This document shows, one piece after another, positions 1 through 64,000 of a stretch of 64,000 bases of DNA (position 1 is the first letter of the stretch; each line of letters opens with the position of its first letter). The notes beneath the pieces were generated by a model. It had not been told where the DNA came from, searched no databases, and saw only the letters and a program-made list of their open reading frames with translations. This stretch comes from Caldibacillus thermoamylovorans (GTDB lineage: Bacteria > Bacillota > Bacilli > Bacillales > Caldibacillaceae), in NCBI RefSeq assembly GCF_000751775.1, contig NZ_CCRF01000068.1, forward strand, positions 1 through 64,000, written 5' to 3'. A program made the position numbers and the translations under genes.

Positions 1-75
1 AAAAAAGTAGGGAATAAGAGCGAAATGTGGGAAATTGTTAAATAATTCACCAGACAAAATATGCGTTCGTTTGAT

Positions 76-104
76 AAAAACACCAACTCTCAAGGAGCTG
101 GTGT
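76..104 (-). terminator. thrS intrinsic terminator
   Basis: On the minus strand, ACACCA (99-104) and TGGTGT (80-85) pair, with an inner CTC/GAG, and a run of T follows (76-80). It sits about 25 nt after the thrS stop. A short direct repeat GTGTCCAACA occurs twice at 101-120. Nothing else is seen in bases 1-75. Confidence 0.7.
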
Positions 105-128
105 CCAACAGTGTCCAACAATATGCGT

Positions 129-2063
129 CTATTTCCTTGCCTCTTGCTTAATTTGCGCTAAGAACGTATCAAATGCCATTGTTTCCGATTTTTGTTCTCC
201 GTATTTTCGGACGTTGACGGCTTTTTCTTCCATTTCTTTATCCCCGACAACAAGCATGTATGGGATTTTTTGAACTTGTGCTTCACGAATTTTATAACCC
301 ATTTTTTCATTGCGGGCATCCAATTCAACACGTATACCGGCCTTTTTCAACTCTTCTTGAACGGTTTTTGCATAGTCAAAATGGATTTCAGGGGATACCG
401 GAATCACTTGGACTTGAACCGGTGCCAGCCATGTTGGAAATGCCCCTTTGTATTCTTCAAGTAAATAAGCGACAAACCGTTCCATCGTTGAAACAACACC
501 GCGATGGATAACGACCGGACGATGCGGTTTCCCGTCTTCTCCGACATAAGTTAAATCAAAGCGTTCCGGTAATAAAAAGTCTAATTGGATGGTTGACAAA
601 GTTTCTTCTTTCCCAATCGCCGTTTTCACTTGGACATCAAGTTTCGGACCATAGAATGCTGCTTCACCTTCTGCCTCGAAATAATCAAGACCTAGATCAT
701 CCATTGCTGATTTCAACATGCTCTGTGCTTTTTCCCACATTTCATCATCATCAAAATACTTTTTCGTATCTTCCGGATCACGGTAGGATAAACGGAAAGA
801 GAAGTCGGTAATATTGAAGTCTTTATATACTTCCATAATCAACGTAACAACCCGTTTGAACTCGTCCTTAATTTGGTCCGGACGAACGAAAATATGGGCA
901 TCATTTAATGTCATACCGCGAACCCGTTGCAGTCCGGATAATGCCCCGCTCATTTCAAAACGATGCATCGTCCCAAGTTCGGCAATCCGAATTGGTAGTT
1001 CTCGATAGGAATGCTTGCTGTTTTTATAAATCATCATATGGTGCGGGCAGTTCATCGGCCGGAGTACTAATTCTTCACCGTCACCCATATCCATAGGCGG
1101 GTACATATCATCATGATAATGATCCCAGTGACCACTTGTTTTATATAAATCGACATTGGCAAGAACCGGTGTATACACATGGTCGTAGCCAAGACTGATT
1201 TCTTTATCAACAATATACCGTTCAATTGTACGGCGAACCGTTGCCCCTTTAGGTAACCATAATGGCAGCCCTTGGCCAACGAGTTGATTGATCGCAAAAA
1301 TACCTAATTCTTTTCCAAGTTTCCGGTGATCGCGTTCTTTTGCTTCTTCCAACATTTTCAAGTGGGCATCCAATTCCGCTTTGGTAAAAAAGGCAGTTCC
1401 GTAAATCCGTTGCAACATTTTATTGTCGCTGTCCCCACGCCAATAGGCACCGGCAATGCTAAGCAACTTGAATTCCTTAATTTTTCCTGTCGACGGAACA
1501 TGAACACCACGGCAAAGATCGAAAAATTCACCTTGTTCATAGATAGTTACTGTTTCATTTTCAGGAATGGCCTCAATCAGTTCCAACTTATATTCATCGC
1601 CAATTTCTTTATACATTTGAATCGCTTCTTCCCGGCTGACAACTTTCCGGACAATTTCAAGATTTTCATTGACGATTTTTTTCATTTCTTTTTCAATTTT
1701 AGGAAGGTCTTCCGGGGTGATGGATTCCTCTAAATCAATATCATAGTAAAAGCCGTTTTCAATGACCGGGCCAATACCAAGCTTGACGTTCTTATATAAC
1801 CGTTTAATTGCTTGAGCCATCAAGTGTGCCGTACTATGGCGCAAAATTTCCAGACTTTCCGGATCCTTATCAGTTAAAATTTGGATTTCGCCGCTTTCCT
1901 CAATCGGTGTACGCAAATCGATTAATGATCCGTTTAATTTTCCCGCATAGGCTTTTTTCTTCAATCCCGGACTAATCGATGCAGCAATTTCCTCCATTGT
2001 TACACCTTTTGAAAACTCCTTCACTGCTCCATCCGGAAATGTAATTTGAATCCTTTCTGACAT
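129..2063 (-). CDS. thrS: threonyl-tRNA synthetase
   Basis: Cytoplasmic class II aminoacyl-tRNA synthetase that charges tRNA-Thr. At 644 residues it is the usual length. An N-terminal TGS domain (about 1-65) is followed by the editing/SAD domain with HSTAH (His76, His80) and [11 protein letters not shown]. The catalytic core has zinc-ligand regions MNCPHH, NDAHIF and VIHRG, and the C-terminal anticodon-binding domain (about 540-644) includes [22 protein letters not shown] lies 8 nt before the ATG. Expression is very likely controlled by the T-box leader upstream at 2211-2462. The gene is monocistronic, with terminators on both sides. Identity is certain. Confidence 0.98.
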
Positions 2064-2106
2064 GATTACTGCCTCCTCAAGTATTTGAAATTTTACCTAG
2101 TTTAGA

Positions 2107-2210
2107 TGAGGAACGACTCGGGACTCCTTTGTCGATCACTCACTTCTAAAGAAAGGTGTATTTCCAACTATGTCGAATGAGAATCCCAGCTGGAAATTAT
2201 ACTTTTTTAA
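2107..2210 (+). repeat. dispersed repeat copy (right part) inside the thrS leader
   Basis: Bases 2159-2210 align at roughly three of four positions with 17173-17224: TTTCC, ACTA-GTCGAAT, GCTGGAAAT and TATACTTT occur in the same order and spacing. The left part (2107-2158) is only weakly similar. It lies between the T-box attenuator and the thrS ribosome binding site, so it is part of the thrS mRNA leader. Confidence 0.5.
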
Positions 2211-2462
2211 TGAAAAATAAAAAACCCGCCCCTAAAAGTAGGGACGAGTTTTAAATACCCGTGGTTCCACCCTGATTCTCGCAAAGTTTAAAAAACCATT
2301 GCGACTCAAGAAGCCGATAACGGTCGGTTCCGTCAACCATTACTTGAAAATCTTTCACAGTTGAAGTTTAAAGGGGGTAAGTCCATTATTCGTGTTAGGA
2401 AGTTTCCACCGTCCTTCCCTCTCTATAAACCGTAACAACAGACCCTTGTCCTTTGCATCACT
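2211..2462 (-). promoter_or_regulatory. T-box leader controlling thrS
   Basis: The minus strand carries the T-box core AGGGTGGAACCACGG (2259-2273), which in this family binds the uncharged tRNA acceptor end. It is followed by an attenuator stem AAAACTCGTCCCT / AGGGGCGGGTTTT (2221-2252) and a T-rich tract (2211-2223). Upstream is a long Stem I region with AGAGAGGGAAGG and GGTGGAAACTTCC typical of its distal part. A Thr codon ACC at 2376-2378 is a possible specifier, but I could not fold Stem I well enough to be sure. Low charged tRNA-Thr should favour read-through into thrS. Confidence 0.92.
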
Positions 2463-2486
2463 TTTTTCTATCCATTTAATTATTGT

Positions 2487-2532
2487 TTAAAAAGAAACTG
2501 AGATGTGCTCCCAACGTCAATTTTTTCTCAGT
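2487..2532 (-). terminator. terminator-like hairpin between ytxC and thrS
   Basis: On the minus strand ACTGAGA (2526-2532) pairs with TCTCAGT (2497-2503), followed by TTTCTTTTT. A second stem AATACCT/AGGTATT followed by TTTC lies at 2577-2604. Both would end ytxC transcripts before the thrS leader. Bases 2605-2737 show no gene. Confidence 0.55.
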
Positions 2533-2737
2533 AAAATTGCTTTATAACAAGTCGACTCAGTCAACGTTTTGAGAAAAATACCTCTTAACTAGTATGTAGG
2601 TATTATAAGTTTTTTAAACTAAAAATGCAAGTGATCATTTTTCTTTATAGTCCCCCAAATGGCGTCAGACTACCCCAGAGTGAATGGAAATGATTTTTTC
2701 GTGGTAAAGTATATATCCGCTGAATAAATGCACGTGA

Positions 2738-3574
2738 TTATTTTTCTCTTTGGTCATAAGAAAAAGCCTGCAAAGATAAAATAATTAATTTTTCTTCAAA
2801 AATGTTTTTTAGCGTTTGAATAATCCCGTTTTCCGGCTGATCCGTATATAAATAGATGATTTCAGGAGCAATTGAAATTAGCGGAGCAATGGTGACTGAA
2901 TCAACATAAACGGGATGCTCAGACAATAATTTTCGATCTATTCGTTTATCTAAATCCGAACGTTTGATTTTGTTTTTATGTTCATCATAAAATTGAAATC
3001 CGTCCTCATTCACCAAATAGATACATTTCATTTGTGCTGACCGCTCAGCCAAAAAATTACGCAAATAGAAAATAAAGGACTGATAATCCTGTTCCATTTT
3101 GTACTCGTCAATGGCAATTTCGAGATAAGATGAAAGTTTTTCAATATAAAAGCGAAGTCGGAAAGTTATCAAGGCATCGATGGACAGGATGTGGCTTGAA
3201 CGAATCACTTCCAGTAAAGCTTGATCAAGCTGTTCCTCTAAAGAAGCATGATCGATCTCGAATGGCAGATCTTTTCTTTTTCCTTCCATGATCGAGTAGA
3301 CCATTTCAATAATTTGAATTTGTTCATCCGTATCGGTATAGAAAAAATCATTTTCAAGTATTTCCTGACACCACTCCATCCGTTTTTTTTCCATAATAAA
3401 TTTTTTTAAGTGTTTATATATGTCAGTTAAAAAATCTCCTTTCTTCATACCCGGAAAAATGAAATCCAGTTGTAAGGATTTCCTTTCAATTTGGATATGT
3501 TCCGATTTGTTTTTTAAAAATGATTGATAAAAAAAATTTAAATCCTCTTTATTATTAAATTGAATTGAAAACAT
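2738..3574 (-). CDS. ytxC: YtxC-like protein (putative sporulation protein)
   Basis: A 278-residue soluble protein recognised mainly by position: B. subtilis has ytxC (about 280 residues) between dnaI and thrS. I see no catalytic motif. The protein is rich in charged and aromatic residues, with long helical stretches and no membrane segment or signal peptide. The start chosen is the ATG at 3574, preceded by AGGGGGGACGGAG; an in-frame start 33 nt upstream lacks a ribosome binding site. The family is described as sporulation-related, but its biochemical role is unknown to me. Terminator-like stems lie on both sides, so it is probably a single-gene unit. Confidence 0.75.
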   Translation of the reverse strand: MFSIQFNNKEDLNFFYQSFLKNKSEHIQIERKSLQLDFIFPGMKKGDFLTDIYKHLKKFIMEKKRMEWCQEILENDFFYTDTDEQIQIIEMVYSIMEGKRKDLPFEIDHASLEEQLDQALLEVIRSSHILSIDALITFRLRFYIEKLSSYLEIAIDEYKMEQDYQSFIFYLRNFLAERSAQMKCIYLVNEDGFQFYDEHKNKIKRSDLDKRIDRKLLSEHPVYVDSVTIAPLISIAPEIIYLYTDQPENGIIQTLKNIFEEKLIILSLQAFSYDQREK

Positions 3575-3638
3575 CTCCGTCCCCCCTGTGAGGCATTCCT
3601 GTTTCATATATATGGGGGGCTTGGTTACTTTAGAACTG

Positions 3639-3665
3639 AACCTCGCTACATGAATTAGCGAGGTT
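3639..3665 (-). terminator. stem-loop after dnaI
   Basis: A perfect 10-bp stem AACCTCGCTA / TAGCGAGGTT lies between dnaI and ytxC. It has no clear T-run on the minus strand, so termination is uncertain; it may instead be a processing or stability element. Confidence 0.4.
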
Positions 3666-3748
3666 CCTGTTGTACCTTTTCTTATAAGTTTTTTAGATGT
3701 TTTGAGTATCCTTATTAATTATTTTTTGTAAGCTGTTAAAGGTCTCGT

Positions 3749-4681
3749 CTACTTTCTTTTATTCGGTCCATCAATGGGAACCGGCTCGGCCAAAAATTTG
3801 ATCCGTTCAATGATCCTTGCAGCTTTAAGTTTTTCCTCTTCCCCGCGTTGTGAGTAGGTTAAATGATGTTCTAACTCATTTAAATTAAAGTTTGAAGTAA
3901 AAAAAGTCGGCAACCTTTCCAACATACGGAATTGTAATATCGGTCCGAGAACTTCATCCCTTACCCAGCTCGAAACTGCTTCAGCTCCGATATCGTCGAA
4001 CATAAGAACCGGCGCTTTTTTCAGCATGTCTATTTTTTCATTTAATGTATGGTCACTAATTGCCTGCTTCATCTCTCGAATTAGTTCAGGAACATAAACA
4101 ATAATAGATGAAATTCCTATTCCGGCTAATTCGTGCGCTACAGCTCCGAGTAAATAGGTTTTCCCCGTTCCAAAAGGCCCATAAAAATAAAAGCCTCTTT
4201 GGAAATGTTCACTTCCATAATTAGAGATAAATTGTTCCACCTTATCAACTGCTTGCATACGATTGTCCGTATCGAGAATGACATTTCCTAAAGATGCTTG
4301 CAGGATATCTTTTGGCATGTAGAGGCATTGAATTCTGTTTTCCATTTTCTTTTTTTCATCGGCTAACCGTTTTAAGCGGCATGGCACATAGTGGACATCG
4401 ATCCCATTATTTACTAGCACAAGTTCCGGTTCATAGCCGGGAATGATATTTTTACATTGTTCCAAAGAAGGACATTCCTTACACCCTCTACTTTGCGAGA
4501 CAAATTCATATAATTTACCAAGACTGCGGTCAATCATTGGTCCCGAAATTTCATCTTGATGTTCCAAAAGAAAAGCACGTACATCAGGATGGGACATAAT
4601 TTCCTGCCGTATCATCGTAAATCTTTTTTGAAAATCATCCCGATTACTTATCCGATTTAATGTTTCTCTAATATTTTCCAT
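3749..4681 (-). CDS. dnaI: primosomal protein DnaI, helicase loader
   Basis: AAA+ ATPase that loads the replicative helicase DnaC onto DNA in Bacillus, with DnaB and DnaD. It is 310 residues, as in B. subtilis (about 311). The N-terminal helicase-binding part has a zinc-binding cluster CKECPSLEQC with a later HYVPC. The ATPase part carries Walker A GPFGTGKTYLL and Walker B PVLMFDDIGAE, and TSNFNLNEL resembles sensor 1. The ATG at 4681 is preferred because AGGAGGTG precedes it; an ATG 21 nt upstream overlaps that site. It follows dnaB by 85 nt, a conserved pair and probably one operon. Confidence 0.95.
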   Translation of the reverse strand: MENIRETLNRISNRDDFQKRFTMIRQEIMSHPDVRAFLLEHQDEISGPMIDRSLGKLYEFVSQSRGCKECPSLEQCKNIIPGYEPELVLVNNGIDVHYVPCRLKRLADEKKKMENRIQCLYMPKDILQASLGNVILDTDNRMQAVDKVEQFISNYGSEHFQRGFYFYGPFGTGKTYLLGAVAHELAGIGISSIIVYVPELIREMKQAISDHTLNEKIDMLKKAPVLMFDDIGAEAVSSWVRDEVLGPILQFRMLERLPTFFTSNFNLNELEHHLTYSQRGEEEKLKAARIIERIKFLAEPVPIDGPNKRK

Positions 4682-4766
4682 AGCGGGAGCACACCTCCTC
4701 ATTTTATCTGGAGTACATATCGGTAAAATCGTTTATCATCATGTCAATTCTCTAATTTTACCATTT

Positions 4767-6131
4767 CTATTTTCTATATTTTTTCAATCGTTCTTCTAAA
4801 CTTTTTTTCAATTCGATATCAACCTTTTCATTCTGTTTTTCCTGACCGTCATTTCGGTTTTCAAGCCAGTCCGGTACTTTTTCCGTACGAACTGCTTTTC
4901 TTTTCGATGTTGGTTTGTTCTTTTTGTTTTGTTGCCATTCGATATACTTACGATGCTCATCTTTTGCCAGTGCCATTGCTTCTTTAACGGTTTTAATTTT
5001 TTTCCGTGCCCAGTGCGATGCAATTTTTTCAACAAAAGCTTTCGATAATTTCATGTCGGTTCTAAGCATGCAATATTGAATTAGGACATTGACAACGCCG
5101 GAGTTTAATTTTTGATTAATCATGATTTCCTCAATTAACCTTAAATCACTTTCCGCCGGTTCAGAGCCATCCGATAAATCCGTTAAGACTTGTCGCGGAC
5201 TCACTGTTTCTAAATAACGAACAAGGCGATCCTCCTTTGTTTTCGGTACATCTGTATCCGACTCGTAGATTGGACTTTGGGTACGATCAATTAATTTTGG
5301 CAGAGAGTTATAATGCTCAATTTTATACCAATCTCTTGCCCTTTTCCGCAAAGTTTCCATATCTACCTCATTATCGACATTTAAACTGCCCATGACTATA
5401 TTTTTCATTTGAATGGCGTCAATCCCATATAAAAACGCTAATTTTAAAATTACTTCTTTAACCTTTTTCGTAATGGCGGTTTTTGGGACAACTGCTTCAT
5501 CAAGTCCTGCCATGAACAAGTCAAAGTCAAAAAAGTCGGGGGCTACTGTCACCGGCTTGGCCTCCATTTTTCCGGGGAGAGCCTTTGCATCATCTTCTGC
5601 ATTCAATGCTTCATAAGGGAAAGAATGGGTTGAGCCAAATACTTGTTGGAATGGTTGGGTAATCTTTTCAAAACCATCTGTATTTATTGCTTCATCGGCA
5701 AAATCATGTTTTAGACGCTGATAGTAATCATGACCAATTTTTTGATAAAGGTAGATGTTCAATAAACCGTCCGTGAAAAATTGGCGTGGTGATAAGGGAG
5801 GCTTTAAAATATACAGGAAGGAACGGGAATCGTTATTTTTTTTTACAAACGACTCCAACAGGCCAATTGCCTCCAATTTTTTTCTTGCATTATAAATTTC
5901 GGCCAAGTTTAAATCAAGTAAATTCATAATATAATAGTGTGAAGCTGGTTCAGATTGTAGGCGACTCTTCCCAATTTGGTTCAATAATGTCATGTATAAA
6001 CTGACACATATCGGGCCGATAAGCGGTTGATATAATAAGGTTAGCACCTTTGAATCATCCACATTTAACGGACCCTCAATCCAAACAATATATTGATCTC
6101 CCGGTATCAGTTCCTTCCAATGTGGTTCCAT
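4767..6131 (-). CDS. dnaB: replication initiation and membrane attachment protein DnaB
   Basis: Bacillus-type DnaB (not the helicase) acts with DnaD and DnaI in helicase loading at oriC and at stalled forks. It is 454 residues, slightly shorter than the roughly 470 of B. subtilis. The N-terminal winged-helix region begins after MEPHWKEL. The later part (about 300-400), including LIEEIMINQKLNSGVVNVLI and ASHWARKKIKTVKEAMALA, matches the DnaB/DnaD C-terminal domain. The last 50 residues are basic and probably disordered. GAGGTTG lies just upstream of the ATG. It precedes dnaI and follows nrdR, as in B. subtilis. Confidence 0.95.
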   Translation of the reverse strand: MEPHWKELIPGDQYIVWIEGPLNVDDSKVLTLLYQPLIGPICVSLYMTLLNQIGKSRLQSEPASHYYIMNLLDLNLAEIYNARKKLEAIGLLESFVKKNNDSRSFLYILKPPLSPRQFFTDGLLNIYLYQKIGHDYYQRLKHDFADEAINTDGFEKITQPFQQVFGSTHSFPYEALNAEDDAKALPGKMEAKPVTVAPDFFDFDLFMAGLDEAVVPKTAITKKVKEVILKLAFLYGIDAIQMKNIVMGSLNVDNEVDMETLRKRARDWYKIEHYNSLPKLIDRTQSPIYESDTDVPKTKEDRLVRYLETVSPRQVLTDLSDGSEPAESDLRLIEEIMINQKLNSGVVNVLIQYCMLRTDMKLSKAFVEKIASHWARKKIKTVKEAMALAKDEHRKYIEWQQNKKNKPTSKRKAVRTEKVPDWLENRNDGQEKQNEKVDIELKKSLEERLKKYRK

Positions 6132-6214
6132 GAAAACAACCTCGACCTTTCTTTTATTTTTTTGTATTTATCCCACTCTAAACGGAGAGTCTAACGACCA
6201 TCTCAACATTCGAG

Positions 6215-6679
6215 TCATTCTTTATGCTCTTTTTTTAAAAGGTCTTTCAATTCTTCAATAAATACGTTAATATCTTTAAATTGGCGATAGACAGATGCAA
6301 ATCGAACATAAGCGACTTCATCTATTTTTGCCAATTTATCCATAACCATCTCACCAATCACTTCACTTTTTACTTCTGAAACGCCGAGATTCCGTAATTC
6401 CCTTTCCACTTCAGCAGTGATAATTTCAAGCTGATTTAAACTGACCGGACGTTTTTCACATGCCCGAAGTAATCCGCGCAAAATTTTATCCCGGCTGAAT
6501 TCTTCTCTTGTACCTTCCTTTTTGATAACGATTAATGGATATTCTTCAACCCTTTCAAAGGTTGTGAAGCGGTAGCCGCATTCTTCACATTCACGACGTC
6601 TGCGGATAGCCCTGCCTTCATCGACAGGTCTTGAATCAATAACCCTTGTCCCATTATATTTACACGTTGGACATTTCAC
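6215..6679 (-). CDS. nrdR: transcriptional repressor NrdR
   Basis: Zinc-ribbon/ATP-cone repressor that senses ATP/dATP and represses ribonucleotide reductase genes. It is 154 residues, the family length. The zinc ribbon has CPTC at 3-6 and CEEC near 31-34, with [20 protein letters not shown] between. The ATP-cone (about 49-139) includes [18 protein letters not shown]. Translation starts at GTG, with AGGAGG 8 nt upstream. It lies 83 nt before dnaB and is probably in the same transcription unit. Confidence 0.96.
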
Positions 6680-6834
6680 CTCTTATTCCTCCTTATTCTT
6701 TCTTCCTTATTTTGGGATTTTTTTCATGTCTTATGGTTAATAACTTCCATAGCACAGTTCTTATGTTCGAAAAAATTCAGGATGTCCGTTCCGTTAATTT
6801 TTAGCTATAGATTTATTGGTGAAATAATTTTTAT

Positions 6835-7224
6835 CTATTTCATATCCGATTTTGGCAACTGCTTGTCCAATTCTTGATAAAAGCGTAAGACAAGTTTCTT
6901 CAATGTCGGGTAAAGACCAAATATCGAAAAAATTTCAGAAGATACCATGAAATCAACGGCGGTTTGAAATGGTCGAACTTGAATAACTGTGACAATAATA
7001 AACGCTTTTGGCCTACTTGTCATTGAAACAGAAATTTCCCCGCGGTCCTTAGAAACGGCGGTGATTTTCATTGCCGGATCTTTTTTAAACATATCTTCAA
7101 CCGTTGTTAATACCTTATCAAACGAACTTTTATAATAATGGCTTTTTAAATCTTTGTCAAAATGATCATCAGACGTTTCGCATTTTTTTTGGAATCGTTG
7201 AAAAATTGATGGCTTTCTACTCAT
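6835..7224 (-). CDS. hypothetical protein between speD and nrdR
   Basis: About 129 residues and not recognised with certainty. The N-terminus is basic and polar (SRKPSIFQRFQKKCE). The rest looks like a mixed alpha/beta fold, with strands ITAVSKDRGEISVSM and AFIIVTVIQVRPFQTAVDF and a helix KKLVLRFYQELDKQL. No signal peptide, transmembrane segment or catalytic motif is visible. The ATG at 7224 is chosen; an ATG 21 nt upstream has no ribosome binding site. Amphipathic, regularly spaced conserved-looking segments suggest a real gene, perhaps one of the cytosolic Bacillaceae proteins often found here. Function unknown. Confidence 0.65.
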   Translation of the reverse strand: MSRKPSIFQRFQKKCETSDDHFDKDLKSHYYKSSFDKVLTTVEDMFKKDPAMKITAVSKDRGEISVSMTSRPKAFIIVTVIQVRPFQTAVDFMVSSEIFSIFGLYPTLKKLVLRFYQELDKQLPKSDMK

Positions 7225-7324
7225 TCTCTCAAACATCCTTTTCATTCATTTTTCAAAAATTTTTTATGTTGTCCTCATCAAACGTAAATCTATATAGTTT
7301 TATCTTACTACATTTTGTATCTAT

Positions 7325-7360
7325 AAAAAAAGATGATGTTTATACTCAACATCATCTTTT
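7325..7360 (-). terminator. speD terminator
   Basis: A perfect stem AAAAGATGATGTT (7348-7360 on minus) / AACATCATCTTTT with a T-run lies 17 nt after the speD stop. Confidence 0.85.
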
Positions 7361-7376
7361 GAAATATTTTTTTCAA

Positions 7377-7757
7377 TTAGACATTTTGTACACTTGGACT
7401 TTTCACTTCGATAGGACCCATTCCTCTGGGAAACTCTATCGTCTCTCTTGATGTTGCATTCAATTTTTCCGCTATATAATCCGCGGCAATGGTTGGATCC
7501 AAATTACCGCACGTATAAACATCAATACTTGCATAACCGTGCTCAGGAAAACTGTGGATGGTTAAATGGGATTCTGAAATGATGACAACCCCACTGACTC
7601 CTTGAGGTGCAAATTTATGGAAGGCAACCTCCCGAACTTCAGCACCGGACTTCAACGCAGCATCAACAAATAATCTTTCAATAAAATCCATATCATTCAG
7701 TTTGTTATAGTCACAACCCCATAATTCTGAAATAACATGACGACCCAATGTATTCAT
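7377..7757 (-). CDS. speD: S-adenosylmethionine decarboxylase proenzyme
   Basis: Makes decarboxylated SAM, the aminopropyl donor for spermidine synthesis. It is 126 residues, the bacterial class 1B size. The self-cleavage site is Glu62-Ser63 in [11 protein letters not shown]; Ser63 becomes the pyruvoyl group. His68 and Cys83 (VYTCGN) are the expected processing and catalytic residues. AAAGGGGG lies 9 nt before the ATG. Unlike the B. subtilis gapB-speD transcript, a terminator (8160-8190) and a separate promoter (7898-7926) divide it from gapB here, and its leader carries a structured element (7827-7882). Confidence 0.97.
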
Positions 7758-7890
7758 ACGTACGTTCCCCCTTTAATGATTTTTTCCTGTACATACAGGT
7801 AAATGAGTGTACACGACAAAAATTGCATAACTACCACGGGGGGAAGTTAGTCCAGAGAGGCCCTAACCCTTTAAGTAGTTATTTTTCCAC
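7758..7890 (-). promoter_or_regulatory. structured 5' leader RNA of speD, candidate switch
   Basis: Assuming a start about 7 nt after the -10 box, the leader is about 133 nt. A 56-nt element (7827-7882) is closed by a perfect 8-bp stem ATAACTAC/GTAGTTAT. It encloses GTTAG/CTAAC and a segment UUCCCCCC (7838-7845). UUCCCCC is exactly complementary to GGGGGAA of the speD Shine-Dalgarno (7765-7771), but it can also pair with GGG inside the element. These two pairings exclude each other. The sequence does not match SAM-I, SMK, preQ1 or ykkC consensus patterns as I know them. Confidence 0.5.
7786..7799 (-). repeat. small inverted repeat in the speD leader
   Basis: CCTGTA and TACAGG flank a 2-nt centre. 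It lies between the 56-nt element and the speD Shine-Dalgarno and could be a small hairpin or a protein site. Confidence 0.4.
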
Positions 7891-7897
7891 GCCTATC

Positions 7898-7926
7898 AGT
7901 ATACAAGGTTTTCCTATATTAATCAA
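7898..7926 (-). promoter_or_regulatory. speD promoter
   Basis: Minus-strand -35 TTGATT (7921-7926), a 17-nt spacer, and -10 TATACT (7898-7903). It gives speD its own sigma-A promoter downstream of the gapB terminator. Confidence 0.65.
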
Positions 7927-8070
7927 TCAATAAATGCTCTAGGTATCTTAAAAAAACCCTCATATATGAAGCATCCATAACATTATATACATAAGGAATT
8001 TGGAAATGTGATTATATTTTGAAACTATGTACATAGACAATCAAAAAATAATCGTTCTTGGTAAATTTAC

Positions 8071-8153
8071 TAAAGAAAACTCGGCGAGAGCAGAGCCGCA
8101 AGAGCACTTATGCGTTAGGAAAGTAGAAATTGAAAAATTTATACTTTCCTATT
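8071..8153 (+). repeat. dispersed repeat copy with internal deletion
   Basis: It starts TAAAGAAAACTCGGCGA, like the fuller copy at 17098, then lacks about 19 nt lying between two GGCGA words in that copy. It continues GCAGAGCCG, GCACTTAT and ends TTTATACTTTC. It lies between gapB and the speD promoter. Confidence 0.6.
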
Positions 8154-8159
8154 AGCCAA

Positions 8160-8190
8160 AAGGAAAAACCCAAGAATACAATCTTGGGTC
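8160..8190 (-). terminator. gapB terminator
   Basis: On minus, ACCCAAGA / TCTTGGGT with a 6-nt loop is followed by TTTTCC. It separates gapB from speD. Confidence 0.8.
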
Positions 8191-8296
8191 TCCTTCATAT
8201 TTTTCAATTAAAACAATTTTACACCGCTTGTATGTTATGTGAAAAAAATACGATTCCTCGTAGTCAAACTATATTATCCACGATTAGGTATTCCAT

Positions 8297-9325
8297 TTAG
8301 AAACTTGGTTCCATCTCTCTTGCCATTTGGTTCGAGACCATTTTTGCTAAATCGACAACGCGACATGAATAACCCCATTCATTGTCATACCATGCCAATA
8401 CTTTCACCTTATTTCCTTCTAAAACCATTGTCGAGAGTCCATCTACAATGGAAGAGTGGGAATCTGTATTAAAGTCAACAGATACTAATGGTTCATAAGT
8501 TATATCAAGAATACCCCGCAAATCGTTTTTACTTGCATAGACAAATGCATCGTTCACCTCTTCAGCTGTCACTTCTTTTTTCAAATCAACTACTAAGTCA
8601 ACAAGTGAAACATTCGGTGTCGGTACACGTAAAGCTATGCCATGTAATTTTCCATTTAAATGCGGTAATACTTTGCCAATTGCCTTCGCTGCTCCGGTCG
8701 TTGTTGGAATAATAGATTGACCGCATGCACGTGCTCGGCGTAAATCTTTATGCGGATTATCAATATTTTTTTGATCATTCGTATAGGCATGTACCGTTGT
8801 CATAAATCCGTTTTCAACACCAAATTGCTCATCTAAAACTTTAATAACAGGCGCCAAGCAATTTGTTGTACAGGATGCATTTGAAATTATTTCATGCTTG
8901 TCAATATTTAAAACGGTGTCATTTACACCAACGACAATTGTCACATCCTCATTTTTCCCCGGTGCTGTTAATATTACTTTTTTTGCACCTGCTTTCAAGT
9001 GAAATCCGGCTTTTTCACGAGAATTAAATTTACCTGTTGCTTCAATAACAATATCAATATTTAAATCTTTCCAAGGTAATTGTTCAGGATCTCTTTGGTT
9101 GACTAAAAGTACCTCTTTGCCGTTAACTACTAGGCTGTTTTCCCCAAATTCCACTTCCCCGTGAAATCTCCCGTGAACTGTATCGTATTTTAATAAGTGA
9201 GCAAGCGTTTCTGGAGGATAACTTGCATTAACAGCGACAATATCGAAATCGTTCATCAATATTGCCCTGCGAAATACCATGCGTCCGATTCTTCCAAAAC
9301 CATTTATTGCTACTTTTTTAACCAT
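8297..9325 (-). CDS. gapB: glyceraldehyde-3-phosphate dehydrogenase, gluconeogenic
   Basis: NADP-preferring GAPDH that runs in the gluconeogenic direction in Bacillus. It is 342 residues. The Rossmann motif is NGFGRIGR (8-15). At the end of the second strand the aspartate that selects NAD in GapA is replaced (VNASYPP), which fits NADP use. The catalytic Cys152 is in NASCTTNC, and the S-loop and C-terminal WYDNEWGYSCRVVDL are intact. GGGGG precedes the ATG. A sigma-A-like promoter overlapped by a CcpN-type operator lies at 9377-9405, consistent with repression on glycolytic carbon sources. Confidence 0.96.
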   Translation of the reverse strand: MVKKVAINGFGRIGRMVFRRAILMNDFDIVAVNASYPPETLAHLLKYDTVHGRFHGEVEFGENSLVVNGKEVLLVNQRDPEQLPWKDLNIDIVIEATGKFNSREKAGFHLKAGAKKVILTAPGKNEDVTIVVGVNDTVLNIDKHEIISNASCTTNCLAPVIKVLDEQFGVENGFMTTVHAYTNDQKNIDNPHKDLRRARACGQSIIPTTTGAAKAIGKVLPHLNGKLHGIALRVPTPNVSLVDLVVDLKKEVTAEEVNDAFVYASKNDLRGILDITYEPLVSVDFNTDSHSSIVDGLSTMVLEGNKVKVLAWYDNEWGYSCRVVDLAKMVSNQMAREMEPSF

Positions 9326-9376
9326 GATGGTCCCCCTTGTTATTTATGATACATAATTCAGATAATCATCGTAATT

Positions 9377-9405
9377 AGTATAACATATTTTATGAAAAGT
9401 TCACA
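9377..9405 (-). promoter_or_regulatory. gapB promoter with CcpN-type operator
   Basis: Minus-strand -35-like TGTGAA (9400-9405), a 17-nt spacer and -10 TATACT (9377-9382). The 11-mer TATGTTATACT (9377-9387) fits the published CcpN consensus TRTGHYATAYW at every position and covers the -10 box. In B. subtilis CcpN represses gapB and pckA during glycolysis. Confidence 0.65.
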
Positions 9406-9621
9406 TATTAATTGCCATTTTTCGAAAAAAGTTTGGGGATCGGGGAATACGGGCTCTCGTTGTCATCGTATGTGGTGAAAAAAGGGGAAATGAATCCGAG
9501 AACGGCTCTTGAGACCCATTTCAGCAGTAAATGAAATGAAATAGTCGCGAGGAAAGACTCCGGGTGCCAAATCCAGCAACGAAAAACTGAAAAATGTACG
9601 CAAGACGGACCTCTAGAACAC

Positions 9622-9690
9622 AAAAAAAGCTATCTCGGTAAGTACTGCCCCTAAATCATCAGGAAGCCTTTGATTCCTACCAAGAAAGCT
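9622..9690 (-). terminator. coaE terminator
   Basis: On minus, AGCT-tt-CTTGGTA pairs with TACCGAG-at-AGCT, followed by seven T. It lies directly after the coaE stop. Bases 9406-9621 show no gene, although an open frame of 71 codons exists there without a ribosome binding site. Confidence 0.65.
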
Positions 9691-9694
9691 CGCT

Positions 9695-10294
9695 TTATAA
9701 TATTTTCCAATCTTTTAAGACAGATAGTAATTGAGTTTTTGTTTGTTCAATTGTTCCGCGGTTATCAATAACAGCATCCGCCCGTTCCCTTTTTTGTTCA
9801 ATGGAAAGCTGTGATGTGATTCTTGCCAGCGCTTCTTCTTTTGTCAAATGGTTCCTGTTCATTAAACGTTCCAGTTGTGTCGGTTGATCAACATAAACAA
9901 CCAGTACTTTATCAACCATATACGTCAAATTGCTCTCATATAACAAAGGAATGTCAAGAAAAACAACCTTCTCGCCACGACGAAATGCTAATTCCTTTTC
10001 TTCATTCATTTTTTTTCGTACTGCCGGATGGACGATAGAGTTTAATAACAGTCGTTTCTTTTCATTTTGAAACACAAGATCCCCTAATTTCTTGCGGTCA
10101 ATTTCTCCGTTTGCCAGCAGGATTTCTTTACCAAAATGCTCGACTATTTTTTGATAAGCTTCCTCCCCCGGTTCAACTACAACCCTGGCTGCAACATCAG
10201 CATCGACAACAGTAAAGCCCAGTTCCTTAATCATTTTTGAAACCGTACTTTTTCCTGTTGCGATGCTTCCGGTAATCCCGATAACCAATAACAA
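9695..10294 (-). CDS. coaE: dephospho-CoA kinase
   Basis: Last step of coenzyme A synthesis: ATP-dependent phosphorylation of dephospho-CoA. It is about 199 residues from the chosen TTG start. P-loop GITGSIATGKST is at the N-terminus; DADVAARVV and FLDIPLLYES are typical CoaE segments. AGAGGGG lies 6 nt before TTG at 10294, and the resulting N-terminus aligns with B. subtilis CoaE. An ATG six bases upstream directly abuts the Shine-Dalgarno, and a longer frame to 10369 has no support. It follows ytaF in the mutM-ytaF-coaE order of B. subtilis. Confidence 0.95.
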   Translation of the reverse strand: MLLVIGITGSIATGKSTVSKMIKELGFTVVDADVAARVVVEPGEEAYQKIVEHFGKEILLANGEIDRKKLGDLVFQNEKKRLLLNSIVHPAVRKKMNEEKELAFRRGEKVVFLDIPLLYESNLTYMVDKVLVVYVDQPTQLERLMNRNHLTKEEALARITSQLSIEQKRERADAVIDNRGTIEQTKTQLLSVLKDWKIL

Positions 10295-10410
10295 CTTCAT
10301 CCCCTCTTTATTTCCGATTCTAAAAAGTTCATTTACTGACATTTTACCATTTTTATCAAGGGGAACCAACTAGGATCAAATTTGAATTTTTCATATATCA
10401 AATAAGTTAA

Positions 10411-10518
10411 GTTTAAACATGCTTTACGGAAACGCTACTTTGGACATATCACCAATTTAGATACGTTTCAACATACTTTCCGACAATTCACTTTGGACAA
10501 ATCGTCAATTTAGATTTT
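10411..10518 (-). repeat. tandem imperfect duplication at the ytaF 3' end
   Basis: Two adjacent copies of about 54 bp (10411-10464 and 10465-10518) share ACTTTGGACA and CAATTTAGAT at the same spacing. The second includes the ytaF stop codon, so the first is a duplicated, diverged copy of the gene end and its trailer. Confidence 0.6.
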
Positions 10519-11151
10519 CCATATGCCAATTAAGATAAGTAATAAACCGGGAATAAACGAAAAATGCTTAAATAATTGATTGGAACCGAGTGTTGCACCA
10601 AATTTAATGCCGGTTGTAGCAAAGATGGCACTCATCAGCCCAACACAAGCGGCAAGTAAAATTGGTGAAAAACCTAACATTGATGCACCAAAACCGGCAC
10701 CTAAAGCATCGAGAGATAGAGCTGTACCTAACAAGACAGCTTCATATCCGTTAATCGAACCGGACTTATCTAAATCAGCGGTCATCGGCTTTTTCAAAAT
10801 TTGAATAACAGCACCGATTGATTTCAGTTCAAACTTAACCAAAACTTTTTCATGAACATTTTCAATTGAATCCGTTTTGTCATCCGCTGTACAAAAAAAT
10901 TGCAATAATGCCCAAGCACCTAAAAGGATAAAGATGCTTCCTCCAATGGTTTCCGTCAAATGCGGGGTAAGGATTTTTCCAAAGTGACTACCGATAATCG
11001 ATGCGAAATAGAGGGAAAAAGCGGAACAACAAGCAATGATGAAAATGGCATGAAGCGGAATTTTCACTTTTCTCATGCCATAGGTAAATCCGACATTGAA
11101 GCTATCAATACTTACAGCCAATGCGAGTAATAAGAGTGGGAATAGATCCAA
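10510..11151 (-). CDS. ytaF: sporulation membrane protein YtaF (MntP-like)
   Basis: A 213-residue polytopic membrane protein with about six hydrophobic segments, the size of B. subtilis YtaF. It begins MDLFPLLLLALAVSIDSFNV. Duplicated motifs SIDSFNVGFTYGMR and SLDALGAGFGASML form the internal repeat typical of the MntP/cadmium-transporter fold, with acidic residues in both. A hydrophilic loop (about 85-125) separates the halves. The start is TTG at 11151, with AAGGAGCT 7 nt upstream; that site is buried in a strong hairpin (11159-11200). It is in the mutM-ytaF-coaE cluster. The transported substrate, if any, is unknown. Confidence 0.9.
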   Translation of the reverse strand: MDLFPLLLLALAVSIDSFNVGFTYGMRKVKIPLHAIFIIACCSAFSLYFASIIGSHFGKILTPHLTETIGGSIFILLGAWALLQFFCTADDKTDSIENVHEKVLVKFELKSIGAVIQILKKPMTADLDKSGSINGYEAVLLGTALSLDALGAGFGASMLGFSPILLAACVGLMSAIFATTGIKFGATLGSNQLFKHFSFIPGLLLILIGIWKI

Positions 11152-11158
11152 ATGGAAC

Positions 11159-11200
11159 AGCTCCTTTCAACGATTGCTATCCTATCGTATGAAAGGAGCT
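11159..11200 (-). promoter_or_regulatory. hairpin sequestering the ytaF ribosome binding site
   Basis: On minus, AGCTCCTTTCA (11190-11200) pairs perfectly with TGAAAGGAGCT (11159-11169), and an inner ACGAT/ATCGT adds 5 bp. The 3' arm contains the ytaF Shine-Dalgarno. No T-run follows, so it is not a simple terminator. Confidence 0.7.
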
Positions 11201-11266
11201 TGTCCAATGTTCGTGGTTCTTAGGCGAATAACCTGATGATTGGAAGTTCATCAATAGGAAATGGGT

Positions 11267-12100
11267 TTATATTTTTACTTTTTGGCAGTTTGGGCAAAAA
11301 TGAGTACCACGCCCGCCGACTTTTATTTTTTCAATAGGGGTGCCACAGTTTTTGCACGGTTTCCCTTCCTGAGCATAGGCATTTAACTCCAATTGGAACA
11401 TACCTATCTGCCCTTGGGAATTCACATAGGAACGGATGGTACTTCCCCCTTTTTCGACTGCATCTGCTAAAGTGGCAATGATAGCCTCTCTCAATCTTTT
11501 AACTTCAGATTTTGATAATGAATTAGCAAGCCGTTCGGGATGTATTTTGGCCCGGTACAAAGCTTCGTCCACATAAATATTGCCGAGTCCTGTAACAATT
11601 GTTTGATCAAGGAGAACCGGTTTAATCATTCTCGCCGTTTTTGCTAGTGATTTTGCAAAGTAGGCTGTTGTAAACTCTTTGGCAAACGGTTCCGGTCCCA
11701 GTTGACTGAGCGGTAAATGGTTCATTTCTTCACCGATTGGAAAAATATGCATCGTTCCAAACTTTCGAACATCCCGATATCGCAATTCGGTCCCATCGGT
11801 AAATGAAAAAATGACATGAGTGTGTTTATCAAAAGGTTCTTCTTTCGGGTAGAGTCCGTATTTTCCTTCCATCCGTAAGTGAGAGACAAGTGCAACATCA
11901 TTCATGTAAAATATGAGAAACTTTCCCCTTCTTCCCATTGTTTGTATCGTTTGCCCTTTTAATAAAACGATAAATTCTTCAACATCTGGCGGGTTTTTTA
12001 TTATCTTTGGCCAAAATACTTTTACATCCTTGATTGTTTTCCCGAGGACGATTGCCTCAAGTGTTCGTTTGATTGTTTCAACTTCTGGTAATTCCGGCAT
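11267..12100 (-). CDS. mutM: formamidopyrimidine-DNA glycosylase
   Basis: Removes 8-oxoguanine and other oxidised purines and cleaves the abasic site. It is 277 residues. The N-terminal PELPEVE provides the catalytic proline and Glu. The conserved helix-two-turn-helix segment is GLGNIYVDEALY, and the C-terminal zinc finger is CKNCGTPIEKIKVGGRGTHF followed by CPNC. AAAGGAAAAC precedes the ATG. It is downstream of polA and upstream of ytaF, as in B. subtilis. Confidence 0.97.
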   Translation of the reverse strand: MPELPEVETIKRTLEAIVLGKTIKDVKVFWPKIIKNPPDVEEFIVLLKGQTIQTMGRRGKFLIFYMNDVALVSHLRMEGKYGLYPKEEPFDKHTHVIFSFTDGTELRYRDVRKFGTMHIFPIGEEMNHLPLSQLGPEPFAKEFTTAYFAKSLAKTARMIKPVLLDQTIVTGLGNIYVDEALYRAKIHPERLANSLSKSEVKRLREAIIATLADAVEKGGSTIRSYVNSQGQIGMFQLELNAYAQEGKPCKNCGTPIEKIKVGGRGTHFCPNCQKVKI

Positions 12101-12200
12101 AAGTTTTCCTTTCCTTTCATTGTTTAAAACGAAATGCGCAAAATCAAAATTCAGCGGAGTAATACGAAGGTTTAGAAGAGAAATTAGCCATTTTCTAAGG

Positions 12201-12230
12201 AAAACCAGCCCATTTTTTCCTATGGGCCGG
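12201..12230 (-). terminator. polA terminator
   Basis: A stem CCGGCCCAT / ATGGGCTGG with a loop AGGAAAAA is followed by TTTT on minus. The plus strand also has a T-run, so it may work both ways. Confidence 0.7.
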
Positions 12231-12256
12231 CTTTTTTCTAGTATAAGGCATTCGTT

Positions 12257-14887
12257 TTACTTCGCATCAAACCATGTCGGACCGTAAGCATAATCAACTT
12301 TCAATGGCACTTTAAGTTCAAGCGCATGCTCCATAACGTCCGGAACAATCTCCTTTAATTTATCCACTTCATCTTCCGGCGCTTCAAAGATAAGTTCATC
12401 ATGAACTTGTAAAAGGAGGCGTGCTTGTAATTTTTCCGTCTTTAATCTCTCGGCCATATCGATCATTGCTTTTTTAATGATATCAGCGGCACTCCCTTGA
12501 ATCGGTGTATTCATGGCTGTCCGCTCGGCAAAACTGCGCACATTGAAATTCCGGCTCGTGATTTCAGGAATATAACGTCTCCGGTGTAATAATGTGGTGA
12601 CATATCCATTTTGTTTTGCTTCTTGGACGATATCTTCCATATACTGTTTAACTTGCGGATAACTTTTAAAATAGCGTTCAATAAATTGACCGGCTTCTTT
12701 CCTTGTAATCCCTAAGTTTTGCGACAAACCATAATCACTGATGCCGTAAACGATACCGAAATTGACTGCTTTTGCCTGTCTTCGCATATTACTTGTCACT
12801 TCATCATGAGCAACATGAAAGACATCCATTGCCGTTTTTGTATGAATATCAAGGCCTTGTTTAAAGGCATCGATCAATCGTTCATCTCCCGAAATATGAG
12901 CAAGTACCCGTAACTCAATTTGCGAGTAATCCGCCGAAAACATCACCCAACCTTTTTCCGATGGGACAAATGCTTGCCTGATTTTTCGTCCTTCTTCTAA
13001 ACGAATCGGGATATTTTGTAAATTCGGATCGGTGGAGCTGAGCCGCCCGGTTTGGGTTAACGCTTGATTAAAACGAGTATGGACTTTTCCGTCTTCCGGA
13101 TTAACGACTTTCAATAAGCCTTCAATATATGTCGATTGTAATTTACCAAGTTGGCGATATGTTAAAATTTGATCAACAATCTCATGTTCCGTTTGCAATT
13201 TTTCCAATACATCCGCTGACGTTGAATAGCCGGTTTTTGTCTTTTTAATGACCGGTAAACCTAGTTTATCAAATAAAATGACACCGAGTTGTTTCGGGGA
13301 ATTGATATTGAATGGTTCACCGGCCAATTGGTGAATTTTTCCTTCAATCTCATTTAACCGTTTTTTAATTTCTTCTCCCATTTCTTTCAAACGGTTTACA
13401 TCAACTGCTACTCCGGTGCTTTCCATTTCCGCTAAAATTCTCGACAGCGGCATTTCTAGTTCGATAAATAGCTCGTATTGTTCATTTTTCTTCAGTTCAT
13501 CAATCAAGCGATCTTTTAAATGGTAAATGGCCAAGGCTTTTCGAACGATGGTTTCAGCCCGTTCTTTATCCGTCAATGATGTCCGTTTCGCCCCTTTCCC
13601 ATAAACTGTATCATCAGCTAATACTTGGTTGTAATGATGGGCTTTTGCGACATCACTAAAATCTTGGATTGTCTCGGACGGATTTAATAAGTAAGAGGCA
13701 ATTAGTAAATCAAAGTCAATTCCGTTTACGTCCATACCAAGTTTTTGTAATGAAACAATCGTTCGTTTCGCATCATATACGGCAAGTTTCGTTTTTTCAT
13801 CTTCAAGCCATGCTTTAAAAACCGAAGAAGATTTTACGACATCAACCGGAAGATAGTAATTTCCTGTATCATTGACCAGCCCCAGCCCGATGATTGGAGC
13901 ATAATGGTAATTATCTTCAATGATTTCCACATATAGCGCACTATTTTGTTGTAATATTTCCTCGGTAATTTCTTTTACAAATTCGAATTCGACTTCTTCC
14001 AATTTCTGATCTTCAATCTGAACAGACGAATCCATTTTTTCAAGAAAAGATTGGAAGCCGAGTTCTTTATATAGTGAAACAAGCTTTTCTGTGTTTGCGC
14101 CTTGATAATTAATGTCAGCTAATCCGATATCAATCGGCGCTTCACGAAAAATCGTCGCTAATTGCTTACTCATTAATGCCTGATCTTTGTAAGTCGATAA
14201 GTTTTCTTGCAATTTTTTCCCGCTTACTTGGTCAACCGACTCTAATAAATTTTCAACCGAATGATATTGTTTTAACAGTTTGATAGCCGTTTTTTCCCCA
14301 ATACCCGGAACGCCGGGAATATTGTCGCTTGCATCCCCCATCAAACCTTTCATATCAATAATTTGTTCCGGACTTAAGCCATACTTTTCTTTTATATGGT
14401 CAGGTGTATATTTTTCAATATCGGTAACACCTTTACGGGTAACTAAGACCGTTGTTTTTTCAGAAGCCAGCTGGGTTAAGTCTTTATCACCGGAAACGAT
14501 TCGTACTTCAAAATTGTTTTCTTCAGCTTGTTTTGATAATGTTCCGATAATATCATCGGCTTCATAATTTTCCAGTTCGTATTGAGCAATTCCGTGTGCT
14601 TTTAATAATTCACGAAGATATGGAAATTGTTCGGATAATTCAGGGGGTGTTTTTTGCCGACCACCTTTATAATCACTATAAGTTTCATGTCGAAAAGTCG
14701 TTTTTCCTGCATCAAAAGCGACTAATATATGTGTTGGTTTTTCTTCCTTTAAAATTTTTTCCAGCATCATGGCAAATCCGTAAACAGCATTTGTATGTAT
14801 ACCTTTATCATTATTCAATAGCGGCAAGGCGAAGAACGCACGGTATGCGACACTATTTCCGTCAATTAAAACTACTTTCTTATTCAA
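12257..14887 (-). CDS. polA: DNA polymerase I
   Basis: Repair and Okazaki-fragment polymerase, 876 residues. The 5'-3' exonuclease domain fills the first 300 residues (VLIDGNSVAYRAFFALP, VSGDKDLTQL). The middle 3'-5' exonuclease-like domain appears to lack the usual acidic metal ligands, as in other Bacillus PolI. The polymerase domain has motif A DYSQIELRVLAHISGD, motif B RRQAKAVNFGIVYGIS and motif C LLQVHDELIFE. The TTG at 14887 is chosen because GGGGG lies 7 nt upstream and the encoded MNKKVVLIDGN is the expected N-terminus; the frame stays open to 14959 without support. Confidence 0.97.
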   Translation of the reverse strand: MNKKVVLIDGNSVAYRAFFALPLLNNDKGIHTNAVYGFAMMLEKILKEEKPTHILVAFDAGKTTFRHETYSDYKGGRQKTPPELSEQFPYLRELLKAHGIAQYELENYEADDIIGTLSKQAEENNFEVRIVSGDKDLTQLASEKTTVLVTRKGVTDIEKYTPDHIKEKYGLSPEQIIDMKGLMGDASDNIPGVPGIGEKTAIKLLKQYHSVENLLESVDQVSGKKLQENLSTYKDQALMSKQLATIFREAPIDIGLADINYQGANTEKLVSLYKELGFQSFLEKMDSSVQIEDQKLEEVEFEFVKEITEEILQQNSALYVEIIEDNYHYAPIIGLGLVNDTGNYYLPVDVVKSSSVFKAWLEDEKTKLAVYDAKRTIVSLQKLGMDVNGIDFDLLIASYLLNPSETIQDFSDVAKAHHYNQVLADDTVYGKGAKRTSLTDKERAETIVRKALAIYHLKDRLIDELKKNEQYELFIELEMPLSRILAEMESTGVAVDVNRLKEMGEEIKKRLNEIEGKIHQLAGEPFNINSPKQLGVILFDKLGLPVIKKTKTGYSTSADVLEKLQTEHEIVDQILTYRQLGKLQSTYIEGLLKVVNPEDGKVHTRFNQALTQTGRLSSTDPNLQNIPIRLEEGRKIRQAFVPSEKGWVMFSADYSQIELRVLAHISGDERLIDAFKQGLDIHTKTAMDVFHVAHDEVTSNMRRQAKAVNFGIVYGISDYGLSQNLGITRKEAGQFIERYFKSYPQVKQYMEDIVQEAKQNGYVTTLLHRRRYIPEITSRNFNVRSFAERTAMNTPIQGSAADIIKKAMIDMAERLKTEKLQARLLLQVHDELIFEAPEDEVDKLKEIVPDVMEHALELKVPLKVDYAYGPTWFDAK

Positions 14888-15079
14888 AATATAACCCCCG
14901 TTTCTTTTGACACTCGCTAATATTGTAGATTGTATCCGGCTTCTTATCATATGTTCCAAAAGCCAAATATAGATAAACCGAGTGTACGGAATAAAAGAAA
15001 TAGCCGTTTTCCTTACCTTATTCTAGCATGGAATGAAGGGAAAGGAAAACGACCGCATGATCAATTTACGAAAGTCTAC

Positions 15080-16012
15080 TTATTCGACATATCCTTGTAG
15101 TAATCTCGCATATGGAGAGTTGGACGGTAAAATAATGACAGTTTGGTCATTAATTGTCTTTTTATACGACTCCAAAGTTCTAAACAAACGGTAGAATTCC
15201 GGGTCTTTCGAAAAAGCTTCATTATAAATTTGTGCAGCTTCCCCTTCCCCTTCTGACCGAATCACCTCGGCATCTGCTTTCGCTTTGGAAATCATTTCTT
15301 GGTATTCTCGATCGGTTTCAGCCATAATTTTATTTTTTTCCGCATCCCCTTGAGATAAATAGTCCTGAGCCGTAGATTCCCGCTCACTGATCATTCGGGT
15401 ATAAACGGATTGTTCGTTTTCAGCAGGCAAATCGGTGCGCTTAATACGGACATCGGATACGACTATCCCATATTGGTCCTTCTTCAAAAGTTCATTTACT
15501 TGCTCAGTTACCCGGTCATTCAGGCTTCCGCGAGATGAATTTTCATCATTTATAATTTCATCGTAGTTTAACTGACCAAGTTCAGAACGGACAACGGAAT
15601 AGACAAACTCCTCCATTCTTGCTTCGGCACTTTCCATCGTTCGTGCATTTATAATTAAGCTTTCAGGATCTTCAATTTTCCAAATCGCATAGTTATCGAT
15701 AATCATCCGTTTCTTATCTTTCGTATTAATTTCCGACTGCTCGACGTCCAATGTCATTTGATATTTCGGCAATGTTGTGACGGTCTGGATAAACGGTACT
15801 TTTATATGAATGCCCGGATCACTGATGACTCGTTTAATTTCTCCAAACTGACGAACGATTTTATACTCCCCTTCTTTTACAATAAAAATATTGGTAAATA
15901 TCAAGAATAGCAGGAGTAAAGTGATTAAAATAACGATACCGGTTTTAATCCATTTTCGAAATGGAATATCTGTTCTTTTTTTCTCCATATCAATTACTTT
16001 ACCTTTACTCAT
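15080..16012 (-). CDS. hflC: HflC-type protease modulator (SPFH/prohibitin)
   Basis: About 310 residues. One N-terminal membrane anchor (about 26-48) follows a basic stretch; then comes an SPFH/band-7 domain (FIVKEGEYKIVRQFGEI) and a helical coiled region rich in Glu and Ala (AEKNKIMAETDREYQEMISK). In proteobacteria HflC and HflK form a complex that encloses the membrane protease FtsH. It overlaps the hflK end by 8 nt, so translation is probably coupled. The ATG at 16012 is my choice; a GTG 12 nt upstream is possible. The pair is absent from this place in B. subtilis. Confidence 0.9.
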   Translation of the reverse strand: MSKGKVIDMEKKRTDIPFRKWIKTGIVILITLLLLFLIFTNIFIVKEGEYKIVRQFGEIKRVISDPGIHIKVPFIQTVTTLPKYQMTLDVEQSEINTKDKKRMIIDNYAIWKIEDPESLIINARTMESAEARMEEFVYSVVRSELGQLNYDEIINDENSSRGSLNDRVTEQVNELLKKDQYGIVVSDVRIKRTDLPAENEQSVYTRMISERESTAQDYLSQGDAEKNKIMAETDREYQEMISKAKADAEVIRSEGEGEAAQIYNEAFSKDPEFYRLFRTLESYKKTINDQTVIILPSNSPYARLLQGYVE

Positions 16013-17000
16013 TATTTTTTTCACTTCCTTCCTGTTTTGTTCCTGAACTTTGACTCTCGTTCGCGTTATTCTCTTTTCTTTCTAGCGGAGCAATCGGTAA
16101 ATATTTCAATGTTTCACCATCATCATTCATAATATAAATTTGTGCATTAGGAAGCACTTGTTCTATCGTTTCAATTGTTAACCGTTCACGGGTCACATCC
16201 GGACTACTTTTATATTGTTCATACAAACGGTTGAAAACGGATACACTCCCTCTTGCTGCTTCAACACGTGCGGCTTTGTCTCCCTGTGCTCTTGACATAA
16301 TCGCAGCGACTTCTCCCTCAGCCTCATTCATTTTTTGGTTACGATATTTTTGTGCCTCATTAATTTTTGTGTTCATCGTTTCTCTTGCGTCAGTTACATT
16401 GGTAAATGCCGCTCGGACTTCATCATTTGGCAATTCTACATCTTGTAATTTTACTGCCAAAATCGTGATGCCTATATCATATTTCGTGACCAAATCTGAT
16501 AAAATCTCTCGGACATTCCCTTCAATATCCGCCCTGCCTGATGTTAATGCATCATCAATTTTCGAACTCCCGATAATACTACGTAACGATGCACTTGTCG
16601 CATCATACAAGATTTCTTGTGGTGCTTCCGAATTGTACAAATATTTAATCGGGTCTGTGATTTTCCATTGAACAACAAGATCTGCCAAAACGATATTTTC
16701 ATCACCGGTAATCATTTTTGTATCATTTTGATTCTCTGAAACTACCTTCCCGCCTTTTTCCTTATAGCCAAATTGTAGACTATATGTTTCCTTGGACAGC
16801 TTATCTACCGTTTGAATCGGCCAAGGGAATTTAAACTTTAAACCAGGCTCCGTTACTGTATCCTCTGCCTTGCCGAATGTTAAAATAACCGCTTGCTCTG
16901 ATTCATCAACCGTATACCAAGATGTGAATCCGACTAGTACGAGTAATAAAATCCCGATAACAATCCCCGCAACTGTATAAATCTGTTTCAGATTTACCAT
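16005..17000 (-). CDS. hflK: HflK-type protease modulator (SPFH/prohibitin)
   Basis: A 331-residue partner of HflC. The membrane segment is near 8-30 (TVAGIVIGILLLVLVGFTSW), the SPFH domain starts at VDESEQAVILTFGKAEDTV, and the coiled region contains EAQKYRNQKMNEAEGEVAAI. A low-complexity polar tail (about 305-331) is rich in Asn, Glu and Ser. The usual Gly-rich N-terminal extension of E. coli HflK is missing, as in other Firmicute versions. It is first in a two-gene unit inserted between phoR and polA. Its proposed role in membrane protein quality control rests on family knowledge only. Confidence 0.9.
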   Translation of the reverse strand: MVNLKQIYTVAGIVIGILLLVLVGFTSWYTVDESEQAVILTFGKAEDTVTEPGLKFKFPWPIQTVDKLSKETYSLQFGYKEKGGKVVSENQNDTKMITGDENIVLADLVVQWKITDPIKYLYNSEAPQEILYDATSASLRSIIGSSKIDDALTSGRADIEGNVREILSDLVTKYDIGITILAVKLQDVELPNDEVRAAFTNVTDARETMNTKINEAQKYRNQKMNEAEGEVAAIMSRAQGDKAARVEAARGSVSVFNRLYEQYKSSPDVTRERLTIETIEQVLPNAQIYIMNDDGETLKYLPIAPLERKENNANESQSSGTKQEGSEKNNE

Positions 17001-17097
17001 ATAATCTCCCTCTCTAGATACTGTTTCAAATATATACGGATCAATTAACAGATAGGTTTCAGTAAATTTTCTGGTCCGGCGATTTCACAGCCAGAAA

Positions 17098-17231
17098 ATA
17101 AAGAAAACTCGGCGACTGCCGAGTCTTTAGGCGATGGCAAAGCCGTAGTTGCACTTATACTTAAAACTTAAAATTTCCCACTACGTCGAATTTGCTTCTT
17201 TGCTGGAAATTTATACTTTCTTAACGTATAA
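17098..17231 (+). repeat. dispersed structured repeat, fullest copy
   Basis: It begins ATAAAGAAAACTCGGC with a stem CTCGGC/GCCGAG, then GGCGATGGCAAAGCC and GCACTTATAC, and ends GCTGGAAATTTATACTTTC. Related copies are at 8071 (internal deletion), 53380 (left end, stem kept with different bases) and 2107 (right end). Confidence 0.65.
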
Positions 17232-17308
17232 AAAAAGACTGTCCTATACATGGCTTTTGTCTGCTCTGTTCCCGTTTACGAGATGACAGACATTATACCA
17301 TAGGACAG
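17232..17308 (-). terminator. large terminator hairpin after phoR
   Basis: On minus, CTGTCCTAT (17300-17308) pairs with ATAGGACAG (17239-17247), with a second inner stem TGTCTG/CAGACA, and seven T follow. It abuts the repeat at 17098-17231 and may itself be a mobile-repeat-derived terminator. Confidence 0.7.
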
Positions 17309-17452
17309 CCCTCTATCCATCCAGTTCTTGGACGTTGGGGTTTTCATAACCAATATATACTGCCAATTTAAATTCTATATGGAGGTTTTGTTAATTGTTT
17401 GTAAATTAAACTGTTTTTCCTGATCGTTTATAACTATTATGACTAGGTCATG

Positions 17453-19225
17453 TCATCTTATGTCTTTTGGCATGATTTTCCATAACTTCACAATAAATCT
17501 TGACCCTTTACCAACTTCACTTTCCACATGAATCTCGCCATGATGTGCTTCCACAGAATGTTTGACAATGGCCAGGCCTAGACCAGTACCACCGGAGTTC
17601 CTGCTGCGTGCCCTATCAACCCGGTAAAATCGTTCAAAAATACGCGGAATTTCCTCCTTTTCAATGCCAATTCCCGTATCGGCGATGGAAATAACAACAA
17701 ATTCATCATCATCTTGAATGTGAACTTCAACTTTACCCGAGGGCAACGTATATGCAATGGCATTTGACAGTAGATTGATGAAAATTTGTTGCAAACGTAA
17801 TGAATCCCCTTCAACTGTTAAAGGTCGTTCTTCAAATATTTGAATATCAATTTGTTTATCTTCAGCACGTTTTCTCAAAGAATCAACAATATCATGAATC
17901 ATTTTGTTCATTTCAACTTGATTAATATTTAATTTTAAATCTTCTTGTTCAATTTTCGATAATTCGAGCAGGTCATATACTAAAGATTGAAGTCGATTGC
18001 TTTCTTTCAATATAATATTTAAAAAAGACTCCAATGCCTTTTCATCATGAAGCGCCCCGTCTAATAATGTTTCGGTAAATCCTTTAATTGACGTAACCGG
18101 TGTTTTTAATTCATGAGAAACGTTTGCGACAAAATCTTTTCTAACTTTCTCTAATTTTTTGATCTCAGTAATATCATGAAAAACAAGGACAATCCCTTTC
18201 CATTCATTATTTGAACTAATAATTGGTGCGCCGTACACTTCAAGATTTTTCATCTGGATATGAATTGGAATCGTAATTTGTCTACGGATTTTTTGCTCTG
18301 TCATGAAAATATGTTCAATAATTTGTTTTACATCTTCATGTTCGAAAACTTCCAAATAAGTCTTTCCGATTATTTCGGTTTCTTCAACCCGAAACATTTC
18401 TTTGTACATTTGATTGGTTAAAATAATACAACCTTTGTCATCAATTAATATAAGTGGTATTCCCATATTTTCAATGACGGCACGCAACCGGTCATTTTGC
18501 ATTTCCTGTTCCTTGGTAATCCTTTGCAAGTTTCTGGCTAAAATATTTAGTGAAGAGTTTAACTTGCTGAACTCATTATATGTATATTCATATGTCCGGG
18601 CTTGATAATTTCCTTTAGCCAACTCAATAGCTGTTTTGGTGGCCGATTCAACCGGTTTTATAAAATTTGTCGTAATTTTTGATCCGATAAATAAAATGAC
18701 GATAAATGCCAAGCCAAGAATAACAAACAGCAATAGCCATAATTGTTTATGAGCAACCGTTAGTTCATCCAGCTCTGATGTGATAACTAATATACCGTCC
18801 ACCTTGCCATTGATTTCAATGACATCCCACCAATAAAAAATATCCAATCCACTGCCAATATATTTCCTTCCGTTTTTATTTGTCTGGATACCTTTGACAA
18901 TATCGGAAAGTACATCATGATGGTCTTTATATTTTTCGGCAGTTTCACCAATATCATAAATCACTTTACCATCTGTTGATAAAATGGTTATATTGGCATT
19001 GATCATTTCTTTTGCTTTCTTAATTTGATCGGTTTGAAGGGTAGAAGTCCCTCCTTGGTCTTCTATTTGCTGTATAATCAAATTCCCCTCTTTTTGAAAT
19101 TCATCGAAGAAAGAGTTGATATAATAGGTTTTAAATAATTGACCTAGCAAAAGTCCTAACCCGATAAATACAGAAATAACTAATACAATTAGCGCAAGAA
19201 ATAATCGATAGCGCAATTTTTTCAT
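17453..19225 (-). CDS. phoR: phosphate-regulon sensor histidine kinase PhoR
   Basis: Membrane sensor kinase partner of PhoP, 590 residues. TM1 is near 7-30, an extracellular PAS-like region spans about 33-160, and TM2 about 162-182. HAMP follows (about 183-235), then a cytoplasmic PAS (about 245-350). The HisKA phosphorylation site is His371 in NVSHELKTP, and the HATPase domain has an N-box near NLLSNAIAY and G-boxes DTGIGI and GGTGLGLAIVK. Its ATG overlaps the phoP stop by 4 nt, so the two are co-translated. The length and domain order match B. subtilis PhoR. Confidence 0.95.
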   Translation of the reverse strand: MKKLRYRLFLALIVLVISVFIGLGLLLGQLFKTYYINSFFDEFQKEGNLIIQQIEDQGGTSTLQTDQIKKAKEMINANITILSTDGKVIYDIGETAEKYKDHHDVLSDIVKGIQTNKNGRKYIGSGLDIFYWWDVIEINGKVDGILVITSELDELTVAHKQLWLLLFVILGLAFIVILFIGSKITTNFIKPVESATKTAIELAKGNYQARTYEYTYNEFSKLNSSLNILARNLQRITKEQEMQNDRLRAVIENMGIPLILIDDKGCIILTNQMYKEMFRVEETEIIGKTYLEVFEHEDVKQIIEHIFMTEQKIRRQITIPIHIQMKNLEVYGAPIISSNNEWKGIVLVFHDITEIKKLEKVRKDFVANVSHELKTPVTSIKGFTETLLDGALHDEKALESFLNIILKESNRLQSLVYDLLELSKIEQEDLKLNINQVEMNKMIHDIVDSLRKRAEDKQIDIQIFEERPLTVEGDSLRLQQIFINLLSNAIAYTLPSGKVEVHIQDDDEFVVISIADTGIGIEKEEIPRIFERFYRVDRARSRNSGGTGLGLAIVKHSVEAHHGEIHVESEVGKGSRFIVKLWKIMPKDIR

Positions 19226-19932
19226 ACTTTTGGCTCCTCAAATTTATAGCCAAGTCCACGAATGGTTTTAATATACTGCGGTTTTTTCGAGTTTGCCTCA
19301 ATTTTATCCCGTAAATGACTAATGTGAACATCAACAATTCTTGTATCACCGGCAAAATCATAATTCCAAACTGCATTTAATAACTGATCACGGGTCAATA
19401 CACGTCCTTTATTCTTTGTTAAATATAAGAGCAGTTCAAATTCTTTCGGAGTGAACTCCAGCAATTCCCCGCTTAAAAATACTTCATATCGGTCCGGAAA
19501 TATTTCAAGGTTGCCGATATTAATTTTTATGCTATCCCCTTCCTTTTCTGACTGTTCAGGAAAATTATTTGTTCTCCGTAAAATTGCTTTAATCCGGGCA
19601 ACAACTTCTCTTGGACTGAACGGTTTTGTCATATAATCATCGGCACCTAATTCCAAACCAAGAACTTTATCGATTTCATCATCCTTTGCTGTCAACATAA
19701 GAATAGGGGTATGTATATGTTCTCGCCGCAACTCTTTACATACTTCCATACCATCCATTTTTGGCAACATTAAATCAAGTACAATTAAGTTCGGGGATTC
19801 GGTCTTAGCTCTTTGAAATCCCTCTTCACCATCATATGCCGTCAACACATCAAATCCTGCTTGGCGTAAATTATATTCCAATAACGTAACAATGGATTCT
19901 TCATCATCGACAATTAGTATTTTTTTATCCAT
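19222..19932 (-). CDS. phoP: response regulator PhoP
   Basis: OmpR/PhoB-type response regulator, 236 residues. The receiver has an acidic pocket at Asp9-Asp10, phospho-acceptor Asp53 (VLDLMLP), and a conserved Thr and Lys in MLTAKDDE and MTKPFSPRE. The C-terminal winged helix (about 135-232) includes LEFTPKEFELLLYL and RVLTRDQLLNAVW. With PhoR it controls the phosphate starvation response. Downstream position relative to mdh and the 4-nt overlap with phoR agree with B. subtilis. Confidence 0.95.
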   Translation of the reverse strand: MDKKILIVDDEESIVTLLEYNLRQAGFDVLTAYDGEEGFQRAKTESPNLIVLDLMLPKMDGMEVCKELRREHIHTPILMLTAKDDEIDKVLGLELGADDYMTKPFSPREVVARIKAILRRTNNFPEQSEKEGDSIKINIGNLEIFPDRYEVFLSGELLEFTPKEFELLLYLTKNKGRVLTRDQLLNAVWNYDFAGDTRIVDVHISHLRDKIEANSKKPQYIKTIRGLGYKFEEPKV

Positions 19933-20093
19933 CCACTAAACTCCTCCATCAATTATTGAAGCCCCAACTTCCACTACTGGTATTTATTACAGTTATTTAT
20001 TTATCGGTTGTTTTAAATATACCTGTACTAGTTGTGTCTTTCAAGATTTTTACCCTTTTATAGAATATTCATGTTCTCCCGGCTGTCAATTAA

Positions 20094-20123
20094 AATAACA
20101 AAAGCCCTCCTAAACGGAAAGGC
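20094..20123 (-). terminator. mdh terminator
   Basis: On minus, GCCTTTC pairs with GGAGGGC (with G-U pairs), followed by TTTTGTTATTTT. It separates mdh from phoP. Confidence 0.55.
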
Positions 20124-20182
20124 CTGTTGTTACTGCTTTTTATCCAACCTTAACGGGGCAGTAAAACCCCCATTGATGGACT

Positions 20183-21115
20183 TCATACTAAAACACCAAG
20201 TACATTTTTAACTGATTCTGCTGACTTGTTTAATGCAATTTTTTCTTCTTCTGTTAGTTCAAGCTCAATGACTTTTTCAATTCCATTGCCACCGAGGATC
20301 GTCGGAACACCTAAGTAGATTCCATTGAAACCATATTCACCTTCTAAATAGGCAATAGCGGGAAGAATACGACGTTGGTCTTTTATAATAGCTTCCACCA
20401 TTTGCGTAAGGGAGGCTGCAGGAGCGTAGTATGCACTGCCATTTCCTAACAAGTTAACAATTTCTCCGCCACCGGTTCTTGTTCTGGCAACAATTTCATC
20501 AAGACGTTCTTTTGGAAGCAGTTTTTCTAAAGGAATTCCACCAGCATAGGAGTAACGTACTAGTGGTACCATATCATCACCGTGCCCGCCTAAAACAAAA
20601 CCTGTTACATCTTTAACAGAAATATTTAATTCTTGGGCGATAAATGTCCGAAAGCGAGCGGTATCCAATACACCGGACTGACCAATCACCCGACTTTTAG
20701 GAAGTCCGGACTCTTTATAAACCGTGTAGGTCATCGCATCCACCGGGTTTGTCAAAACAATGATGATACAATTAGGAGAATATTTAACAACCTCATGGGT
20801 AACAGTTTTCATAATCTTTTGATTTGTTTGCACAAGGTCATCGCGGCTCATTCCCGGTTTACGGGCAATCCCCGCTGTAATAACAACAATGTCTGAATCC
20901 TTCGTATCTTCATAATTGGACGTACCGATAATATTGGCATCAAATCCTTGTACAGGACTCGCTTCCAACATGTCTAAAGCTTTTCCTCTTGTCGGATTTT
21001 GCAATTGCGGAATATCGACAAGAACGACATCCCCCAGTTCCTTTTGAGCGATAAATAGGGCAGTGGTTGCACCGGTGAATCCAGCCCCAATGACAGAAAT
21101 TTTACGTCTTGACAT
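20183..21115 (-). CDS. mdh: malate dehydrogenase
   Basis: TCA-cycle enzyme that oxidises malate to oxaloacetate with NAD. It is 310 residues, of the LDH-like class typical of Bacillus. The nucleotide-binding [10 protein letters not shown] is at the N-terminus; substrate-binding arginines are in [11 protein letters not shown] and the catalytic His in [17 protein letters not shown] lies 9 nt before the ATG. It follows icd in the citZ-icd-mdh cluster, but a terminator (21331-21355) after icd implies partial read-through or a separate promoter in the 215-nt gap. Confidence 0.97.
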
Positions 21116-21330
21116 TTTAAATATCCCCCTTAGTTTGAATGAAATTTAGTTTAGAACTAAAGATTTCAAAATCTTTCTCCCAAACAAATTCAAAAAACTT
21201 ATCGTGATAAAACTCCCCATCGACCAAGTCATAAAAAAATCGTTCTTCATAAAAAATACTTTTGTTCAGAGGATAGAAGGAGCTCCCTTCCTCTTTGTTC
21301 GCCATGCTTATTTATAACAAAACGGTTTTG

Positions 21331-21355
21331 CAGAAGAAAAGGAGTCCCCACTCCT
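21331..21355 (-). terminator. icd terminator
   Basis: On minus, AGGAGT-GGGG-ACTCCT is followed by TTTTCTTCT, 29 nt after the icd stop and before mdh. Confidence 0.75.
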
Positions 21356-21383
21356 ATAAACTTCCGCAAAATTTGTTAACAGT

Positions 21384-22658
21384 TTATTCACCCATATTTT
21401 CAATTAATTTTGTCCCAAACTCTGAACATTTCACTTCAGTAGCCCCGTCCATCAGTCTGGCAAAGTCATATGTAACAACCTTTGAGGCAATCGTTTTTTC
21501 CATAGATTTAATAATCAAATTTGCTGCTTCTTTCCAGCCTAAATGTTCCAGCATTAACACACCGGACAAGATGACGGAAGAAGGATTAACTTTATCCAAT
21601 CCGGCGTATTTCGGCGCAGTTCCGTGAGTAGCTTCAAAAATCGCATGACCGGTTTCATAGTTGATATTTGCCCCCGGTGCAATACCAATTCCACCCACCT
21701 GAGCAGCCAATGCATCAGAAATATAGTCACCGTTTAGGTTCATTGTAGCAACAACATCAAATTCACGCGGGCGAGTTAAAATTTGTTGTAGGAAAATATC
21801 GGCAATGACATCTTTGACAATAATTTTCCCTTGCGCTTCTGCATCCGCTTGAGCTTTGTTTGCAGCCTCTATACCGTCAGTTTCTTTAATGCGGTCGTAT
21901 TCAGCCCAAGTAAATACTTGATCACCGAATTCTCTTTCCGCCAATTCATAACCCCAGTTTTTAAACGCACCTTCTGTAAATTTCATAATATTACCTTTGT
22001 GAACAAGAGTAACGGATTTGCGGCCTTCTCTTATGGCATAGTTAATCGCAGCACGTACTAAACGCTCTGTACCTTCTTTTGAAACAGGTTTTATACCAAT
22101 TCCGGATGTTTCCGGGAAGCGAATTTTCTTTACACCCATTTCATTTTGTAAAAATTCAATTACTTTTTTCACTTCCGGTGTACCTTCTTTATATTCAATA
22201 CCGGCATAAATGTCTTCGGTATTTTCGCGGAAAATAACCATATCTGTATCTTGTGGACGTTTTACCGGTGAAGGAACACCTTCAAACCAACGAACCGGAC
22301 GTAAACATACAAATAGGTCCAACTCTTGACGAAGCGCAACGTTTAAAGAGCGAATCCCTCCACCAATCGGAGTAGTCAACGGACCTTTAATGGCAATTAT
22401 ATTTTCACGAATGACATCCAATGTTTCTTCCGGTAACCATTCACCGGTTTTATTAAAAGCTTTTTCACCGGCATAAACTTCTTTCCACACAATTTTTCTT
22501 TGACCGCCATAAGCTTTTTCCACCGCTGCATCAAGAACACGTGATGAAGCAGCCCAGATATCCGGACCGGTCCCGTCTCCTTCAATGAATGGAATGATTG
22601 GATTGTTCGGTACATTTAGTACCCCATTCTGAACCGTAATTTTTTCTCCTTTTGTCAT
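21384..22658 (-). CDS. icd: isocitrate dehydrogenase (NADP)
   Basis: Converts isocitrate to 2-oxoglutarate with NADP. It is 424 residues, as in B. subtilis (423). The substrate-binding loop is [15 protein letters not shown], with the Ser equivalent to the phosphorylated Ser of E. coli. Further conserved segments are [14 protein letters not shown] and [11 protein letters not shown]. The ATG at 22658 is preceded by GGAGG with 8 nt spacing; an upstream in-frame ATG at 22679 has no site. Part of citZ-icd-mdh. Confidence 0.97.
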
Positions 22659-22909
22659 GTTAGTTCCCTCCAATTTCATGGTGAAAGGCTAGGAAAGTAA
22701 ACATCTCCTAACCTTTTTATCTTTTTATTTATAAAGTAAAGCTGCAATCAATGGAAAAAATAATATCCCCACTAATTGTCAGCTGAACAAAACGACTTTA
22801 TCTGGCTAACCTTTTCCGACCATTCTTCCATTTGGGCTGGCAGGGTTTCTTGGCTTACCGTTAGAGTAGGAGATTCATTCTCCATTATCAAAAAATGGAT
22901 AAATGATTA

Positions 22910-24025
22910 TTAACGTTTTTCCAAAGGTATATACACTTGTTTCGAAGGTCCGATATATTCTGCACGCGGACGAATTAACCGGTTGTTTTCATATTGTTCG
23001 AGAATATGAGCAAGCCATCCGGAAGTACGACTAGTTGCAAAAACTAAAGTAAACAAGTCGTGGTCGATTCCTAAGCTGTCATATACAGAAGCAGAATAAA
23101 AATCAACATTAGCGGGCAAATTCTTTTCACTAGTAACAATTTGTTCAATTTTTACAGATATATCGTACCATTTTGATTTTCCGGTTAGTTTTGTTAATTT
23201 CTCTGACATTTCTCTTAAATGTTTTGCACGTGGGTCGCCATTCCGATATACGCGATGACCAAATCCCATGATTTTTTCCTTATTGGCAAGTTTCTCTCGA
23301 ATATACGGTTCAACATTTTCTATAGAACCAATTTCCGTCAACATTTTCATTACTTGTTCATTTGCACCGCCATGTAAAGGACCTTTTAATGCGCCAATTG
23401 CTGCTGTAATACCCGAATAAATATCCGACAAAGTGGCCACACAAACGCGGGCAGTAAATGTTGAAGCATTCAATTCATGATCCGCATGAAGAACAAGTGC
23501 TTTGTCAAATGCTTCAACAGCTACTTTGTCCGGTTCTTTACCGGATAGCATATATAAGAAATTCGCAGCTAAACCGAGATCTTTACGAGGTGCGATCGGT
23601 TCCAATCCTTTTCGAATTCTCGAAAATGCTGTAACGATTGTAGGGATTTTTGCTTGGATGCGGATTGCTTTTCGATAGTTGGCATCACTTGTTTGAACAT
23701 CTGCCTCCTCGTCAAATAACCCAAGATAAGAAACAGCAGTTCGAAGTGCAGCCATTGGATGGACTTTATCACTTGGGTATGCTTTCAAGTGGTCAATGAC
23801 TTGACTTGGAACTTCCGCATTATTGGCTAATTGAATTCTTAAATCTTCCAGCTCCACGGCATTTGGCAGGCGCCGATGCCATAGTAAAAAAACTACTTCT
23901 TCAAATGTGGCATTTTCAGCTAAATCATCAATATCATAACCAACATATGTCAATGTATCATCAATAATTGAACTAATTGATGAAGTTGCGGCAACTACCC
24001 CTTCTAACCCTTTTGTAGCAGTCAT
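22910..24025 (-). CDS. citZ: citrate synthase
   Basis: Condenses acetyl-CoA with oxaloacetate. It is 371 residues, the short type-II form of Gram-positives. Catalytic histidines are in LHADHELNAS and GFGHRVYRNGDPRA, and the catalytic Asp region is ANVDFYSASVYDSLGI. The ATG at 24025 lies 8 nt after GGGGG; a TTG one codon earlier is also possible. It is first in citZ-icd-mdh, with 251 nt before icd. In B. subtilis the operon is repressed by CcpC and CcpA; I could not identify a clear CcpC dyad. Confidence 0.97.
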   Translation of the reverse strand: MTATKGLEGVVAATSSISSIIDDTLTYVGYDIDDLAENATFEEVVFLLWHRRLPNAVELEDLRIQLANNAEVPSQVIDHLKAYPSDKVHPMAALRTAVSYLGLFDEEADVQTSDANYRKAIRIQAKIPTIVTAFSRIRKGLEPIAPRKDLGLAANFLYMLSGKEPDKVAVEAFDKALVLHADHELNASTFTARVCVATLSDIYSGITAAIGALKGPLHGGANEQVMKMLTEIGSIENVEPYIREKLANKEKIMGFGHRVYRNGDPRAKHLREMSEKLTKLTGKSKWYDISVKIEQIVTSEKNLPANVDFYSASVYDSLGIDHDLFTLVFATSRTSGWLAHILEQYENNRLIRPRAEYIGPSKQVYIPLEKR

Positions 24026-24073
24026 CAAAATTTCCCCCTTAATTTGAATTTTAAAAATTATCGTTTTAGTACT

Positions 24074-24102
24074 ATACTAGCAAATAATTATATTTAAAAC
24101 AA
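24074..24102 (-). promoter_or_regulatory. possible citZ promoter
   Basis: -35 TTGTTT (24097-24102), a 17-nt spacer, and -10 TAGTAT (24074-24079), about 50 nt before the citZ start. Confidence 0.45.
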
Positions 24103-24742
24103 TCCTATCCCTTTCATTCGTTAACACCTAAAAACCTAGTAAAAATAATTAGAGATTAAATTCACCCTTTCTATGTATACATCAAAATTATAATGAGAAT
24201 AATTGTTACAGGATATACCTTTATTTTATTATAAGGTGACCAGATTTGAAAAAGAAAATGCTTACAAAAAAATATTTTTTAAGAAATCAATCCAATTTTC
24301 TTATGGTTTTCAGTTTTTCAATCCAATTATAACCGATAAAAATTAATTTGTGAATGGGGTATGAACAAAATGTGAATGTTTTTTTATTTTTTCACAAAAA
24401 CATTTACGAACTAGTTTTTTCTTAAACTGGAAATTGATTATATTTACCGTTTTATTCATATTTTTTCTATTTTTTGTATCGAATGTGAATAAAGTTCAAA
24501 GGGAAAAATTAAATTTCAAATATTTACAATTTTATTTTTTCGTTAATATAAGGTTTGAAGATTTGGTGCATGTAAATTCGATGGGAAAATGCTAAAATAT
24601 GTGATGGAAGAATGTCTTTTTGCATCTTTTCAAAAATTGTCTTTTATAATGAAGATATTTATTCATATAGAGGAAAAAAACGGAATATTTTAGTACAAGG
24701 GTTCTTCCAAAAACGCATGCTATACAAAAATTTTAATAGAGC
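24103..24742 (+). other. long AT-rich gap between citZ and ytvI
   Basis: No gene is supported across this 640-nt stretch between divergent genes. It holds a Fur-box-like 15-mer TGAGAATAATTGTTA (24194-24208), three TGTGAAT words (near 24350-24490), TCAATCCAATT twice (near 24289 and 24318) and an AT-rich inverted repeat AATGTTTTT/AAAAACATT (24375-24404). None is convincing alone. An open frame at 24612-25031 merely overlaps ytvI. Confidence 0.5.
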
Positions 24743-24756
24743 AGGAGGCATTATTA

Positions 24757-25869
24757 TTGAATTCCGTTTATGTTCAACGCACTATCCGTTTCTTATTGAT
24801 TCTGGCTGCCATCATCGCATTTATTCTTGCAATTTACTTCCTATCTTCATTGACCTATCCTTTCATCATTGCTTGGGGCATTGCCTTTATGATGAATCCG
24901 TTGGTCAATTTTTTGCAAGTAAAAGGAAGAATACCAAGGGCTATCAGTGTTTTAATTGTTCTTATATTAATTTTCGGTGCGTTAGCCGGTTTGTTAACAT
25001 TATTGATCACACAATTGATTTCGGGAACTGAATATTTGTCCAACACGCTTCCGAATCATATAAATAATATCGTTAAGTATATAGAGAATTGGATTACCGG
25101 TACAGTCACCCCCTTTTTTAATAATTTAACAAGTATGTTCAATAATTTAAATGAGGGACAGCAGGAAACAATTATTCAAAACATCAATGATATCGGGGCT
25201 AACATTGCTTCTACGCTCGGAAATTTTTTACAATCGATGCTAAAAAAAATTCCTGCATTTATTTCATGGTTTCCAAACGCAGCAACAGTTCTCATTTTTA
25301 CATTGCTGGCCACCTTCTTTATCAGTAAAGATTGGTACAAGCTAAAAAGAATGGCAGGGAAATTTATTCCGATTCGGTTTCGGCGAGGTAGTATGAAGGT
25401 TTATATCGACCTAAGAAAAGCACTATTTGGTTTTATTCGTGCCCAAGTAACATTAATTTCAATCACTGCCATCACAGTTTTAATCGGTCTGGTTATTTTA
25501 CGTGTTAATTACGCTATTGCCATTGCTTTTATTACCGGAATCATTGATTTGCTACCGTATCTTGGCACCGGTTTAGTATTTGTCCCATGGATTATTTATG
25601 AATTTATCGTCAATAATTATTCGTTGGGAATTGGTTTATTAGTTCTTTACATTGTTGTTCTCGTGCAACGGCAAATCATAGAACCAAAAATTGTCTCTAC
25701 CAATATTGGTATTAGTCCTTTAGCTTCTTTGGTTTCCATTTTTATTGGCTTGCAATTATTTGGATTTGTCGGTTTGATTATCGGACCAATTGTTGCAGTT
25801 CTATTGAATACCTTGTATAAGGCCAATGCCTTTCACCGGTTGTGGGATTTTGTTATCGGGCAGAAGTAG
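24757..25869 (+). CDS. ytvI: sporulation integral membrane protein YtvI (AI-2E transporter family)
   Basis: A 370-residue polytopic protein of the AI-2E/TerC-unrelated permease family (PF01594). Hydrophobic segments lie near 7-30, 32-48, 62-85, 155-185, 220-290 and 300-350. The family-typical C-terminal block includes ITGIIDLLPYLGTGLVFVPW and the GLIIGPIVAVLL end. It starts at TTG with AGGAGG 8 nt upstream. The same gene neighbours citZ in B. subtilis, where it is annotated as sporulation-related; the transported molecule is unknown. It is one of few plus-strand genes here. Confidence 0.92.
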   Translation: MNSVYVQRTIRFLLILAAIIAFILAIYFLSSLTYPFIIAWGIAFMMNPLVNFLQVKGRIPRAISVLIVLILIFGALAGLLTLLITQLISGTEYLSNTLPNHINNIVKYIENWITGTVTPFFNNLTSMFNNLNEGQQETIIQNINDIGANIASTLGNFLQSMLKKIPAFISWFPNAATVLIFTLLATFFISKDWYKLKRMAGKFIPIRFRRGSMKVYIDLRKALFGFIRAQVTLISITAITVLIGLVILRVNYAIAIAFITGIIDLLPYLGTGLVFVPWIIYEFIVNNYSLGIGLLVLYIVVLVQRQIIEPKIVSTNIGISPLASLVSIFIGLQLFGFVGLIIGPIVAVLLNTLYKANAFHRLWDFVIGQK

Positions 25870-25943
25870 TGTAATCATTGCATCAAGATTACAATAGATG
25901 TCGCATAAAACTTTATGTATACGAGAAGTAAATATGCGAAGGA

Positions 25944-26012
25944 AAATAAAAAGACAAAGAAAAGGGAGGCCGTATTCACCTACTAATAATTAGGTAAATA
26001 CGGGAACCTCCC
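25944..26012 (-). terminator. terminator between ytvI and fxsA
   Basis: A long imperfect stem of GGGAGG, CCGTATT and CACCTA with TAGGTA, AATACGG and CCTCCC. The minus strand continues into TTTTCTTTGTCTTTTT, ending fxsA; it probably also limits ytvI. Confidence 0.7.
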
Positions 26013-26020
26013 TAGTTTAT

Positions 26021-26404
26021 TTAATCAATATAAATTGTCCGTTTATCAATCCATCGTTGAAACCACTTAATAAGGAGCGGTTTAATGAGTTTTCTTGTAG
26101 GAGGGAGAAGCAAAATTAATCCAAGACAATCAGTAATAAATCCAGGAGAAATTAACAAGCTGCCACCTAAGAAGATACAGATACCGTCTAATAAAACATC
26201 ACCGGGAGGATAGCCGGCACGAACCGCATCTTGAGCCTTTCGCATGACTTCCAAGCCCTGCCTTTTTGTCAGAAAGGCACCAAGGATTCCTGTGAAAATA
26301 ATGATCAGTACCGTATTCCACACGCCAATCGTTTTTCCCGATAATAAAAACACACCTATTTCAAGCGCAGGCAGAATAATAAAAACCAGTATGAAAAATC
26401 GCAT
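26021..26404 (-). CDS. fxsA: FxsA family membrane protein
   Basis: A 127-residue protein with about three to four hydrophobic segments (5-20, 27-43, 73-105) and a basic C-terminus. The pattern LPALEIGVFLLSGKTIG, TKRQGLEVMRKAQDAVRAG and LPPTRKLIKPLL is that of the FxsA family, named for a cytoplasmic membrane protein that relieves phage exclusion when overproduced in E. coli. The normal role in Bacillus is unknown. GGTGGGGAA precedes the ATG. The gene lies between pyk and ytvI, as in B. subtilis. Confidence 0.92.
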   Translation of the reverse strand: MRFFILVFIILPALEIGVFLLSGKTIGVWNTVLIIIFTGILGAFLTKRQGLEVMRKAQDAVRAGYPPGDVLLDGICIFLGGSLLISPGFITDCLGLILLLPPTRKLIKPLLIKWFQRWIDKRTIYID

Positions 26405-26594
26405 TTCCCCACCGCCTATCTTCGGTTCCCTTCGTTTGATTGAATTTAACCTAAATGTTTACAAAAACATCAAATCTTTATCTATTCCGGAAAACTTCTA
26501 CCAACTAAAGAAGTGGGCTTTCTCATGCGGAAAATCTGTAAAATTGATGATAAATTTGAAGCAATTGGCAGTGCCCAATTGCTCCAATGTATAT

Positions 26595-28355
26595 CTATAG
26601 TACACTATTATGGCCTTCATAAACAAGCCCGGTGTTTGCATCTACCGTTACTACCTGGCCGTCTTTCAAAATCGACAATGCATCTTTTACACCAACGATG
26701 ACCGGAATCCCCAGATTTAAGCCAACAACAGCTGCATGGCTGGTCAAACCGCCTTCTTCCGTAATCAATGCTTGACATTTTTCAAGTGCAGGCATCATGT
26801 CGCGATCCGTTGAAAATGTAACAAGTACTGAATGTTCACTTACTTTTTCCAGTACTTCTTTACTGTTTTTAGCAATGACAACTTTTCCAAATGCATTTTT
26901 TCTGCCAATCCCTTGACCTTTTGCCAGCACACTGCCGACCACATGAATTTTCATCATGTTTGTTGTACCGGCTTCACCAACCGGAACTCCTGCCGTAATT
27001 ACTACATTGTCTCCGTGTTTAACGATACCGCTTTTCAGACTTTCACTTACGGATTTTTCAAGCATTTCATCAATTGATTCTGATCTTTTGCCTAATTGTG
27101 GATAAACGCCCCAAACTAATAAAAGTTGTTTCATGACTTTTTCATGACTTGTGACAGCAACAATTGGTGCAGCCGGGCGATATTTTGATACCATTCTTGC
27201 CGTATGACCGCTTTCTGTTGGAGTAATGATAGCATCAATATCCAGGTTAATGACAGCATGGGCAACGGATTGACAAATAGCATCCGTAATATTATGTTCA
27301 ATTTCTTTTGAGCGTAAGGCTAATATTCCTTTATGATTTAATGCACTTTCAGCTCGAACGGCTATATTATGCATCGTTTGTACTGCTTCAACCGGATATT
27401 TTCCTGCAGCCGTTTCACCGGAAAGCATAATTGCATCTGTTCCGTCAAAAATCGCATTGGCTACATCACTTGCCTCAGCTCTTGTCGGACGAGGATTTCT
27501 TTGCATAGAATCCAACATTTGCGTAGCAGTAATAACCGGTTTGGCCAGTTTATTACATTTTTTTATAAGCAATTTTTGTACCAATGGGACTTCTTCAGCC
27601 GGAATTTCTACACCAAGGTCACCGCGCGCAACCATTAAGCCGTCGCTTACTTCTAAAATTTCGTCAATTTTATCGACGCCTTCTTGGTTTTCGATTTTTG
27701 GAATAATATGGATATGAGGCGCATTTTGTTGCTCGAGTAGTTCGCGAATTTCTAAAACATCACTGGGACGTCGAACAAAGGAAGCTGCAATAAAATCAAT
27801 TCCTTGCTCAATCCCAAAAACAATATCACTTGCATCTTTATCAGTAATCCCCGGCAAATTAACAGATACGCCCGGTACATTCACACCTTTTTTATTTTTT
27901 AAAACCCCTCCATTTAAAACTTTGGTCACTATTTCTTTTTTATCTTTATGAACATCAATAACTTCAAGGCCAATGAGTCCATCATCCAATAAAATTTTTG
28001 CTCCGACTTGAACATCATCAATCAAACCCTCGTATGTAACGGAGAATTTTTCTTGTGTACCGAGAACTTCTTCCATTGAAATTGTTACTGTATTTCCTTC
28101 AATCAGTTCGATGGCATCATTTTCCATATTATGAGTACGAATTTCGGGACCTTTCGTATCAAGCAAAAGGGCAACATGTTTCCCGGTAATTTTTTCAGCT
28201 TCACGAATATTTTTAATTCTGGCTGCATGTTCTTCGTGGTCACCATGAGAAAAGTTTAATCGTGCTACATTCATGCCTGCTTCAATTAACTGTACTAATT
28301 TTTCAACACTTTCACTGGCCGGACCTATTGTACAAACTATTTTTGTTCTTCTCAT
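26595..28355 (-). CDS. pyk: pyruvate kinase
   Basis: Final glycolytic step: phosphoenolpyruvate and ADP to pyruvate and ATP. It is 586 residues. It starts [16 protein letters not shown], with catalytic segments [20 protein letters not shown] and the effector-rich TATQMLDSM. The extra C-terminal domain typical of Bacillaceae (about 475-586) contains [20 protein letters not shown], resembling the phosphohistidine swivelling domain of PEP-utilising enzymes. AGGAGG lies 7 nt before the ATG at 28355. It is 19 nt after pfkA and surely in one operon. Confidence 0.98.
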
Positions 28356-28374
28356 TTCAATTATCCTCCTGATC

Positions 28375-29398
<1,024 letters not shown>

Positions 29399-29640
29399 AT
29401 TTCATATTTACCTTACCACGATACTTTCTTAAACTCAATAAGATATGGAACCCAAATTTAAAAAACAAAACCATTTTTCAAAAGTAATCGCTTTCTTTGG
29501 TGATAAAACGTTATCTATTTTACAAATCTGTTAACATTGTAAAGAAAAGTAAGATTCTGCTCCGTCACTTCTTTTATGAAACTAGACAATAAAACTAATC
29601 TAAAGTTGATCACTTGTATTTATATACTTTCTTATTCTGT

Positions 29641-29667
29641 AAAAAAGAACGTGCATTATTCACGTTC
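29641..29667 (-). terminator. accA terminator
   Basis: On minus, GAACGTG / CACGTTC with a 7-nt loop is followed by six T, 18 nt after the accA stop. Confidence 0.85.
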
Positions 29668-29684
29668 CTCAGCTAGTTCTTAAA

Positions 29685-30641
29685 CTATTCTACGGTGTAC
29701 TGACCGATCTTAGCAAATTTTTGATAACGATCTTGAACAAGTTCATTTTTCGATAACTTGGACAACTCATCCAAAGATTTTTTCAAAACAGTGTCAATTA
29801 AATTTGCCTGTTCCTTAATATTATTATGAGCTCCCCCTTTGACTTCGGGGATGATCTCATCGATGACTTCTAATTGCTTTAAGTCTTGGGCTGTAATTTT
29901 CATTGATTCTGCCGCTTTTTTTGCAAGGGTTGCATCCTTCCAAAGAATCGAAGCTGCACCTTCAGGGGAAATGACTGAATACGTCGAGTTCTCCAACATA
30001 TGTATATGATTTCCAACACCTAATGCAAGTGCCCCGCCGCTACCACCTTCACCGATAACGATACAAACAATCGGAACAGTTAACCCTGCCATTTCAAAAA
30101 GATTTCTGGCAATGGCCTCACTTTGTCCCCTTTCTTCCGCTGCTTTTCCGGGGTAGGCTCCCTTAGTATCAATAAAGCAAATAATTGGGCGGTTAAATTT
30201 TTGAGCTTGGAACATTAGGCGCAATGCTTTTCGATACCCTTCTGGATGCGGCATACCGAAATTACGGCGAATATTTTCCTTCGTATCTTTGCCACGCTGA
30301 TGTCCAATAACTGTTACCGGCCTTCCTTTGTATTTGGCAATCCCTGCAACAATGGCTTCATCGTCGCCAAAGGTACGATCGCCATGACATTCAAAGAAAT
30401 CTTCAAATAAATAATTTATATAATCTAGTGTCGTCGGGCGATTCGGATGTCTTGCAATTTGTACTCGATCCCATGGCTCTAAATTTTTATAAATTTCTTC
30501 TTCCAAATTGTGAAGTCGTAATTCCAATTTTTCAATTTCATCGGTTAAGTCGACATCGGCATTTTGTGTAATTAATTTTAGCTCGTCCAATTTTTTACGT
30601 AAATTAATGAGCGGCTTTTCAAATTCCAGTTCTACCGTCAT
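29685..30641 (-). CDS. accA: acetyl-CoA carboxylase carboxyltransferase subunit alpha
   Basis: With AccD forms the carboxyltransferase that makes malonyl-CoA for fatty acid synthesis. It is 318 residues. An N-terminal helical part ([15 protein letters not shown]) precedes the crotonase-like core, with [42 protein letters not shown] and [12 protein letters not shown] as conserved blocks. Its ATG overlaps the accD stop by 4 nt. The unit continues upstream to the GntR gene and ytsJ, with no terminator visible between. Confidence 0.98.
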
Positions 30642-31501
30642 TCTGTAACACCTCCAATATGATGCAGTTCGAGAATAAGCGATATTTTTTTGCGCATCTC
30701 TTTCCGATGGATGACTGCATCTAATTGTCCGTGTTTTAACTGGAATTCTGCGGTTTGAAAATCTTCGGGAAGTTCTTCATGAATGGTTTGTTCGATGACC
30801 CGCTTTCCGGCAAAACCGATTAATGCTCCAGGTTCAGCAAGGTTAAAATCTCCTAAAGAAGCGAAACTAGCTGAAACGCCACCGGTTGTCGGATGAGTCA
30901 TAACAGTAATGATTAGTCCTCCATGATCGCTGAATCGTTTTAAAGCGGCACTTGTTTTAGCCATTTGCATGAGGCTTAAGACTCCTTCTTGCATTCTGGC
31001 ACCGCCGGAAGCTGTAAAAATGATGAACGGTAAATGTAATTCATCTGCTTTTTCAATGGCACGCGTTATTTTTTCACCGACAACGGACCCCATGCTCCCC
31101 ATTCGGAAAAATGAATCCATAACGGCAATGACGACCGGTTTTTCCTCAATCTTTCCTGTTCCGGTTACAACTGCTTCATTCATTTTCATTTTCCTGCGAT
31201 CTTTTTCTACTTTTTCTACATATTCAGGGAAGCCAAGTGGATTAACGGTAACCAATTCTTTATCCATCTCAGCAAAGGAATTTTCATCAAGAATACTTGA
31301 TAACCGTTCTTTTGCATTCATTGGGAAATGGTAATCACAATGTAAACAGATTTTCATATTTTGCTCGATTTCACGTGTAAACATAATTTTTTTACAGTTC
31401 GGGCATTTCGTCATAATACCGACTGGAACATCATCGGTTGCAGACGGTACAGGAATAGTTGCATATGTTTTCTTGTTTTTAGAAAAAATATCTCTTAGCA
31501 A
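30638..31501 (-). CDS. accD: acetyl-CoA carboxylase carboxyltransferase subunit beta
   Basis: Partner of AccA, 287 residues. The N-terminal four-Cys zinc ribbon is CPNC (34-37) and CLHC (53-56). The crotonase-like core includes [20 protein letters not shown] and [17 protein letters not shown], the biotin/CoA-binding loops. The start is TTG at 31501 with GGGGG 7 nt upstream. It lies 58 nt after the GntR-type gene, so fatty acid synthesis may share control with malic enzyme here. Confidence 0.98.
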
Positions 31502-31559
31502 GGTATTTCCCCCTTGTCTCTTTCACTAAGCTTGACTGAAATTACAGACCAAGCAATGT

Positions 31560-32183
31560 TTATTGTATCGGTTTTGCTTGATCAAAATATAGCATGTAGA
31601 TAGATAAAGCTTGATCCCAATTTCCGCTATTAATTGCTGTCAGCAGTTCAATATAATATTTCTTTTCGATTGGATTGGTAAATTGGAGTAAACGGATAAA
31701 TTCCGATAAAATATACCATATTTTTAATAATAACTGATTATCCGTTAAAATTAAAATTCTTTCAAAAAATTTTTCACGATCAAAATATTTTTCATTCCAT
31801 TGAGAAATATCAATATAAGTCCTGTTAAATACGAGTTTATAAATACCGGATGTTTCAATAATTCTTTTTACTTCTAAAATATCATGATCTGCATTCTCTC
31901 TTTGAAAAACAAAACTACTTAATAATTCTACCAGTTGATGTTTTCGAAAATCAACGATAAATGTTCCTTCGCCTCTTCTTGTTTCAATTAAACCAAGTAA
32001 TTCCATGGCTCTTAAAGCCTCACGAACACTCGATCTACCAACATGTAAAAGATCTGTCAACTCTCTTTCAGATGGGAGTCTATCACCAGGCTGCAAATTT
32101 CTTTCTTGAATAATTTTTCTTATTTTTTCGAATGTTTCTAAGTATACTTTTTGTTGGTATTGCCTTTGGCCCACTTTTTTCAC
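31560..32183 (-). CDS. FadR-subfamily GntR transcriptional regulator
   Basis: 207 residues. The N-terminal winged helix (about 10-75) has RNLQPGDRLPSERELTDLL and VGRSSVREALRAMELLGLIE, typical of GntR. The C-terminal helical part resembles an FCD domain, but the usual metal-binding His positions look replaced (FFER and KKYYIE where FH and EH are common), so ligand sensing may be metal-free. It lies between ytsJ and accD on the same strand. A palindrome of the type bound by this subfamily (33515-33527) lies at the ytsJ promoter. I infer autoregulation and control of ytsJ and perhaps accDA. GTG start; a GTG three codons later is equally possible. Confidence 0.88.
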   Translation of the reverse strand: MKKVGQRQYQQKVYLETFEKIRKIIQERNLQPGDRLPSERELTDLLHVGRSSVREALRAMELLGLIETRRGEGTFIVDFRKHQLVELLSSFVFQRENADHDILEVKRIIETSGIYKLVFNRTYIDISQWNEKYFDREKFFERILILTDNQLLLKIWYILSEFIRLLQFTNPIEKKYYIELLTAINSGNWDQALSIYMLYFDQAKPIQ

Positions 32184-32244
32184 TCACCATTTTATATAGT
32201 TATCCCTTTTTGTTTTTATTCATCATTGCAAAAAATATTAATCT

Positions 32245-33474
32245 CTATTTAATTGATGCGATTTCTTTCGTTTTCTTGTGAACATTAGATGGGTCAACTT
32301 TTCTGCGTGCCACCCCAGTCTCCATTGCCGCTTTTGCTACAGCTCGGGCAACATATGGAGCCACTCTCGGGTCAAACGGATTTGGAATGACATAATCAGG
32401 TGACAATTGTTCATCACTAATTAGGCTGGCAATCGCTTCAACAGCTGCTTGCTTCATTTCTTCATTAATAATTGTTGCTCGAACATCTAAGGCACCACGG
32501 AAAATCCCCGGAAATGCCAGTACGTTATTGACTTGATTCGGATAATCAGAACGACCTGTTCCGATTACTGCAGCACCTGCTTCTTTCGCGTCCTCCGGCA
32601 TAATTTCGGGAATCGGGTTGGCCATCGCAAAAATAATCGGATCCGGATTCATGGAGCGAACCATTTCCTTCGATAGGATTCCACCTGCAGACACCCCAAT
32701 AAATACATCAGTTCCTTGAATGACTTCTTTTAGCGATCCTTTCTTTCCTTCACGATTTGTAATTTTTGCTACTTCTTCCTTAAGCTGATTCATCCCAAAT
32801 GGTCGGCCTTCATAAATCGCCCCCTTTGTATCACACATGATTATATCACGGACTCCGTAGTGATAAAGTAATTTAATAATGGCAATTCCAGCTGCACCGG
32901 CCCCATTTATAACGACCTTAATTTCATGGATCTTCCTTCCTGTCAGCTTTAATGCATTCATTAAACCCGCTATGGTAACAATAGCTGTTCCATGTTGATC
33001 ATCATGAAAGACAGGGATATTGGTTTCTCTTTTTAATCGTTCTTCAATTTCAAAGCAATTTGGAGATGCGATATCTTCCAGATTAACTCCGCCAAAGGTT
33101 GGTTCCAATAATTTGACCGTCTCAACAATCTTGTCAACATCCGTTGTCCCAAGGCAAAGTGGAAATGCATCAACCCCGGCAAAACTTTTAAACAGGACCG
33201 CTTTCCCTTCCATTACCGGCAGTGCTGCTTCCGGTCCGATATTGCCTAATCCCAGCACGGCAGTTCCATCTGTAACAACAGCTACAGTATTGCCTTTCAT
33301 TGTATAATCGTATACCAGTTCCGGATGTTCGTAAATTTCTTTACATGGTTCTGCAACACCCGGTGAATATGCCAAACTTAAATCCTTCGGCGATTGCAAT
33401 TGAACTTTAGATACCGTTTCAAGTTTCCCCATGTTCATTTGATGTAATTGTAGTGCTTCTTCCCTTAAACTCAC
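32245..33474 (-). CDS. ytsJ: NADP-dependent malic enzyme
   Basis: Decarboxylates malate to pyruvate and yields NADPH. It is 409 residues from GTG at 33474, which gives MSLREEALQLHQ, aligning with B. subtilis YtsJ (410); GAGGGG lies 8 nt upstream. Conserved parts are LSLAYSPGVAEPCKEI, the catalytic region around GLGNIGPEAALPVMEGKAVL, the metal-binding HDDQHGTAIV and the Rossmann-like INGAGAAGIAI. It has its own promoter (33539-33567) with a FadR-type operator just downstream, and the next gene on the strand is a GntR regulator. Confidence 0.95.
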   Translation of the reverse strand: MSLREEALQLHQMNMGKLETVSKVQLQSPKDLSLAYSPGVAEPCKEIYEHPELVYDYTMKGNTVAVVTDGTAVLGLGNIGPEAALPVMEGKAVLFKSFAGVDAFPLCLGTTDVDKIVETVKLLEPTFGGVNLEDIASPNCFEIEERLKRETNIPVFHDDQHGTAIVTIAGLMNALKLTGRKIHEIKVVINGAGAAGIAIIKLLYHYGVRDIIMCDTKGAIYEGRPFGMNQLKEEVAKITNREGKKGSLKEVIQGTDVFIGVSAGGILSKEMVRSMNPDPIIFAMANPIPEIMPEDAKEAGAAVIGTGRSDYPNQVNNVLAFPGIFRGALDVRATIINEEMKQAAVEAIASLISDEQLSPDYVIPNPFDPRVAPYVARAVAKAAMETGVARRKVDPSNVHKKTKEIASIK

Positions 33475-33514
33475 CTTCTCCACCCCTCAAAACATTACGA
33501 ATATTTATTAAATA

Positions 33515-33527
33515 GTGGTCTGACCAC
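33515..33527 (-). promoter_or_regulatory. FadR-type operator before ytsJ
   Basis: A perfect palindrome GTGGTC-T-GACCAC containing TGGTCTGACCA. Known operators of FadR-subfamily GntR proteins (FadR, PdhR, LldR) share a TGGTnnnACCA core. It lies at about +5 to +18 of the predicted transcript, where a repressor could block elongation. Confidence 0.7.
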
Positions 33528-33538
33528 ATATTATTACT

Positions 33539-33567
33539 AATATAAACATAAATAATCAGATTGTAAA
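33539..33567 (-). promoter_or_regulatory. ytsJ promoter
   Basis: -35 TTTACA (33562-33567), a 17-nt spacer, and -10 TATATT (33539-33544). From here to 33831 no gene is seen; an open frame at 33612-33815 has no ribosome binding site. Confidence 0.65.
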
Positions 33568-33831
33568 GATATCATTAAAAATATTTTTCTCGTAATGTTT
33601 CAAACTTTCGGTCAAGGCCCATAAGAAAAACACCAAAAAATTCCAACTACATCGATCGGCATCCTTCCGTCAAAATTCATCATTTCTAAACGAACTTGGA
33701 AATATTTTTGACAAGTTTTATCCTTGACAACCAATCCATATCGAAGTGACGGTCCTTCCTTGTGAGCTAGCTCGTATTGTTTATCTCCACCAGAAAAACA
33801 ACAAAAGCAGAGCATCGACTTTTCGCTTTCT

Positions 33832-36800
33832 TTACTTTATGGCAACATTATGTTCTCCCAATAATTTTTTTAATTCTGAGATAGCTGCACTGTCCGGATT
33901 AATCCAATGTTCTTTTGCCAACTGGACGGTCTGATGGTTTTTTTCATAATAAAGAATGATTGGCATACTCCCTTTATATTTTTTAATCATATTCTTCAAT
34001 TTCCCTAATAATTCATTCGTTTGATGATTTGCATCAATTTTAATATACACCTTTCTACTTTCTGGTTCTTTTCGCAGTTTTTCAACGGATTGGATGAAAT
34101 TAACGATAAATTGCTTTTGACCATGTCGAAAATCAAGCGTACCGGTCATAAAAACAATTTCTCCTTTTTTTACTAAGGCTGAAGATGTCCGATAAACATT
34201 TGGGAAGACAACTGCTGACATGTCTTGCGATTCATCACTAATTTGTAAAAAAGCCATTGCTTCACCATTTTTTGTTCTTGTTTTCCGTACTTCTTGAATA
34301 TAAGCGCCGACATGATATTTTGATCCGGCAATTTTCAGTTCATCCAGTAACAGAGCACCTTGACTTTGAAGCAGCTTGCGATACATGCTGACCGGATGTC
34401 TTGAAATAAATAAACCTAAAACCTGCTTTTCAAATTGTAATTTTTTATCAATAGGAATCGGTTCAACTTCAACATATTTCGGCTTAATATCCAGTTCTTC
34501 TGAAAATAATGAGTCAATTTGATGATCGTCGGGTTTCATTAATTGAGCATGTTCAATCGCCACATCCAAAGTTGCCAACAGGACTGCCCGGTCATGCCCA
34601 AATTCGTCAAAACTTCCGGCATGAATCAAGTTTTCCAACACTTTTCGGTTAACGACTTTAAGTGAAACACGTAAACAGAAATCAAATAAATCGGTAAACG
34701 GCCGTTCCCCCCTAGCTTGGATAATCTCTTTTAATGCTTGAAAACCGACTCCTTTAATCGCAGCCAAGCTAAAACGAACTCCATCACGCTCAACTTGAAA
34801 TTGATAATAGCTGTGATTAATGGATGGTGGATAAATAGTAAATCCGAGATGTTTCAGTTCTTTAATGTACTCAGCGGTTTTATTTTCATTTCCTACGACC
34901 GAAGTTAATAAACTTGCCATGAAATACAATGGATAATGGGCTTTTAAATATGCGAGTTGATAACTAATCATGCTGTAGGCAACGGCATGACTGCGATTAA
35001 AACCATAATCGGCAAAGCGGACAATCAAATCATATATTTCATTTGCCGTTGTTTCCGAATAGCCATTATTTTTGGCACCGGCTACAAAATGTTGCCTTTG
35101 TTGATCCAAAACTTCCCGCTTCTTTTTTGAAACCGCCCTTCTAAGTAAATCTGCTTCCCCTAATGTGAAACCTGCCATTTTGGAAGCAATTTGCATAATT
35201 TGCTCCTGATATACGATGACTCCATATGTTTTCTTTAAAATATTTTCCAAGTCAGGATGTGGATAACGGACCGGTTCCTTTCCATGTTTTCGATTAATAT
35301 AGACAGGAATATTTGTCATCGGTCCCGGACGATACAACGCATTGACAGCAACAATATCCTCAAATTCCGTCGGTTTCAGGCGTATTAACACATCTCGCAT
35401 TCCTTCCGATTCCAATTGAAAAATCCCTGTTGTCTGACCTTTTTGTAACAGTTTAAAAGTTTTTTCATCATCAAAAGGAATATGTTTTAAATCAATTTTT
35501 TTCTGTTGTTTCTTGTGGATGGACCGAATGATCGATTCGATAAGTGATAAATTTCGTAATCCAAGGAAATCCATCTTTAATAAACCGATTTCTTCCAAGG
35601 TTCCCATCGGGTATTGGGTCAGCAAAACATCATTTGATCCTGTTTGTAAAGGAATCCATTCAACCAGTGGTCTGTCCCCGATAACAACCCCGGCTGCATG
35701 TGTTGAAGTATGGCGCGGTAATCCTTCAATTTTTGCGGCAATTTGGAAAATCTGCTGAAAGTTTTCGTTTTTCATTAAATCTTGTAAAGCTTGGGACTCT
35801 TTCGTCGCTTCCTTTAAAGTGATTCCTAATTTGTTCGGTATGCTTTTCGATAATTGATCCAATTCCTTATTTGTTCTTCCAAAAACGCGGGCAACATCCC
35901 TTACAGCTGCTTTAGCCGCAAATGTACCAAAAGTAATAATTTGAGCCACATGGGTAGATCCATATTTTTTCGCCACATACTGAATAACTTCATCGCGCCT
36001 GTGATCAGGAAAGTCGATATCAATATCCGGCATCGACACCCGCTCAGGATTCAAAAACCTTTCAAACAACAGATCAAATTTAATCGGGTCAACATCCGTT
36101 ATTTCAAGAACATAAGCAACAAGACTTCCGGCTGCCGATCCCCTGCCCGGTCCGACAATAATACCATTTTTTCTGGCAAATTGAACATAATCCCAAACGA
36201 TTAAAAAATAATCACTAAACTTCATCTTCTTAATAATGTCAAGTTCATATTTCAGTCGTTCTTTATAAATCGGAGTTGGTGAATCGATTCTAATAGATAA
36301 ATTTTTTTCACACAGTTCACTTAAAAACACATCGCTTGTTTTTTCATCGAGCGGGTATTTAGGCAATAATTGTTGATGAAAGGGAATTTCAACTTGACAC
36401 TGTTCCGCAATTTTCAAAGTGTTTTCGATTGCTTCCGGGTATTGTTGAAATAAGCTGTTCAGCTCTTCATTTGTACGCAAGTAACCTTCTTTATCCAAAG
36501 CATCTTCAGTCAACTCGGAAATATTTATATTCTCTTTGATCGCCTGCAAACATTTCCATGAAAAATAATCTTCTTTATCCAGAAAACAAACTTTATCGAC
36601 AGCTGCGACGGGTATATTCATCTCCTCACTCATACTATAAATCGCTTTTCTTAACGTTTCATGATCCCGGGATGGTAATGACTGAATTGATAAATAGAAG
36701 GATTCTTTCTCAAATAATTGTTGATAGAAGCTGACTTTTTCCTTTGCACGTCCTTCTTGCCCTTGCAGAATATACGTTTCAATTTCTCCTTCAATACCGG

Positions 36801-37182
36801 GAGAAATGGCGATCAAACCTGAACAATAATGTTTAAGCCATTTGATTGGGATACCTTTTGGAGATTTTGTCTGAATAGCACTCGAAATTTTCATTATGTT
36901 TTGGTACCCTTGTAAATTTTTTGCATAAAAAAGCAGCGGATAGGCGGTCGTTTCGTATTCCTCTTCAATTAAAATATCAGCTTCTAGTCCAATGATCGGT
37001 TGTATACCATAGGTCCGGCATGCTTTATAAAAAGGGATGACACCGTAAAGAACATTTTGATCCGTAATTGCCAGTGCATGGAATCCTCTTTGTTTTGCTG
37101 CCATAACCATTTTTTCAGGTTGGATTGTACTTGATAAAAGTGAATAGGCACTGTACATATGTAAAGGTACCATAGGCAACAC
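33832..37182 (-). CDS. dnaE: DNA polymerase III alpha subunit DnaE
   Basis: Replicative polymerase that in Bacillus extends RNA primers before PolC takes over. It is 1116 residues. The N-terminal PHP domain begins at PLHMYSAYSLLSSTI. The palm carries the catalytic aspartates in MPDIDIDFPDHRRDE, preceded by GIIVGPGRGSAAGSLVAY. Helix-hairpin-helix and OB-fold regions follow (VGAYIQEVRKTRTKNG, VVFPNVYRTS). The GTG at 37182 has AGGAAGG just upstream; the ATG at 37173 is an alternative. No intein or truncation is seen. Its order next to ytsJ and ytrH matches B. subtilis. Confidence 0.97.
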   Translation of the reverse strand: MLPMVPLHMYSAYSLLSSTIQPEKMVMAAKQRGFHALAITDQNVLYGVIPFYKACRTYGIQPIIGLEADILIEEEYETTAYPLLFYAKNLQGYQNIMKISSAIQTKSPKGIPIKWLKHYCSGLIAISPGIEGEIETYILQGQEGRAKEKVSFYQQLFEKESFYLSIQSLPSRDHETLRKAIYSMSEEMNIPVAAVDKVCFLDKEDYFSWKCLQAIKENINISELTEDALDKEGYLRTNEELNSLFQQYPEAIENTLKIAEQCQVEIPFHQQLLPKYPLDEKTSDVFLSELCEKNLSIRIDSPTPIYKERLKYELDIIKKMKFSDYFLIVWDYVQFARKNGIIVGPGRGSAAGSLVAYVLEITDVDPIKFDLLFERFLNPERVSMPDIDIDFPDHRRDEVIQYVAKKYGSTHVAQIITFGTFAAKAAVRDVARVFGRTNKELDQLSKSIPNKLGITLKEATKESQALQDLMKNENFQQIFQIAAKIEGLPRHTSTHAAGVVIGDRPLVEWIPLQTGSNDVLLTQYPMGTLEEIGLLKMDFLGLRNLSLIESIIRSIHKKQQKKIDLKHIPFDDEKTFKLLQKGQTTGIFQLESEGMRDVLIRLKPTEFEDIVAVNALYRPGPMTNIPVYINRKHGKEPVRYPHPDLENILKKTYGVIVYQEQIMQIASKMAGFTLGEADLLRRAVSKKKREVLDQQRQHFVAGAKNNGYSETTANEIYDLIVRFADYGFNRSHAVAYSMISYQLAYLKAHYPLYFMASLLTSVVGNENKTAEYIKELKHLGFTIYPPSINHSYYQFQVERDGVRFSLAAIKGVGFQALKEIIQARGERPFTDLFDFCLRVSLKVVNRKVLENLIHAGSFDEFGHDRAVLLATLDVAIEHAQLMKPDDHQIDSLFSEELDIKPKYVEVEPIPIDKKLQFEKQVLGLFISRHPVSMYRKLLQSQGALLLDELKIAGSKYHVGAYIQEVRKTRTKNGEAMAFLQISDESQDMSAVVFPNVYRTSSALVKKGEIVFMTGTLDFRHGQKQFIVNFIQSVEKLRKEPESRKVYIKIDANHQTNELLGKLKNMIKKYKGSMPIILYYEKNHQTVQLAKEHWINPDSAAISELKKLLGEHNVAIK

Positions 37183-37352
37183 ATCTTCCTTCCGTTCATC
37201 CTATTTCTTCTCATTATAGCACATATGTTCTTATTTTAACACTGAAAGCAAGCAAAGAATTGTAAAATATTCATATTTACTCCATTGTACCAATAAATTA
37301 TTAATAGGGGCAGTCCGATTTCGGCTGTTTATGTTAACAGGGGGTTGTTTAA

Positions 37353-37685
37353 ATGACAGAAGCATTTGTACCAACGTTTATCCATAGTTATTTTATCGCA
37401 CTTGGAGTTATTCTCGGCGGCTCCTTGATTGGCGGTTTATCAGCCTTTTTAATCGGTGAACCGCCACTTACAGAAATCTACCGACTATCCAATAGTTTAC
37501 GGATATGGGCAATTGTTGCCGCTATCGGTGGAACGTTCGATGCCGTATATAATTTTGAACGTGGATTGATGCACGGACAGACCGGCGATCTTGTCAAACA
37601 AATTTTTCTCATTTTATCCGCTTTAGGTGGTGCACAAACCGGAGCACTGATTATTAATTGGCTTACCCAGGGGCATTTGTCATGA
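37353..37685 (+). CDS. ytrH: sporulation protein YtrH
   Basis: A 110-residue membrane protein with three or four hydrophobic segments (about 10-33, 50-65, 80-105). FIHSYFIALGVILGGSLIGG and AIGGTFDAVYNFERGLMHGQ are characteristic of YtrH, required for efficient sporulation in B. subtilis and made in the mother cell under sigma-E. GGGGG lies 8 nt before the ATG. The stop overlaps ytrI start (ATGA). It is divergent from dnaE with 170 nt between. Confidence 0.93.
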   Translation: MTEAFVPTFIHSYFIALGVILGGSLIGGLSAFLIGEPPLTEIYRLSNSLRIWAIVAAIGGTFDAVYNFERGLMHGQTGDLVKQIFLILSALGGAQTGALIINWLTQGHLS

Positions 37686-38185
37686 GAATCCCTCCCTATT
37701 TTTATTCAAGAAGCTTCCAACGATTTTTTTCCGGCGTCGTAATCGGTGCGATCATCAGTTGGTTAATTTTTCTGTACATGTTTGGGCGTATGCAGGAAGA
37801 GCAGGTAAAAGTAATCCGTCAGCAAGAGGAATTAATTGCCGATTTAGAAAAAGAAAAAAATATTTGGCAGGAAGATTTCAAAAAACTGAACGAGAAAAAT
37901 AAAGAGTTGCTTACGGTTCAAGATATATCGATTAAAATCACCAATGGTTCTAAATATAAAATTGATGCATTAAGTATTTTCGAAGTGCAAGAGAAGGTAA
38001 AAGAAGATATCAGTAATGTACTGGCGAAAGATTTACATGTTGTTTATACAAGTAAAGATTTATTGGAAAAAGTCATTGAAAATAAGCCGGTTGTCATCAA
38101 TGACCGCCGTTATCAACTGACTGTACGAAAAATGGTGATTTATACCACCTTGAATATCGAATTAGAACTAACATTGGCACAATAG
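37682..38185 (+). CDS. ytrI: sporulation membrane protein YtrI
   Basis: A 167-residue protein, as in B. subtilis. One N-terminal membrane helix (about 14-36, SGVVIGAIISWLIFLYMFG) is followed by a coiled-coil (about 38-75, EEQVKVIRQQEELIADLEKE) and a C-terminal globular part with a strand-rich end. Mutants of ytrI in B. subtilis sporulate poorly. Its ATG overlaps the ytrH stop by 4 nt, so the pair is co-translated. Confidence 0.92.
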   Translation: MRIPPYFYSRSFQRFFSGVVIGAIISWLIFLYMFGRMQEEQVKVIRQQEELIADLEKEKNIWQEDFKKLNEKNKELLTVQDISIKITNGSKYKIDALSIFEVQEKVKEDISNVLAKDLHVVYTSKDLLEKVIENKPVVINDRRYQLTVRKMVIYTTLNIELELTLAQ

Positions 38186-38189
38186 CAAA

Positions 38190-38221
38190 AATCAGATGGG
38201 CTTGTGGTTAACTAGCCCATC
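38190..38221 (-). terminator. terminator between ytrI and nrnA
   Basis: On minus, GATGGGCT (38214-38221) pairs with AGCCCATC (38195-38202) before TGATTTTTG. It lies downstream of both convergent genes; the T-run fits nrnA better. Confidence 0.55.
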
Positions 38222-38292
38222 ATGGCATCTAAATGTTGCTGTTTTCTTCTTAAGTTCCAAGTGCAGGAAACATCCTTATCCCGGATTAGCGA

Positions 38293-39246
38293 CTAGCTTT
38301 GATTTTCCAAATAATCTTGAACAACTTTTTTCAGTTCTTCCATAACCCGGTCTACTTCATCCCAAGAGTAAATTGTTGCACCGGCTGCACGTGGATGGCC
38401 ACCACCAGAGAATTTTTTCGCTACTTCATTGATCGTGGGGCCATTAGAACGGAGACGAACCCGAATCTGATTCGTTTCTTCAACAAAGAACGCCCATGCC
38501 TTTATTCCTTGAATATTTCCTAACACGCTAACCGTTTGTGAAGCTTCTTGCGGTCGTAAGTTATATTTGGTCAACAGCCTTTGATCAATAATAACTTTGG
38601 CAACACCGTCAAACTCAAATTCAAAGTTTTGTAAAATATAGCCTTGAAATTTAGCGAGATTTTGTGTTGTTTCATACATTTTTTCAAATAAATCGGTTCG
38701 CGAAAATGGATATTTTATTAGTTCACTTACATATTGAAATGTTTTTTCTGTGGCACTCGGATACAAAAACCGTCCTGTATCACCCACGATACCGGCAAAT
38801 AGAAGTCTTGCCCCTTCCGTTGATAATTTCAATCCATCCCCTTTTCCATATAAAAAAAACTCGTAAATTAATTCACTGGTTGAACTGGCATTTGTATCGA
38901 CCCAAACAATATCACCATATTTATCCTCATTCGGATGATGATCGATTTTAATGAGAAATGCCCCCGTATGATAACGTCCATCAGATATTCGCTCCCGATT
39001 GGCCGTATCACAAACGATGACAAGCGCATTCCGGTAACTCTCATCAGGTATTTGATCCATGGTATTTAAATATTTCAATGTTTTCTCATCTTCACCAACG
39101 ACATACACACGCTTCTCAGGAAATGAAGTTTGAATGATTTCTGCCAAGCCGCCTTGAGATCCATAAGCATCAGGGTCGGGCCGGATATGTCTATGAATAA
39201 TAATCGTATCAAACTCTTTTATTTTTTGTAAAATTTGTTCTTTCAT
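38293..39246 (-). CDS. nrnA: bifunctional oligoribonuclease / pAp phosphatase NrnA
   Basis: DHH-DHHA1 phosphoesterase that degrades nanoRNA 2-5 nt long and pAp (B. subtilis YtqI). It is 317 residues. Metal-binding motifs are HRHIRPDPDAYGSQ, VICDTANRERIS and IDHHPNED; the DHHA1 domain has FSGGGHPRAAGATI. The ATG at 39246 is preceded by AAGGAG with 9 nt spacing; an in-frame start 39 nt upstream has no site. Single gene, convergent with ytrI. Confidence 0.96.
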   Translation of the reverse strand: MKEQILQKIKEFDTIIIHRHIRPDPDAYGSQGGLAEIIQTSFPEKRVYVVGEDEKTLKYLNTMDQIPDESYRNALVIVCDTANRERISDGRYHTGAFLIKIDHHPNEDKYGDIVWVDTNASSTSELIYEFFLYGKGDGLKLSTEGARLLFAGIVGDTGRFLYPSATEKTFQYVSELIKYPFSRTDLFEKMYETTQNLAKFQGYILQNFEFEFDGVAKVIIDQRLLTKYNLRPQEASQTVSVLGNIQGIKAWAFFVEETNQIRVRLRSNGPTINEVAKKFSGGGHPRAAGATIYSWDEVDRVMEELKKVVQDYLENQS

Positions 39247-39370
39247 ATTTAATAGCTCCTTCTCACTTTTTCCATCAAAATTCACTGTAAACGATATCGT
39301 CCTTTTTTATGGCATTTTTTTAAATTAGCAGGTAAAATAATATCAAAACAGAAAAGGGAGAGACGGATAT

Positions 39371-39712
39371 ATGCCTGTATTTGTTGTGATCATCGTTTTT
39401 TCAGTTATCTTTTATTTATATTACAAAGTAAAATCTTTTCAGGCAAAAACTCCGATAGAGAAAAAATGGTGGAATGCCAAATCTTCTATTGCACTCGGCT
39501 TGTTTGTCGCTGTCTTTGGATTCAATCGTTTATTCATCACCCAAACCACTGTATCCATTATCATCGGCATACTTTTTATCATCGTTGGAACCATCTCTAT
39601 CTGGACAAACTTTAAAGCATATAAATATTATTCACCCTATGTTGAACAAAAAAAGAGAATATGGAAAAAGGTATGTAAAAAACCAATTGATAGTACAATG
39701 TATAAAAATTAA
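39371..39712 (+). CDS. ytpI: YtpI-like membrane protein
   Basis: A 113-residue protein with three predicted membrane helices (about 2-18, 37-54, 58-77) and a basic C-terminal tail. FGFNRLFITQTTVS is the most family-like segment. It lies between nrnA and ytoI, as ytpI does in B. subtilis (about 100 residues). AAAGGGAGAG precedes the ATG. The stop codon overlaps that of the convergent ytoI (TTAA), with no terminator between. Function unknown. Confidence 0.85.
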   Translation: MPVFVVIIVFSVIFYLYYKVKSFQAKTPIEKKWWNAKSSIALGLFVAVFGFNRLFITQTTVSIIIGILFIIVGTISIWTNFKAYKYYSPYVEQKKRIWKKVCKKPIDSTMYKN

Positions 39713-41025
39713 CGATCTAAAAATTGAACCATAATCAAAGCTTTTGCAGCAATCATTCCCTTTGAAACTACTTCCACATCTACCTTACCGAACTTTCTCC
39801 CAATTTCAAGAATATTCGGCCGGATCGTTATATCATAGTCGATTTGAACCGGCTTTAAATAATATACAGACATGCTTTCAACGACAATCTCACCTTTTTT
39901 CTGTGCGCGAAATAATCGATGAACCGATTCGATAATGGTAGAAGTAAGGACACCATAAGAAATTGTACCATGTTGATTTGTCATTTGAGGTGTCACATCA
40001 AATTCATAACTAACATCGACACCATCTGTCGTTTCTTTTTTATGTAGGTGGTTAAAAATTAAGTTTTCTATTGTTTCACCCACATGTGGCTGCCTTTGAA
40101 TAGTTTGGAGTGATTTCAACACATCTTGACGACTGATAATTCCTAAAAGCCGATTTTGGTCATCAACCACCGGCAAAAGTTCGATGCCTTCCCAAATCAT
40201 AATATGGGAAGCAGATGCTACACTTGTTTTTAATGTGACGGTAATTGGTTGTTTTGTCATTACTTTTTCAAGCGGTCGCGCGCGATCTTCACTGATTACG
40301 TCTTTTGAGGTGACCATGCCCTCTACTTTCAGATCGTCGGTAACTACCGGAAACCGGGTATGTCTGTATTTCTCGTTCAATTCATACCACTTTTGAATCG
40401 GTTCATTGACTTTTAAATAATACGTTTGTTCGATAGGAATCAAAATATCCTCAACAAGCAATATTTCCTTTTTGATGAGTTGATCGAAAATAGCACGGTT
40501 GATTAATGTCGCCACTGTAAACGTATCATAGCTAGTAGAAATAATCGGCAGTTCCAGTTCATCAGCCAATTTTTTAACATCGTCACCGGTATCAAATCCC
40601 CCGGTTATTAGGACGGCTGCCCCTCTTTGCAATGCAGACTTTTGCGCTTTCATCCGATTCCCGACAATGAGCAGGTTTCCAGCTTCTGTATAGCGCATCA
40701 TTGCTTCAACTTCCATTGCACCAATGACAAATTTATTCAAGGTTTTGTGTAAGCCGCTTTTACCACCTAAAACTTGTCCATCAACAATATTGACAATTTC
40801 CGCAAACGTAAGTCGTTCAATATTTTCCTTTCGTTTTTGCTCTATGCGGATCGTACCTACCCGCTCAATGGTACTGACAAACCCTTTATTTTCCGCATCT
40901 TTTATCGCTCGGTATGCTGTTCCTTCACTCACCCCTAATTCTTTTGCGATCTGTCTGACAGAGATTTTATCACCAATTGGTAAATTCTGTATGTATTGTA
41001 ATATTTGTTCATGTTTCGTTGTCAT
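39709..41025 (-). CDS. ytoI: CBS-domain regulator YtoI
   Basis: 438 residues in four parts: an N-terminal helix-turn-helix (about 1-60, VRQIAKELGVSEGTAYRAIK), a DRTGG domain (about 70-185, VIGAMEVEAMMRYTEAGNLL), a CBS pair (about 190-315, MTKQPITVTLKTSVASASHI) and a hot-dog thioesterase-like domain (about 320-438). CBS and DRTGG domains suggest nucleotide sensing. Matches B. subtilis YtoI (439) in length and position; its target genes are not known to me. AAGGTGAAAC precedes the ATG at 41025. Confidence 0.93.
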   Translation of the reverse strand: MTTKHEQILQYIQNLPIGDKISVRQIAKELGVSEGTAYRAIKDAENKGFVSTIERVGTIRIEQKRKENIERLTFAEIVNIVDGQVLGGKSGLHKTLNKFVIGAMEVEAMMRYTEAGNLLIVGNRMKAQKSALQRGAAVLITGGFDTGDDVKKLADELELPIISTSYDTFTVATLINRAIFDQLIKKEILLVEDILIPIEQTYYLKVNEPIQKWYELNEKYRHTRFPVVTDDLKVEGMVTSKDVISEDRARPLEKVMTKQPITVTLKTSVASASHIMIWEGIELLPVVDDQNRLLGIISRQDVLKSLQTIQRQPHVGETIENLIFNHLHKKETTDGVDVSYEFDVTPQMTNQHGTISYGVLTSTIIESVHRLFRAQKKGEIVVESMSVYYLKPVQIDYDITIRPNILEIGRKFGKVDVEVVSKGMIAAKALIMVQFLDR

Positions 41026-41182
41026 TGTTTCACCTTCAGTCAACATATTTTCATGGATCGTCTCATATGTGCATTATACCAGTTTTTTCAATATCTTTTA
41101 AATGATTTCCACGAAAATTAGAAGTTGCCTGTTTCATGATCAACGTAAAATAGTTGGCTGGTTATTTTGGTAGAGAAAAATA

Positions 41183-41428
41183 TTAACCACGTTGATAATA
41201 CTTGACTTTTCCCCTAGATTTCTGATTGATTTTATGAGGAACTTGCTTGCTTTTTTTCGGTGAAAATAAAACGGCTGCCAGATTACCGGCGAATGCCATA
41301 ATGAGAAGACTTAGCCATGTCCAAGAAAAATAAACAGATAAAGAATTTCCGTGCAATTGTAACTCAGGGAGTGCATAGTACAGAAGGAAACAACAAATCA
41401 ATAAAGATAAAATACAACGATTTTTCAT
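41183..41428 (-). CDS. small hypothetical membrane protein
   Basis: An 81-residue protein with two hydrophobic segments (about 5-20 and 34-54) and a strongly basic tail (SPKKSKQVPHKINQKSRGK). AGGAGAAAAG lies before the ATG, which supports a real gene. I recognise no family. It stands between ytoI and the repeat-rich stretch at 41.5 kb. Confidence 0.55.
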   Translation of the reverse strand: MKNRCILSLLICCFLLYYALPELQLHGNSLSVYFSWTWLSLLIMAFAGNLAAVLFSPKKSKQVPHKINQKSRGKVKYYQRG

Positions 41429-41505
41429 TCTTTTCTCCTGCCTTCTATAAGTCTTTTGTTTTCAATATATGCAAATCTCATAAATAAATGAACCGGAAAT
41501 AGTTT

Positions 41506-41653
41506 ATAAAGTGAAACTTCCATCCGTGGGGGCTTTATCCCCACGGATGGTTAGTTGAACTAATCGGGCACTTACGGACACTTATCTTCCTCCTTTTACA
41601 TCTTTGATTTCCCTTAAGCTACAGGAGGAAGATTTAGTGACCGTTTGTGCGGG
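41506..41653. repeat. tandem repeat, unit 1
   Basis: 148 bp beginning ATAAAGTGAAACTTCCATCC. It holds a perfect 12-bp stem CCATCCGTGGGG/CCCCACGGATGG and later ACTTATCTTCCTCC and CATCTTTGATTTCCCTTAAG. The next unit starts immediately after. Confidence 0.85.
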
Positions 41654-41788
41654 ATAAAGTGAAACTTCCATCCGTGGGGGCTTCATCTCCACTGATGGTT
41701 AGTTGAACCAATCGGACACTACGGACACTTATCTTCCTCCTTTACATCTTTGATTTCCCTTAAGCCACAGCAGGAAGATTTGTGCAGG
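41654..41788. repeat. tandem repeat, unit 2
   Basis: About 135 bp, roughly 90% identical to unit 1, with a few single-base changes and a short deletion near its end. The stem is degraded here (CTCCACTGATGG). A third, very diverged start (ATATTGAAATTTTTCCA) follows at 41789. No coding frame is seen. Confidence 0.8.
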
Positions 41789-41959
41789 ATATATTGAAAT
41801 TTTTCCAATTAATGGTCGCTGATTGTTTTTGTAAAAATGTGTGAGTAATCCTTTTTCTGTAACTAGCCCACTATCTTCTGTTACTATCCTGTTAAAAAAG
41901 ACGAGTAGACAGATAGACATTACTACCCGCTTACTCGTCCAGAATTCCCTTTATAATTA

Positions 41960-42430
41960 TCAATTCATCTCATCCTTTAATTCCAAAACCTCAGATTCCG
42001 TTAACTCTGTCATCTTAACGATAAAGTTAATATCTGCACCTTCCATTAACATCTTTTTTGCAATTTCCCGTTTGCCTTCTTTTATGCCTTTTTCTATGCC
42101 TTCTCTTATGCCTTCTTTTCTTCCTTTTTCTATGCCTTTTTTTATGCCCTCTTCTATGCCTTCCCCACGAATGGTATTTATATCCTTTAATGCTTTTTCA
42201 CGGGCTTCCGCCAACATCCGGGCTTCCCTGTCCATACTTACTGTGCGCAACATATCTACCGCATTTTCTATTATTGGGTCTTGATTTGCCATCTCTTCCC
42301 ACCTCGCATCATCTTCATTTGTTAAAAAGCGTATCCATTTTGCCATCCGGTCATTCGGATGAATCAGATTTTCTTTGTCCTGCCTGACAAACTTCGGCAT
42401 TTCAATAATACGTAACTTAACTCGTTCCTT
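41960..42430 (-). pseudogene. C-terminal remnant of an Rpn/PD-(D/E)XK nuclease-transposase
   Basis: An open frame from ATG at 42400 gives 146 residues. The parts PNDRMAKWIRFLTNEDD, RWEEMANQDPIIENAVDMLR and SMDREARMLAEAREKALKD, then repeated GIEKG/GIKEG turns, match the C-terminal half of Rpn-family recombination-promoting nucleases (PF12784). Homology continues in frame upstream of the ATG (VKLRIIEMPKF) up to a TGA at 42431, so the N-terminal nuclease domain with its catalytic residues is gone. No good ribosome binding site is seen. I treat it as a decayed mobile gene. Confidence 0.8.
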
Positions 42431-42623
42431 TCATTTTTATTATACAAAATTTTGGCTTCAATGAATATATCGGAATTTTCGGTCACTTTGAAAAAAATTA
42501 GGATGCTTAGTACAGTAAAAAACGATGAAGGAAGGAAAATCTTTGGGGAATTTTAAGTTTATCTTATTCGACAAAAAGACAAAAAATCCTTCAAATTTTT
42601 CAAAAAAACTATATAAAAATTTA

Positions 42624-42663
42624 AGGAAAAATCCCTACTCATTAAATCAATTAAGTAGGGATT
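42624..42663 (-). terminator. ytkL-side terminator
   Basis: A perfect 10-bp stem AATCCCTACT/AGTAGGGATT is followed by TTTTTCC on minus. The 150 nt between it and ytkL hold no gene. Confidence 0.75.
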
Positions 42664-42813
42664 AAGCGTTTATAAAGACATGTTTGTATAAAATTGTTAC
42701 TTTTTGATTAAAAGTAGTCTTTATAAAAGGTGGATGGTTCGTTAACGGGCTTTTGTCTGCTTCCGGCCTTAAGAATGTAACCGTAGCAGCAAACGAAAAA
42801 CAACTTTTATAAA

Positions 42814-43494
42814 TTAAAGTTCAATTGTTTCTCCCGGTTGTAGCACTTTTCCATTGCCGTCTTCAAGCAAATTAATAAATCGACCGGGATCTTGTTTTAT
42901 CACCGGAAAGGTATTGTAATGAATCGGGACAACGGTTTTTGCATGAAGCAATTTGGCTGCATAGGCCGCATCTTCCGGACCCATTGTAAAGTTATCTCCA
43001 ATCGGTAAAAAGGCCAAATCGATCGGATGTCTTTCTCCAATTAATTTCATATCGGAAAATAGAGATGTGTCCCCTGCATGATATATCGTTTTTCCTTCAA
43101 TGGTTATAAGAAGACCGGCCGGCATACCTGTATAAATAATCGTTTGTTCCTCCGTTTCTACACCGGTACTATGGAAGGCTTGAGTAAATTTCACTTTTCC
43201 AAATTCAAATTCATAAGAACCTCCGATATTCATTCCATGGGTTTTTACACCTTGCCAGCTTAAATAATTTGCCAATTCTACCATTGCTATAACAAGAGCA
43301 TCTTTCTTTTTTGCCAGTTGAACAGTGTCACCTACATGATCCCCGTGTCCATGGGTTAATAAAATAAAATCCGGACTTTCATTTTCAACTTTTAGATCCG
43401 TATTCCCATTTCCGGTGATGAAGGGATCGATAAGAATTTCCTTTCCATCTGTTACTATTTTTACAACTGAATGACCGTGATAGGATACTTTCAT
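42814..43494 (-). CDS. ytkL: metal-dependent hydrolase (UPF0173, YtkL)
   Basis: A 226-residue metallo-beta-lactamase-fold protein. The signature [12 protein letters not shown] binds two metals; [11 protein letters not shown] and [10 protein letters not shown] are the later ligands. It starts [13 protein letters not shown], typical of the UPF0173 family. The substrate is not known. AAAGGAGT lies upstream of the ATG. It is divergent from pepQ, and the ytkL-pepQ-usp group is common in Bacillaceae near ald/ackA. Confidence 0.93.
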
Positions 43495-43727
43495 TTATAA
43501 ATACTCCTTTCCAATTATTGAGGGTTATTAAATTACTTCTATATCAGACGGTTGAAATCCTGCTATTTTTCCTTATATTTACTTTTTACTGCATAAGTGC
43601 TAACTTAAACTTGTAGTGATTTTGCTAATGATACCAATACATATTCAAATGATTCGGATAATAATAAACTGAACAAAATATTGGTAGTCACACAAACAAT
43701 TTTTATTTTAATACGAGGTGAAAAGAA

Positions 43728-44825
43728 ATGAAAAAAAGAATTGAACGATTTGCCAAGTGGCTCGAACAAGAAACGATCGATGCGGCCATTTTGACTTCCA
43801 CGGAAAACGTCTTTTATTTTAGTGAATTTTATAGTGACCCTCATGAACGTCTGTTAGCCATCGTCCTTTTTCCCCATGCTGAACCATTCCTTGTTTGTCC
43901 GCAAATGGAGGAAGAAACCGCAAAAGTAGCCGGTTTTGAACAAATGATTATCGGTTACAAAGATACAGATGATCCTTGGGAAAAAGTTTTTGCTGAAATG
44001 AAGAAACGAGCTTCAGGTTCAGTTGCTAAGATTGCCATTGAAAAAAGCCATATGAATGTAGAAAGATATGAAATTTTACGAAAAGCTTTTCCATCTGTAC
44101 GGTTTATCCAAGCGGAGGAAAAGTTAAACGAGCTTCGAGCCGTTAAAGATCCGGTAGAGCTTGAAAAATTGAGGAAAGCATGTGAGCTTGCCGATTTCGC
44201 AATTGACGTCGGTATACACGCAATTAAAGATGGTGCTAGTGAATTAGCCATTGTAGCGGAGATCGAATATGAATTAAAGAAAAAAGGTGTCGAACAAATG
44301 TCTTTCGCAACCACCGTCCTTTCCGGTCCAAAGGCGGCCTCTCCGCACGGTAGTCCCGATTTGACAAAAGTACAAAAAGGGCAACTTGTTCTATTCGACC
44401 TTGGTGTCATTTATGAAGGTTATTGCTCAGATATTACTAGGACAGTCGCTTTTGGTGAGATTGATGATGAAGCGGTTCGCATATATGAAACGGTCCGAAA
44501 AGCTCAGGAAGCTGCTGTTTTAGCCACAAAGCCGGGGAAGACGTGTGCAAATCTTGACTTAACTGCTAGAAAAATTATTCAAGATGCCGGTTATGGTGAA
44601 TACTTTACCCATCGTTTAGGGCACGGTCTCGGTATTAGCATCCACGAATTTCCGTCAGTTACCGAAACAAATCCGCTTGTCCTTGCTGAAGGGATGGTTT
44701 TTACAATTGAACCCGGAATTTATATTCCAAATCGGGTTGGTGTTCGGATTGAAGATAGTGTTGCCGTTACTGCAACAGGTGTGGAAGTCTTGACAAAATA
44801 TCCGAAAGAGCTGCAGTTCGTGTAA
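43728..44825 (+). CDS. pepQ: M24 family Xaa-Pro dipeptidase
   Basis: A cytoplasmic metallopeptidase, 365 residues. The N-terminal creatinase-like domain (about 1-125) precedes the pita-bread catalytic domain with metal ligands in LFDLGVIYEGYCSDITR (two Asp), HRLGHGLGISIHE (His), FTIEPGIYIP (Glu) and GVRIEDSVAV (Glu). GAGGTG lies before the ATG. A good terminator (44850-44875) follows. Whether it prefers dipeptides or longer Xaa-Pro peptides cannot be read from the sequence. Confidence 0.93.
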   Translation: MKKRIERFAKWLEQETIDAAILTSTENVFYFSEFYSDPHERLLAIVLFPHAEPFLVCPQMEEETAKVAGFEQMIIGYKDTDDPWEKVFAEMKKRASGSVAKIAIEKSHMNVERYEILRKAFPSVRFIQAEEKLNELRAVKDPVELEKLRKACELADFAIDVGIHAIKDGASELAIVAEIEYELKKKGVEQMSFATTVLSGPKAASPHGSPDLTKVQKGQLVLFDLGVIYEGYCSDITRTVAFGEIDDEAVRIYETVRKAQEAAVLATKPGKTCANLDLTARKIIQDAGYGEYFTHRLGHGLGISIHEFPSVTETNPLVLAEGMVFTIEPGIYIPNRVGVRIEDSVAVTATGVEVLTKYPKELQFV

Positions 44826-44849
44826 ACAGAGCAAATAGAAATTTTTTAA

Positions 44850-44875
44850 AATGGGGAAGTGTAGGCTTCCCCATT
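44850..44875 (+). terminator. pepQ terminator
   Basis: A 10-bp stem AATGGGGAAG/CTTCCCCATT followed by TCTCTTTATT on plus, 25 nt after pepQ. Confidence 0.75.
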
Positions 44876-45013
44876 TCTCTTTATTGGCATATATTATCGT
44901 ATATTACCTTATCCCAAAACCAAGGAATCGTTTTCTTTTTTCATATAATTGTAAAATTTTTGCTTTCAAATTCTCTCATTAATAGTATAATAATAGGTAA
45001 AGGAGGGGGTTTT

Positions 45014-45457
45014 ATGTCAAATTATAAAAAAATTATTGTTGCAATTGATGGTTCAAAAGAGGCAGAGTATGCGTTTAAAGAAGCGATAAAAATTGCCAAA
45101 AAAAACGATAGTACCTTGCTTCTCGTCCATGTCATCGATTTACGCACCTTTGCGACAATTAATGCATACGATCAATCGATTGTAGAGCGAGCTGATTCAT
45201 ATGCGCAAGAATTATTGGAAACCTATAAAGAAGAGGCGATCAATGCCGGAATTGAAAATGTTAGTATTATTATCGAATACGGTTCGCCTAAAGTGAAAAT
45301 TTCTAAAGATATTGCGCAAAAATATGAAGCGGATTTAATTTTGTGTGGTGCGACAGGACTAAATGCAGTCGAACGTTTTCTAATCGGAAGCGTTTCTGAA
45401 TATATCGTCCGTCATGCAAAATGTGATGTCCTCGTTGTGAGAACAAATAAACAATAG
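45014..45457 (+). CDS. universal stress protein (UspA family)
   Basis: 147 residues with an alpha/beta nucleotide-binding fold. KKIIVAIDGSKEAEYAFKEA opens it, and the ATP-binding signature GATGLNAVERFLIGSVSEYI lies near the C-terminus, followed by CDVLVVRT. ATG at 45014 is preceded by AAAGGAGGGGG; an open stretch upstream to 44960 is not supported. UspA-like proteins are linked to stress resistance; the specific role here is unknown. Single gene on plus. Confidence 0.93.
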   Translation: MSNYKKIIVAIDGSKEAEYAFKEAIKIAKKNDSTLLLVHVIDLRTFATINAYDQSIVERADSYAQELLETYKEEAINAGIENVSIIIEYGSPKVKISKDIAQKYEADLILCGATGLNAVERFLIGSVSEYIVRHAKCDVLVVRTNKQ

Positions 45458-45619
45458 TTAAAGATCGAATAGCCGCTTAAAAAGATTTTATTATTATTAA
45501 GGGTTTCCAAATTTAAAGATTGGAAAGCTATTAAGCAAATGGGACTTATTATTGGCTGAAAAACATTCGCTTTTTTCGATTTATGCGTCTTGTGCATTTA
45601 TGGGCTGAAAAAATACTAG

Positions 45620-45667
45620 CAAAAAAGGGTTCTGACCAACTGTTTGGGTAAGTGGTCGGAACCCTTT
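45620..45667 (-). terminator. terminator after the EcsC-like gene
   Basis: A 15-bp near-perfect stem AAAGGGTTC-GACCA / TGGTC-GAACCCTTT is followed by six T on minus. It is 230 nt beyond the stop of the gene at 45896. The stretch 45458-45619 holds nothing I recognise. Confidence 0.7.
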
Positions 45668-45834
45668 AATGATCTGATTTCCCGAGATTTCCGAAACCAT
45701 CCAATATCTAGTAGTTCAGATTGGTCAAAATCTATCTGGTAACACTCAAAAAGGGTTTATGAAAAATATTTCACTGGATAAGGTCTTGGCTAATCCGATA
45801 CAACTTATATGGGATAGTCGTATCCGATGTCCGT

Positions 45835-45863
45835 TTCTTGTCCCCCACCAGCAAGCAATGGTA
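45835..45863. repeat. 29-bp near copy of part of nifZ
   Basis: 28 of 29 bases match 59925-59953 inside nifZ, which codes PLLAGGGQE on minus. Here the minus frame reads the same peptide, then diverges and stops after about 10 codons. Flanks do not match. It is probably a relic of a NifS-like gene or of a short duplication. Confidence 0.6.
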
Positions 45864-45895
45864 AATGAAAGATTTCGAAAAAAATAATTGGTTTG

Positions 45896-46735
45896 TTAAT
45901 GATTATCTAGTTTCTCTTGCAATAATCGATATTGATAAAACCTTTTTGCAAATGACACCACTTTTTTTGTAATCGCATAGTTGACACCGGCACTGAATAC
46001 AATACTGAACAGCGAATTACTCGTTTCTTTCTTTTTATTAAACAGGTAGATAAACCATCCCTTCAATATTTGCGACAATGGTCGTGTCAGCCAGGAAGCG
46101 TCTGTAATTTTTTCATTTCCTTCATATAAAAACGGAATACTTGCATCAGTCACCTCTTCCATTAATTCCTGCCAGAACATTTTTTGAAATCTCTTTGGTA
46201 ATGTTGCACAATAAAAAACTTTTAAAGCAATCATCATTTCAAACGGATATCTCATATCGTAACCATAAGTCGAGCCAATTAACTGTACGGCACGTAAATT
46301 AATGGTTAACATTAACGGCAAATCTGCCCCTAATAATAAGGTATGGCCGGATCCGGACATCCCTCCTTGAAAAAGCGAAAGCAGTTGATGATTGGAAATT
46401 TGTTGATTGGCAAAATGATTCAACTGTTCAATTGGTAATAATTTTAAATCGGCGACGGTTTGAATTTGATTGTTATGTATTTGGGCTTGTGTCAATATAA
46501 GTTCTATTTTTTCATTTACATTTTGCGACTGTTGGATCGCATTTTGCACATAAAACAACCATTGATCTAAATTATTGAAAAATCTTTCTCGGAGCTCATC
46601 AGGTATCAATTCTATCGACTCTTCCAACCAATAATCATACATCCGCTCAAAATCATTGGTTTCTTCCACAAAAAACGTTTCTTCCCAATTCTGCAATTCA
46701 CGATACAATTTCAACTCATAATCAGATAACCCCAT
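45896..46735 (-). CDS. EcsC family protein
   Basis: 279 residues. Central segments MSGSGHTLLLGADLPLMLTI, INLRAVQLIGSTYGYDMRYP and the end TKKVVSFAKRFYQYRLLQEK resemble the EcsC family, named from the third gene of the B. subtilis ecsABC operon; its own biochemical role is not established. One weakly hydrophobic region near 240-258 may touch the membrane. GGAGGTGG lies 7-8 nt before the ATG. It stands alone, with no ABC transporter genes beside it. Confidence 0.8.
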   Translation of the reverse strand: MGLSDYELKLYRELQNWEETFFVEETNDFERMYDYWLEESIELIPDELRERFFNNLDQWLFYVQNAIQQSQNVNEKIELILTQAQIHNNQIQTVADLKLLPIEQLNHFANQQISNHQLLSLFQGGMSGSGHTLLLGADLPLMLTINLRAVQLIGSTYGYDMRYPFEMMIALKVFYCATLPKRFQKMFWQELMEEVTDASIPFLYEGNEKITDASWLTRPLSQILKGWFIYLFNKKKETSNSLFSIVFSAGVNYAITKKVVSFAKRFYQYRLLQEKLDNH

Positions 46736-46807
46736 GCGATTGCCACCTCCAAATGAAAGGTTTTTGCCTATTATATCATAAGCCCAATGGCAAATACTAT
46801 TAATGGA

Positions 46808-46832
46808 AAAAGGCTATCCTGATGGATAACCG
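46808..46832 (-). terminator. licH terminator
   Basis: On minus, GGTTATCC-ATCA-GGATAGCC is followed by TTTTT, about 95 nt after the licH stop. Confidence 0.75.
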
Positions 46833-46926
46833 ATAAATTTTTTAGATATAATGATTAACATCCCGAAAGGCTATTCAAATTCCAATATTTTGTGTCATAC
46901 CAAATCTGGTTTAATATATTTTTGTG

Positions 46927-48258
46927 CTATTTCGTAATAAAATTCCCAAAGAACTGCGGCAAATACTTTTTATGAGCTTCCAACATATCATCCACAATTT
47001 GTTTTGCTAACGTGTCTGATGCAACGAGTGGGTTAATCGTTAAAGCTAATACTGCTAAATTCCGGTCACCGGTGACAGCTGCTTCTGCTGCTACTCGTTC
47101 AAAGGATTTTATTTGTTGAACAAGTCCCCGAACAGGAACAGGCAAGTCTCCTACAGCAATCGGTTTCGGTCCGTCTTTGGTAATAACACAACTGATTTCA
47201 ACCGCTGATTCATCCGGTATACTGGCAATGGCCCCGTTGTTTCTTGTATTCACAGGCTGAATATCTCTTTTATCATTGTAGATACTGGAGATTAAGCGTA
47301 CAGCCGCATCGGAATAATAGGCACCACCCCGCTTTTCCAATTGCGGTGGTTTGATATCTAAATTCGGGTCTTTATATAACTCAAATAATTCCTTCTCAAG
47401 TTTTTGGACAACTTCTGCACGTGTCCCTTCCGCCTCTGCCTCTTGTTTCACCTTCTCAAACATTTCCCTCGATTTATAATAATAGTTATGGTAAGGACAA
47501 GGAATCACATTGATTGCCTTTAAAAATTCCGGTTCCCAGCCAAAACCGTGGATATTTTTAACAAAGCTGTTATCATCAAGCGCTGTAACCATTTTAATCA
47601 CTTGATCTTTCACACTCACCCCGTCTAAATATACATCCAAGCCATAGACCATATGGTTCAGTCCGGCAAAGTCGATTCTGATTCGAGAGTGATCGACTTC
47701 CAATAATTCGGCAACGGCCATTTCCATACCGATCGGTACATTACATAATCCGACAACCTTATCAATATTGGCATATCTGAGTACAGCCTCAGTGACCATT
47801 CCGGCCGGATTTGTAAAATTAATCAGCCAAGCATCCGGACAAAGTTCCTCCATATCTTTACAAATATCCAAAATAACCGGGATTGTCCGTAAACCTTTAA
47901 ACAATCCGCCGGGTCCATTTGTCTCTTGTCCTAACACACCGTATTTTAGCGGTATTCGTTCATCTTTAGCCCGAGCATCCAACAACCCGACACGAAATTG
48001 CGTTGTTACAAAATCTGCATCTTTTAATGCCGCTGCCCGATCCAGTGTCAAATGAATATCGATGGGCAATCCGGCTTTCGCAATCATCCGTTTGGCCAGA
48101 TTACCAACAATATTTAATTTTTCCTGTCCTTCTTCAATATCGACCAGCCAAATTTCGGAAACAGGTAATTCATCATAACGTTTAATGAACCCCTCGATTA
48201 ATTCGGGTGTATAACTGGAGCCGCCGCCAATTGTTGCAATTTTAAGACCCTTATTCAA
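46927..48258 (-). CDS. licH: 6-phospho-beta-glucosidase (GH4)
   Basis: NAD- and Mn-dependent hydrolase that opens phosphorylated beta-glucosides brought in by a PTS. It is 443 residues. N-terminal IATIGGGSSYTPELIEG binds NAD; TTQFRVGLLDARAKDERIP, NFTNPAGMVTEAVLR and GLCNVPIGMEMAV are GH4 blocks, the last holding a Cys metal ligand. The start is TTG, with GAGGAG 8 nt upstream. It overlaps by 4 nt a truncated PTS permease gene whose deletion ends right at this ribosome binding site. The enzyme looks intact even though its transporter does not. Confidence 0.95.
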   Translation of the reverse strand: MNKGLKIATIGGGSSYTPELIEGFIKRYDELPVSEIWLVDIEEGQEKLNIVGNLAKRMIAKAGLPIDIHLTLDRAAALKDADFVTTQFRVGLLDARAKDERIPLKYGVLGQETNGPGGLFKGLRTIPVILDICKDMEELCPDAWLINFTNPAGMVTEAVLRYANIDKVVGLCNVPIGMEMAVAELLEVDHSRIRIDFAGLNHMVYGLDVYLDGVSVKDQVIKMVTALDDNSFVKNIHGFGWEPEFLKAINVIPCPYHNYYYKSREMFEKVKQEAEAEGTRAEVVQKLEKELFELYKDPNLDIKPPQLEKRGGAYYSDAAVRLISSIYNDKRDIQPVNTRNNGAIASIPDESAVEISCVITKDGPKPIAVGDLPVPVRGLVQQIKSFERVAAEAAVTGDRNLAVLALTINPLVASDTLAKQIVDDMLEAHKKYLPQFFGNFITK

Positions 48259-48950
48259 AATAACCTCTCCTCATATAAAGCGGCCGTAGCCGGAATAATT
48301 GATGCAAAAGCTTTAGAAATAGCAGGTGGAACAGAGTCCGGTAATTTGATCGTAATATCTTTTAACATTAATTTTACATATATCATGGTTGCAATAAAAC
48401 CGATAATCATTGCAGTAAAAAAGAAATTTGCATCTAAGTTATTGAGCGGGAGCCAGCCCCAACCGGTTGCGGTGATTTCTTTCGGTGTAGCTGCCAAACC
48501 GGCTTTATTAATAGCTTCTATAGTAGCTGGATCCAAATTTAATCCTTTAAGTTTAATTCCACCGGTGAAAGAGAACGTAATGCCGGCAATTGAAGCTGCC
48601 GTTGACACAATCCCACCTGATAGTTCGTTTACCCCATAGGCTTTAGCAATATTGTAACCCCATGAGAATACGAAAATCAATCCGGCGATCGCAAGTGTAC
48701 CATTCCAAACATATCCGTTAATCATAATAATTTGTTTAATGACCGGAATAGTCGTTCCATCATATCCATCAATAAATTGTGGTGGAAGATCTCGCAAAAT
48801 CGCATTAAGCATAACAGCCACCGAACCGGCCATCGTTGCGGGCAGTGTTCCTATAAATGCATCCCTTAAAGCAATGAGATGCTTTTGCCCACCGATTTTA
48901 CTTGCAAGAGGAAGGAAAAACTTTTCCAGCCATGCAACTAAAGCATTCAT
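48255..48950 (-). pseudogene. truncated PTS lichenan/cellobiose permease IIC
   Basis: Reads 231 residues of the N-terminal half of a lactose/cellobiose-type EIIC (LPLASKIGGQKHLIALRDAF, TLPATMAGSVAVMLNAILRD, ATGWGWLPLNNLDANFFFTA). Full proteins run to about 430-450. After SIIPATAAL the frame jumps to YEERLF and stops, because the following bases are the licH ribosome binding site: the second half, with most of the sugar-phosphorylation core, is deleted. Start and AAAGGAGG site are good, so a short protein may still be made. No EIIA or EIIB gene is nearby. Confidence 0.85.
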
Positions 48951-49292
48951 GAAAGTACCTCCTTTAAAAAATTTTGCGTGTGAGTATAATTTTTAAAACT
49001 TGTTCAAAACAGACCGAAGTTACAAAAGGTTGTACTCGTCTTTCCTCAAACGCATCCCCTCTTTCAATATTCGGAAAATTCATTAGAATCAGAAACTAGG
49101 AAACGCCTTCAAAATATTAAATGAAACATTCATTTATATAGAGACATGAAAGAATATCTATAAAACTTATATTTTAGTTATCTAAAAATTTAGCTTCAAA
49201 GCCTATGTGTCACACAATATACGGTGCATGAATACAGGCAGGGAATGATCCGGAAAATCTTTTTCTTTAGCTCATCGTATTTTCATAGCGAA
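48951..49292 (-). other. gap between the EIIC remnant and the ROK gene
   Basis: No gene. A possible promoter for the EIIC-licH unit has TGTTTT, 17 nt, TATACT about 45 nt before the EIIC start. The remainder to 49292 is AT-rich without a convincing operator or terminator. Confidence 0.4.
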
Positions 49293-50456
49293 TCAATAGA
49301 ATAAATCATTAAGCCACAAAGCTGCTGCTCCCAGTACGGTAATGTCATCACCCAGTTTACTTACTTCAATGATCGTTTCCTCTCTGAGTTTATCGATAAG
49401 GACTCGCTCATGAATTGTTTTTTTAATGATCGGAAATATAATTTCTTTACTCTTCATCACCCCTCCACTTAAAATGATTTTATCGGGATTAACTGTATGG
49501 ATGAAATTGACAATCCCAATTCCAATCAAACGACCGGTTTCTTCTAATATATGAATGTATTGTTTTTCACCTTGTTTTGCTAAACGATAGACTTCCTCTG
49601 CCGTCAAGTTTTCCGGTGCGGTCGGTATCATTCTTTTTGCTCTGCGGACAATCGCATCGCCGGTAACAAACGTTTCAAAACAACCGATATTACCGCAACT
49701 GCATCGTTCACCCTCCAGCGAAATCGTCGTATGTCCAATTTCCCCCGTAACACCTTGTGCACCATGAATTAACTTATTGTCTACAATCAATCCGGACCCG
49801 ACACCACGACCAATATTGATGACCGCAAAACGTTTGACAGCGTTTTCATTGCCAAACCAAAACTCTCCTAAAGCCATGGCCCGTGAATTATTTTCCACTT
49901 TAACCGGTAAACCAAATTTATTTTCCAGCGTTTGTTTAATAGGTACGTTGATTAAACCGGAATTGACGGAAGAAAGAGAGGTACCGGTTTCGATGTCAAT
50001 TACTCCGTGCATGGCGACTCCAATGCCTAAAACTTTTCCCGTATCGTGCTGATCTTTCGTTAGTAATTGTTCAACGACTGTTACCAAGCAATCCAAAAAT
50101 TTTTCTTTTGTTATATTGGGCCAAATTTCCGCTTCGGCACGGCTATGGATTTGACCTACTAAATCACAGACAATGCCTTTTATAATTTTCGACCCTGCAT
50201 CGATACCGATTACATAATAGCCATCTTCTTTTAATTGTAGAAGTGTTGGTTTCCTGCCACCTGTTGATCGACCAATATGACTTTCTTTTACTAAATTTTC
50301 ATCAATCAATTCTTTGACAATACTGCTTACGGTAGGCGGTGTAATTCCTGTCTCTTTTGCAATATCTGCTCGGGAAATAGAACCAGACAAGCGAATTTTA
50401 TTTAAAATTGTTGTTTTATTAACTGATTTCATCCATTCAAAAGTTCCTCGTTGCAT
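49293..50456 (-). CDS. ROK family transcriptional regulator
   Basis: 387 residues. The winged helix (about 10-65) has RLSGSISRADIAKETGITPP and VSSIVKELIDENL. The ROK domain includes VIGIDAGSKIIKGIVCDL, NNSRAMALGEFWFG and the zinc motif GERCSCGNIGCFET. XylR/NagC-type ROK repressors respond to sugars; its position upstream of licH suggests a beta-glucoside-related ligand, which is inference. AAAGG lies 8 nt before the ATG. A 23-bp palindrome overlaps the start of its predicted transcript, suggesting autoregulation. Confidence 0.92.
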   Translation of the reverse strand: MQRGTFEWMKSVNKTTILNKIRLSGSISRADIAKETGITPPTVSSIVKELIDENLVKESHIGRSTGGRKPTLLQLKEDGYYVIGIDAGSKIIKGIVCDLVGQIHSRAEAEIWPNITKEKFLDCLVTVVEQLLTKDQHDTGKVLGIGVAMHGVIDIETGTSLSSVNSGLINVPIKQTLENKFGLPVKVENNSRAMALGEFWFGNENAVKRFAVINIGRGVGSGLIVDNKLIHGAQGVTGEIGHTTISLEGERCSCGNIGCFETFVTGDAIVRRAKRMIPTAPENLTAEEVYRLAKQGEKQYIHILEETGRLIGIGIVNFIHTVNPDKIILSGGVMKSKEIIFPIIKKTIHERVLIDKLREETIIEVSKLGDDITVLGAAALWLNDLFY

Positions 50457-50499
50457 CTCTCTCGCCTTTCTGGAAATGAATAATTATTTTGGAAGAGAT

Positions 50500-50522
50500 T
50501 ACTTAATTAATTTAATTAAGTA
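50500..50522. promoter_or_regulatory. palindromic operator before the ROK gene
   Basis: A perfect palindrome TACTTAATTAA-T-TTAATTAAGTA, about +5 to +27 of the predicted ROK transcript. XylR/NagC-type operators are AT-rich palindromes of similar size. Confidence 0.65.
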
Positions 50523-50533
50523 AGTACAATTAA

Positions 50534-50562
50534 ATTATATAATCTCTTAACATATTTGTACA
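50534..50562 (-). promoter_or_regulatory. ROK gene promoter
   Basis: -35 TGTACA (50557-50562), a 17-nt spacer, and consensus -10 TATAAT (50534-50539). Bases 50563-50720 hold no gene. Confidence 0.6.
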
Positions 50563-50720
50563 CACTTTTTTTAAAAAATTCCAGCAATGGGGAAATTTTG
50601 TATATGGTAGCGCATACGTAGCAACAGAAAGGTTTTACAGTTAGCAACACAGACGCTTTCGAAAAATTGATTATTCGGTTAGAGCCAACATGTTCTGTTA
50701 AGCAATGATTTTTTCATATT

Positions 50721-50760
50721 AAAATGACCTTCTACCCTGTAAAAGTCGAGTAGAAGGTCA
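50721..50760 (-). terminator. ackA terminator
   Basis: An 11-bp perfect stem TGACCTTCTAC/GTAGAAGGTCA, then TTTTAAT on minus, directly after ackA. Confidence 0.85.
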
Positions 50761-50766
50761 ATTACT

Positions 50767-51975
50767 TTATTTGCTCAAATTATTTAATTTCTTTGCCAAT
50801 CGTATAACGTCACGTGCAATCATGACTTCTTCGTTAGTTGGGATGACTAAAACTTTTACTGGTGAAAATGGATAGCTGATAAATCTTTCTCCTCCACCTT
50901 CTCGATTCAAATCTTTATCCCAATATACTCCCATAAATTCAAGACCACGTAAGACACGTTCACGTACAGCCGCACTATTTTCACCAATACCTGCAGTGAA
51001 GATTATGGCATCCACACCGTTCATTCGTGCAACGTAGGAACCAATATATTTATGAATATGGTTGGCAAAAATAGTTAAGGCAAGTTCCGCACGTTCATTA
51101 CCTACATTTGCAGCCTCTTCAATATCGCGTAAGTCGCTGGAAAAGCCGGTAATGCCTAACAAACCGCTTTTCTTGTTTAACACATTAATAACTTCTTCTG
51201 CAGATTGACCGGTTTTTTTCATAATAAATGGAATAAGTGCCGGGTCAATACTTCCTGAACGTGTACCCATTGTAATCCCTTCAAGTGGTGTAAATCCCAT
51301 GGATGTATCGATGGATTTACCGCCATGTACAGCTGCAATACTTGCTCCATTTCCTAAATGACAGGAAATCAGGCGTAATTCTTCAATCGGCTTCCCTAAC
51401 ATTTCTGCAGCTTTCAAGGTTACATACTTATGACTTGTACCATGGAAACCGTATTTACGAATACCATATTTTTCATAGTATTCATACGGAAGACTATATA
51501 AATATGAGCTTTTTGGCATTGTTTGATGAAAGGCTGTATCAAATACTGCAACTTGTGGAACATTAGGTAGAATTTTTCGAAATACCTTGATCCCAGAAAT
51601 ATTTGGTGGCATATGCAAAGGTCCAAGATCTACTAATTTTTCTATTTCTGCTAATACTTCATCAGTAATAATGGCAGAATCTGAAAAAATTTCACCACCA
51701 TGTAGAACGCGATGACCGACACCATCAATTTCATTAAAGGATTTAATAATCCCTGTGGAGATTAATTGGTCTAATAATAAATGAACAGCAACTTCATGGT
51801 TTGGAATATCCTGAACCTTTTTATTTTTTTCCCCGTTTACCGAAATAGTAAAAACTCCATCATTCAAACCGATTCGTTCAACAAGTCCTTTGGTAATTAC
51901 TTCTTCCTCAGGCATTTCAATTAATTGAAATTTAAGAGATGAACTCCCGGCATTAATTGCTAAAATTTTTGACAT
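50767..51975 (-). CDS. ackA: acetate kinase
   Basis: Interconverts acetyl phosphate and acetate with ADP/ATP in overflow metabolism. It is 402 residues (B. subtilis 395). Acetate-kinase signatures are [18 protein letters not shown] and [11 protein letters not shown]-like [14 protein letters not shown]; the catalytic Asp is in [12 protein letters not shown] and the phosphate-binding loop in [21 protein letters not shown] precedes the ATG. It follows ytxK in B. subtilis order, separated here by a strong terminator. I found no clear CcpA site upstream. Confidence 0.98.
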
Positions 51976-52217
51976 GCTTTTCGCTCCTCATTATAAAATC
52001 TTTATATCATTATTATGTGCGTTTCTTGAAGAAAGATTTAAGTGTGAATGAATATACAAATGATACCATCCTTCATTTAACCACGATAAAAATAATTATT
52101 CAATCATTTTGGGCATTTTTTACCTAGATATTCACAAAGTAATTTAATTGTGATATTTTTAACAAAAACTAGTATTGAATGAATTCTGAATCGCTAAGAA
52201 AAATTTATAATTACTGT

Positions 52218-52250
52218 AAAAAAACGCTTGGAACCTCCAAGCGTTTTTTT
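52218..52250 (-). terminator. ytxK terminator, bidirectional
   Basis: AAAAAAACGCTTGG and CCAAGCGTTTTTTT pair perfectly with a 5-nt loop, giving T-runs on both strands. The gap 51976-52217 upstream of ackA holds only possible ackA promoter elements (TTGAAT, 17 nt, TTAAAT). Confidence 0.9.
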
Positions 52251-52306
52251 AACCAGATGAGCGATTATCTAACTCATGGCGCCATGTGCTTTCTTGTAAC
52301 ACGCAT

Positions 52307-53299
52307 TTAACGAGCTTTATTTTCTCGAAACCAAATATCGATTTTCGCCATAATTGTTTCCATTTGCAATTTATTACTTAGGGAAGGCAGATTAACCAGC
52401 AAAACCTCTTTCGGGGGTTTTACTCCTTCCTTTTGTTTTTGTAAAACTAAAATACTTTTTGCGGCCTGTTTGTTTTTGAACATTGATTCCGGCAACTGCA
52501 ACAAAGCTTGAATATGCATATGCTTTTTCATATATGTATGGAGTTTCATTGCCTCCGGACTTTCAAATAACCCATTTGGAATAACAAAAAATAAATAACC
52601 GCCGTCAACCGTATGCAAACAGCTCTTTTCAATAAAAAGATGATGGGCATAGGAGTGACCGGAAGCAGCCTTTAATTCATATTCTGCAGCCCTTATATCA
52701 TTCGGATAATACCCAACCGGTAAATCACAAACAACGACGTCCACCGGGTCAATAAACAACGGTTCAAGGCTATCCTGACAATCCAGTTGCAACGGATGTT
52801 CTTGTAAATTTGCACTGACATAAGCAAGTCTGATTAATACATCATCGACATCCACACCATAAGCATCGATTGTATGGTTAGGCAAATAATTCATAATGGT
52901 TGTTACAAGATTTCCGGTACCGATCGCCGGATCAAGCAGTGTAAATGTTTTTTTGGCACCAATGAATTTGTTAATTAAATAGCTGAGGAAAATTCCGATT
53001 GAATCCGGAGTCATTTGGTGGTTAGGTTGGACATTTTCCCGCATCCCTTTTAAACAAGCTAGTTGGAACGCTTTTCGAATATCTTCGGCCGAATAGTTCA
53101 TTTTTACTAAATCACGATAATACTTCTCTAACCGCTTCTTCGTCATTTCACTAATGTTCTCTTGCCTTATATCATCTTGAAATATATTCTCACCCGTCTC
53201 CGCCAACGCCTCAAGATAGGTACATTCCAACTCATTGACAAGCAGCCGCGTGGTTTCATTGAATGTTTGAAATAATACTTCTACCGGTGTTTGTATCAA
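52307..53299 (-). CDS. ytxK: class I SAM-dependent methyltransferase YtxK
   Basis: 330 residues from TTG at 53299, which follows AAGGAGG by 8 nt; B. subtilis YtxK has 329. A longer frame to 53335 lacks a site. The methyltransferase fold has motif I TLLDPAIGTGNLVTTI and the target-base motif VVVCDLPVGYYP, a variant of NPPY, so it resembles the HsdM/N6-adenine methylases (PF02384 type). No restriction or specificity subunit is near, so it is more likely a housekeeping or orphan methyltransferase. Target unknown. Confidence 0.92.
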   Translation of the reverse strand: MIQTPVEVLFQTFNETTRLLVNELECTYLEALAETGENIFQDDIRQENISEMTKKRLEKYYRDLVKMNYSAEDIRKAFQLACLKGMRENVQPNHQMTPDSIGIFLSYLINKFIGAKKTFTLLDPAIGTGNLVTTIMNYLPNHTIDAYGVDVDDVLIRLAYVSANLQEHPLQLDCQDSLEPLFIDPVDVVVCDLPVGYYPNDIRAAEYELKAASGHSYAHHLFIEKSCLHTVDGGYLFFVIPNGLFESPEAMKLHTYMKKHMHIQALLQLPESMFKNKQAAKSILVLQKQKEGVKPPKEVLLVNLPSLSNKLQMETIMAKIDIWFRENKAR

Positions 53300-53379
53300 A
53301 TTTGAAGCCTCCTTACTTCCATTTACATATTCCAATTTATTTTAATAAATTTGGCATAAAATAACAAAGGAATTTTTGC

Positions 53380-53423
53380 ATAAAGAAAACTCGCTGGTGG
53401 GCGAGTATTAGGATGAGTATGAC
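53380..53423 (+). repeat. dispersed repeat copy, left end
   Basis: ATAAAGAAAACTCGC, as at 17098, followed by a stem CTCGC/GCGAG. The stem bases differ from the 17098 copy, yet pairing is kept. The right part is not recognisable. Confidence 0.55.
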
Positions 53424-53477
53424 CACTGTTCATCGAAAAACAGTACTCGATATAAGTAGATAAAATGGCCACTAATT

Positions 53478-53581
53478 CTCTTTAAAAAGCCTTTAATCAA
53501 TGAAATATTCGATTCACCTCATTTAATAAAAGCGGGAAACTCTCTCTTTAAAAAAAGCCTTCAATAAATGAAACCCCGATT
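53478..53581. repeat. pair of 37-bp imperfect direct repeats
   Basis: CTCTTTAAAAA-GCCTT-AAT-AATGAAA occurs at 53478-53514 and 53544-53581. The second ends in the hairpin AACCCCGAT/ATCGGGATT (53572-53593), a possible weak tpx terminator. No gene lies in 53300-53688. Confidence 0.5.
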
Positions 53582-53688
53582 AAGATCGGGATTACTCGTT
53601 TTTATATGGTATATGCTTAACACTGGTGGTCATGTACCGGATTTTTTCTATAGTTCACTTGGATCGTAAAATAAACAAGAAACAACTC

Positions 53689-54189
53689 CTATTTGGCTTG
53701 TTTCGCTGCTTCAATTGCTGCTGTATAATTTGGATGGTTCGTAACTTCATTAACAATTTCTTTATATGTAATCTTTCCTGTTGAATCAACAACAAAAATG
53801 GAGCGAGCTAATAATCTTAACTCTTTCATAACAACCCCGAACGCTTCACCAAAGGAAAGATCGCGATGGTCGGACAGCACTTGTACATTTTCAATACCTG
53901 CTGCAGCACACCAACGTGCTTGTGCAAACGGTAAATCACAGCTGATTGTCAAAATTTTAACCCCCGGAAGGCTGGCCGCTTCTTCATTAAAACGACGAGT
54001 CTGTGCATCACATACACCTGTATCAATCGACGGAACTACACTAATTAATCGAACATGTCCTTCACTATCGTTTAAAGTCACTTCAGATAAATCATTGGCC
54101 AATACGGTAAAATTTGGAGCCGTGTCCCCCACCTTTACTTCATTTCCTACTAAAGTGACCGGGCTACCTTTAAATGTAACTGATGTCAT
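53689..54189 (-). CDS. tpx: thiol peroxidase
   Basis: Atypical 2-Cys peroxiredoxin that reduces peroxides with thioredoxin. It is 166 residues. Peroxidatic Cys60 is in [17 protein letters not shown] and resolving Cys94 in ARWCAA. The ATG at 54189 is preceded by GGAGGT with 8 nt spacing; an ATG three codons upstream is unlikely. It lies between ytxK and ytfJ, as in B. subtilis. Confidence 0.97.
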
Positions 54190-54370
54190 TTTTTCCAACC
54201 TCCAATTTTAAAAGATCCTTCAATATTTATCATAATCAAATTCAATTCTTCTTTCAAATTATTACCATCGTAGTAACAGTAATTTGGAATATAACCAACA
54301 GTTTGAGCAGATTTTATGAGGTTCCCTTCCAAATTCACACCTGCTTTTAGGGTATCTGTTAATCCTTCAT

Positions 54371-54406
54371 GAAAAAGAGGGTGCCCAGTCTATCGGAGCA
54401 ACCTCT
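54371..54406 (-). terminator. ytfJ terminator
   Basis: On minus, AGAGGTTGCTCC pairs with GGGCACCCTCT (one mismatch), then TTTTTC. The rest of the 54190-54558 gap shows no gene. Confidence 0.55.
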
Positions 54407-54558
54407 GCTTATTTTTACCGCAATTTTCGCTAAAATACTTTAGTTGAAAGCTTTATAACCAGAAGTCAGATTTATGCAAATGGCGATTTGCCATTGCCCG
54501 ATTCTGATCGTCTCTTTGTTTCAAAAAAGAGCAACAAATTTTAAATATTGAAATCCGC

Positions 54559-55002
54559 TTATTGTGATGAATTTCCGGAATTATTCGATTGCTGGTCACT
54601 TTTTTGGTTTCCATCTTGTTTTGTTTGATTTTTTGACAACATTTGTTGAACTTTTTCAACTGCACTAGGAGCAAGATCTAAGATTTTTTCAACAAGATGA
54701 GTACTTTCATCAATATGTAACATTTTTACTCCCTGACTGTTAACAATTAAAAATGCTATTGGGGTTATTGACACACCGCCACCACTACCGCCGCCAAATG
54801 GAAGCTCATTTTCTTTGCTTGACCCGTCAACGGAAAACTGTGAGCCGCCAGCTGCAAATCCAAAACCAACTTTTGAAACAGTTAAAATTACACTGCCATC
54901 CGGAGTTTCAACCGGGTCACCTATGATTGTATTTACATCAATCATATCTTTTAAATTTTCCATCGCCGTTGTCATTAGACCCTTAATTGGATGATCAGAC
55001 AT
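54559..55002 (-). CDS. ytfJ: sporulation protein YtfJ (GerW family)
   Basis: 147 residues; the family is needed for normal germination in B. subtilis (GerW). It opens HPIKGLMTTAMENLKDMIDV, then GDPVETPDGSVILTVSKVGF, with a Gly-rich strand pair FGGGSGGGVSITPIAFLI. The C-terminal 30 residues are Gln/Asn/Ser-rich and disordered. It is 15 nt downstream of ytfI and almost certainly in its operon. No membrane segment is seen. Confidence 0.94.
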   Translation of the reverse strand: MSDHPIKGLMTTAMENLKDMIDVNTIIGDPVETPDGSVILTVSKVGFGFAAGGSQFSVDGSSKENELPFGGGSGGGVSITPIAFLIVNSQGVKMLHIDESTHLVEKILDLAPSAVEKVQQMLSKNQTKQDGNQKSDQQSNNSGNSSQ

Positions 55003-55017
55003 TTTAATCCCTCCTGA

Positions 55018-55710
55018 TTATATTGATTGATCCTCTCTTTTTGATTCAGTTTGCATAGTCTTATAATCGGCATACGCTTCTGAAACCTGCCGCCAATATT
55101 TTAATAATTTCATTCCTGCTAAAATAGCATGCCCTATCCTTATCTGAATCATACATCTTAAATATGTTTGAGAAGCAATATGATTAAATACGGGAGTGAT
55201 TTGCATGTCCGGGTACACTTTTAACGTAAAATAGTGGCTGATTACACCGATTACATTACCTTTTAATGCCCACCCCGCCCCGCAAGCGATGGCAGACGAA
55301 GCGGCATCCCCTGTGCCGATAGCTGATTTCCATTCAAACTGAATAATTTGTAACTTTTTTAAAAACGATTTCAAAATTTTGTACAGTTCTTGTAAATGGG
55401 GAAGAAGTTGTTTAATCGGCGCCAGTGATGATAATCCGTCTTCATTATCGGTCTCTTGAACCATTCCATTCATTTCTTTATCCTCGTGATCCGCTTGCAG
55501 TTTTTGCCGGTTTATTTTTTCAGAAGGAATTTTGATTCTGTATCGGAAAAGACCAAACAATGCTTTAATCTGAATCGTTGCCCACTGTTCTTTAGGCTCA
55601 AATTTATATGTGCAATCAATTTTTAGTTTGGTAAAAATGAGAATCATAAGTAAGAACACAAGTATGACAATCATGATTCCAATAATTTTTAGTATAATCA
55701 CATTCCACAC
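55018..55710 (-). CDS. ytfI: DUF2953 membrane-anchored protein YtfI
   Basis: 230 residues, near B. subtilis YtfI (about 225). One N-terminal hydrophobic anchor (about 5-28, IIGIMIVILVFLLMILIFTK) is followed by a strand and a charged linker rich in Glu and Asp (about 68-92). The C-terminal part with WKSAIGTGDAASSAIACGAG and VYPDMQITPVFNH is the DUF2953 core. It is paired with ytfJ as in other Bacilli, which suggests a shared role in spore formation; function is not known. Confidence 0.92.
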   Translation of the reverse strand: MWNVIILKIIGIMIVILVFLLMILIFTKLKIDCTYKFEPKEQWATIQIKALFGLFRYRIKIPSEKINRQKLQADHEDKEMNGMVQETDNEDGLSSLAPIKQLLPHLQELYKILKSFLKKLQIIQFEWKSAIGTGDAASSAIACGAGWALKGNVIGVISHYFTLKVYPDMQITPVFNHIASQTYLRCMIQIRIGHAILAGMKLLKYWRQVSEAYADYKTMQTESKREDQSI

Positions 55711-55894
55711 AACCCTTCAGCCTATTAGTATCGTCAGACTGAACGGAAAATAAACACTTGTATGGAAATAATTTGAATTGCAGAACAAATCAATGAATCT
55801 TGGTGGGGATGGAGTAAGCTGGAAACATTTTATGGTCTTTCGCTTAATGGGTCTTGAAATGTCACATTTGATCTTCGCCTGACTAATTACCGTA

Positions 55895-55921
55895 TAAAAA
55901 AGGCCAAGGGAAACCCTGGCC
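55895..55921 (-). terminator. yteJ terminator
   Basis: On minus, GGCCAGGG-TTT-CCCTTGGCC is followed by six T, close after yteJ. Confidence 0.85.
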
Positions 55922-55934
55922 AGCGCCAAACTTA

Positions 55935-56558
55935 TTAAGAAACAGCTGCATTTTTTCTTGTTATATTTTTTCTTACGTAATTTTCATGGATCACGGTTGT
56001 ATCTGCAAAATAATCATGCAATCCTTGTTTTTTCGGTAAAAAAGCTACTAATGCATATAGAATAAAAATACTTGCTGATATGTACCTGCCGATCCACTCC
56101 CGAAATAGGACCGTTTGCCATGACAATCGTTTTTCCTTTAAAGGGATAACTTTTATTCCAAAAATCATTTTCCCTAATGTTTGACCAAAATATTTAGTCA
56201 GCAAAACAAAGTATAAATAAAATACGACGGCCGATAAAATATTTGGTAAAGAAAAGATTCCATCAGCAGATTCCTGATCCAGAAAACCAAGAATGGGGCT
56301 TACGATTAATTGTCTCAATCCTGCAATAACAATAAGATCGACCAAATACGCCCAAAACCTCATCCAAAATCCGGCATAGGCATACAAATCAGCCGATTCT
56401 TCATTATCATTAACTAATTTGGTGCTGTTCATTTTGATGCCATCCGAATCATCCACAAAATCTTGATTATTCGTATCAAGTAGTTCCTCGTTCTTGCTCT
56501 CTTCATTGGTTCCGGTAACTATTTCATTTTCTTCTAACCGATCATCGCCATTATTCAT
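55935..56558 (-). CDS. yteJ: RDD family membrane protein YteJ
   Basis: 207 residues. The C-terminal 150 form the RDD domain: AGFWMRFWAYLVDLIVIAGL, TKYFGQTLGKMIFGIKVIPL and TVLFREWIGRYIS, with three or four membrane helices. The N-terminal 60 residues are very acidic and polar (EENEIVTGTNEESKNEEL), an extension not in B. subtilis YteJ (about 164). It is 11 nt after sppA; B. subtilis YteJ is known to inhibit SppA, which fits the coupling. Confidence 0.93.
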   Translation of the reverse strand: MNNGDDRLEENEIVTGTNEESKNEELLDTNNQDFVDDSDGIKMNSTKLVNDNEESADLYAYAGFWMRFWAYLVDLIVIAGLRQLIVSPILGFLDQESADGIFSLPNILSAVVFYLYFVLLTKYFGQTLGKMIFGIKVIPLKEKRLSWQTVLFREWIGRYISASIFILYALVAFLPKKQGLHDYFADTTVIHENYVRKNITRKNAAVS

Positions 56559-56569
56559 GAAGTTACCCC

Positions 56570-57580
56570 CTATTCCGAATAAAGATACATTAATCGCGGT
56601 GAATTTCGATGGGACAATAACTGGATAAGGGAAGCCGTCTCAGCATCTTTTCCAAACCACTTGCCAACATTCATACCGAGGAATGAACCTAATCCCCAGT
56701 AATCATCGACATAGCGAACCACTTGTGCATCATTTAGCTTTTGTTCCTTTTTCATTGCAGCAATGGTGTCATCTAAATAACCAAATTCATCAATCAAATT
56801 AATTTCCTTGGCTTGTCGTCCATCATAAATCCGTCCATCTGCAATTTGTCTCACCTGTTCTTCAGGCATACCGCGCCCGTTAGCAATTACCTTAACAAAA
56901 TCACCGTAAGCATTATCTATCATTTTTTGTAAAATCGCCCGCTCTTCATCGGTCATTTCTCTAGTAGAACTCATTATATCTTTATATGGACCGCTTTTTA
57001 TTGTCACTGAATCAATACCTAGTTTATTTGCAAGTTCGGTCACGTTATAACTTTCCATAATAACACCAATTGAACCTGTCATCGTGTCTTTACTGGCAAA
57101 TATTTTTGTGGCAGGTGCGGATATGTAATAACCCCCGGAAGCGGCCATTGAACCCATTGAAACATACACCGGTTTCTTTCGTTTTTGTGTTATTTCAACT
57201 AATTTATCATAGATTTCTGCACTTTCAACAACCCCACCACCCGGGGAATTAACACGTAAGACAATGCCTCGAACTGTGCTGTCTTCTTCAATCGCATCCA
57301 GTTTTTCCATAAATGAATGATGATTATAAGTTTCAGTGCTCACCAACGAACCTGCTTCACCCGTATCTTGAATAACTCCTTCTACGTTCAAAACAACTAT
57401 TTTTTTCATCGGGTTTCCTTCTTCAATTACTTCTTCGGTGTATTCCGTTTCAGGAAAAATTAATTTTGATAATGCTTGTTCTCGTTCACTGGAAACAACG
57501 GATTGAACAATGGATACACCCGTTGAAATGATTAAAATGACGGCCGCAATCCCCAATGCAGCCCAGCGTTTACCGTTCAC
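56570..57580 (-). CDS. sppA: signal peptide peptidase SppA
   Basis: Membrane serine protease that degrades cleaved signal peptides and contributes to lantibiotic resistance in B. subtilis. It is 336 residues. One N-terminal membrane helix (about 8-30) is followed by the ClpP-like fold with RVNSPGGGVVESAEIY, catalytic Ser148 in SMAASGGYY and Lys200 in KSGPYKDIMS. These positions match Ser147/Lys199 in B. subtilis. GGAGG lies upstream of the ATG. It heads sppA-yteJ. Confidence 0.97.
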   Translation of the reverse strand: MNGKRWAALGIAAVILIISTGVSIVQSVVSSEREQALSKLIFPETEYTEEVIEEGNPMKKIVVLNVEGVIQDTGEAGSLVSTETYNHHSFMEKLDAIEEDSTVRGIVLRVNSPGGGVVESAEIYDKLVEITQKRKKPVYVSMGSMAASGGYYISAPATKIFASKDTMTGSIGVIMESYNVTELANKLGIDSVTIKSGPYKDIMSSTREMTDEERAILQKMIDNAYGDFVKVIANGRGMPEEQVRQIADGRIYDGRQAKEINLIDEFGYLDDTIAAMKKEQKLNDAQVVRYVDDYWGLGSFLGMNVGKWFGKDAETASLIQLLSHRNSPRLMYLYSE

Positions 57581-57816
57581 TATAAAACCTCCTAATACAA
57601 ATTGAATCTTCCCTTTTCATAAAAACTTCCCGAACTATCATTATACACGAATTTTTTTTATAATTGTAGAAAATATTTACAGTGTTAAGGTAAAATTTTA
57701 TAGAAATGCGCAGGCAACTGTTTATCCTAGTACAAACCGGACTCGAGCAGTTGACCTATAATTCTGTTTGGAAAACATTCATCTGCATATTTATATGTAC
57801 TCATTATTCTATTAAC

Positions 57817-57849
57817 AATAAAAGGACGGAGATTTTATACTCCGCCCTT
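57817..57849 (-). terminator. sspA terminator
   Basis: On minus, AAGGGCGGAG pairs with CTCCGTCCTT (one mismatch), followed by TTATTG. The 57581-57816 gap holds no other gene; in B. subtilis an NAD kinase gene lies in this interval but none is present. Confidence 0.65.
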
Positions 57850-57874
57850 AAGCCATATATATCATGTTTAGTTA

Positions 57875-58078
57875 TTAAGAAAATCGACCACTCATTTGTT
57901 GTTGTGCCATTGAAACAAGGCGTTTTGTGATTTCTCCTCCAACGGAACCATTAGCACGAGAAGTTGTTTCAGCACCTAAGTTTACACCAAACTCTTGAGC
58001 AATTTCGTATTTCATTTGTTCTAAAGCTTGTTCTACTCCAGGTACAAGAAGTTGGTTACTGTTATTGTTGTTTGCCAT
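57875..58078 (-). CDS. sspA: alpha/beta-type small acid-soluble spore protein
   Basis: A 67-residue DNA-binding protein that coats and protects spore DNA. The protease GPR cleavage region is [20 protein letters not shown], and the second signature is [20 protein letters not shown]. An Asn-rich start ([13 protein letters not shown]) is typical. AAGGAGGTG lies before the ATG. A sigma-G-like promoter is at 58104-58132. Firm evidence that the organism makes endospores. Confidence 0.98.
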
Positions 58079-58103
58079 TGTGTTTCACCTCCTTGTGCTA
58101 TTA

Positions 58104-58132
58104 TAGTGTGTCGAAACAGGAGGATTCATTCA
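58104..58132 (-). promoter_or_regulatory. sigma-G-type promoter of sspA
   Basis: -35 TGAATG (58127-58132), a 16-nt spacer, and -10 CACACTA (58104-58110), close to the sigma-G pattern TGAATA/CATACTA. Forespore expression is expected. Confidence 0.55.
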
Positions 58133-58256
58133 TAGCATAAAAAGGTAAATGTTAGCAGCCAATCATAATTTTGCCAAACTTACACATGTAGGATGGTTCA
58201 TTTCACTTGAAAATTGACAGCAACCAATAATTTGCCAAGCCTCACCCGGTTAAACG

Positions 58257-59465
58257 TTAAAACAAATCAGCAAAAACATTTTGTTGATTTTCTTCTTGGC
58301 TAGACAATTTGATTGTTTCTATATGATTCACAGCCTTTTGAAGCAATGGCTCGAAATCAAAATGGGTTTCATATTGATTGGCTTTATCCCGTTTTGGTTT
58401 TGTTTTTGGTTGTGCCGGGGTAAAAATCGTACAACAATCTTCATACGGTCGATTGGATATTTCCAATGTATCAATATCTTCTGCAATTTTAATAATATCT
58501 GTTTTATCCATTGAAATTAACGGGCGAATAATTGGCGTATTGGTTACTTCGTTAATCGTAAACATACTATCCAAGGTCTGACTGGCTACCTGGCCTAAAC
58601 TTTCCCCGGTTACAATCGCCAATCCTTCTTGTCTTTCCCGAATTTCATCAGTAATCCGGAGCATCATTCTTCTCATAATCGTCATCGCATAATTTTCATG
58701 TACCTTTTCGTATATTAATTGCTGAATTTCGGTAAAAGGTACAATGTGCAAGATAAACTGCCCGTTCACCCCGGCTAATTTTTTACCTAAATCAATCACT
58801 TTTTGTTTCGACCGTTCACTTGTAAATGGTGGGCTATAAAAATGAACACCTTCCAGTAACAGTCCACGCCTCATTGCCATGTAGCCGGCAACCGGACTGT
58901 CAATACCACCTGATAACATAAGCATGGCTTTTCCACTTGAACCGACCGGAAGACCACCTGCACCTTTAATCACTTCACAAGTTAAATATACCGCATCTTT
59001 CCGCACTTCAACCTTCAATTCCAAATCCGGATGATGCACATCGACTGTCAAGCCCTCTATGTTTTGTAAAAGATGGCCCCCTAACAAATTATTCATTTCG
59101 TCAGAGTGGTATGGAAACTCCTTATCTGCTCTTCTGGCTTGAACTTTAAAAGTTTTTCCTTGCGCATGAAGTTTTTGAAATAATTTCAATGAACTTTCTT
59201 TGATCAATTCCATATCTTTGTTTACACGGACAACAGGACTGAACGATTGAATGCCAAAAACATTTTTTAACCTTGTACATACTTCATCAAGTTTTTCACC
59301 GTTCAAAGTAATATACATCCGGTCGCGATTTGCTTTTATTTTAATCCCAGGAAAATCGCGGAGGACATATTGGACATTTTCTCTCAATTTATCTACAAAA
59401 AGACCACGGTTTCTCCCTTTCGTAGATATTTCACCGTAGCGTACTAATATTTGATCATATATCAT
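58257..59465 (-). CDS. thiI: tRNA 4-thiouridine sulfurtransferase ThiI
   Basis: Makes 4-thiouridine at tRNA position 8 and can supply sulfur for the thiazole of thiamin. It is 402 residues and lacks the C-terminal rhodanese domain of E. coli ThiI, as in other Bacilli. A THUMP domain (about 60-165) precedes the PP-loop ATPase with LMLSGGIDSPVAGYMAMRRG. GAGGGG lies 8 nt before the ATG, inside the end of nifZ, 1 nt away. The pairing with a dedicated cysteine desulfurase explains the missing rhodanese part. Confidence 0.97.
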   Translation of the reverse strand: MIYDQILVRYGEISTKGRNRGLFVDKLRENVQYVLRDFPGIKIKANRDRMYITLNGEKLDEVCTRLKNVFGIQSFSPVVRVNKDMELIKESSLKLFQKLHAQGKTFKVQARRADKEFPYHSDEMNNLLGGHLLQNIEGLTVDVHHPDLELKVEVRKDAVYLTCEVIKGAGGLPVGSSGKAMLMLSGGIDSPVAGYMAMRRGLLLEGVHFYSPPFTSERSKQKVIDLGKKLAGVNGQFILHIVPFTEIQQLIYEKVHENYAMTIMRRMMLRITDEIRERQEGLAIVTGESLGQVASQTLDSMFTINEVTNTPIIRPLISMDKTDIIKIAEDIDTLEISNRPYEDCCTIFTPAQPKTKPKRDKANQYETHFDFEPLLQKAVNHIETIKLSSQEENQQNVFADLF

Positions 59466-59466
59466 G

Positions 59467-60612
59467 TTATCCCCTCATTACCGGTTTTAAATTCTTAATA
59501 CTTTGTTTGATTATAGCTACTGCTTGTTTTGCCTCTTCCATTGTATTGTCAAATGATAGACTTATCCGGATCGATGTTGTCGCCCGTTCTTCCCCTAAAC
59601 CCATGGCAAGAATCGTTCGACTTGGTTCATTCGTTCTGGATGAACAGGCACTTGTTGTGGAAACATATAACCCATGTTGTTCTAATTCGTGTACGAGTAC
59701 TTCCGCTTTAAAGCCTTGAACAGAAAAATTAATAATATGGGGAGACGTATTTTGTTTAGGGGTATTCATTGTCACCCCTTCAATTAATTGCAATTCGTTT
59801 ATTAAAAAGTCCCGAACATCCATCATTGTATCAATTTTTGCTTCATAATCCAACATGCCGAGTCGCAAAGCTTTTGCCATTGCAACGATACCCGCGAGAT
59901 TTTCTGTACCACTTCGGAAACCTCTTTCTTGTCCCCCACCGGCAAGCAATGGTGCAAGTTTTAAGCCTTTTCGGATATAAATTGCCCCGGTTCCTTTTAA
60001 CCCATGAAATTTATGGCTGGAAATGGATGCAAAATCAACATTGCTTTCATGGAAGTCGAGAGGTACTTTCGTTACGCCTTGAACATGGTCGACGTGAAAT
60101 AATGTTTTCGGATGGTTTTTCAACAATTCTCCAATTTTTGCGATCGGTTGAACGGAGCCAATTTCATTATTAACATGCATGATGGAGACGAGAATTGTAT
60201 CTTTACGAAGAGCCCTTTTCACATCTTCTACTCGAACTCGCCCTGTTTCATCCACAGGTAAATAGGTGACATCAAAGCCATTATTTTCCAGTTGAATACA
60301 AGTATTTAATACAGAGGGATGCTCAATCATCGTGGTAATCATATGATGACCCCTGTTACGGTATTTCTCTGCAACGCCTTTGATTATAAAATTATTTCCC
60401 TCTGTACCCCCGGAAGTGAAAATAATTTCCTGTTCATCGGTCTTAAGCAATGTTGCGATTTGATTTCGTGCTTGACTTAACAAATTCTCTGCTTGTAGAC
60501 CTAAATGGTGAACAGAAGACGGATTACCAAAATAATTTTCTGCCACTTTATAAAATGTATCTAAAACCTCTTTTTTCGGTTTCGTTGTCGCACTATTATC
60601 AAAGTAAATCAT
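59467..60612 (-). CDS. nifZ: cysteine desulfurase NifZ, ThiI partner
   Basis: PLP enzyme that takes sulfur from cysteine and passes it to ThiI. It is 381 residues. PLP contacts are FTSGGTEGNNFIIKG, HVDHVQGVTKVP and Lys201 in SISSHKFHGLKGTGA. The persulfide Cys323 is in TTSACSSRTNEPS. AAAAGGAGGG precedes the ATG. It directly precedes thiI, as B. subtilis nifZ does. B. subtilis braB and hisJ are not between it and ezrA here. Confidence 0.95.
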   Translation of the reverse strand: MIYFDNSATTKPKKEVLDTFYKVAENYFGNPSSVHHLGLQAENLLSQARNQIATLLKTDEQEIIFTSGGTEGNNFIIKGVAEKYRNRGHHMITTMIEHPSVLNTCIQLENNGFDVTYLPVDETGRVRVEDVKRALRKDTILVSIMHVNNEIGSVQPIAKIGELLKNHPKTLFHVDHVQGVTKVPLDFHESNVDFASISSHKFHGLKGTGAIYIRKGLKLAPLLAGGGQERGFRSGTENLAGIVAMAKALRLGMLDYEAKIDTMMDVRDFLINELQLIEGVTMNTPKQNTSPHIINFSVQGFKAEVLVHELEQHGLYVSTTSACSSRTNEPSRTILAMGLGEERATTSIRISLSFDNTMEEAKQAVAIIKQSIKNLKPVMRG

Positions 60613-60688
60613 GAATGATCTACCCTCCTTTTATTTTGTCTTTTATCCGAACTTAAAATACAGAAAGCCAAATAAAATGCGCTTCAAG

Positions 60689-60714
60689 CAGTAGGGGTTT
60701 CTTTATCCCTACTG
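60689..60714. repeat. stem-loop repeat related in design to the 41.5-kb repeat
   Basis: GCTTCAAG, then stem CAGTAGGG/CCCTACTG with an inner loop GTTTCTTTAT, then ATTGTTTGGTCA. At 41516 the order is CTTCC, stem, GGTTAGTTGAAC. The stems differ in sequence but flank a similar GGGGnTTTAT-type loop. Confidence 0.45.
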
Positions 60715-60763
60715 ATTGTTTGGTCATGGCGTAAAATTTCGGCCTTTTCCAGTTTTTAACGTA

Positions 60764-60797
60764 TAAAAAAAGGAAATCACATGGACGTGACTCCTTT
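60764..60797 (-). terminator. ezrA terminator
   Basis: On minus, AAAGGAGTCAC pairs with GTGATTTCCTTT (small internal loop), followed by seven T. Confidence 0.75.
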
Positions 60798-60871
60798 CAT
60801 TTATCAATACACGAAAACACAAATAGAATAACTTTGTTTCGTTCGATGGTAGAAAAAATATTGAAGATTAT

Positions 60872-62578
60872 TCAATGCACATCTTGCTCATATCCTTCAT
60901 TGATTAACTCTTCAATTTTCTTTAATGCACCGGGTTCAGCCTCTTCAACTGCGGCAGCTGCTTCTTCAAACGCACTACTATAATCATAACGCCGAAATGC
61001 TTCTTCTGCAACAGTTAATCGCTTATGAACAGCCGGATATTTTCTCCTGTATCTGTTTCCGTACTGGATAATTTTCTCAATAAAATAGACGTTTTCAACC
61101 ATTTCCACTACTTGGTTATGAATGTCATTAACAATCGACTCCGCTTTTTGTAAAGAAGTCTGGACAAACTGCATTCTTAATGGTTTTTCATCTAAACTAT
61201 TGAAGCAATCTTGGATGACCTCCTGTGCGTCTAATAATTTTGTTTCTATGTCTTGTGGAACCCCGGGAAGATTACTCCGTTCCAACAATCTTGCAGTATC
61301 ATGAAACAATTTCCTCAAATTTTTAATTTTTTCCCTGGCTTCCATTTCGTCTTTACGAAGAGCTTGCAATATTTCTAACAGGGATTGTTGTTTATCCTCT
61401 ACCTCTTTCATGTTTGCAAAAATTTCTTCAACCTTGTCTCTTAATACGGAATAGGCGGCCGATGATAAATTTTCATTTGTTAACATGAGTTCAGCCATTT
61501 TTTTCATTGTTGCAGTTTTTTCTTCAAGTTCACTTAAAATCTCCAGTTCGGCTTCAGACATGTGATAGGTCTCTTTTACTTGTTCAACTTCATTTTTAAG
61601 GGATTCGTTTTTAGCGGTAATATTCGCCAAAGACTCGGTAATTTGTGATTGATTCGATAAAACATATTTTTTCGCCGTAACTTCTCCCTCTAATAAATCG
61701 TATATCACTTCAATTTGCCCTTTTATTTCTTTTAAACCATCTTCAATCCCGTCAATTTCAGCCGTTTCAATCGAACGAGTATACGATTGGAGCGTATCTT
61801 CCAGTTTTTTAATGACTGCAGAAAGCCCAAGATGTTCAAGATGATATCCCTCTTCCACCATCTCATTTATTCCGTTTTTTATTTCCTTCAATTGCTCCGG
61901 TATTACATGGAGACACTCATTCAATAAAAGTGGTATGGATTCCATTTTTACATTTAGCGATTCAAGTTCTTTCTTCAACTCCATGATTATTTCCCGTGCA
62001 GTTAAGTAATTTCCATTTTCCGTTTCTAAACCAAATTGATCCATTTTTTCGGTAGCGGATACGATTTGCTTTTCTAAATTTTTACTTGCTTTTCCATACG
62101 CATATTGATGAGCAAGTAATTCCTTTTTCAATTTCTTGTATAGTTCTTGTAAACCGATTATATCTTCTCGATTTTTTTCTTCGCTGCCTATGATATCATG
62201 TAAATTTGCTACCATTTCATCAATTTTCATTTCCGCTTCCTTTAAGGAAGTTTCAATTTTTGTATAAACTTGTTTGGCTTTGGAAAAACGGTATTTTTCA
62301 ACCAGGTCTTCTGCCTCATATAGCATCTCTTCAACATTTGGTAATTCTTCTGTTACAATTTCATCCCAGGCAGTCCGCCAGCGTTCAAAATATTCTTCCG
62401 TTTCCCCTGCCATTTTTAACTTCTTAATTTTGCTGACCTCGTCTAGTACCGGTCGGTTCATTAATTCAATTTTCCATGCTTCTAATCGATCAATATAAGT
62501 AAAGTTCTTTCTTTTTACAAAATAACCGATTATATATAAGACAATAAGTATCAAAATGATTCCAATTATGTATATCAT
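60872..62578 (-). CDS. ezrA: septation ring formation regulator EzrA
   Basis: Membrane-anchored spectrin-like protein that restrains FtsZ ring assembly and couples division to wall synthesis. It is 568 residues (B. subtilis 562). One N-terminal helix (about 3-20, YIIGIILILIVLYIIGYFV) is followed by almost entirely helical coiled-coil repeats and a conserved C-terminal patch near YGNRYRRKYPAVHKRLTVAE with FRRYDYSSAFEEA. GGGGGC lies upstream of the ATG. It sits between refZ and nifZ. Confidence 0.97.
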   Translation of the reverse strand: MIYIIGIILILIVLYIIGYFVKRKNFTYIDRLEAWKIELMNRPVLDEVSKIKKLKMAGETEEYFERWRTAWDEIVTEELPNVEEMLYEAEDLVEKYRFSKAKQVYTKIETSLKEAEMKIDEMVANLHDIIGSEEKNREDIIGLQELYKKLKKELLAHQYAYGKASKNLEKQIVSATEKMDQFGLETENGNYLTAREIIMELKKELESLNVKMESIPLLLNECLHVIPEQLKEIKNGINEMVEEGYHLEHLGLSAVIKKLEDTLQSYTRSIETAEIDGIEDGLKEIKGQIEVIYDLLEGEVTAKKYVLSNQSQITESLANITAKNESLKNEVEQVKETYHMSEAELEILSELEEKTATMKKMAELMLTNENLSSAAYSVLRDKVEEIFANMKEVEDKQQSLLEILQALRKDEMEAREKIKNLRKLFHDTARLLERSNLPGVPQDIETKLLDAQEVIQDCFNSLDEKPLRMQFVQTSLQKAESIVNDIHNQVVEMVENVYFIEKIIQYGNRYRRKYPAVHKRLTVAEEAFRRYDYSSAFEEAAAAVEEAEPGALKKIEELINEGYEQDVH

Positions 62579-62778
62579 CGTATGCCCCCTGTCAAACCCA
62601 TACTATCTATGTCAATGAATGGAAAAATCTTATTATTGCTTATATGATACCATGAGAATGACAATTTTTGACGTTATTTTTCAATTTTTTTTGCGTTTTT
62701 TTGAAAAAACTACCCGGTTAAGGGAAAGGACAAACACCTTCATGAGGACGTCAAATCGGAGGCAATCCGCTTCTTGCT

Positions 62779-63426
62779 TCAAACATTCCCCGTTAATGAA
62801 ACATTTTCCGTTTCAACCAGGGTATTATCAATCCAGTGGATAATATGGTCTTTATATTTTTCTAAATAATATTGTTCTTGATAATAAATATTCCAAACTT
62901 CCGACGTATAAATAGAATTTAAAAACGGCATCGTCATGATTCCCTTTAATTGGGTGATGATTACTCCAACGTGAACTTTTTTCAATTCCTGACTTTTCAT
63001 CCCTTTTTCGAGAATGGATTGCAGTAAATATCTTTCTTTACGAAAATAGGTCGTCATTGTTTCCCTGACAATTTGTGAGTCGATGGAAACTTCGCGCCAA
63101 ACGAAACGAGATAATTCAAAATTTTGATATTGATAATTCATCAATTGATTAATTACATATTTTAAACAAGCCAGTACAGGCTGTCGCTCAAATTTTAATA
63201 GGGAGTCTTCGATAATATTGATATACGGTTCAAAAAAGGAGATAAAGGCATATTTCAATAATCCGTGCTTTCCTTGGAAATAATAAGAGATGGTGGACAC
63301 ATTCATATTGGCGGCTGTAGCAATTTCACGTATCGATGTACCACTATATCCTTTAATATTAAATTCAGATAGGGCAGCTTTAAAAATTTTTTCTTTCGTC
63401 TTTAATGTATTGTTCAAAATGTACAC
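62779..63426 (-). CDS. refZ: TetR-type regulator RefZ (YttP)
   Basis: 215 residues. N-terminal helix-turn-helix (about 8-60) has SEFNIKGYSGTSIREIATAA and MNVSTISYYFQGKHGLLKYA. In B. subtilis RefZ binds sites near oriC and perturbs FtsZ rings during sporulation. The C-terminal regulatory domain is helical and includes ELSRFVWREVSID. The GTG at 63426 or the TTG at 63417 are possible starts. Adjacent to ezrA and ytsP, as in B. subtilis, which supports the assignment over other TetR proteins. Confidence 0.9.
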   Translation of the reverse strand: MYILNNTLKTKEKIFKAALSEFNIKGYSGTSIREIATAANMNVSTISYYFQGKHGLLKYAFISFFEPYINIIEDSLLKFERQPVLACLKYVINQLMNYQYQNFELSRFVWREVSIDSQIVRETMTTYFRKERYLLQSILEKGMKSQELKKVHVGVIITQLKGIMTMPFLNSIYTSEVWNIYYQEQYYLEKYKDHIIHWIDNTLVETENVSLTGNV

Positions 63427-63575
63427 ATCCCTTCTTTTATTGTAAAGTAATTAAATGCCATATATATTAAAAATTATTCGAGCCATGACCTCTTTCTTCC
63501 TTTAAAAATTTATCGACAAGTTCTTTCTTTCTTTGCTAAAATGATTAATAAATTGAAGAAATAAGGTGATTTTCC

Positions 63576-64000
63576 ATGTTTGCTGTCGAAAAATATAAGG
63601 GACCAAAGGAAGAACAATTTAATCTTGTTGTTAAACAATTAACAGCTTTAATTGAAGATGAAGATAATATGATTGCCAACTTAAGTAATGCTTCTGCGTT
63701 ATTAAATCAATTTTTAGAACGGATTAACTGGGTTGGATTTTACTTATGGGATGAAGAAAAAAATGAACTCGTACTCGGACCGTTTCAAGGGTTGCCGGCA
63801 TGTGTGCGAATTCCGTTTGGTAAAGGAGTGTGCGGGACGGCTGCGGAAAAGAGGGAAACTTTGGTTGTTCCGGATGTAAACCAATTTCCCGGACATATTG
63901 CCTGTGATGCAAATAGTCAATCAGAAATCGTGATCCCAATGATAAAAAACGATCAACTAATCGGGGTCTTGGATATTGATAGTCCGGAAGTAAATCGTTT
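63576..64000 (+). CDS. ytsP: GAF-domain free methionine-R-sulfoxide reductase, partial
   Basis: The first 141 codons are in the window; the gene runs off the right edge. AAGGTGATTTTCC precedes the ATG. It reads WVGFYLWDEEKNELVLGPFQ, then GLPACVRIPFGKGVCGTAAE and HIACDANSQSEIVIPM, a GAF domain with the three Cys (in PACVRI, GVCGTA and IACD) of fRMsr enzymes, which reduce free methionine-R-sulfoxide. Divergent from refZ, as in B. subtilis. Confidence 0.93.
   Translation, partial: MFAVEKYKGPKEEQFNLVVKQLTALIEDEDNMIANLSNASALLNQFLERINWVGFYLWDEEKNELVLGPFQGLPACVRIPFGKGVCGTAAEKRETLVVPDVNQFPGHIACDANSQSEIVIPMIKNDQLIGVLDIDSPEVNR

Follow-up and report, generated by a model that had tools for sequence, protein, structure and literature searches.

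A conserved RNA element in the speD leaders of Bacilli has riboswitch-like anatomy

How do Bacilli control speD, which encodes the enzyme feeding spermidine synthesis? The question is raised by a 64,000-nt stretch of Caldibacillus thermoamylovorans DNA (contig NZ_CCRF01000068.1, hereafter the window), where an earlier examination of the sequence alone (the original prediction) had proposed that the leader RNA of this gene is a translational switch. This prediction described a sigma-A promoter, TTGATT-17 nt-TATACT, starting a leader of about 133 nt, and within the leader a 56-nt element that is closed by a perfect 8-bp stem and contains UUCCCCC, the exact 7-nt complement of GGGGGAA in the Shine-Dalgarno sequence. 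These features are all present as described (Table 1). From the start inferred near 7891 to the start codon at 7757 the leader measures about 134 nt, and in 154 of 169 unique leaders TATACT recurs no more than 150 nt 5' of the element, although matches to the promoter consensus are common in themselves (5 observed versus 4.0 expected from shuffles).

Table 1. Features of the speD locus in the window
Feature	Positions	Strand	Basis or remark
speD, S-adenosylmethionine decarboxylase proenzyme	7377..7757	-	PF02675 match, G000:C68:7422-7739
Promoter-like site TTGATT-17 nt-TATACT	7898..7926	-	recurrence of TATACT in relatives
speD 5' leader	7758..7891	-	start inferred from promoter
Element, 56 nt, upstream of speD	7827..7882	-	
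P1 5' strand AUAACUAC	7875..7882	-	covarying stem
Internal-loop strand UUAAAG, conserved	7869..7874	-	alignment; echoes UUAAAGGGGG of the ribosome site
P2 5' strand GGUUAG	7863..7868	-	invariant in the window's lineage, compensated in distant relatives
Apical part GRCCUCNNNGGA, including the 2-bp P3, conserved	7851..7862	-	replaced or extended in distant relatives
P2 3' strand CUAACU	7845..7850	-	as for the P2 5' strand
Anti-Shine-Dalgarno run UUCCCCC (C-run)	7839..7845	-	complementarity and predicted ensembles
P1 3' strand GUAGUUAU	7827..7834	-	covarying stem
speD Shine-Dalgarno GGGGGAA	7765..7771	-	run of at least five G in 157 of 158 leaders of the window's lineage with a start found

Two further features lie between gapB and speD: a terminator-like hairpin after gapB, 5' of the speD promoter (8193-8164, minus strand), and an interspersed repeat of about 79 nt (8083-8161, plus strand). 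With a 121-base query the repeat has at least 47 matches in the genome, itself included, at least 40 of them above 80 bits; these counts are lower bounds, as 40 of 128 first-look candidates were scored.

The original prediction also held that the C-run pairs inside the element and that this structure competes with pairing to the ribosome site. The first part stands: in the predicted fold of the isolated 56-nt element (-16.1 kcal/mol) P1 is closed and a GGG pairs with CCC of the C-run, replacing P2, so that the C-run has an internal partner besides the ribosome site. The competition need not be strict, as P1 and the pairing of the C-run with the ribosome site might coexist in a pseudoknot. Forcing P1 and P2 together in the full-length leader leaves the C-run unpaired and gives a predicted ensemble of -36.2 kcal/mol, less stable than the one in which the ribosome site is paired (-40.4 kcal/mol). 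The folding energy of the isolated element lies within the range of its shuffles (z -1.00, 30 of 200 as good) and that of the window leader is unremarkable (z -0.28, 71 of 200 as good); the evidence for the element is comparative and not energetic.

A SpeD protein search of 101 genomes returned 118 match rows, and upstream DNA was taken for the best 90 of these 118, chosen by protein similarity alone. The core of the element, GGUUAGG-N-C-N-UC-NNN-GGACUAACU-NN-CCCC (23 fixed positions), is present in 86 of these 90 regions, whereas the other four (L087-L090) match neither of our two covariance models, R1 and R2, up to E 1. Since these regions were picked by protein, the near-invariance of the core is not due to a pattern-based choice; our other sets were chosen by pattern, so that the constancy of their fixed positions is partly built in, and only the figure of 86 in 90 is free of this circularity. 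On a tree of 149 such pattern-chosen leaders, 26 of 32 core columns are unchanged, versus 18 to 48 changes in the outer flank columns.

The element is also closely linked to one gene. A scan of GTDB contigs recovered at least 118 stretches with the core, and among the matches listed, 118 of 119 have SpeD encoded within 600 nt; the sole match without it (L182) has 62 nt of DNA left and is not judgeable. R1, built from 79 cores, matches 191 of 398 genomes of the class Bacilli, 158 of these 191 belonging to orders outside the training set. PF02675 is found in 292 of the same 398 genomes, and 190 of the 191 R1-positive genomes carry speD, the match in the lone genome without it (G347) lying 7 nt from a contig edge. 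Among 32 loci comprising the weaker and remote matches together with the window, SpeD is encoded in 29 and absent in L267, L268 and L270. These three, L267 being the second match in its genome, and L308 are weak model matches without SpeD, which we judged to be chance. The element is rare in other classes: among other-class genomes R1 has two matches in a sample of 398, one of them credible (G810), and R2 has two in one of 299, again with one credible (G561), while viral contigs hold no exact match to the core pattern. Close relatives of B. subtilis carry it, namely B. tequilensis (L127) and B. halotolerans (L146). One Bacillus contig (L162) carries the element twice, at a distance of 565 nt (332-362 and 897-927), each copy followed by a SpeD sequence, which looks like a tandem speD duplication.

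Conserved or covarying pairs, on which the structural part of the original prediction depends, were sought in related speD leaders, where P1 was found to covary and P2 to be compensated in distant relatives. In P1 (columns 6-12 with 52-58 of alignment A1), 88.8% of cells are paired, and 35 cells are changed on both sides versus 10.4 in shuffles, none of 500 shuffles reaching 35; the structure as a whole is 94.7% paired, and no more than 54.3% once the partners are slid. Among variable column pairs more than three positions apart in 149 leaders, the P1 pairs 9-54, 8-55 and 10-53 rank first to third. In a tree-based test of the same number of leaders with 400 simulations, six of the seven P1 pairs exceed all simulations in the fraction paired, pair 12-51 being matched by 41. 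With the plain G statistic, the numbers of simulations that match the seven pairs, in order from 6-57 to 12-51, are 0, 37, 7, 4, 4, 57 and 111, which counts against 7-56, 11-52 and 12-51.

P2 is invariant in the window's lineage and hence shows no covariation there; P3, which extends it by two pairs at the apex, is disrupted in one of 79 rows. In 96 rows including distant relatives, aligned by fitting to the model and thus biased towards the structure, P2 has G-C for G-U in 14 rows, G-C for U-A in four, and A-U changed to G-U in 19 and to G-C in one; its U-A pair 22-93 is broken in three. In two leaders (L250 and L251, about 1499-1615, minus strand) the apical P3 loop is longer by about 50 nt, which a hairpin loop could accommodate. 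The flanks of the element pair better with their own partners than with those of other species (-12.5 versus -10.0 kcal/mol; standard deviation of swaps 0.23, n=118, in a control that ignores relatedness), which suggests an outer helix around the element.

The ribosome site complementary to the C-run is conserved as well. A run of at least five G lies within 25 nt 5' of the start in 157 of 158 leaders of the window's lineage, these being the leaders, of 169 unique ones, in which our rule found a start (11 were left out); the start of the only exception (L174) may have been wrongly chosen. In comparison, of 555 other long ORFs whose site is recognisable, 91 have GGGGG, even though the scoring favoured GGGGG. 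Across 143 leaders the pairing of the C-run with the ribosome site has a mean predicted probability of 0.73 and is anticorrelated with P1 (-0.72). Considering nested folds only, pairing of the ribosome site gives an ensemble of lower energy than formation of P1 in 118 of 138 leaders, with a median gap of 2.4 kcal/mol, and the two are within 3 kcal/mol in 77 of the 138. Because these models mostly favour the paired state even without ligand, the free state would have to be reached by kinetic folding for an off-switch to work, unless the ligand has the opposite action.

A more distant lineage retains parts of this architecture in another arrangement. Its SpeD proteins are mostly about 39-48% identical to that of the window. 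Within the class, 102 genomes carry speD yet lack an R1 match. We inspected 26 of them (30 loci), and a clear shared frame, UAGGAaCCAGGAUUCAC ... GUGAAUGACGUAGGUCCUAGC ... GCUAGGAAGGGGG, was recognised by eye in 21 of the 30 leaders, among them L278 in a variant form, and a degenerate one in two more (L284 and L297). The remaining seven leaders (L271-L277) show no frame by eye and no R1 or R2 match, and neither form of the element was found in seven of the 26 genomes. R2, the model of the frame, matches 19 of the 26, a figure that holds largely by construction as many of them supplied training rows; its independent matches are G561 and the held-out L242, L257, L266 and L278. Five of 52 loci did not fit the frame pattern, of which R2 matches three strongly (L242, L266 and L278), L297 weakly and L284 only at E 0.23. 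The pattern has 44 unique matches, 41 of them in alignment A5.

Three stems can be followed in these 41 leaders, which were selected with a pattern in which most of P0 and the G-run are fixed. P0 (UAGGAaCC with GGUCCUA) is paired in 94.4% of cells, with no change on both sides; P1 is paired in 93.5%, with changes on both sides in four pairs; and P4 (UCCUAGC with GCUAGGA), which touches the ribosome site, is paired in 90.2%, with changes on both sides in three of seven pairs. P0 and P4 are mutually exclusive, the UCCUA strand being common to both. In the credible R2 match from another class (G561), P0, the shared strand and P4 change in concert (GUGGGAaCC, GGUCCCGGC and GCUGGGA), and in the R1 match from another class (G810) P1 and P2 are rewritten with their pairing kept, as judged by eye; SpeD is encoded downstream in both. 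Four leaders (L095, L145, L155 and L250) combine the P0/P1 frame with the invariant P2 core. The hairpin that follows is built without the P0 strand in these intermediates and in G810, and the P0/P4 exchange is hence not universal. The apical part of P2 is replaced in distant relatives, while P1, the pyrimidine run and the G-rich ribosome site are kept.

Covariation between the loop and the ribosome site is not significant in the distant lineage, where own pairings are not significantly better than swapped ones (permutation p 0.12, 34 leaders), both sides being nearly invariant. Nevertheless, six leaders with a CUCC loop reach -13.3 kcal/mol with sites of their own type versus -9.4 with the common type. 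At 33 of 53 loci (for example L285 and L302), a pattern search finds CCGAAAG-like bases before the start codon that complement an in-gene CUUUCGG, and the start codon may thus lie inside a hairpin; the bases within the gene are under protein constraint as well. A different complementary pair seems, by eye, to replace this one in L254, L255 and L258.

The combination of a structured leader, an anti-Shine-Dalgarno strand, a covarying stem and linkage to one gene is, at the sequence level, the anatomy of a translational riboswitch. We consider the element to be a cis-acting translational control element of speD, off when the C-run pairs with the GGGGG ribosome site, with a probability of about 0.6. 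Comparison among leaders shows the element itself, the stems P1 and P2, the tie to speD and the conserved complementarity to the ribosome site and, for the distant lineage, two mutually exclusive stems. In the proposed mechanism, the leader RNA would fold so that P1 and P2 enclose a nearly invariant internal loop, leaving the C-run free, and pairing of the C-run with the ribosome site would turn speD translation off. The P1/P2 fold could act as an aptamer, and a product of the pathway could shift the balance, spermidine being the first candidate, followed by decarboxylated SAM, SAM or methylthioadenosine; high levels of the product would then close the ribosome site. Spermidine as the off-signal is a guess from pathway logic. 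In the distant lineage, the UCCUA strand would have two possible partners, one upstream (P0) and one next to the ribosome site (P4), and the exchange between them could be set by the ligand.

A more specific proposal, to which we give slightly less than even odds, is that the element represents a new riboswitch class that differs from the SAM-I-derived one, senses spermidine or another SpeD product, and has two modules kept or lost separately by lineage. The first module would be the invariant P2 core with the C-run, as in the window's lineage, and the second the P0/P1 frame, whose 3' strand would, in the distant lineage, be exchangeable with a hairpin that directly adjoins the ribosome site; the intermediates hold both. 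Such a class would shut speD translation across the class Bacilli and rarely in neighbouring classes. The sensing of polyamines by RNA has long been claimed and was recently shown for a rare class, with further classes expected, according to the available passages of PMC10853860. The element is common and sits on the enzyme feeding spermidine synthesis, and because relatives of B. subtilis carry it, the proposal is testable in a laboratory strain; if true, it would provide a mechanism for speD control in many Bacilli.

Among the alternatives, the one that survives best is that the invariant P2 core is read by a protein and not by a metabolite. Whether a dedicated RNA-binding protein, a ribosomal protein or SpeD itself, this protein would block or open the ribosome site on binding. 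The extreme constancy of this short stem-loop in the window's lineage is also typical of protein sites, and an "unknown or speD leader region" of B. subtilis appears in a table of Hfq-enriched RNAs with a value of 14.1 (PMC3574147). In the parts of that study drawn on here, the region is a 79-nt peak at 2966841-2966919 of B. subtilis, in the gap between speD and gapB, for which an earlier report is said to have suggested a leader; it is probably the same leader as that of the window, although no structure, conservation or function is given for it there. Control by Hfq or another protein is therefore possible, but the replacement of the P2 apical part in distant relatives, with P1, the pyrimidine run and the G-rich site retained, is a poor fit to one conserved protein site, and we regard this alternative as unlikely.

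Less probable still is that polyamines or magnesium act as general cations stabilising a compact fold, or that temperature melts the fold, without a specific pocket. Polyamines bind RNA broadly, as stated in the available text of PMC10853860, and the two states are close in predicted energy; however, such an effect needs no core with 23 fixed positions in 86 of the best 90 protein-selected leaders of 118. The same Hfq enrichment of the B. subtilis leader region (PMC3574147, in the part available) could point to a target of a trans-acting small RNA, or to an RNA-stability device, instead of a switch, but the covarying closing stem and the conserved complement of the ribosome site point to a cis mechanism and make this very improbable. 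Transcription attenuation by an intrinsic terminator has a precedent in the spermidine riboswitches derived from SAM-I, which act in this way (PMC10853860, in the passages available), but only 18 of 144 leaders have a T6 run between the element and the ribosome site (T runs alone were counted) and a scan of the window revealed no terminator in its leader. The scarcity of T runs points to translational control, and an intrinsic terminator as expression platform is not supported, leaving attenuation a slim chance. Finally, control by a leader peptide, as in some polyamine genes, was rejected as the least probable of all for want of a conserved translated upstream frame, since the one frame open through the core in all 169 leaders has a start codon within 150 nt upstream in only 48 of them and the other two are stopped inside the core in all 169.

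The translational control element favoured here does not seem to have been described before. No description was found among the papers listed in searches of open-licence literature, although one may exist elsewhere, and the phrase "speD motif" is absent from the same literature; in the parts available, PMC4448311, PMC3574147, PMC5519356, PMC11109978, PMC8632094, PMC6429828 and PMC10853860 do not describe it. At the gathering score, Rfam 15 has no match on the element in the window, its only match there being a T-box leader elsewhere (RF00230, 105.7 bits; 2237-2467, minus strand). Searches up to E 10 gave none on the element in nine loci of the window's lineage and ten of the distant lineage and intermediates, the listed matches lying elsewhere, and 12 leaders with a degenerate element or none match no known RNA family at the gathering score. 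Rfam's own four-stem covariance model for SAM-I has no match on the element in the window and the speD loci scanned, nor do the family models for SAM-III, SAM-II, SAM-V and preQ1-II; we know of no Rfam model for the spermidine variant of SAM-I. As originally predicted, the element matches none of these SAM riboswitch families, in the window or in the loci scanned from either lineage, and we regard it as a new RNA family with riboswitch-like anatomy matching no Rfam 15 family.

Similarities to known systems are instead found in the way that they work. In SAM-III (the SMK box), an upstream strand pairs with a G-rich Shine-Dalgarno sequence, as is predicted for the speD element with its exact 7-nt complement and its G-run in 157 of 158 leaders, but the likeness is in the working only, the gene being another one and the family model having no match. 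In SAM-II, SAM-V and preQ1-II, the ribosome site further downstream is paired by a loop strand and the first stem is kept; a pseudoknot in the speD leader, which is possible, would have this topology, and these families have no Rfam match on the element. Other conserved RNAs on polyamine-related genes, the odc1 motif with its uORF and the potE motif (PMC8632094, in the part available), belong to other genes, and control by a uORF is contradicted for the speD element. A further parallel is the spermidine riboswitch, a variant of SAM-I with 13 examples and four stems that controls transcription termination, as given in the available text of Salvail et al. (2023, PMC10853860). Like the speD element, it is a Gram-positive leader RNA on polyamine genes including speD, and its off logic is the one proposed here. 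Nevertheless, the spermidine riboswitch is rare and acts through a terminator (PMC10853860, same passages), whereas the speD element has another sequence and architecture, is widespread and looks translational.
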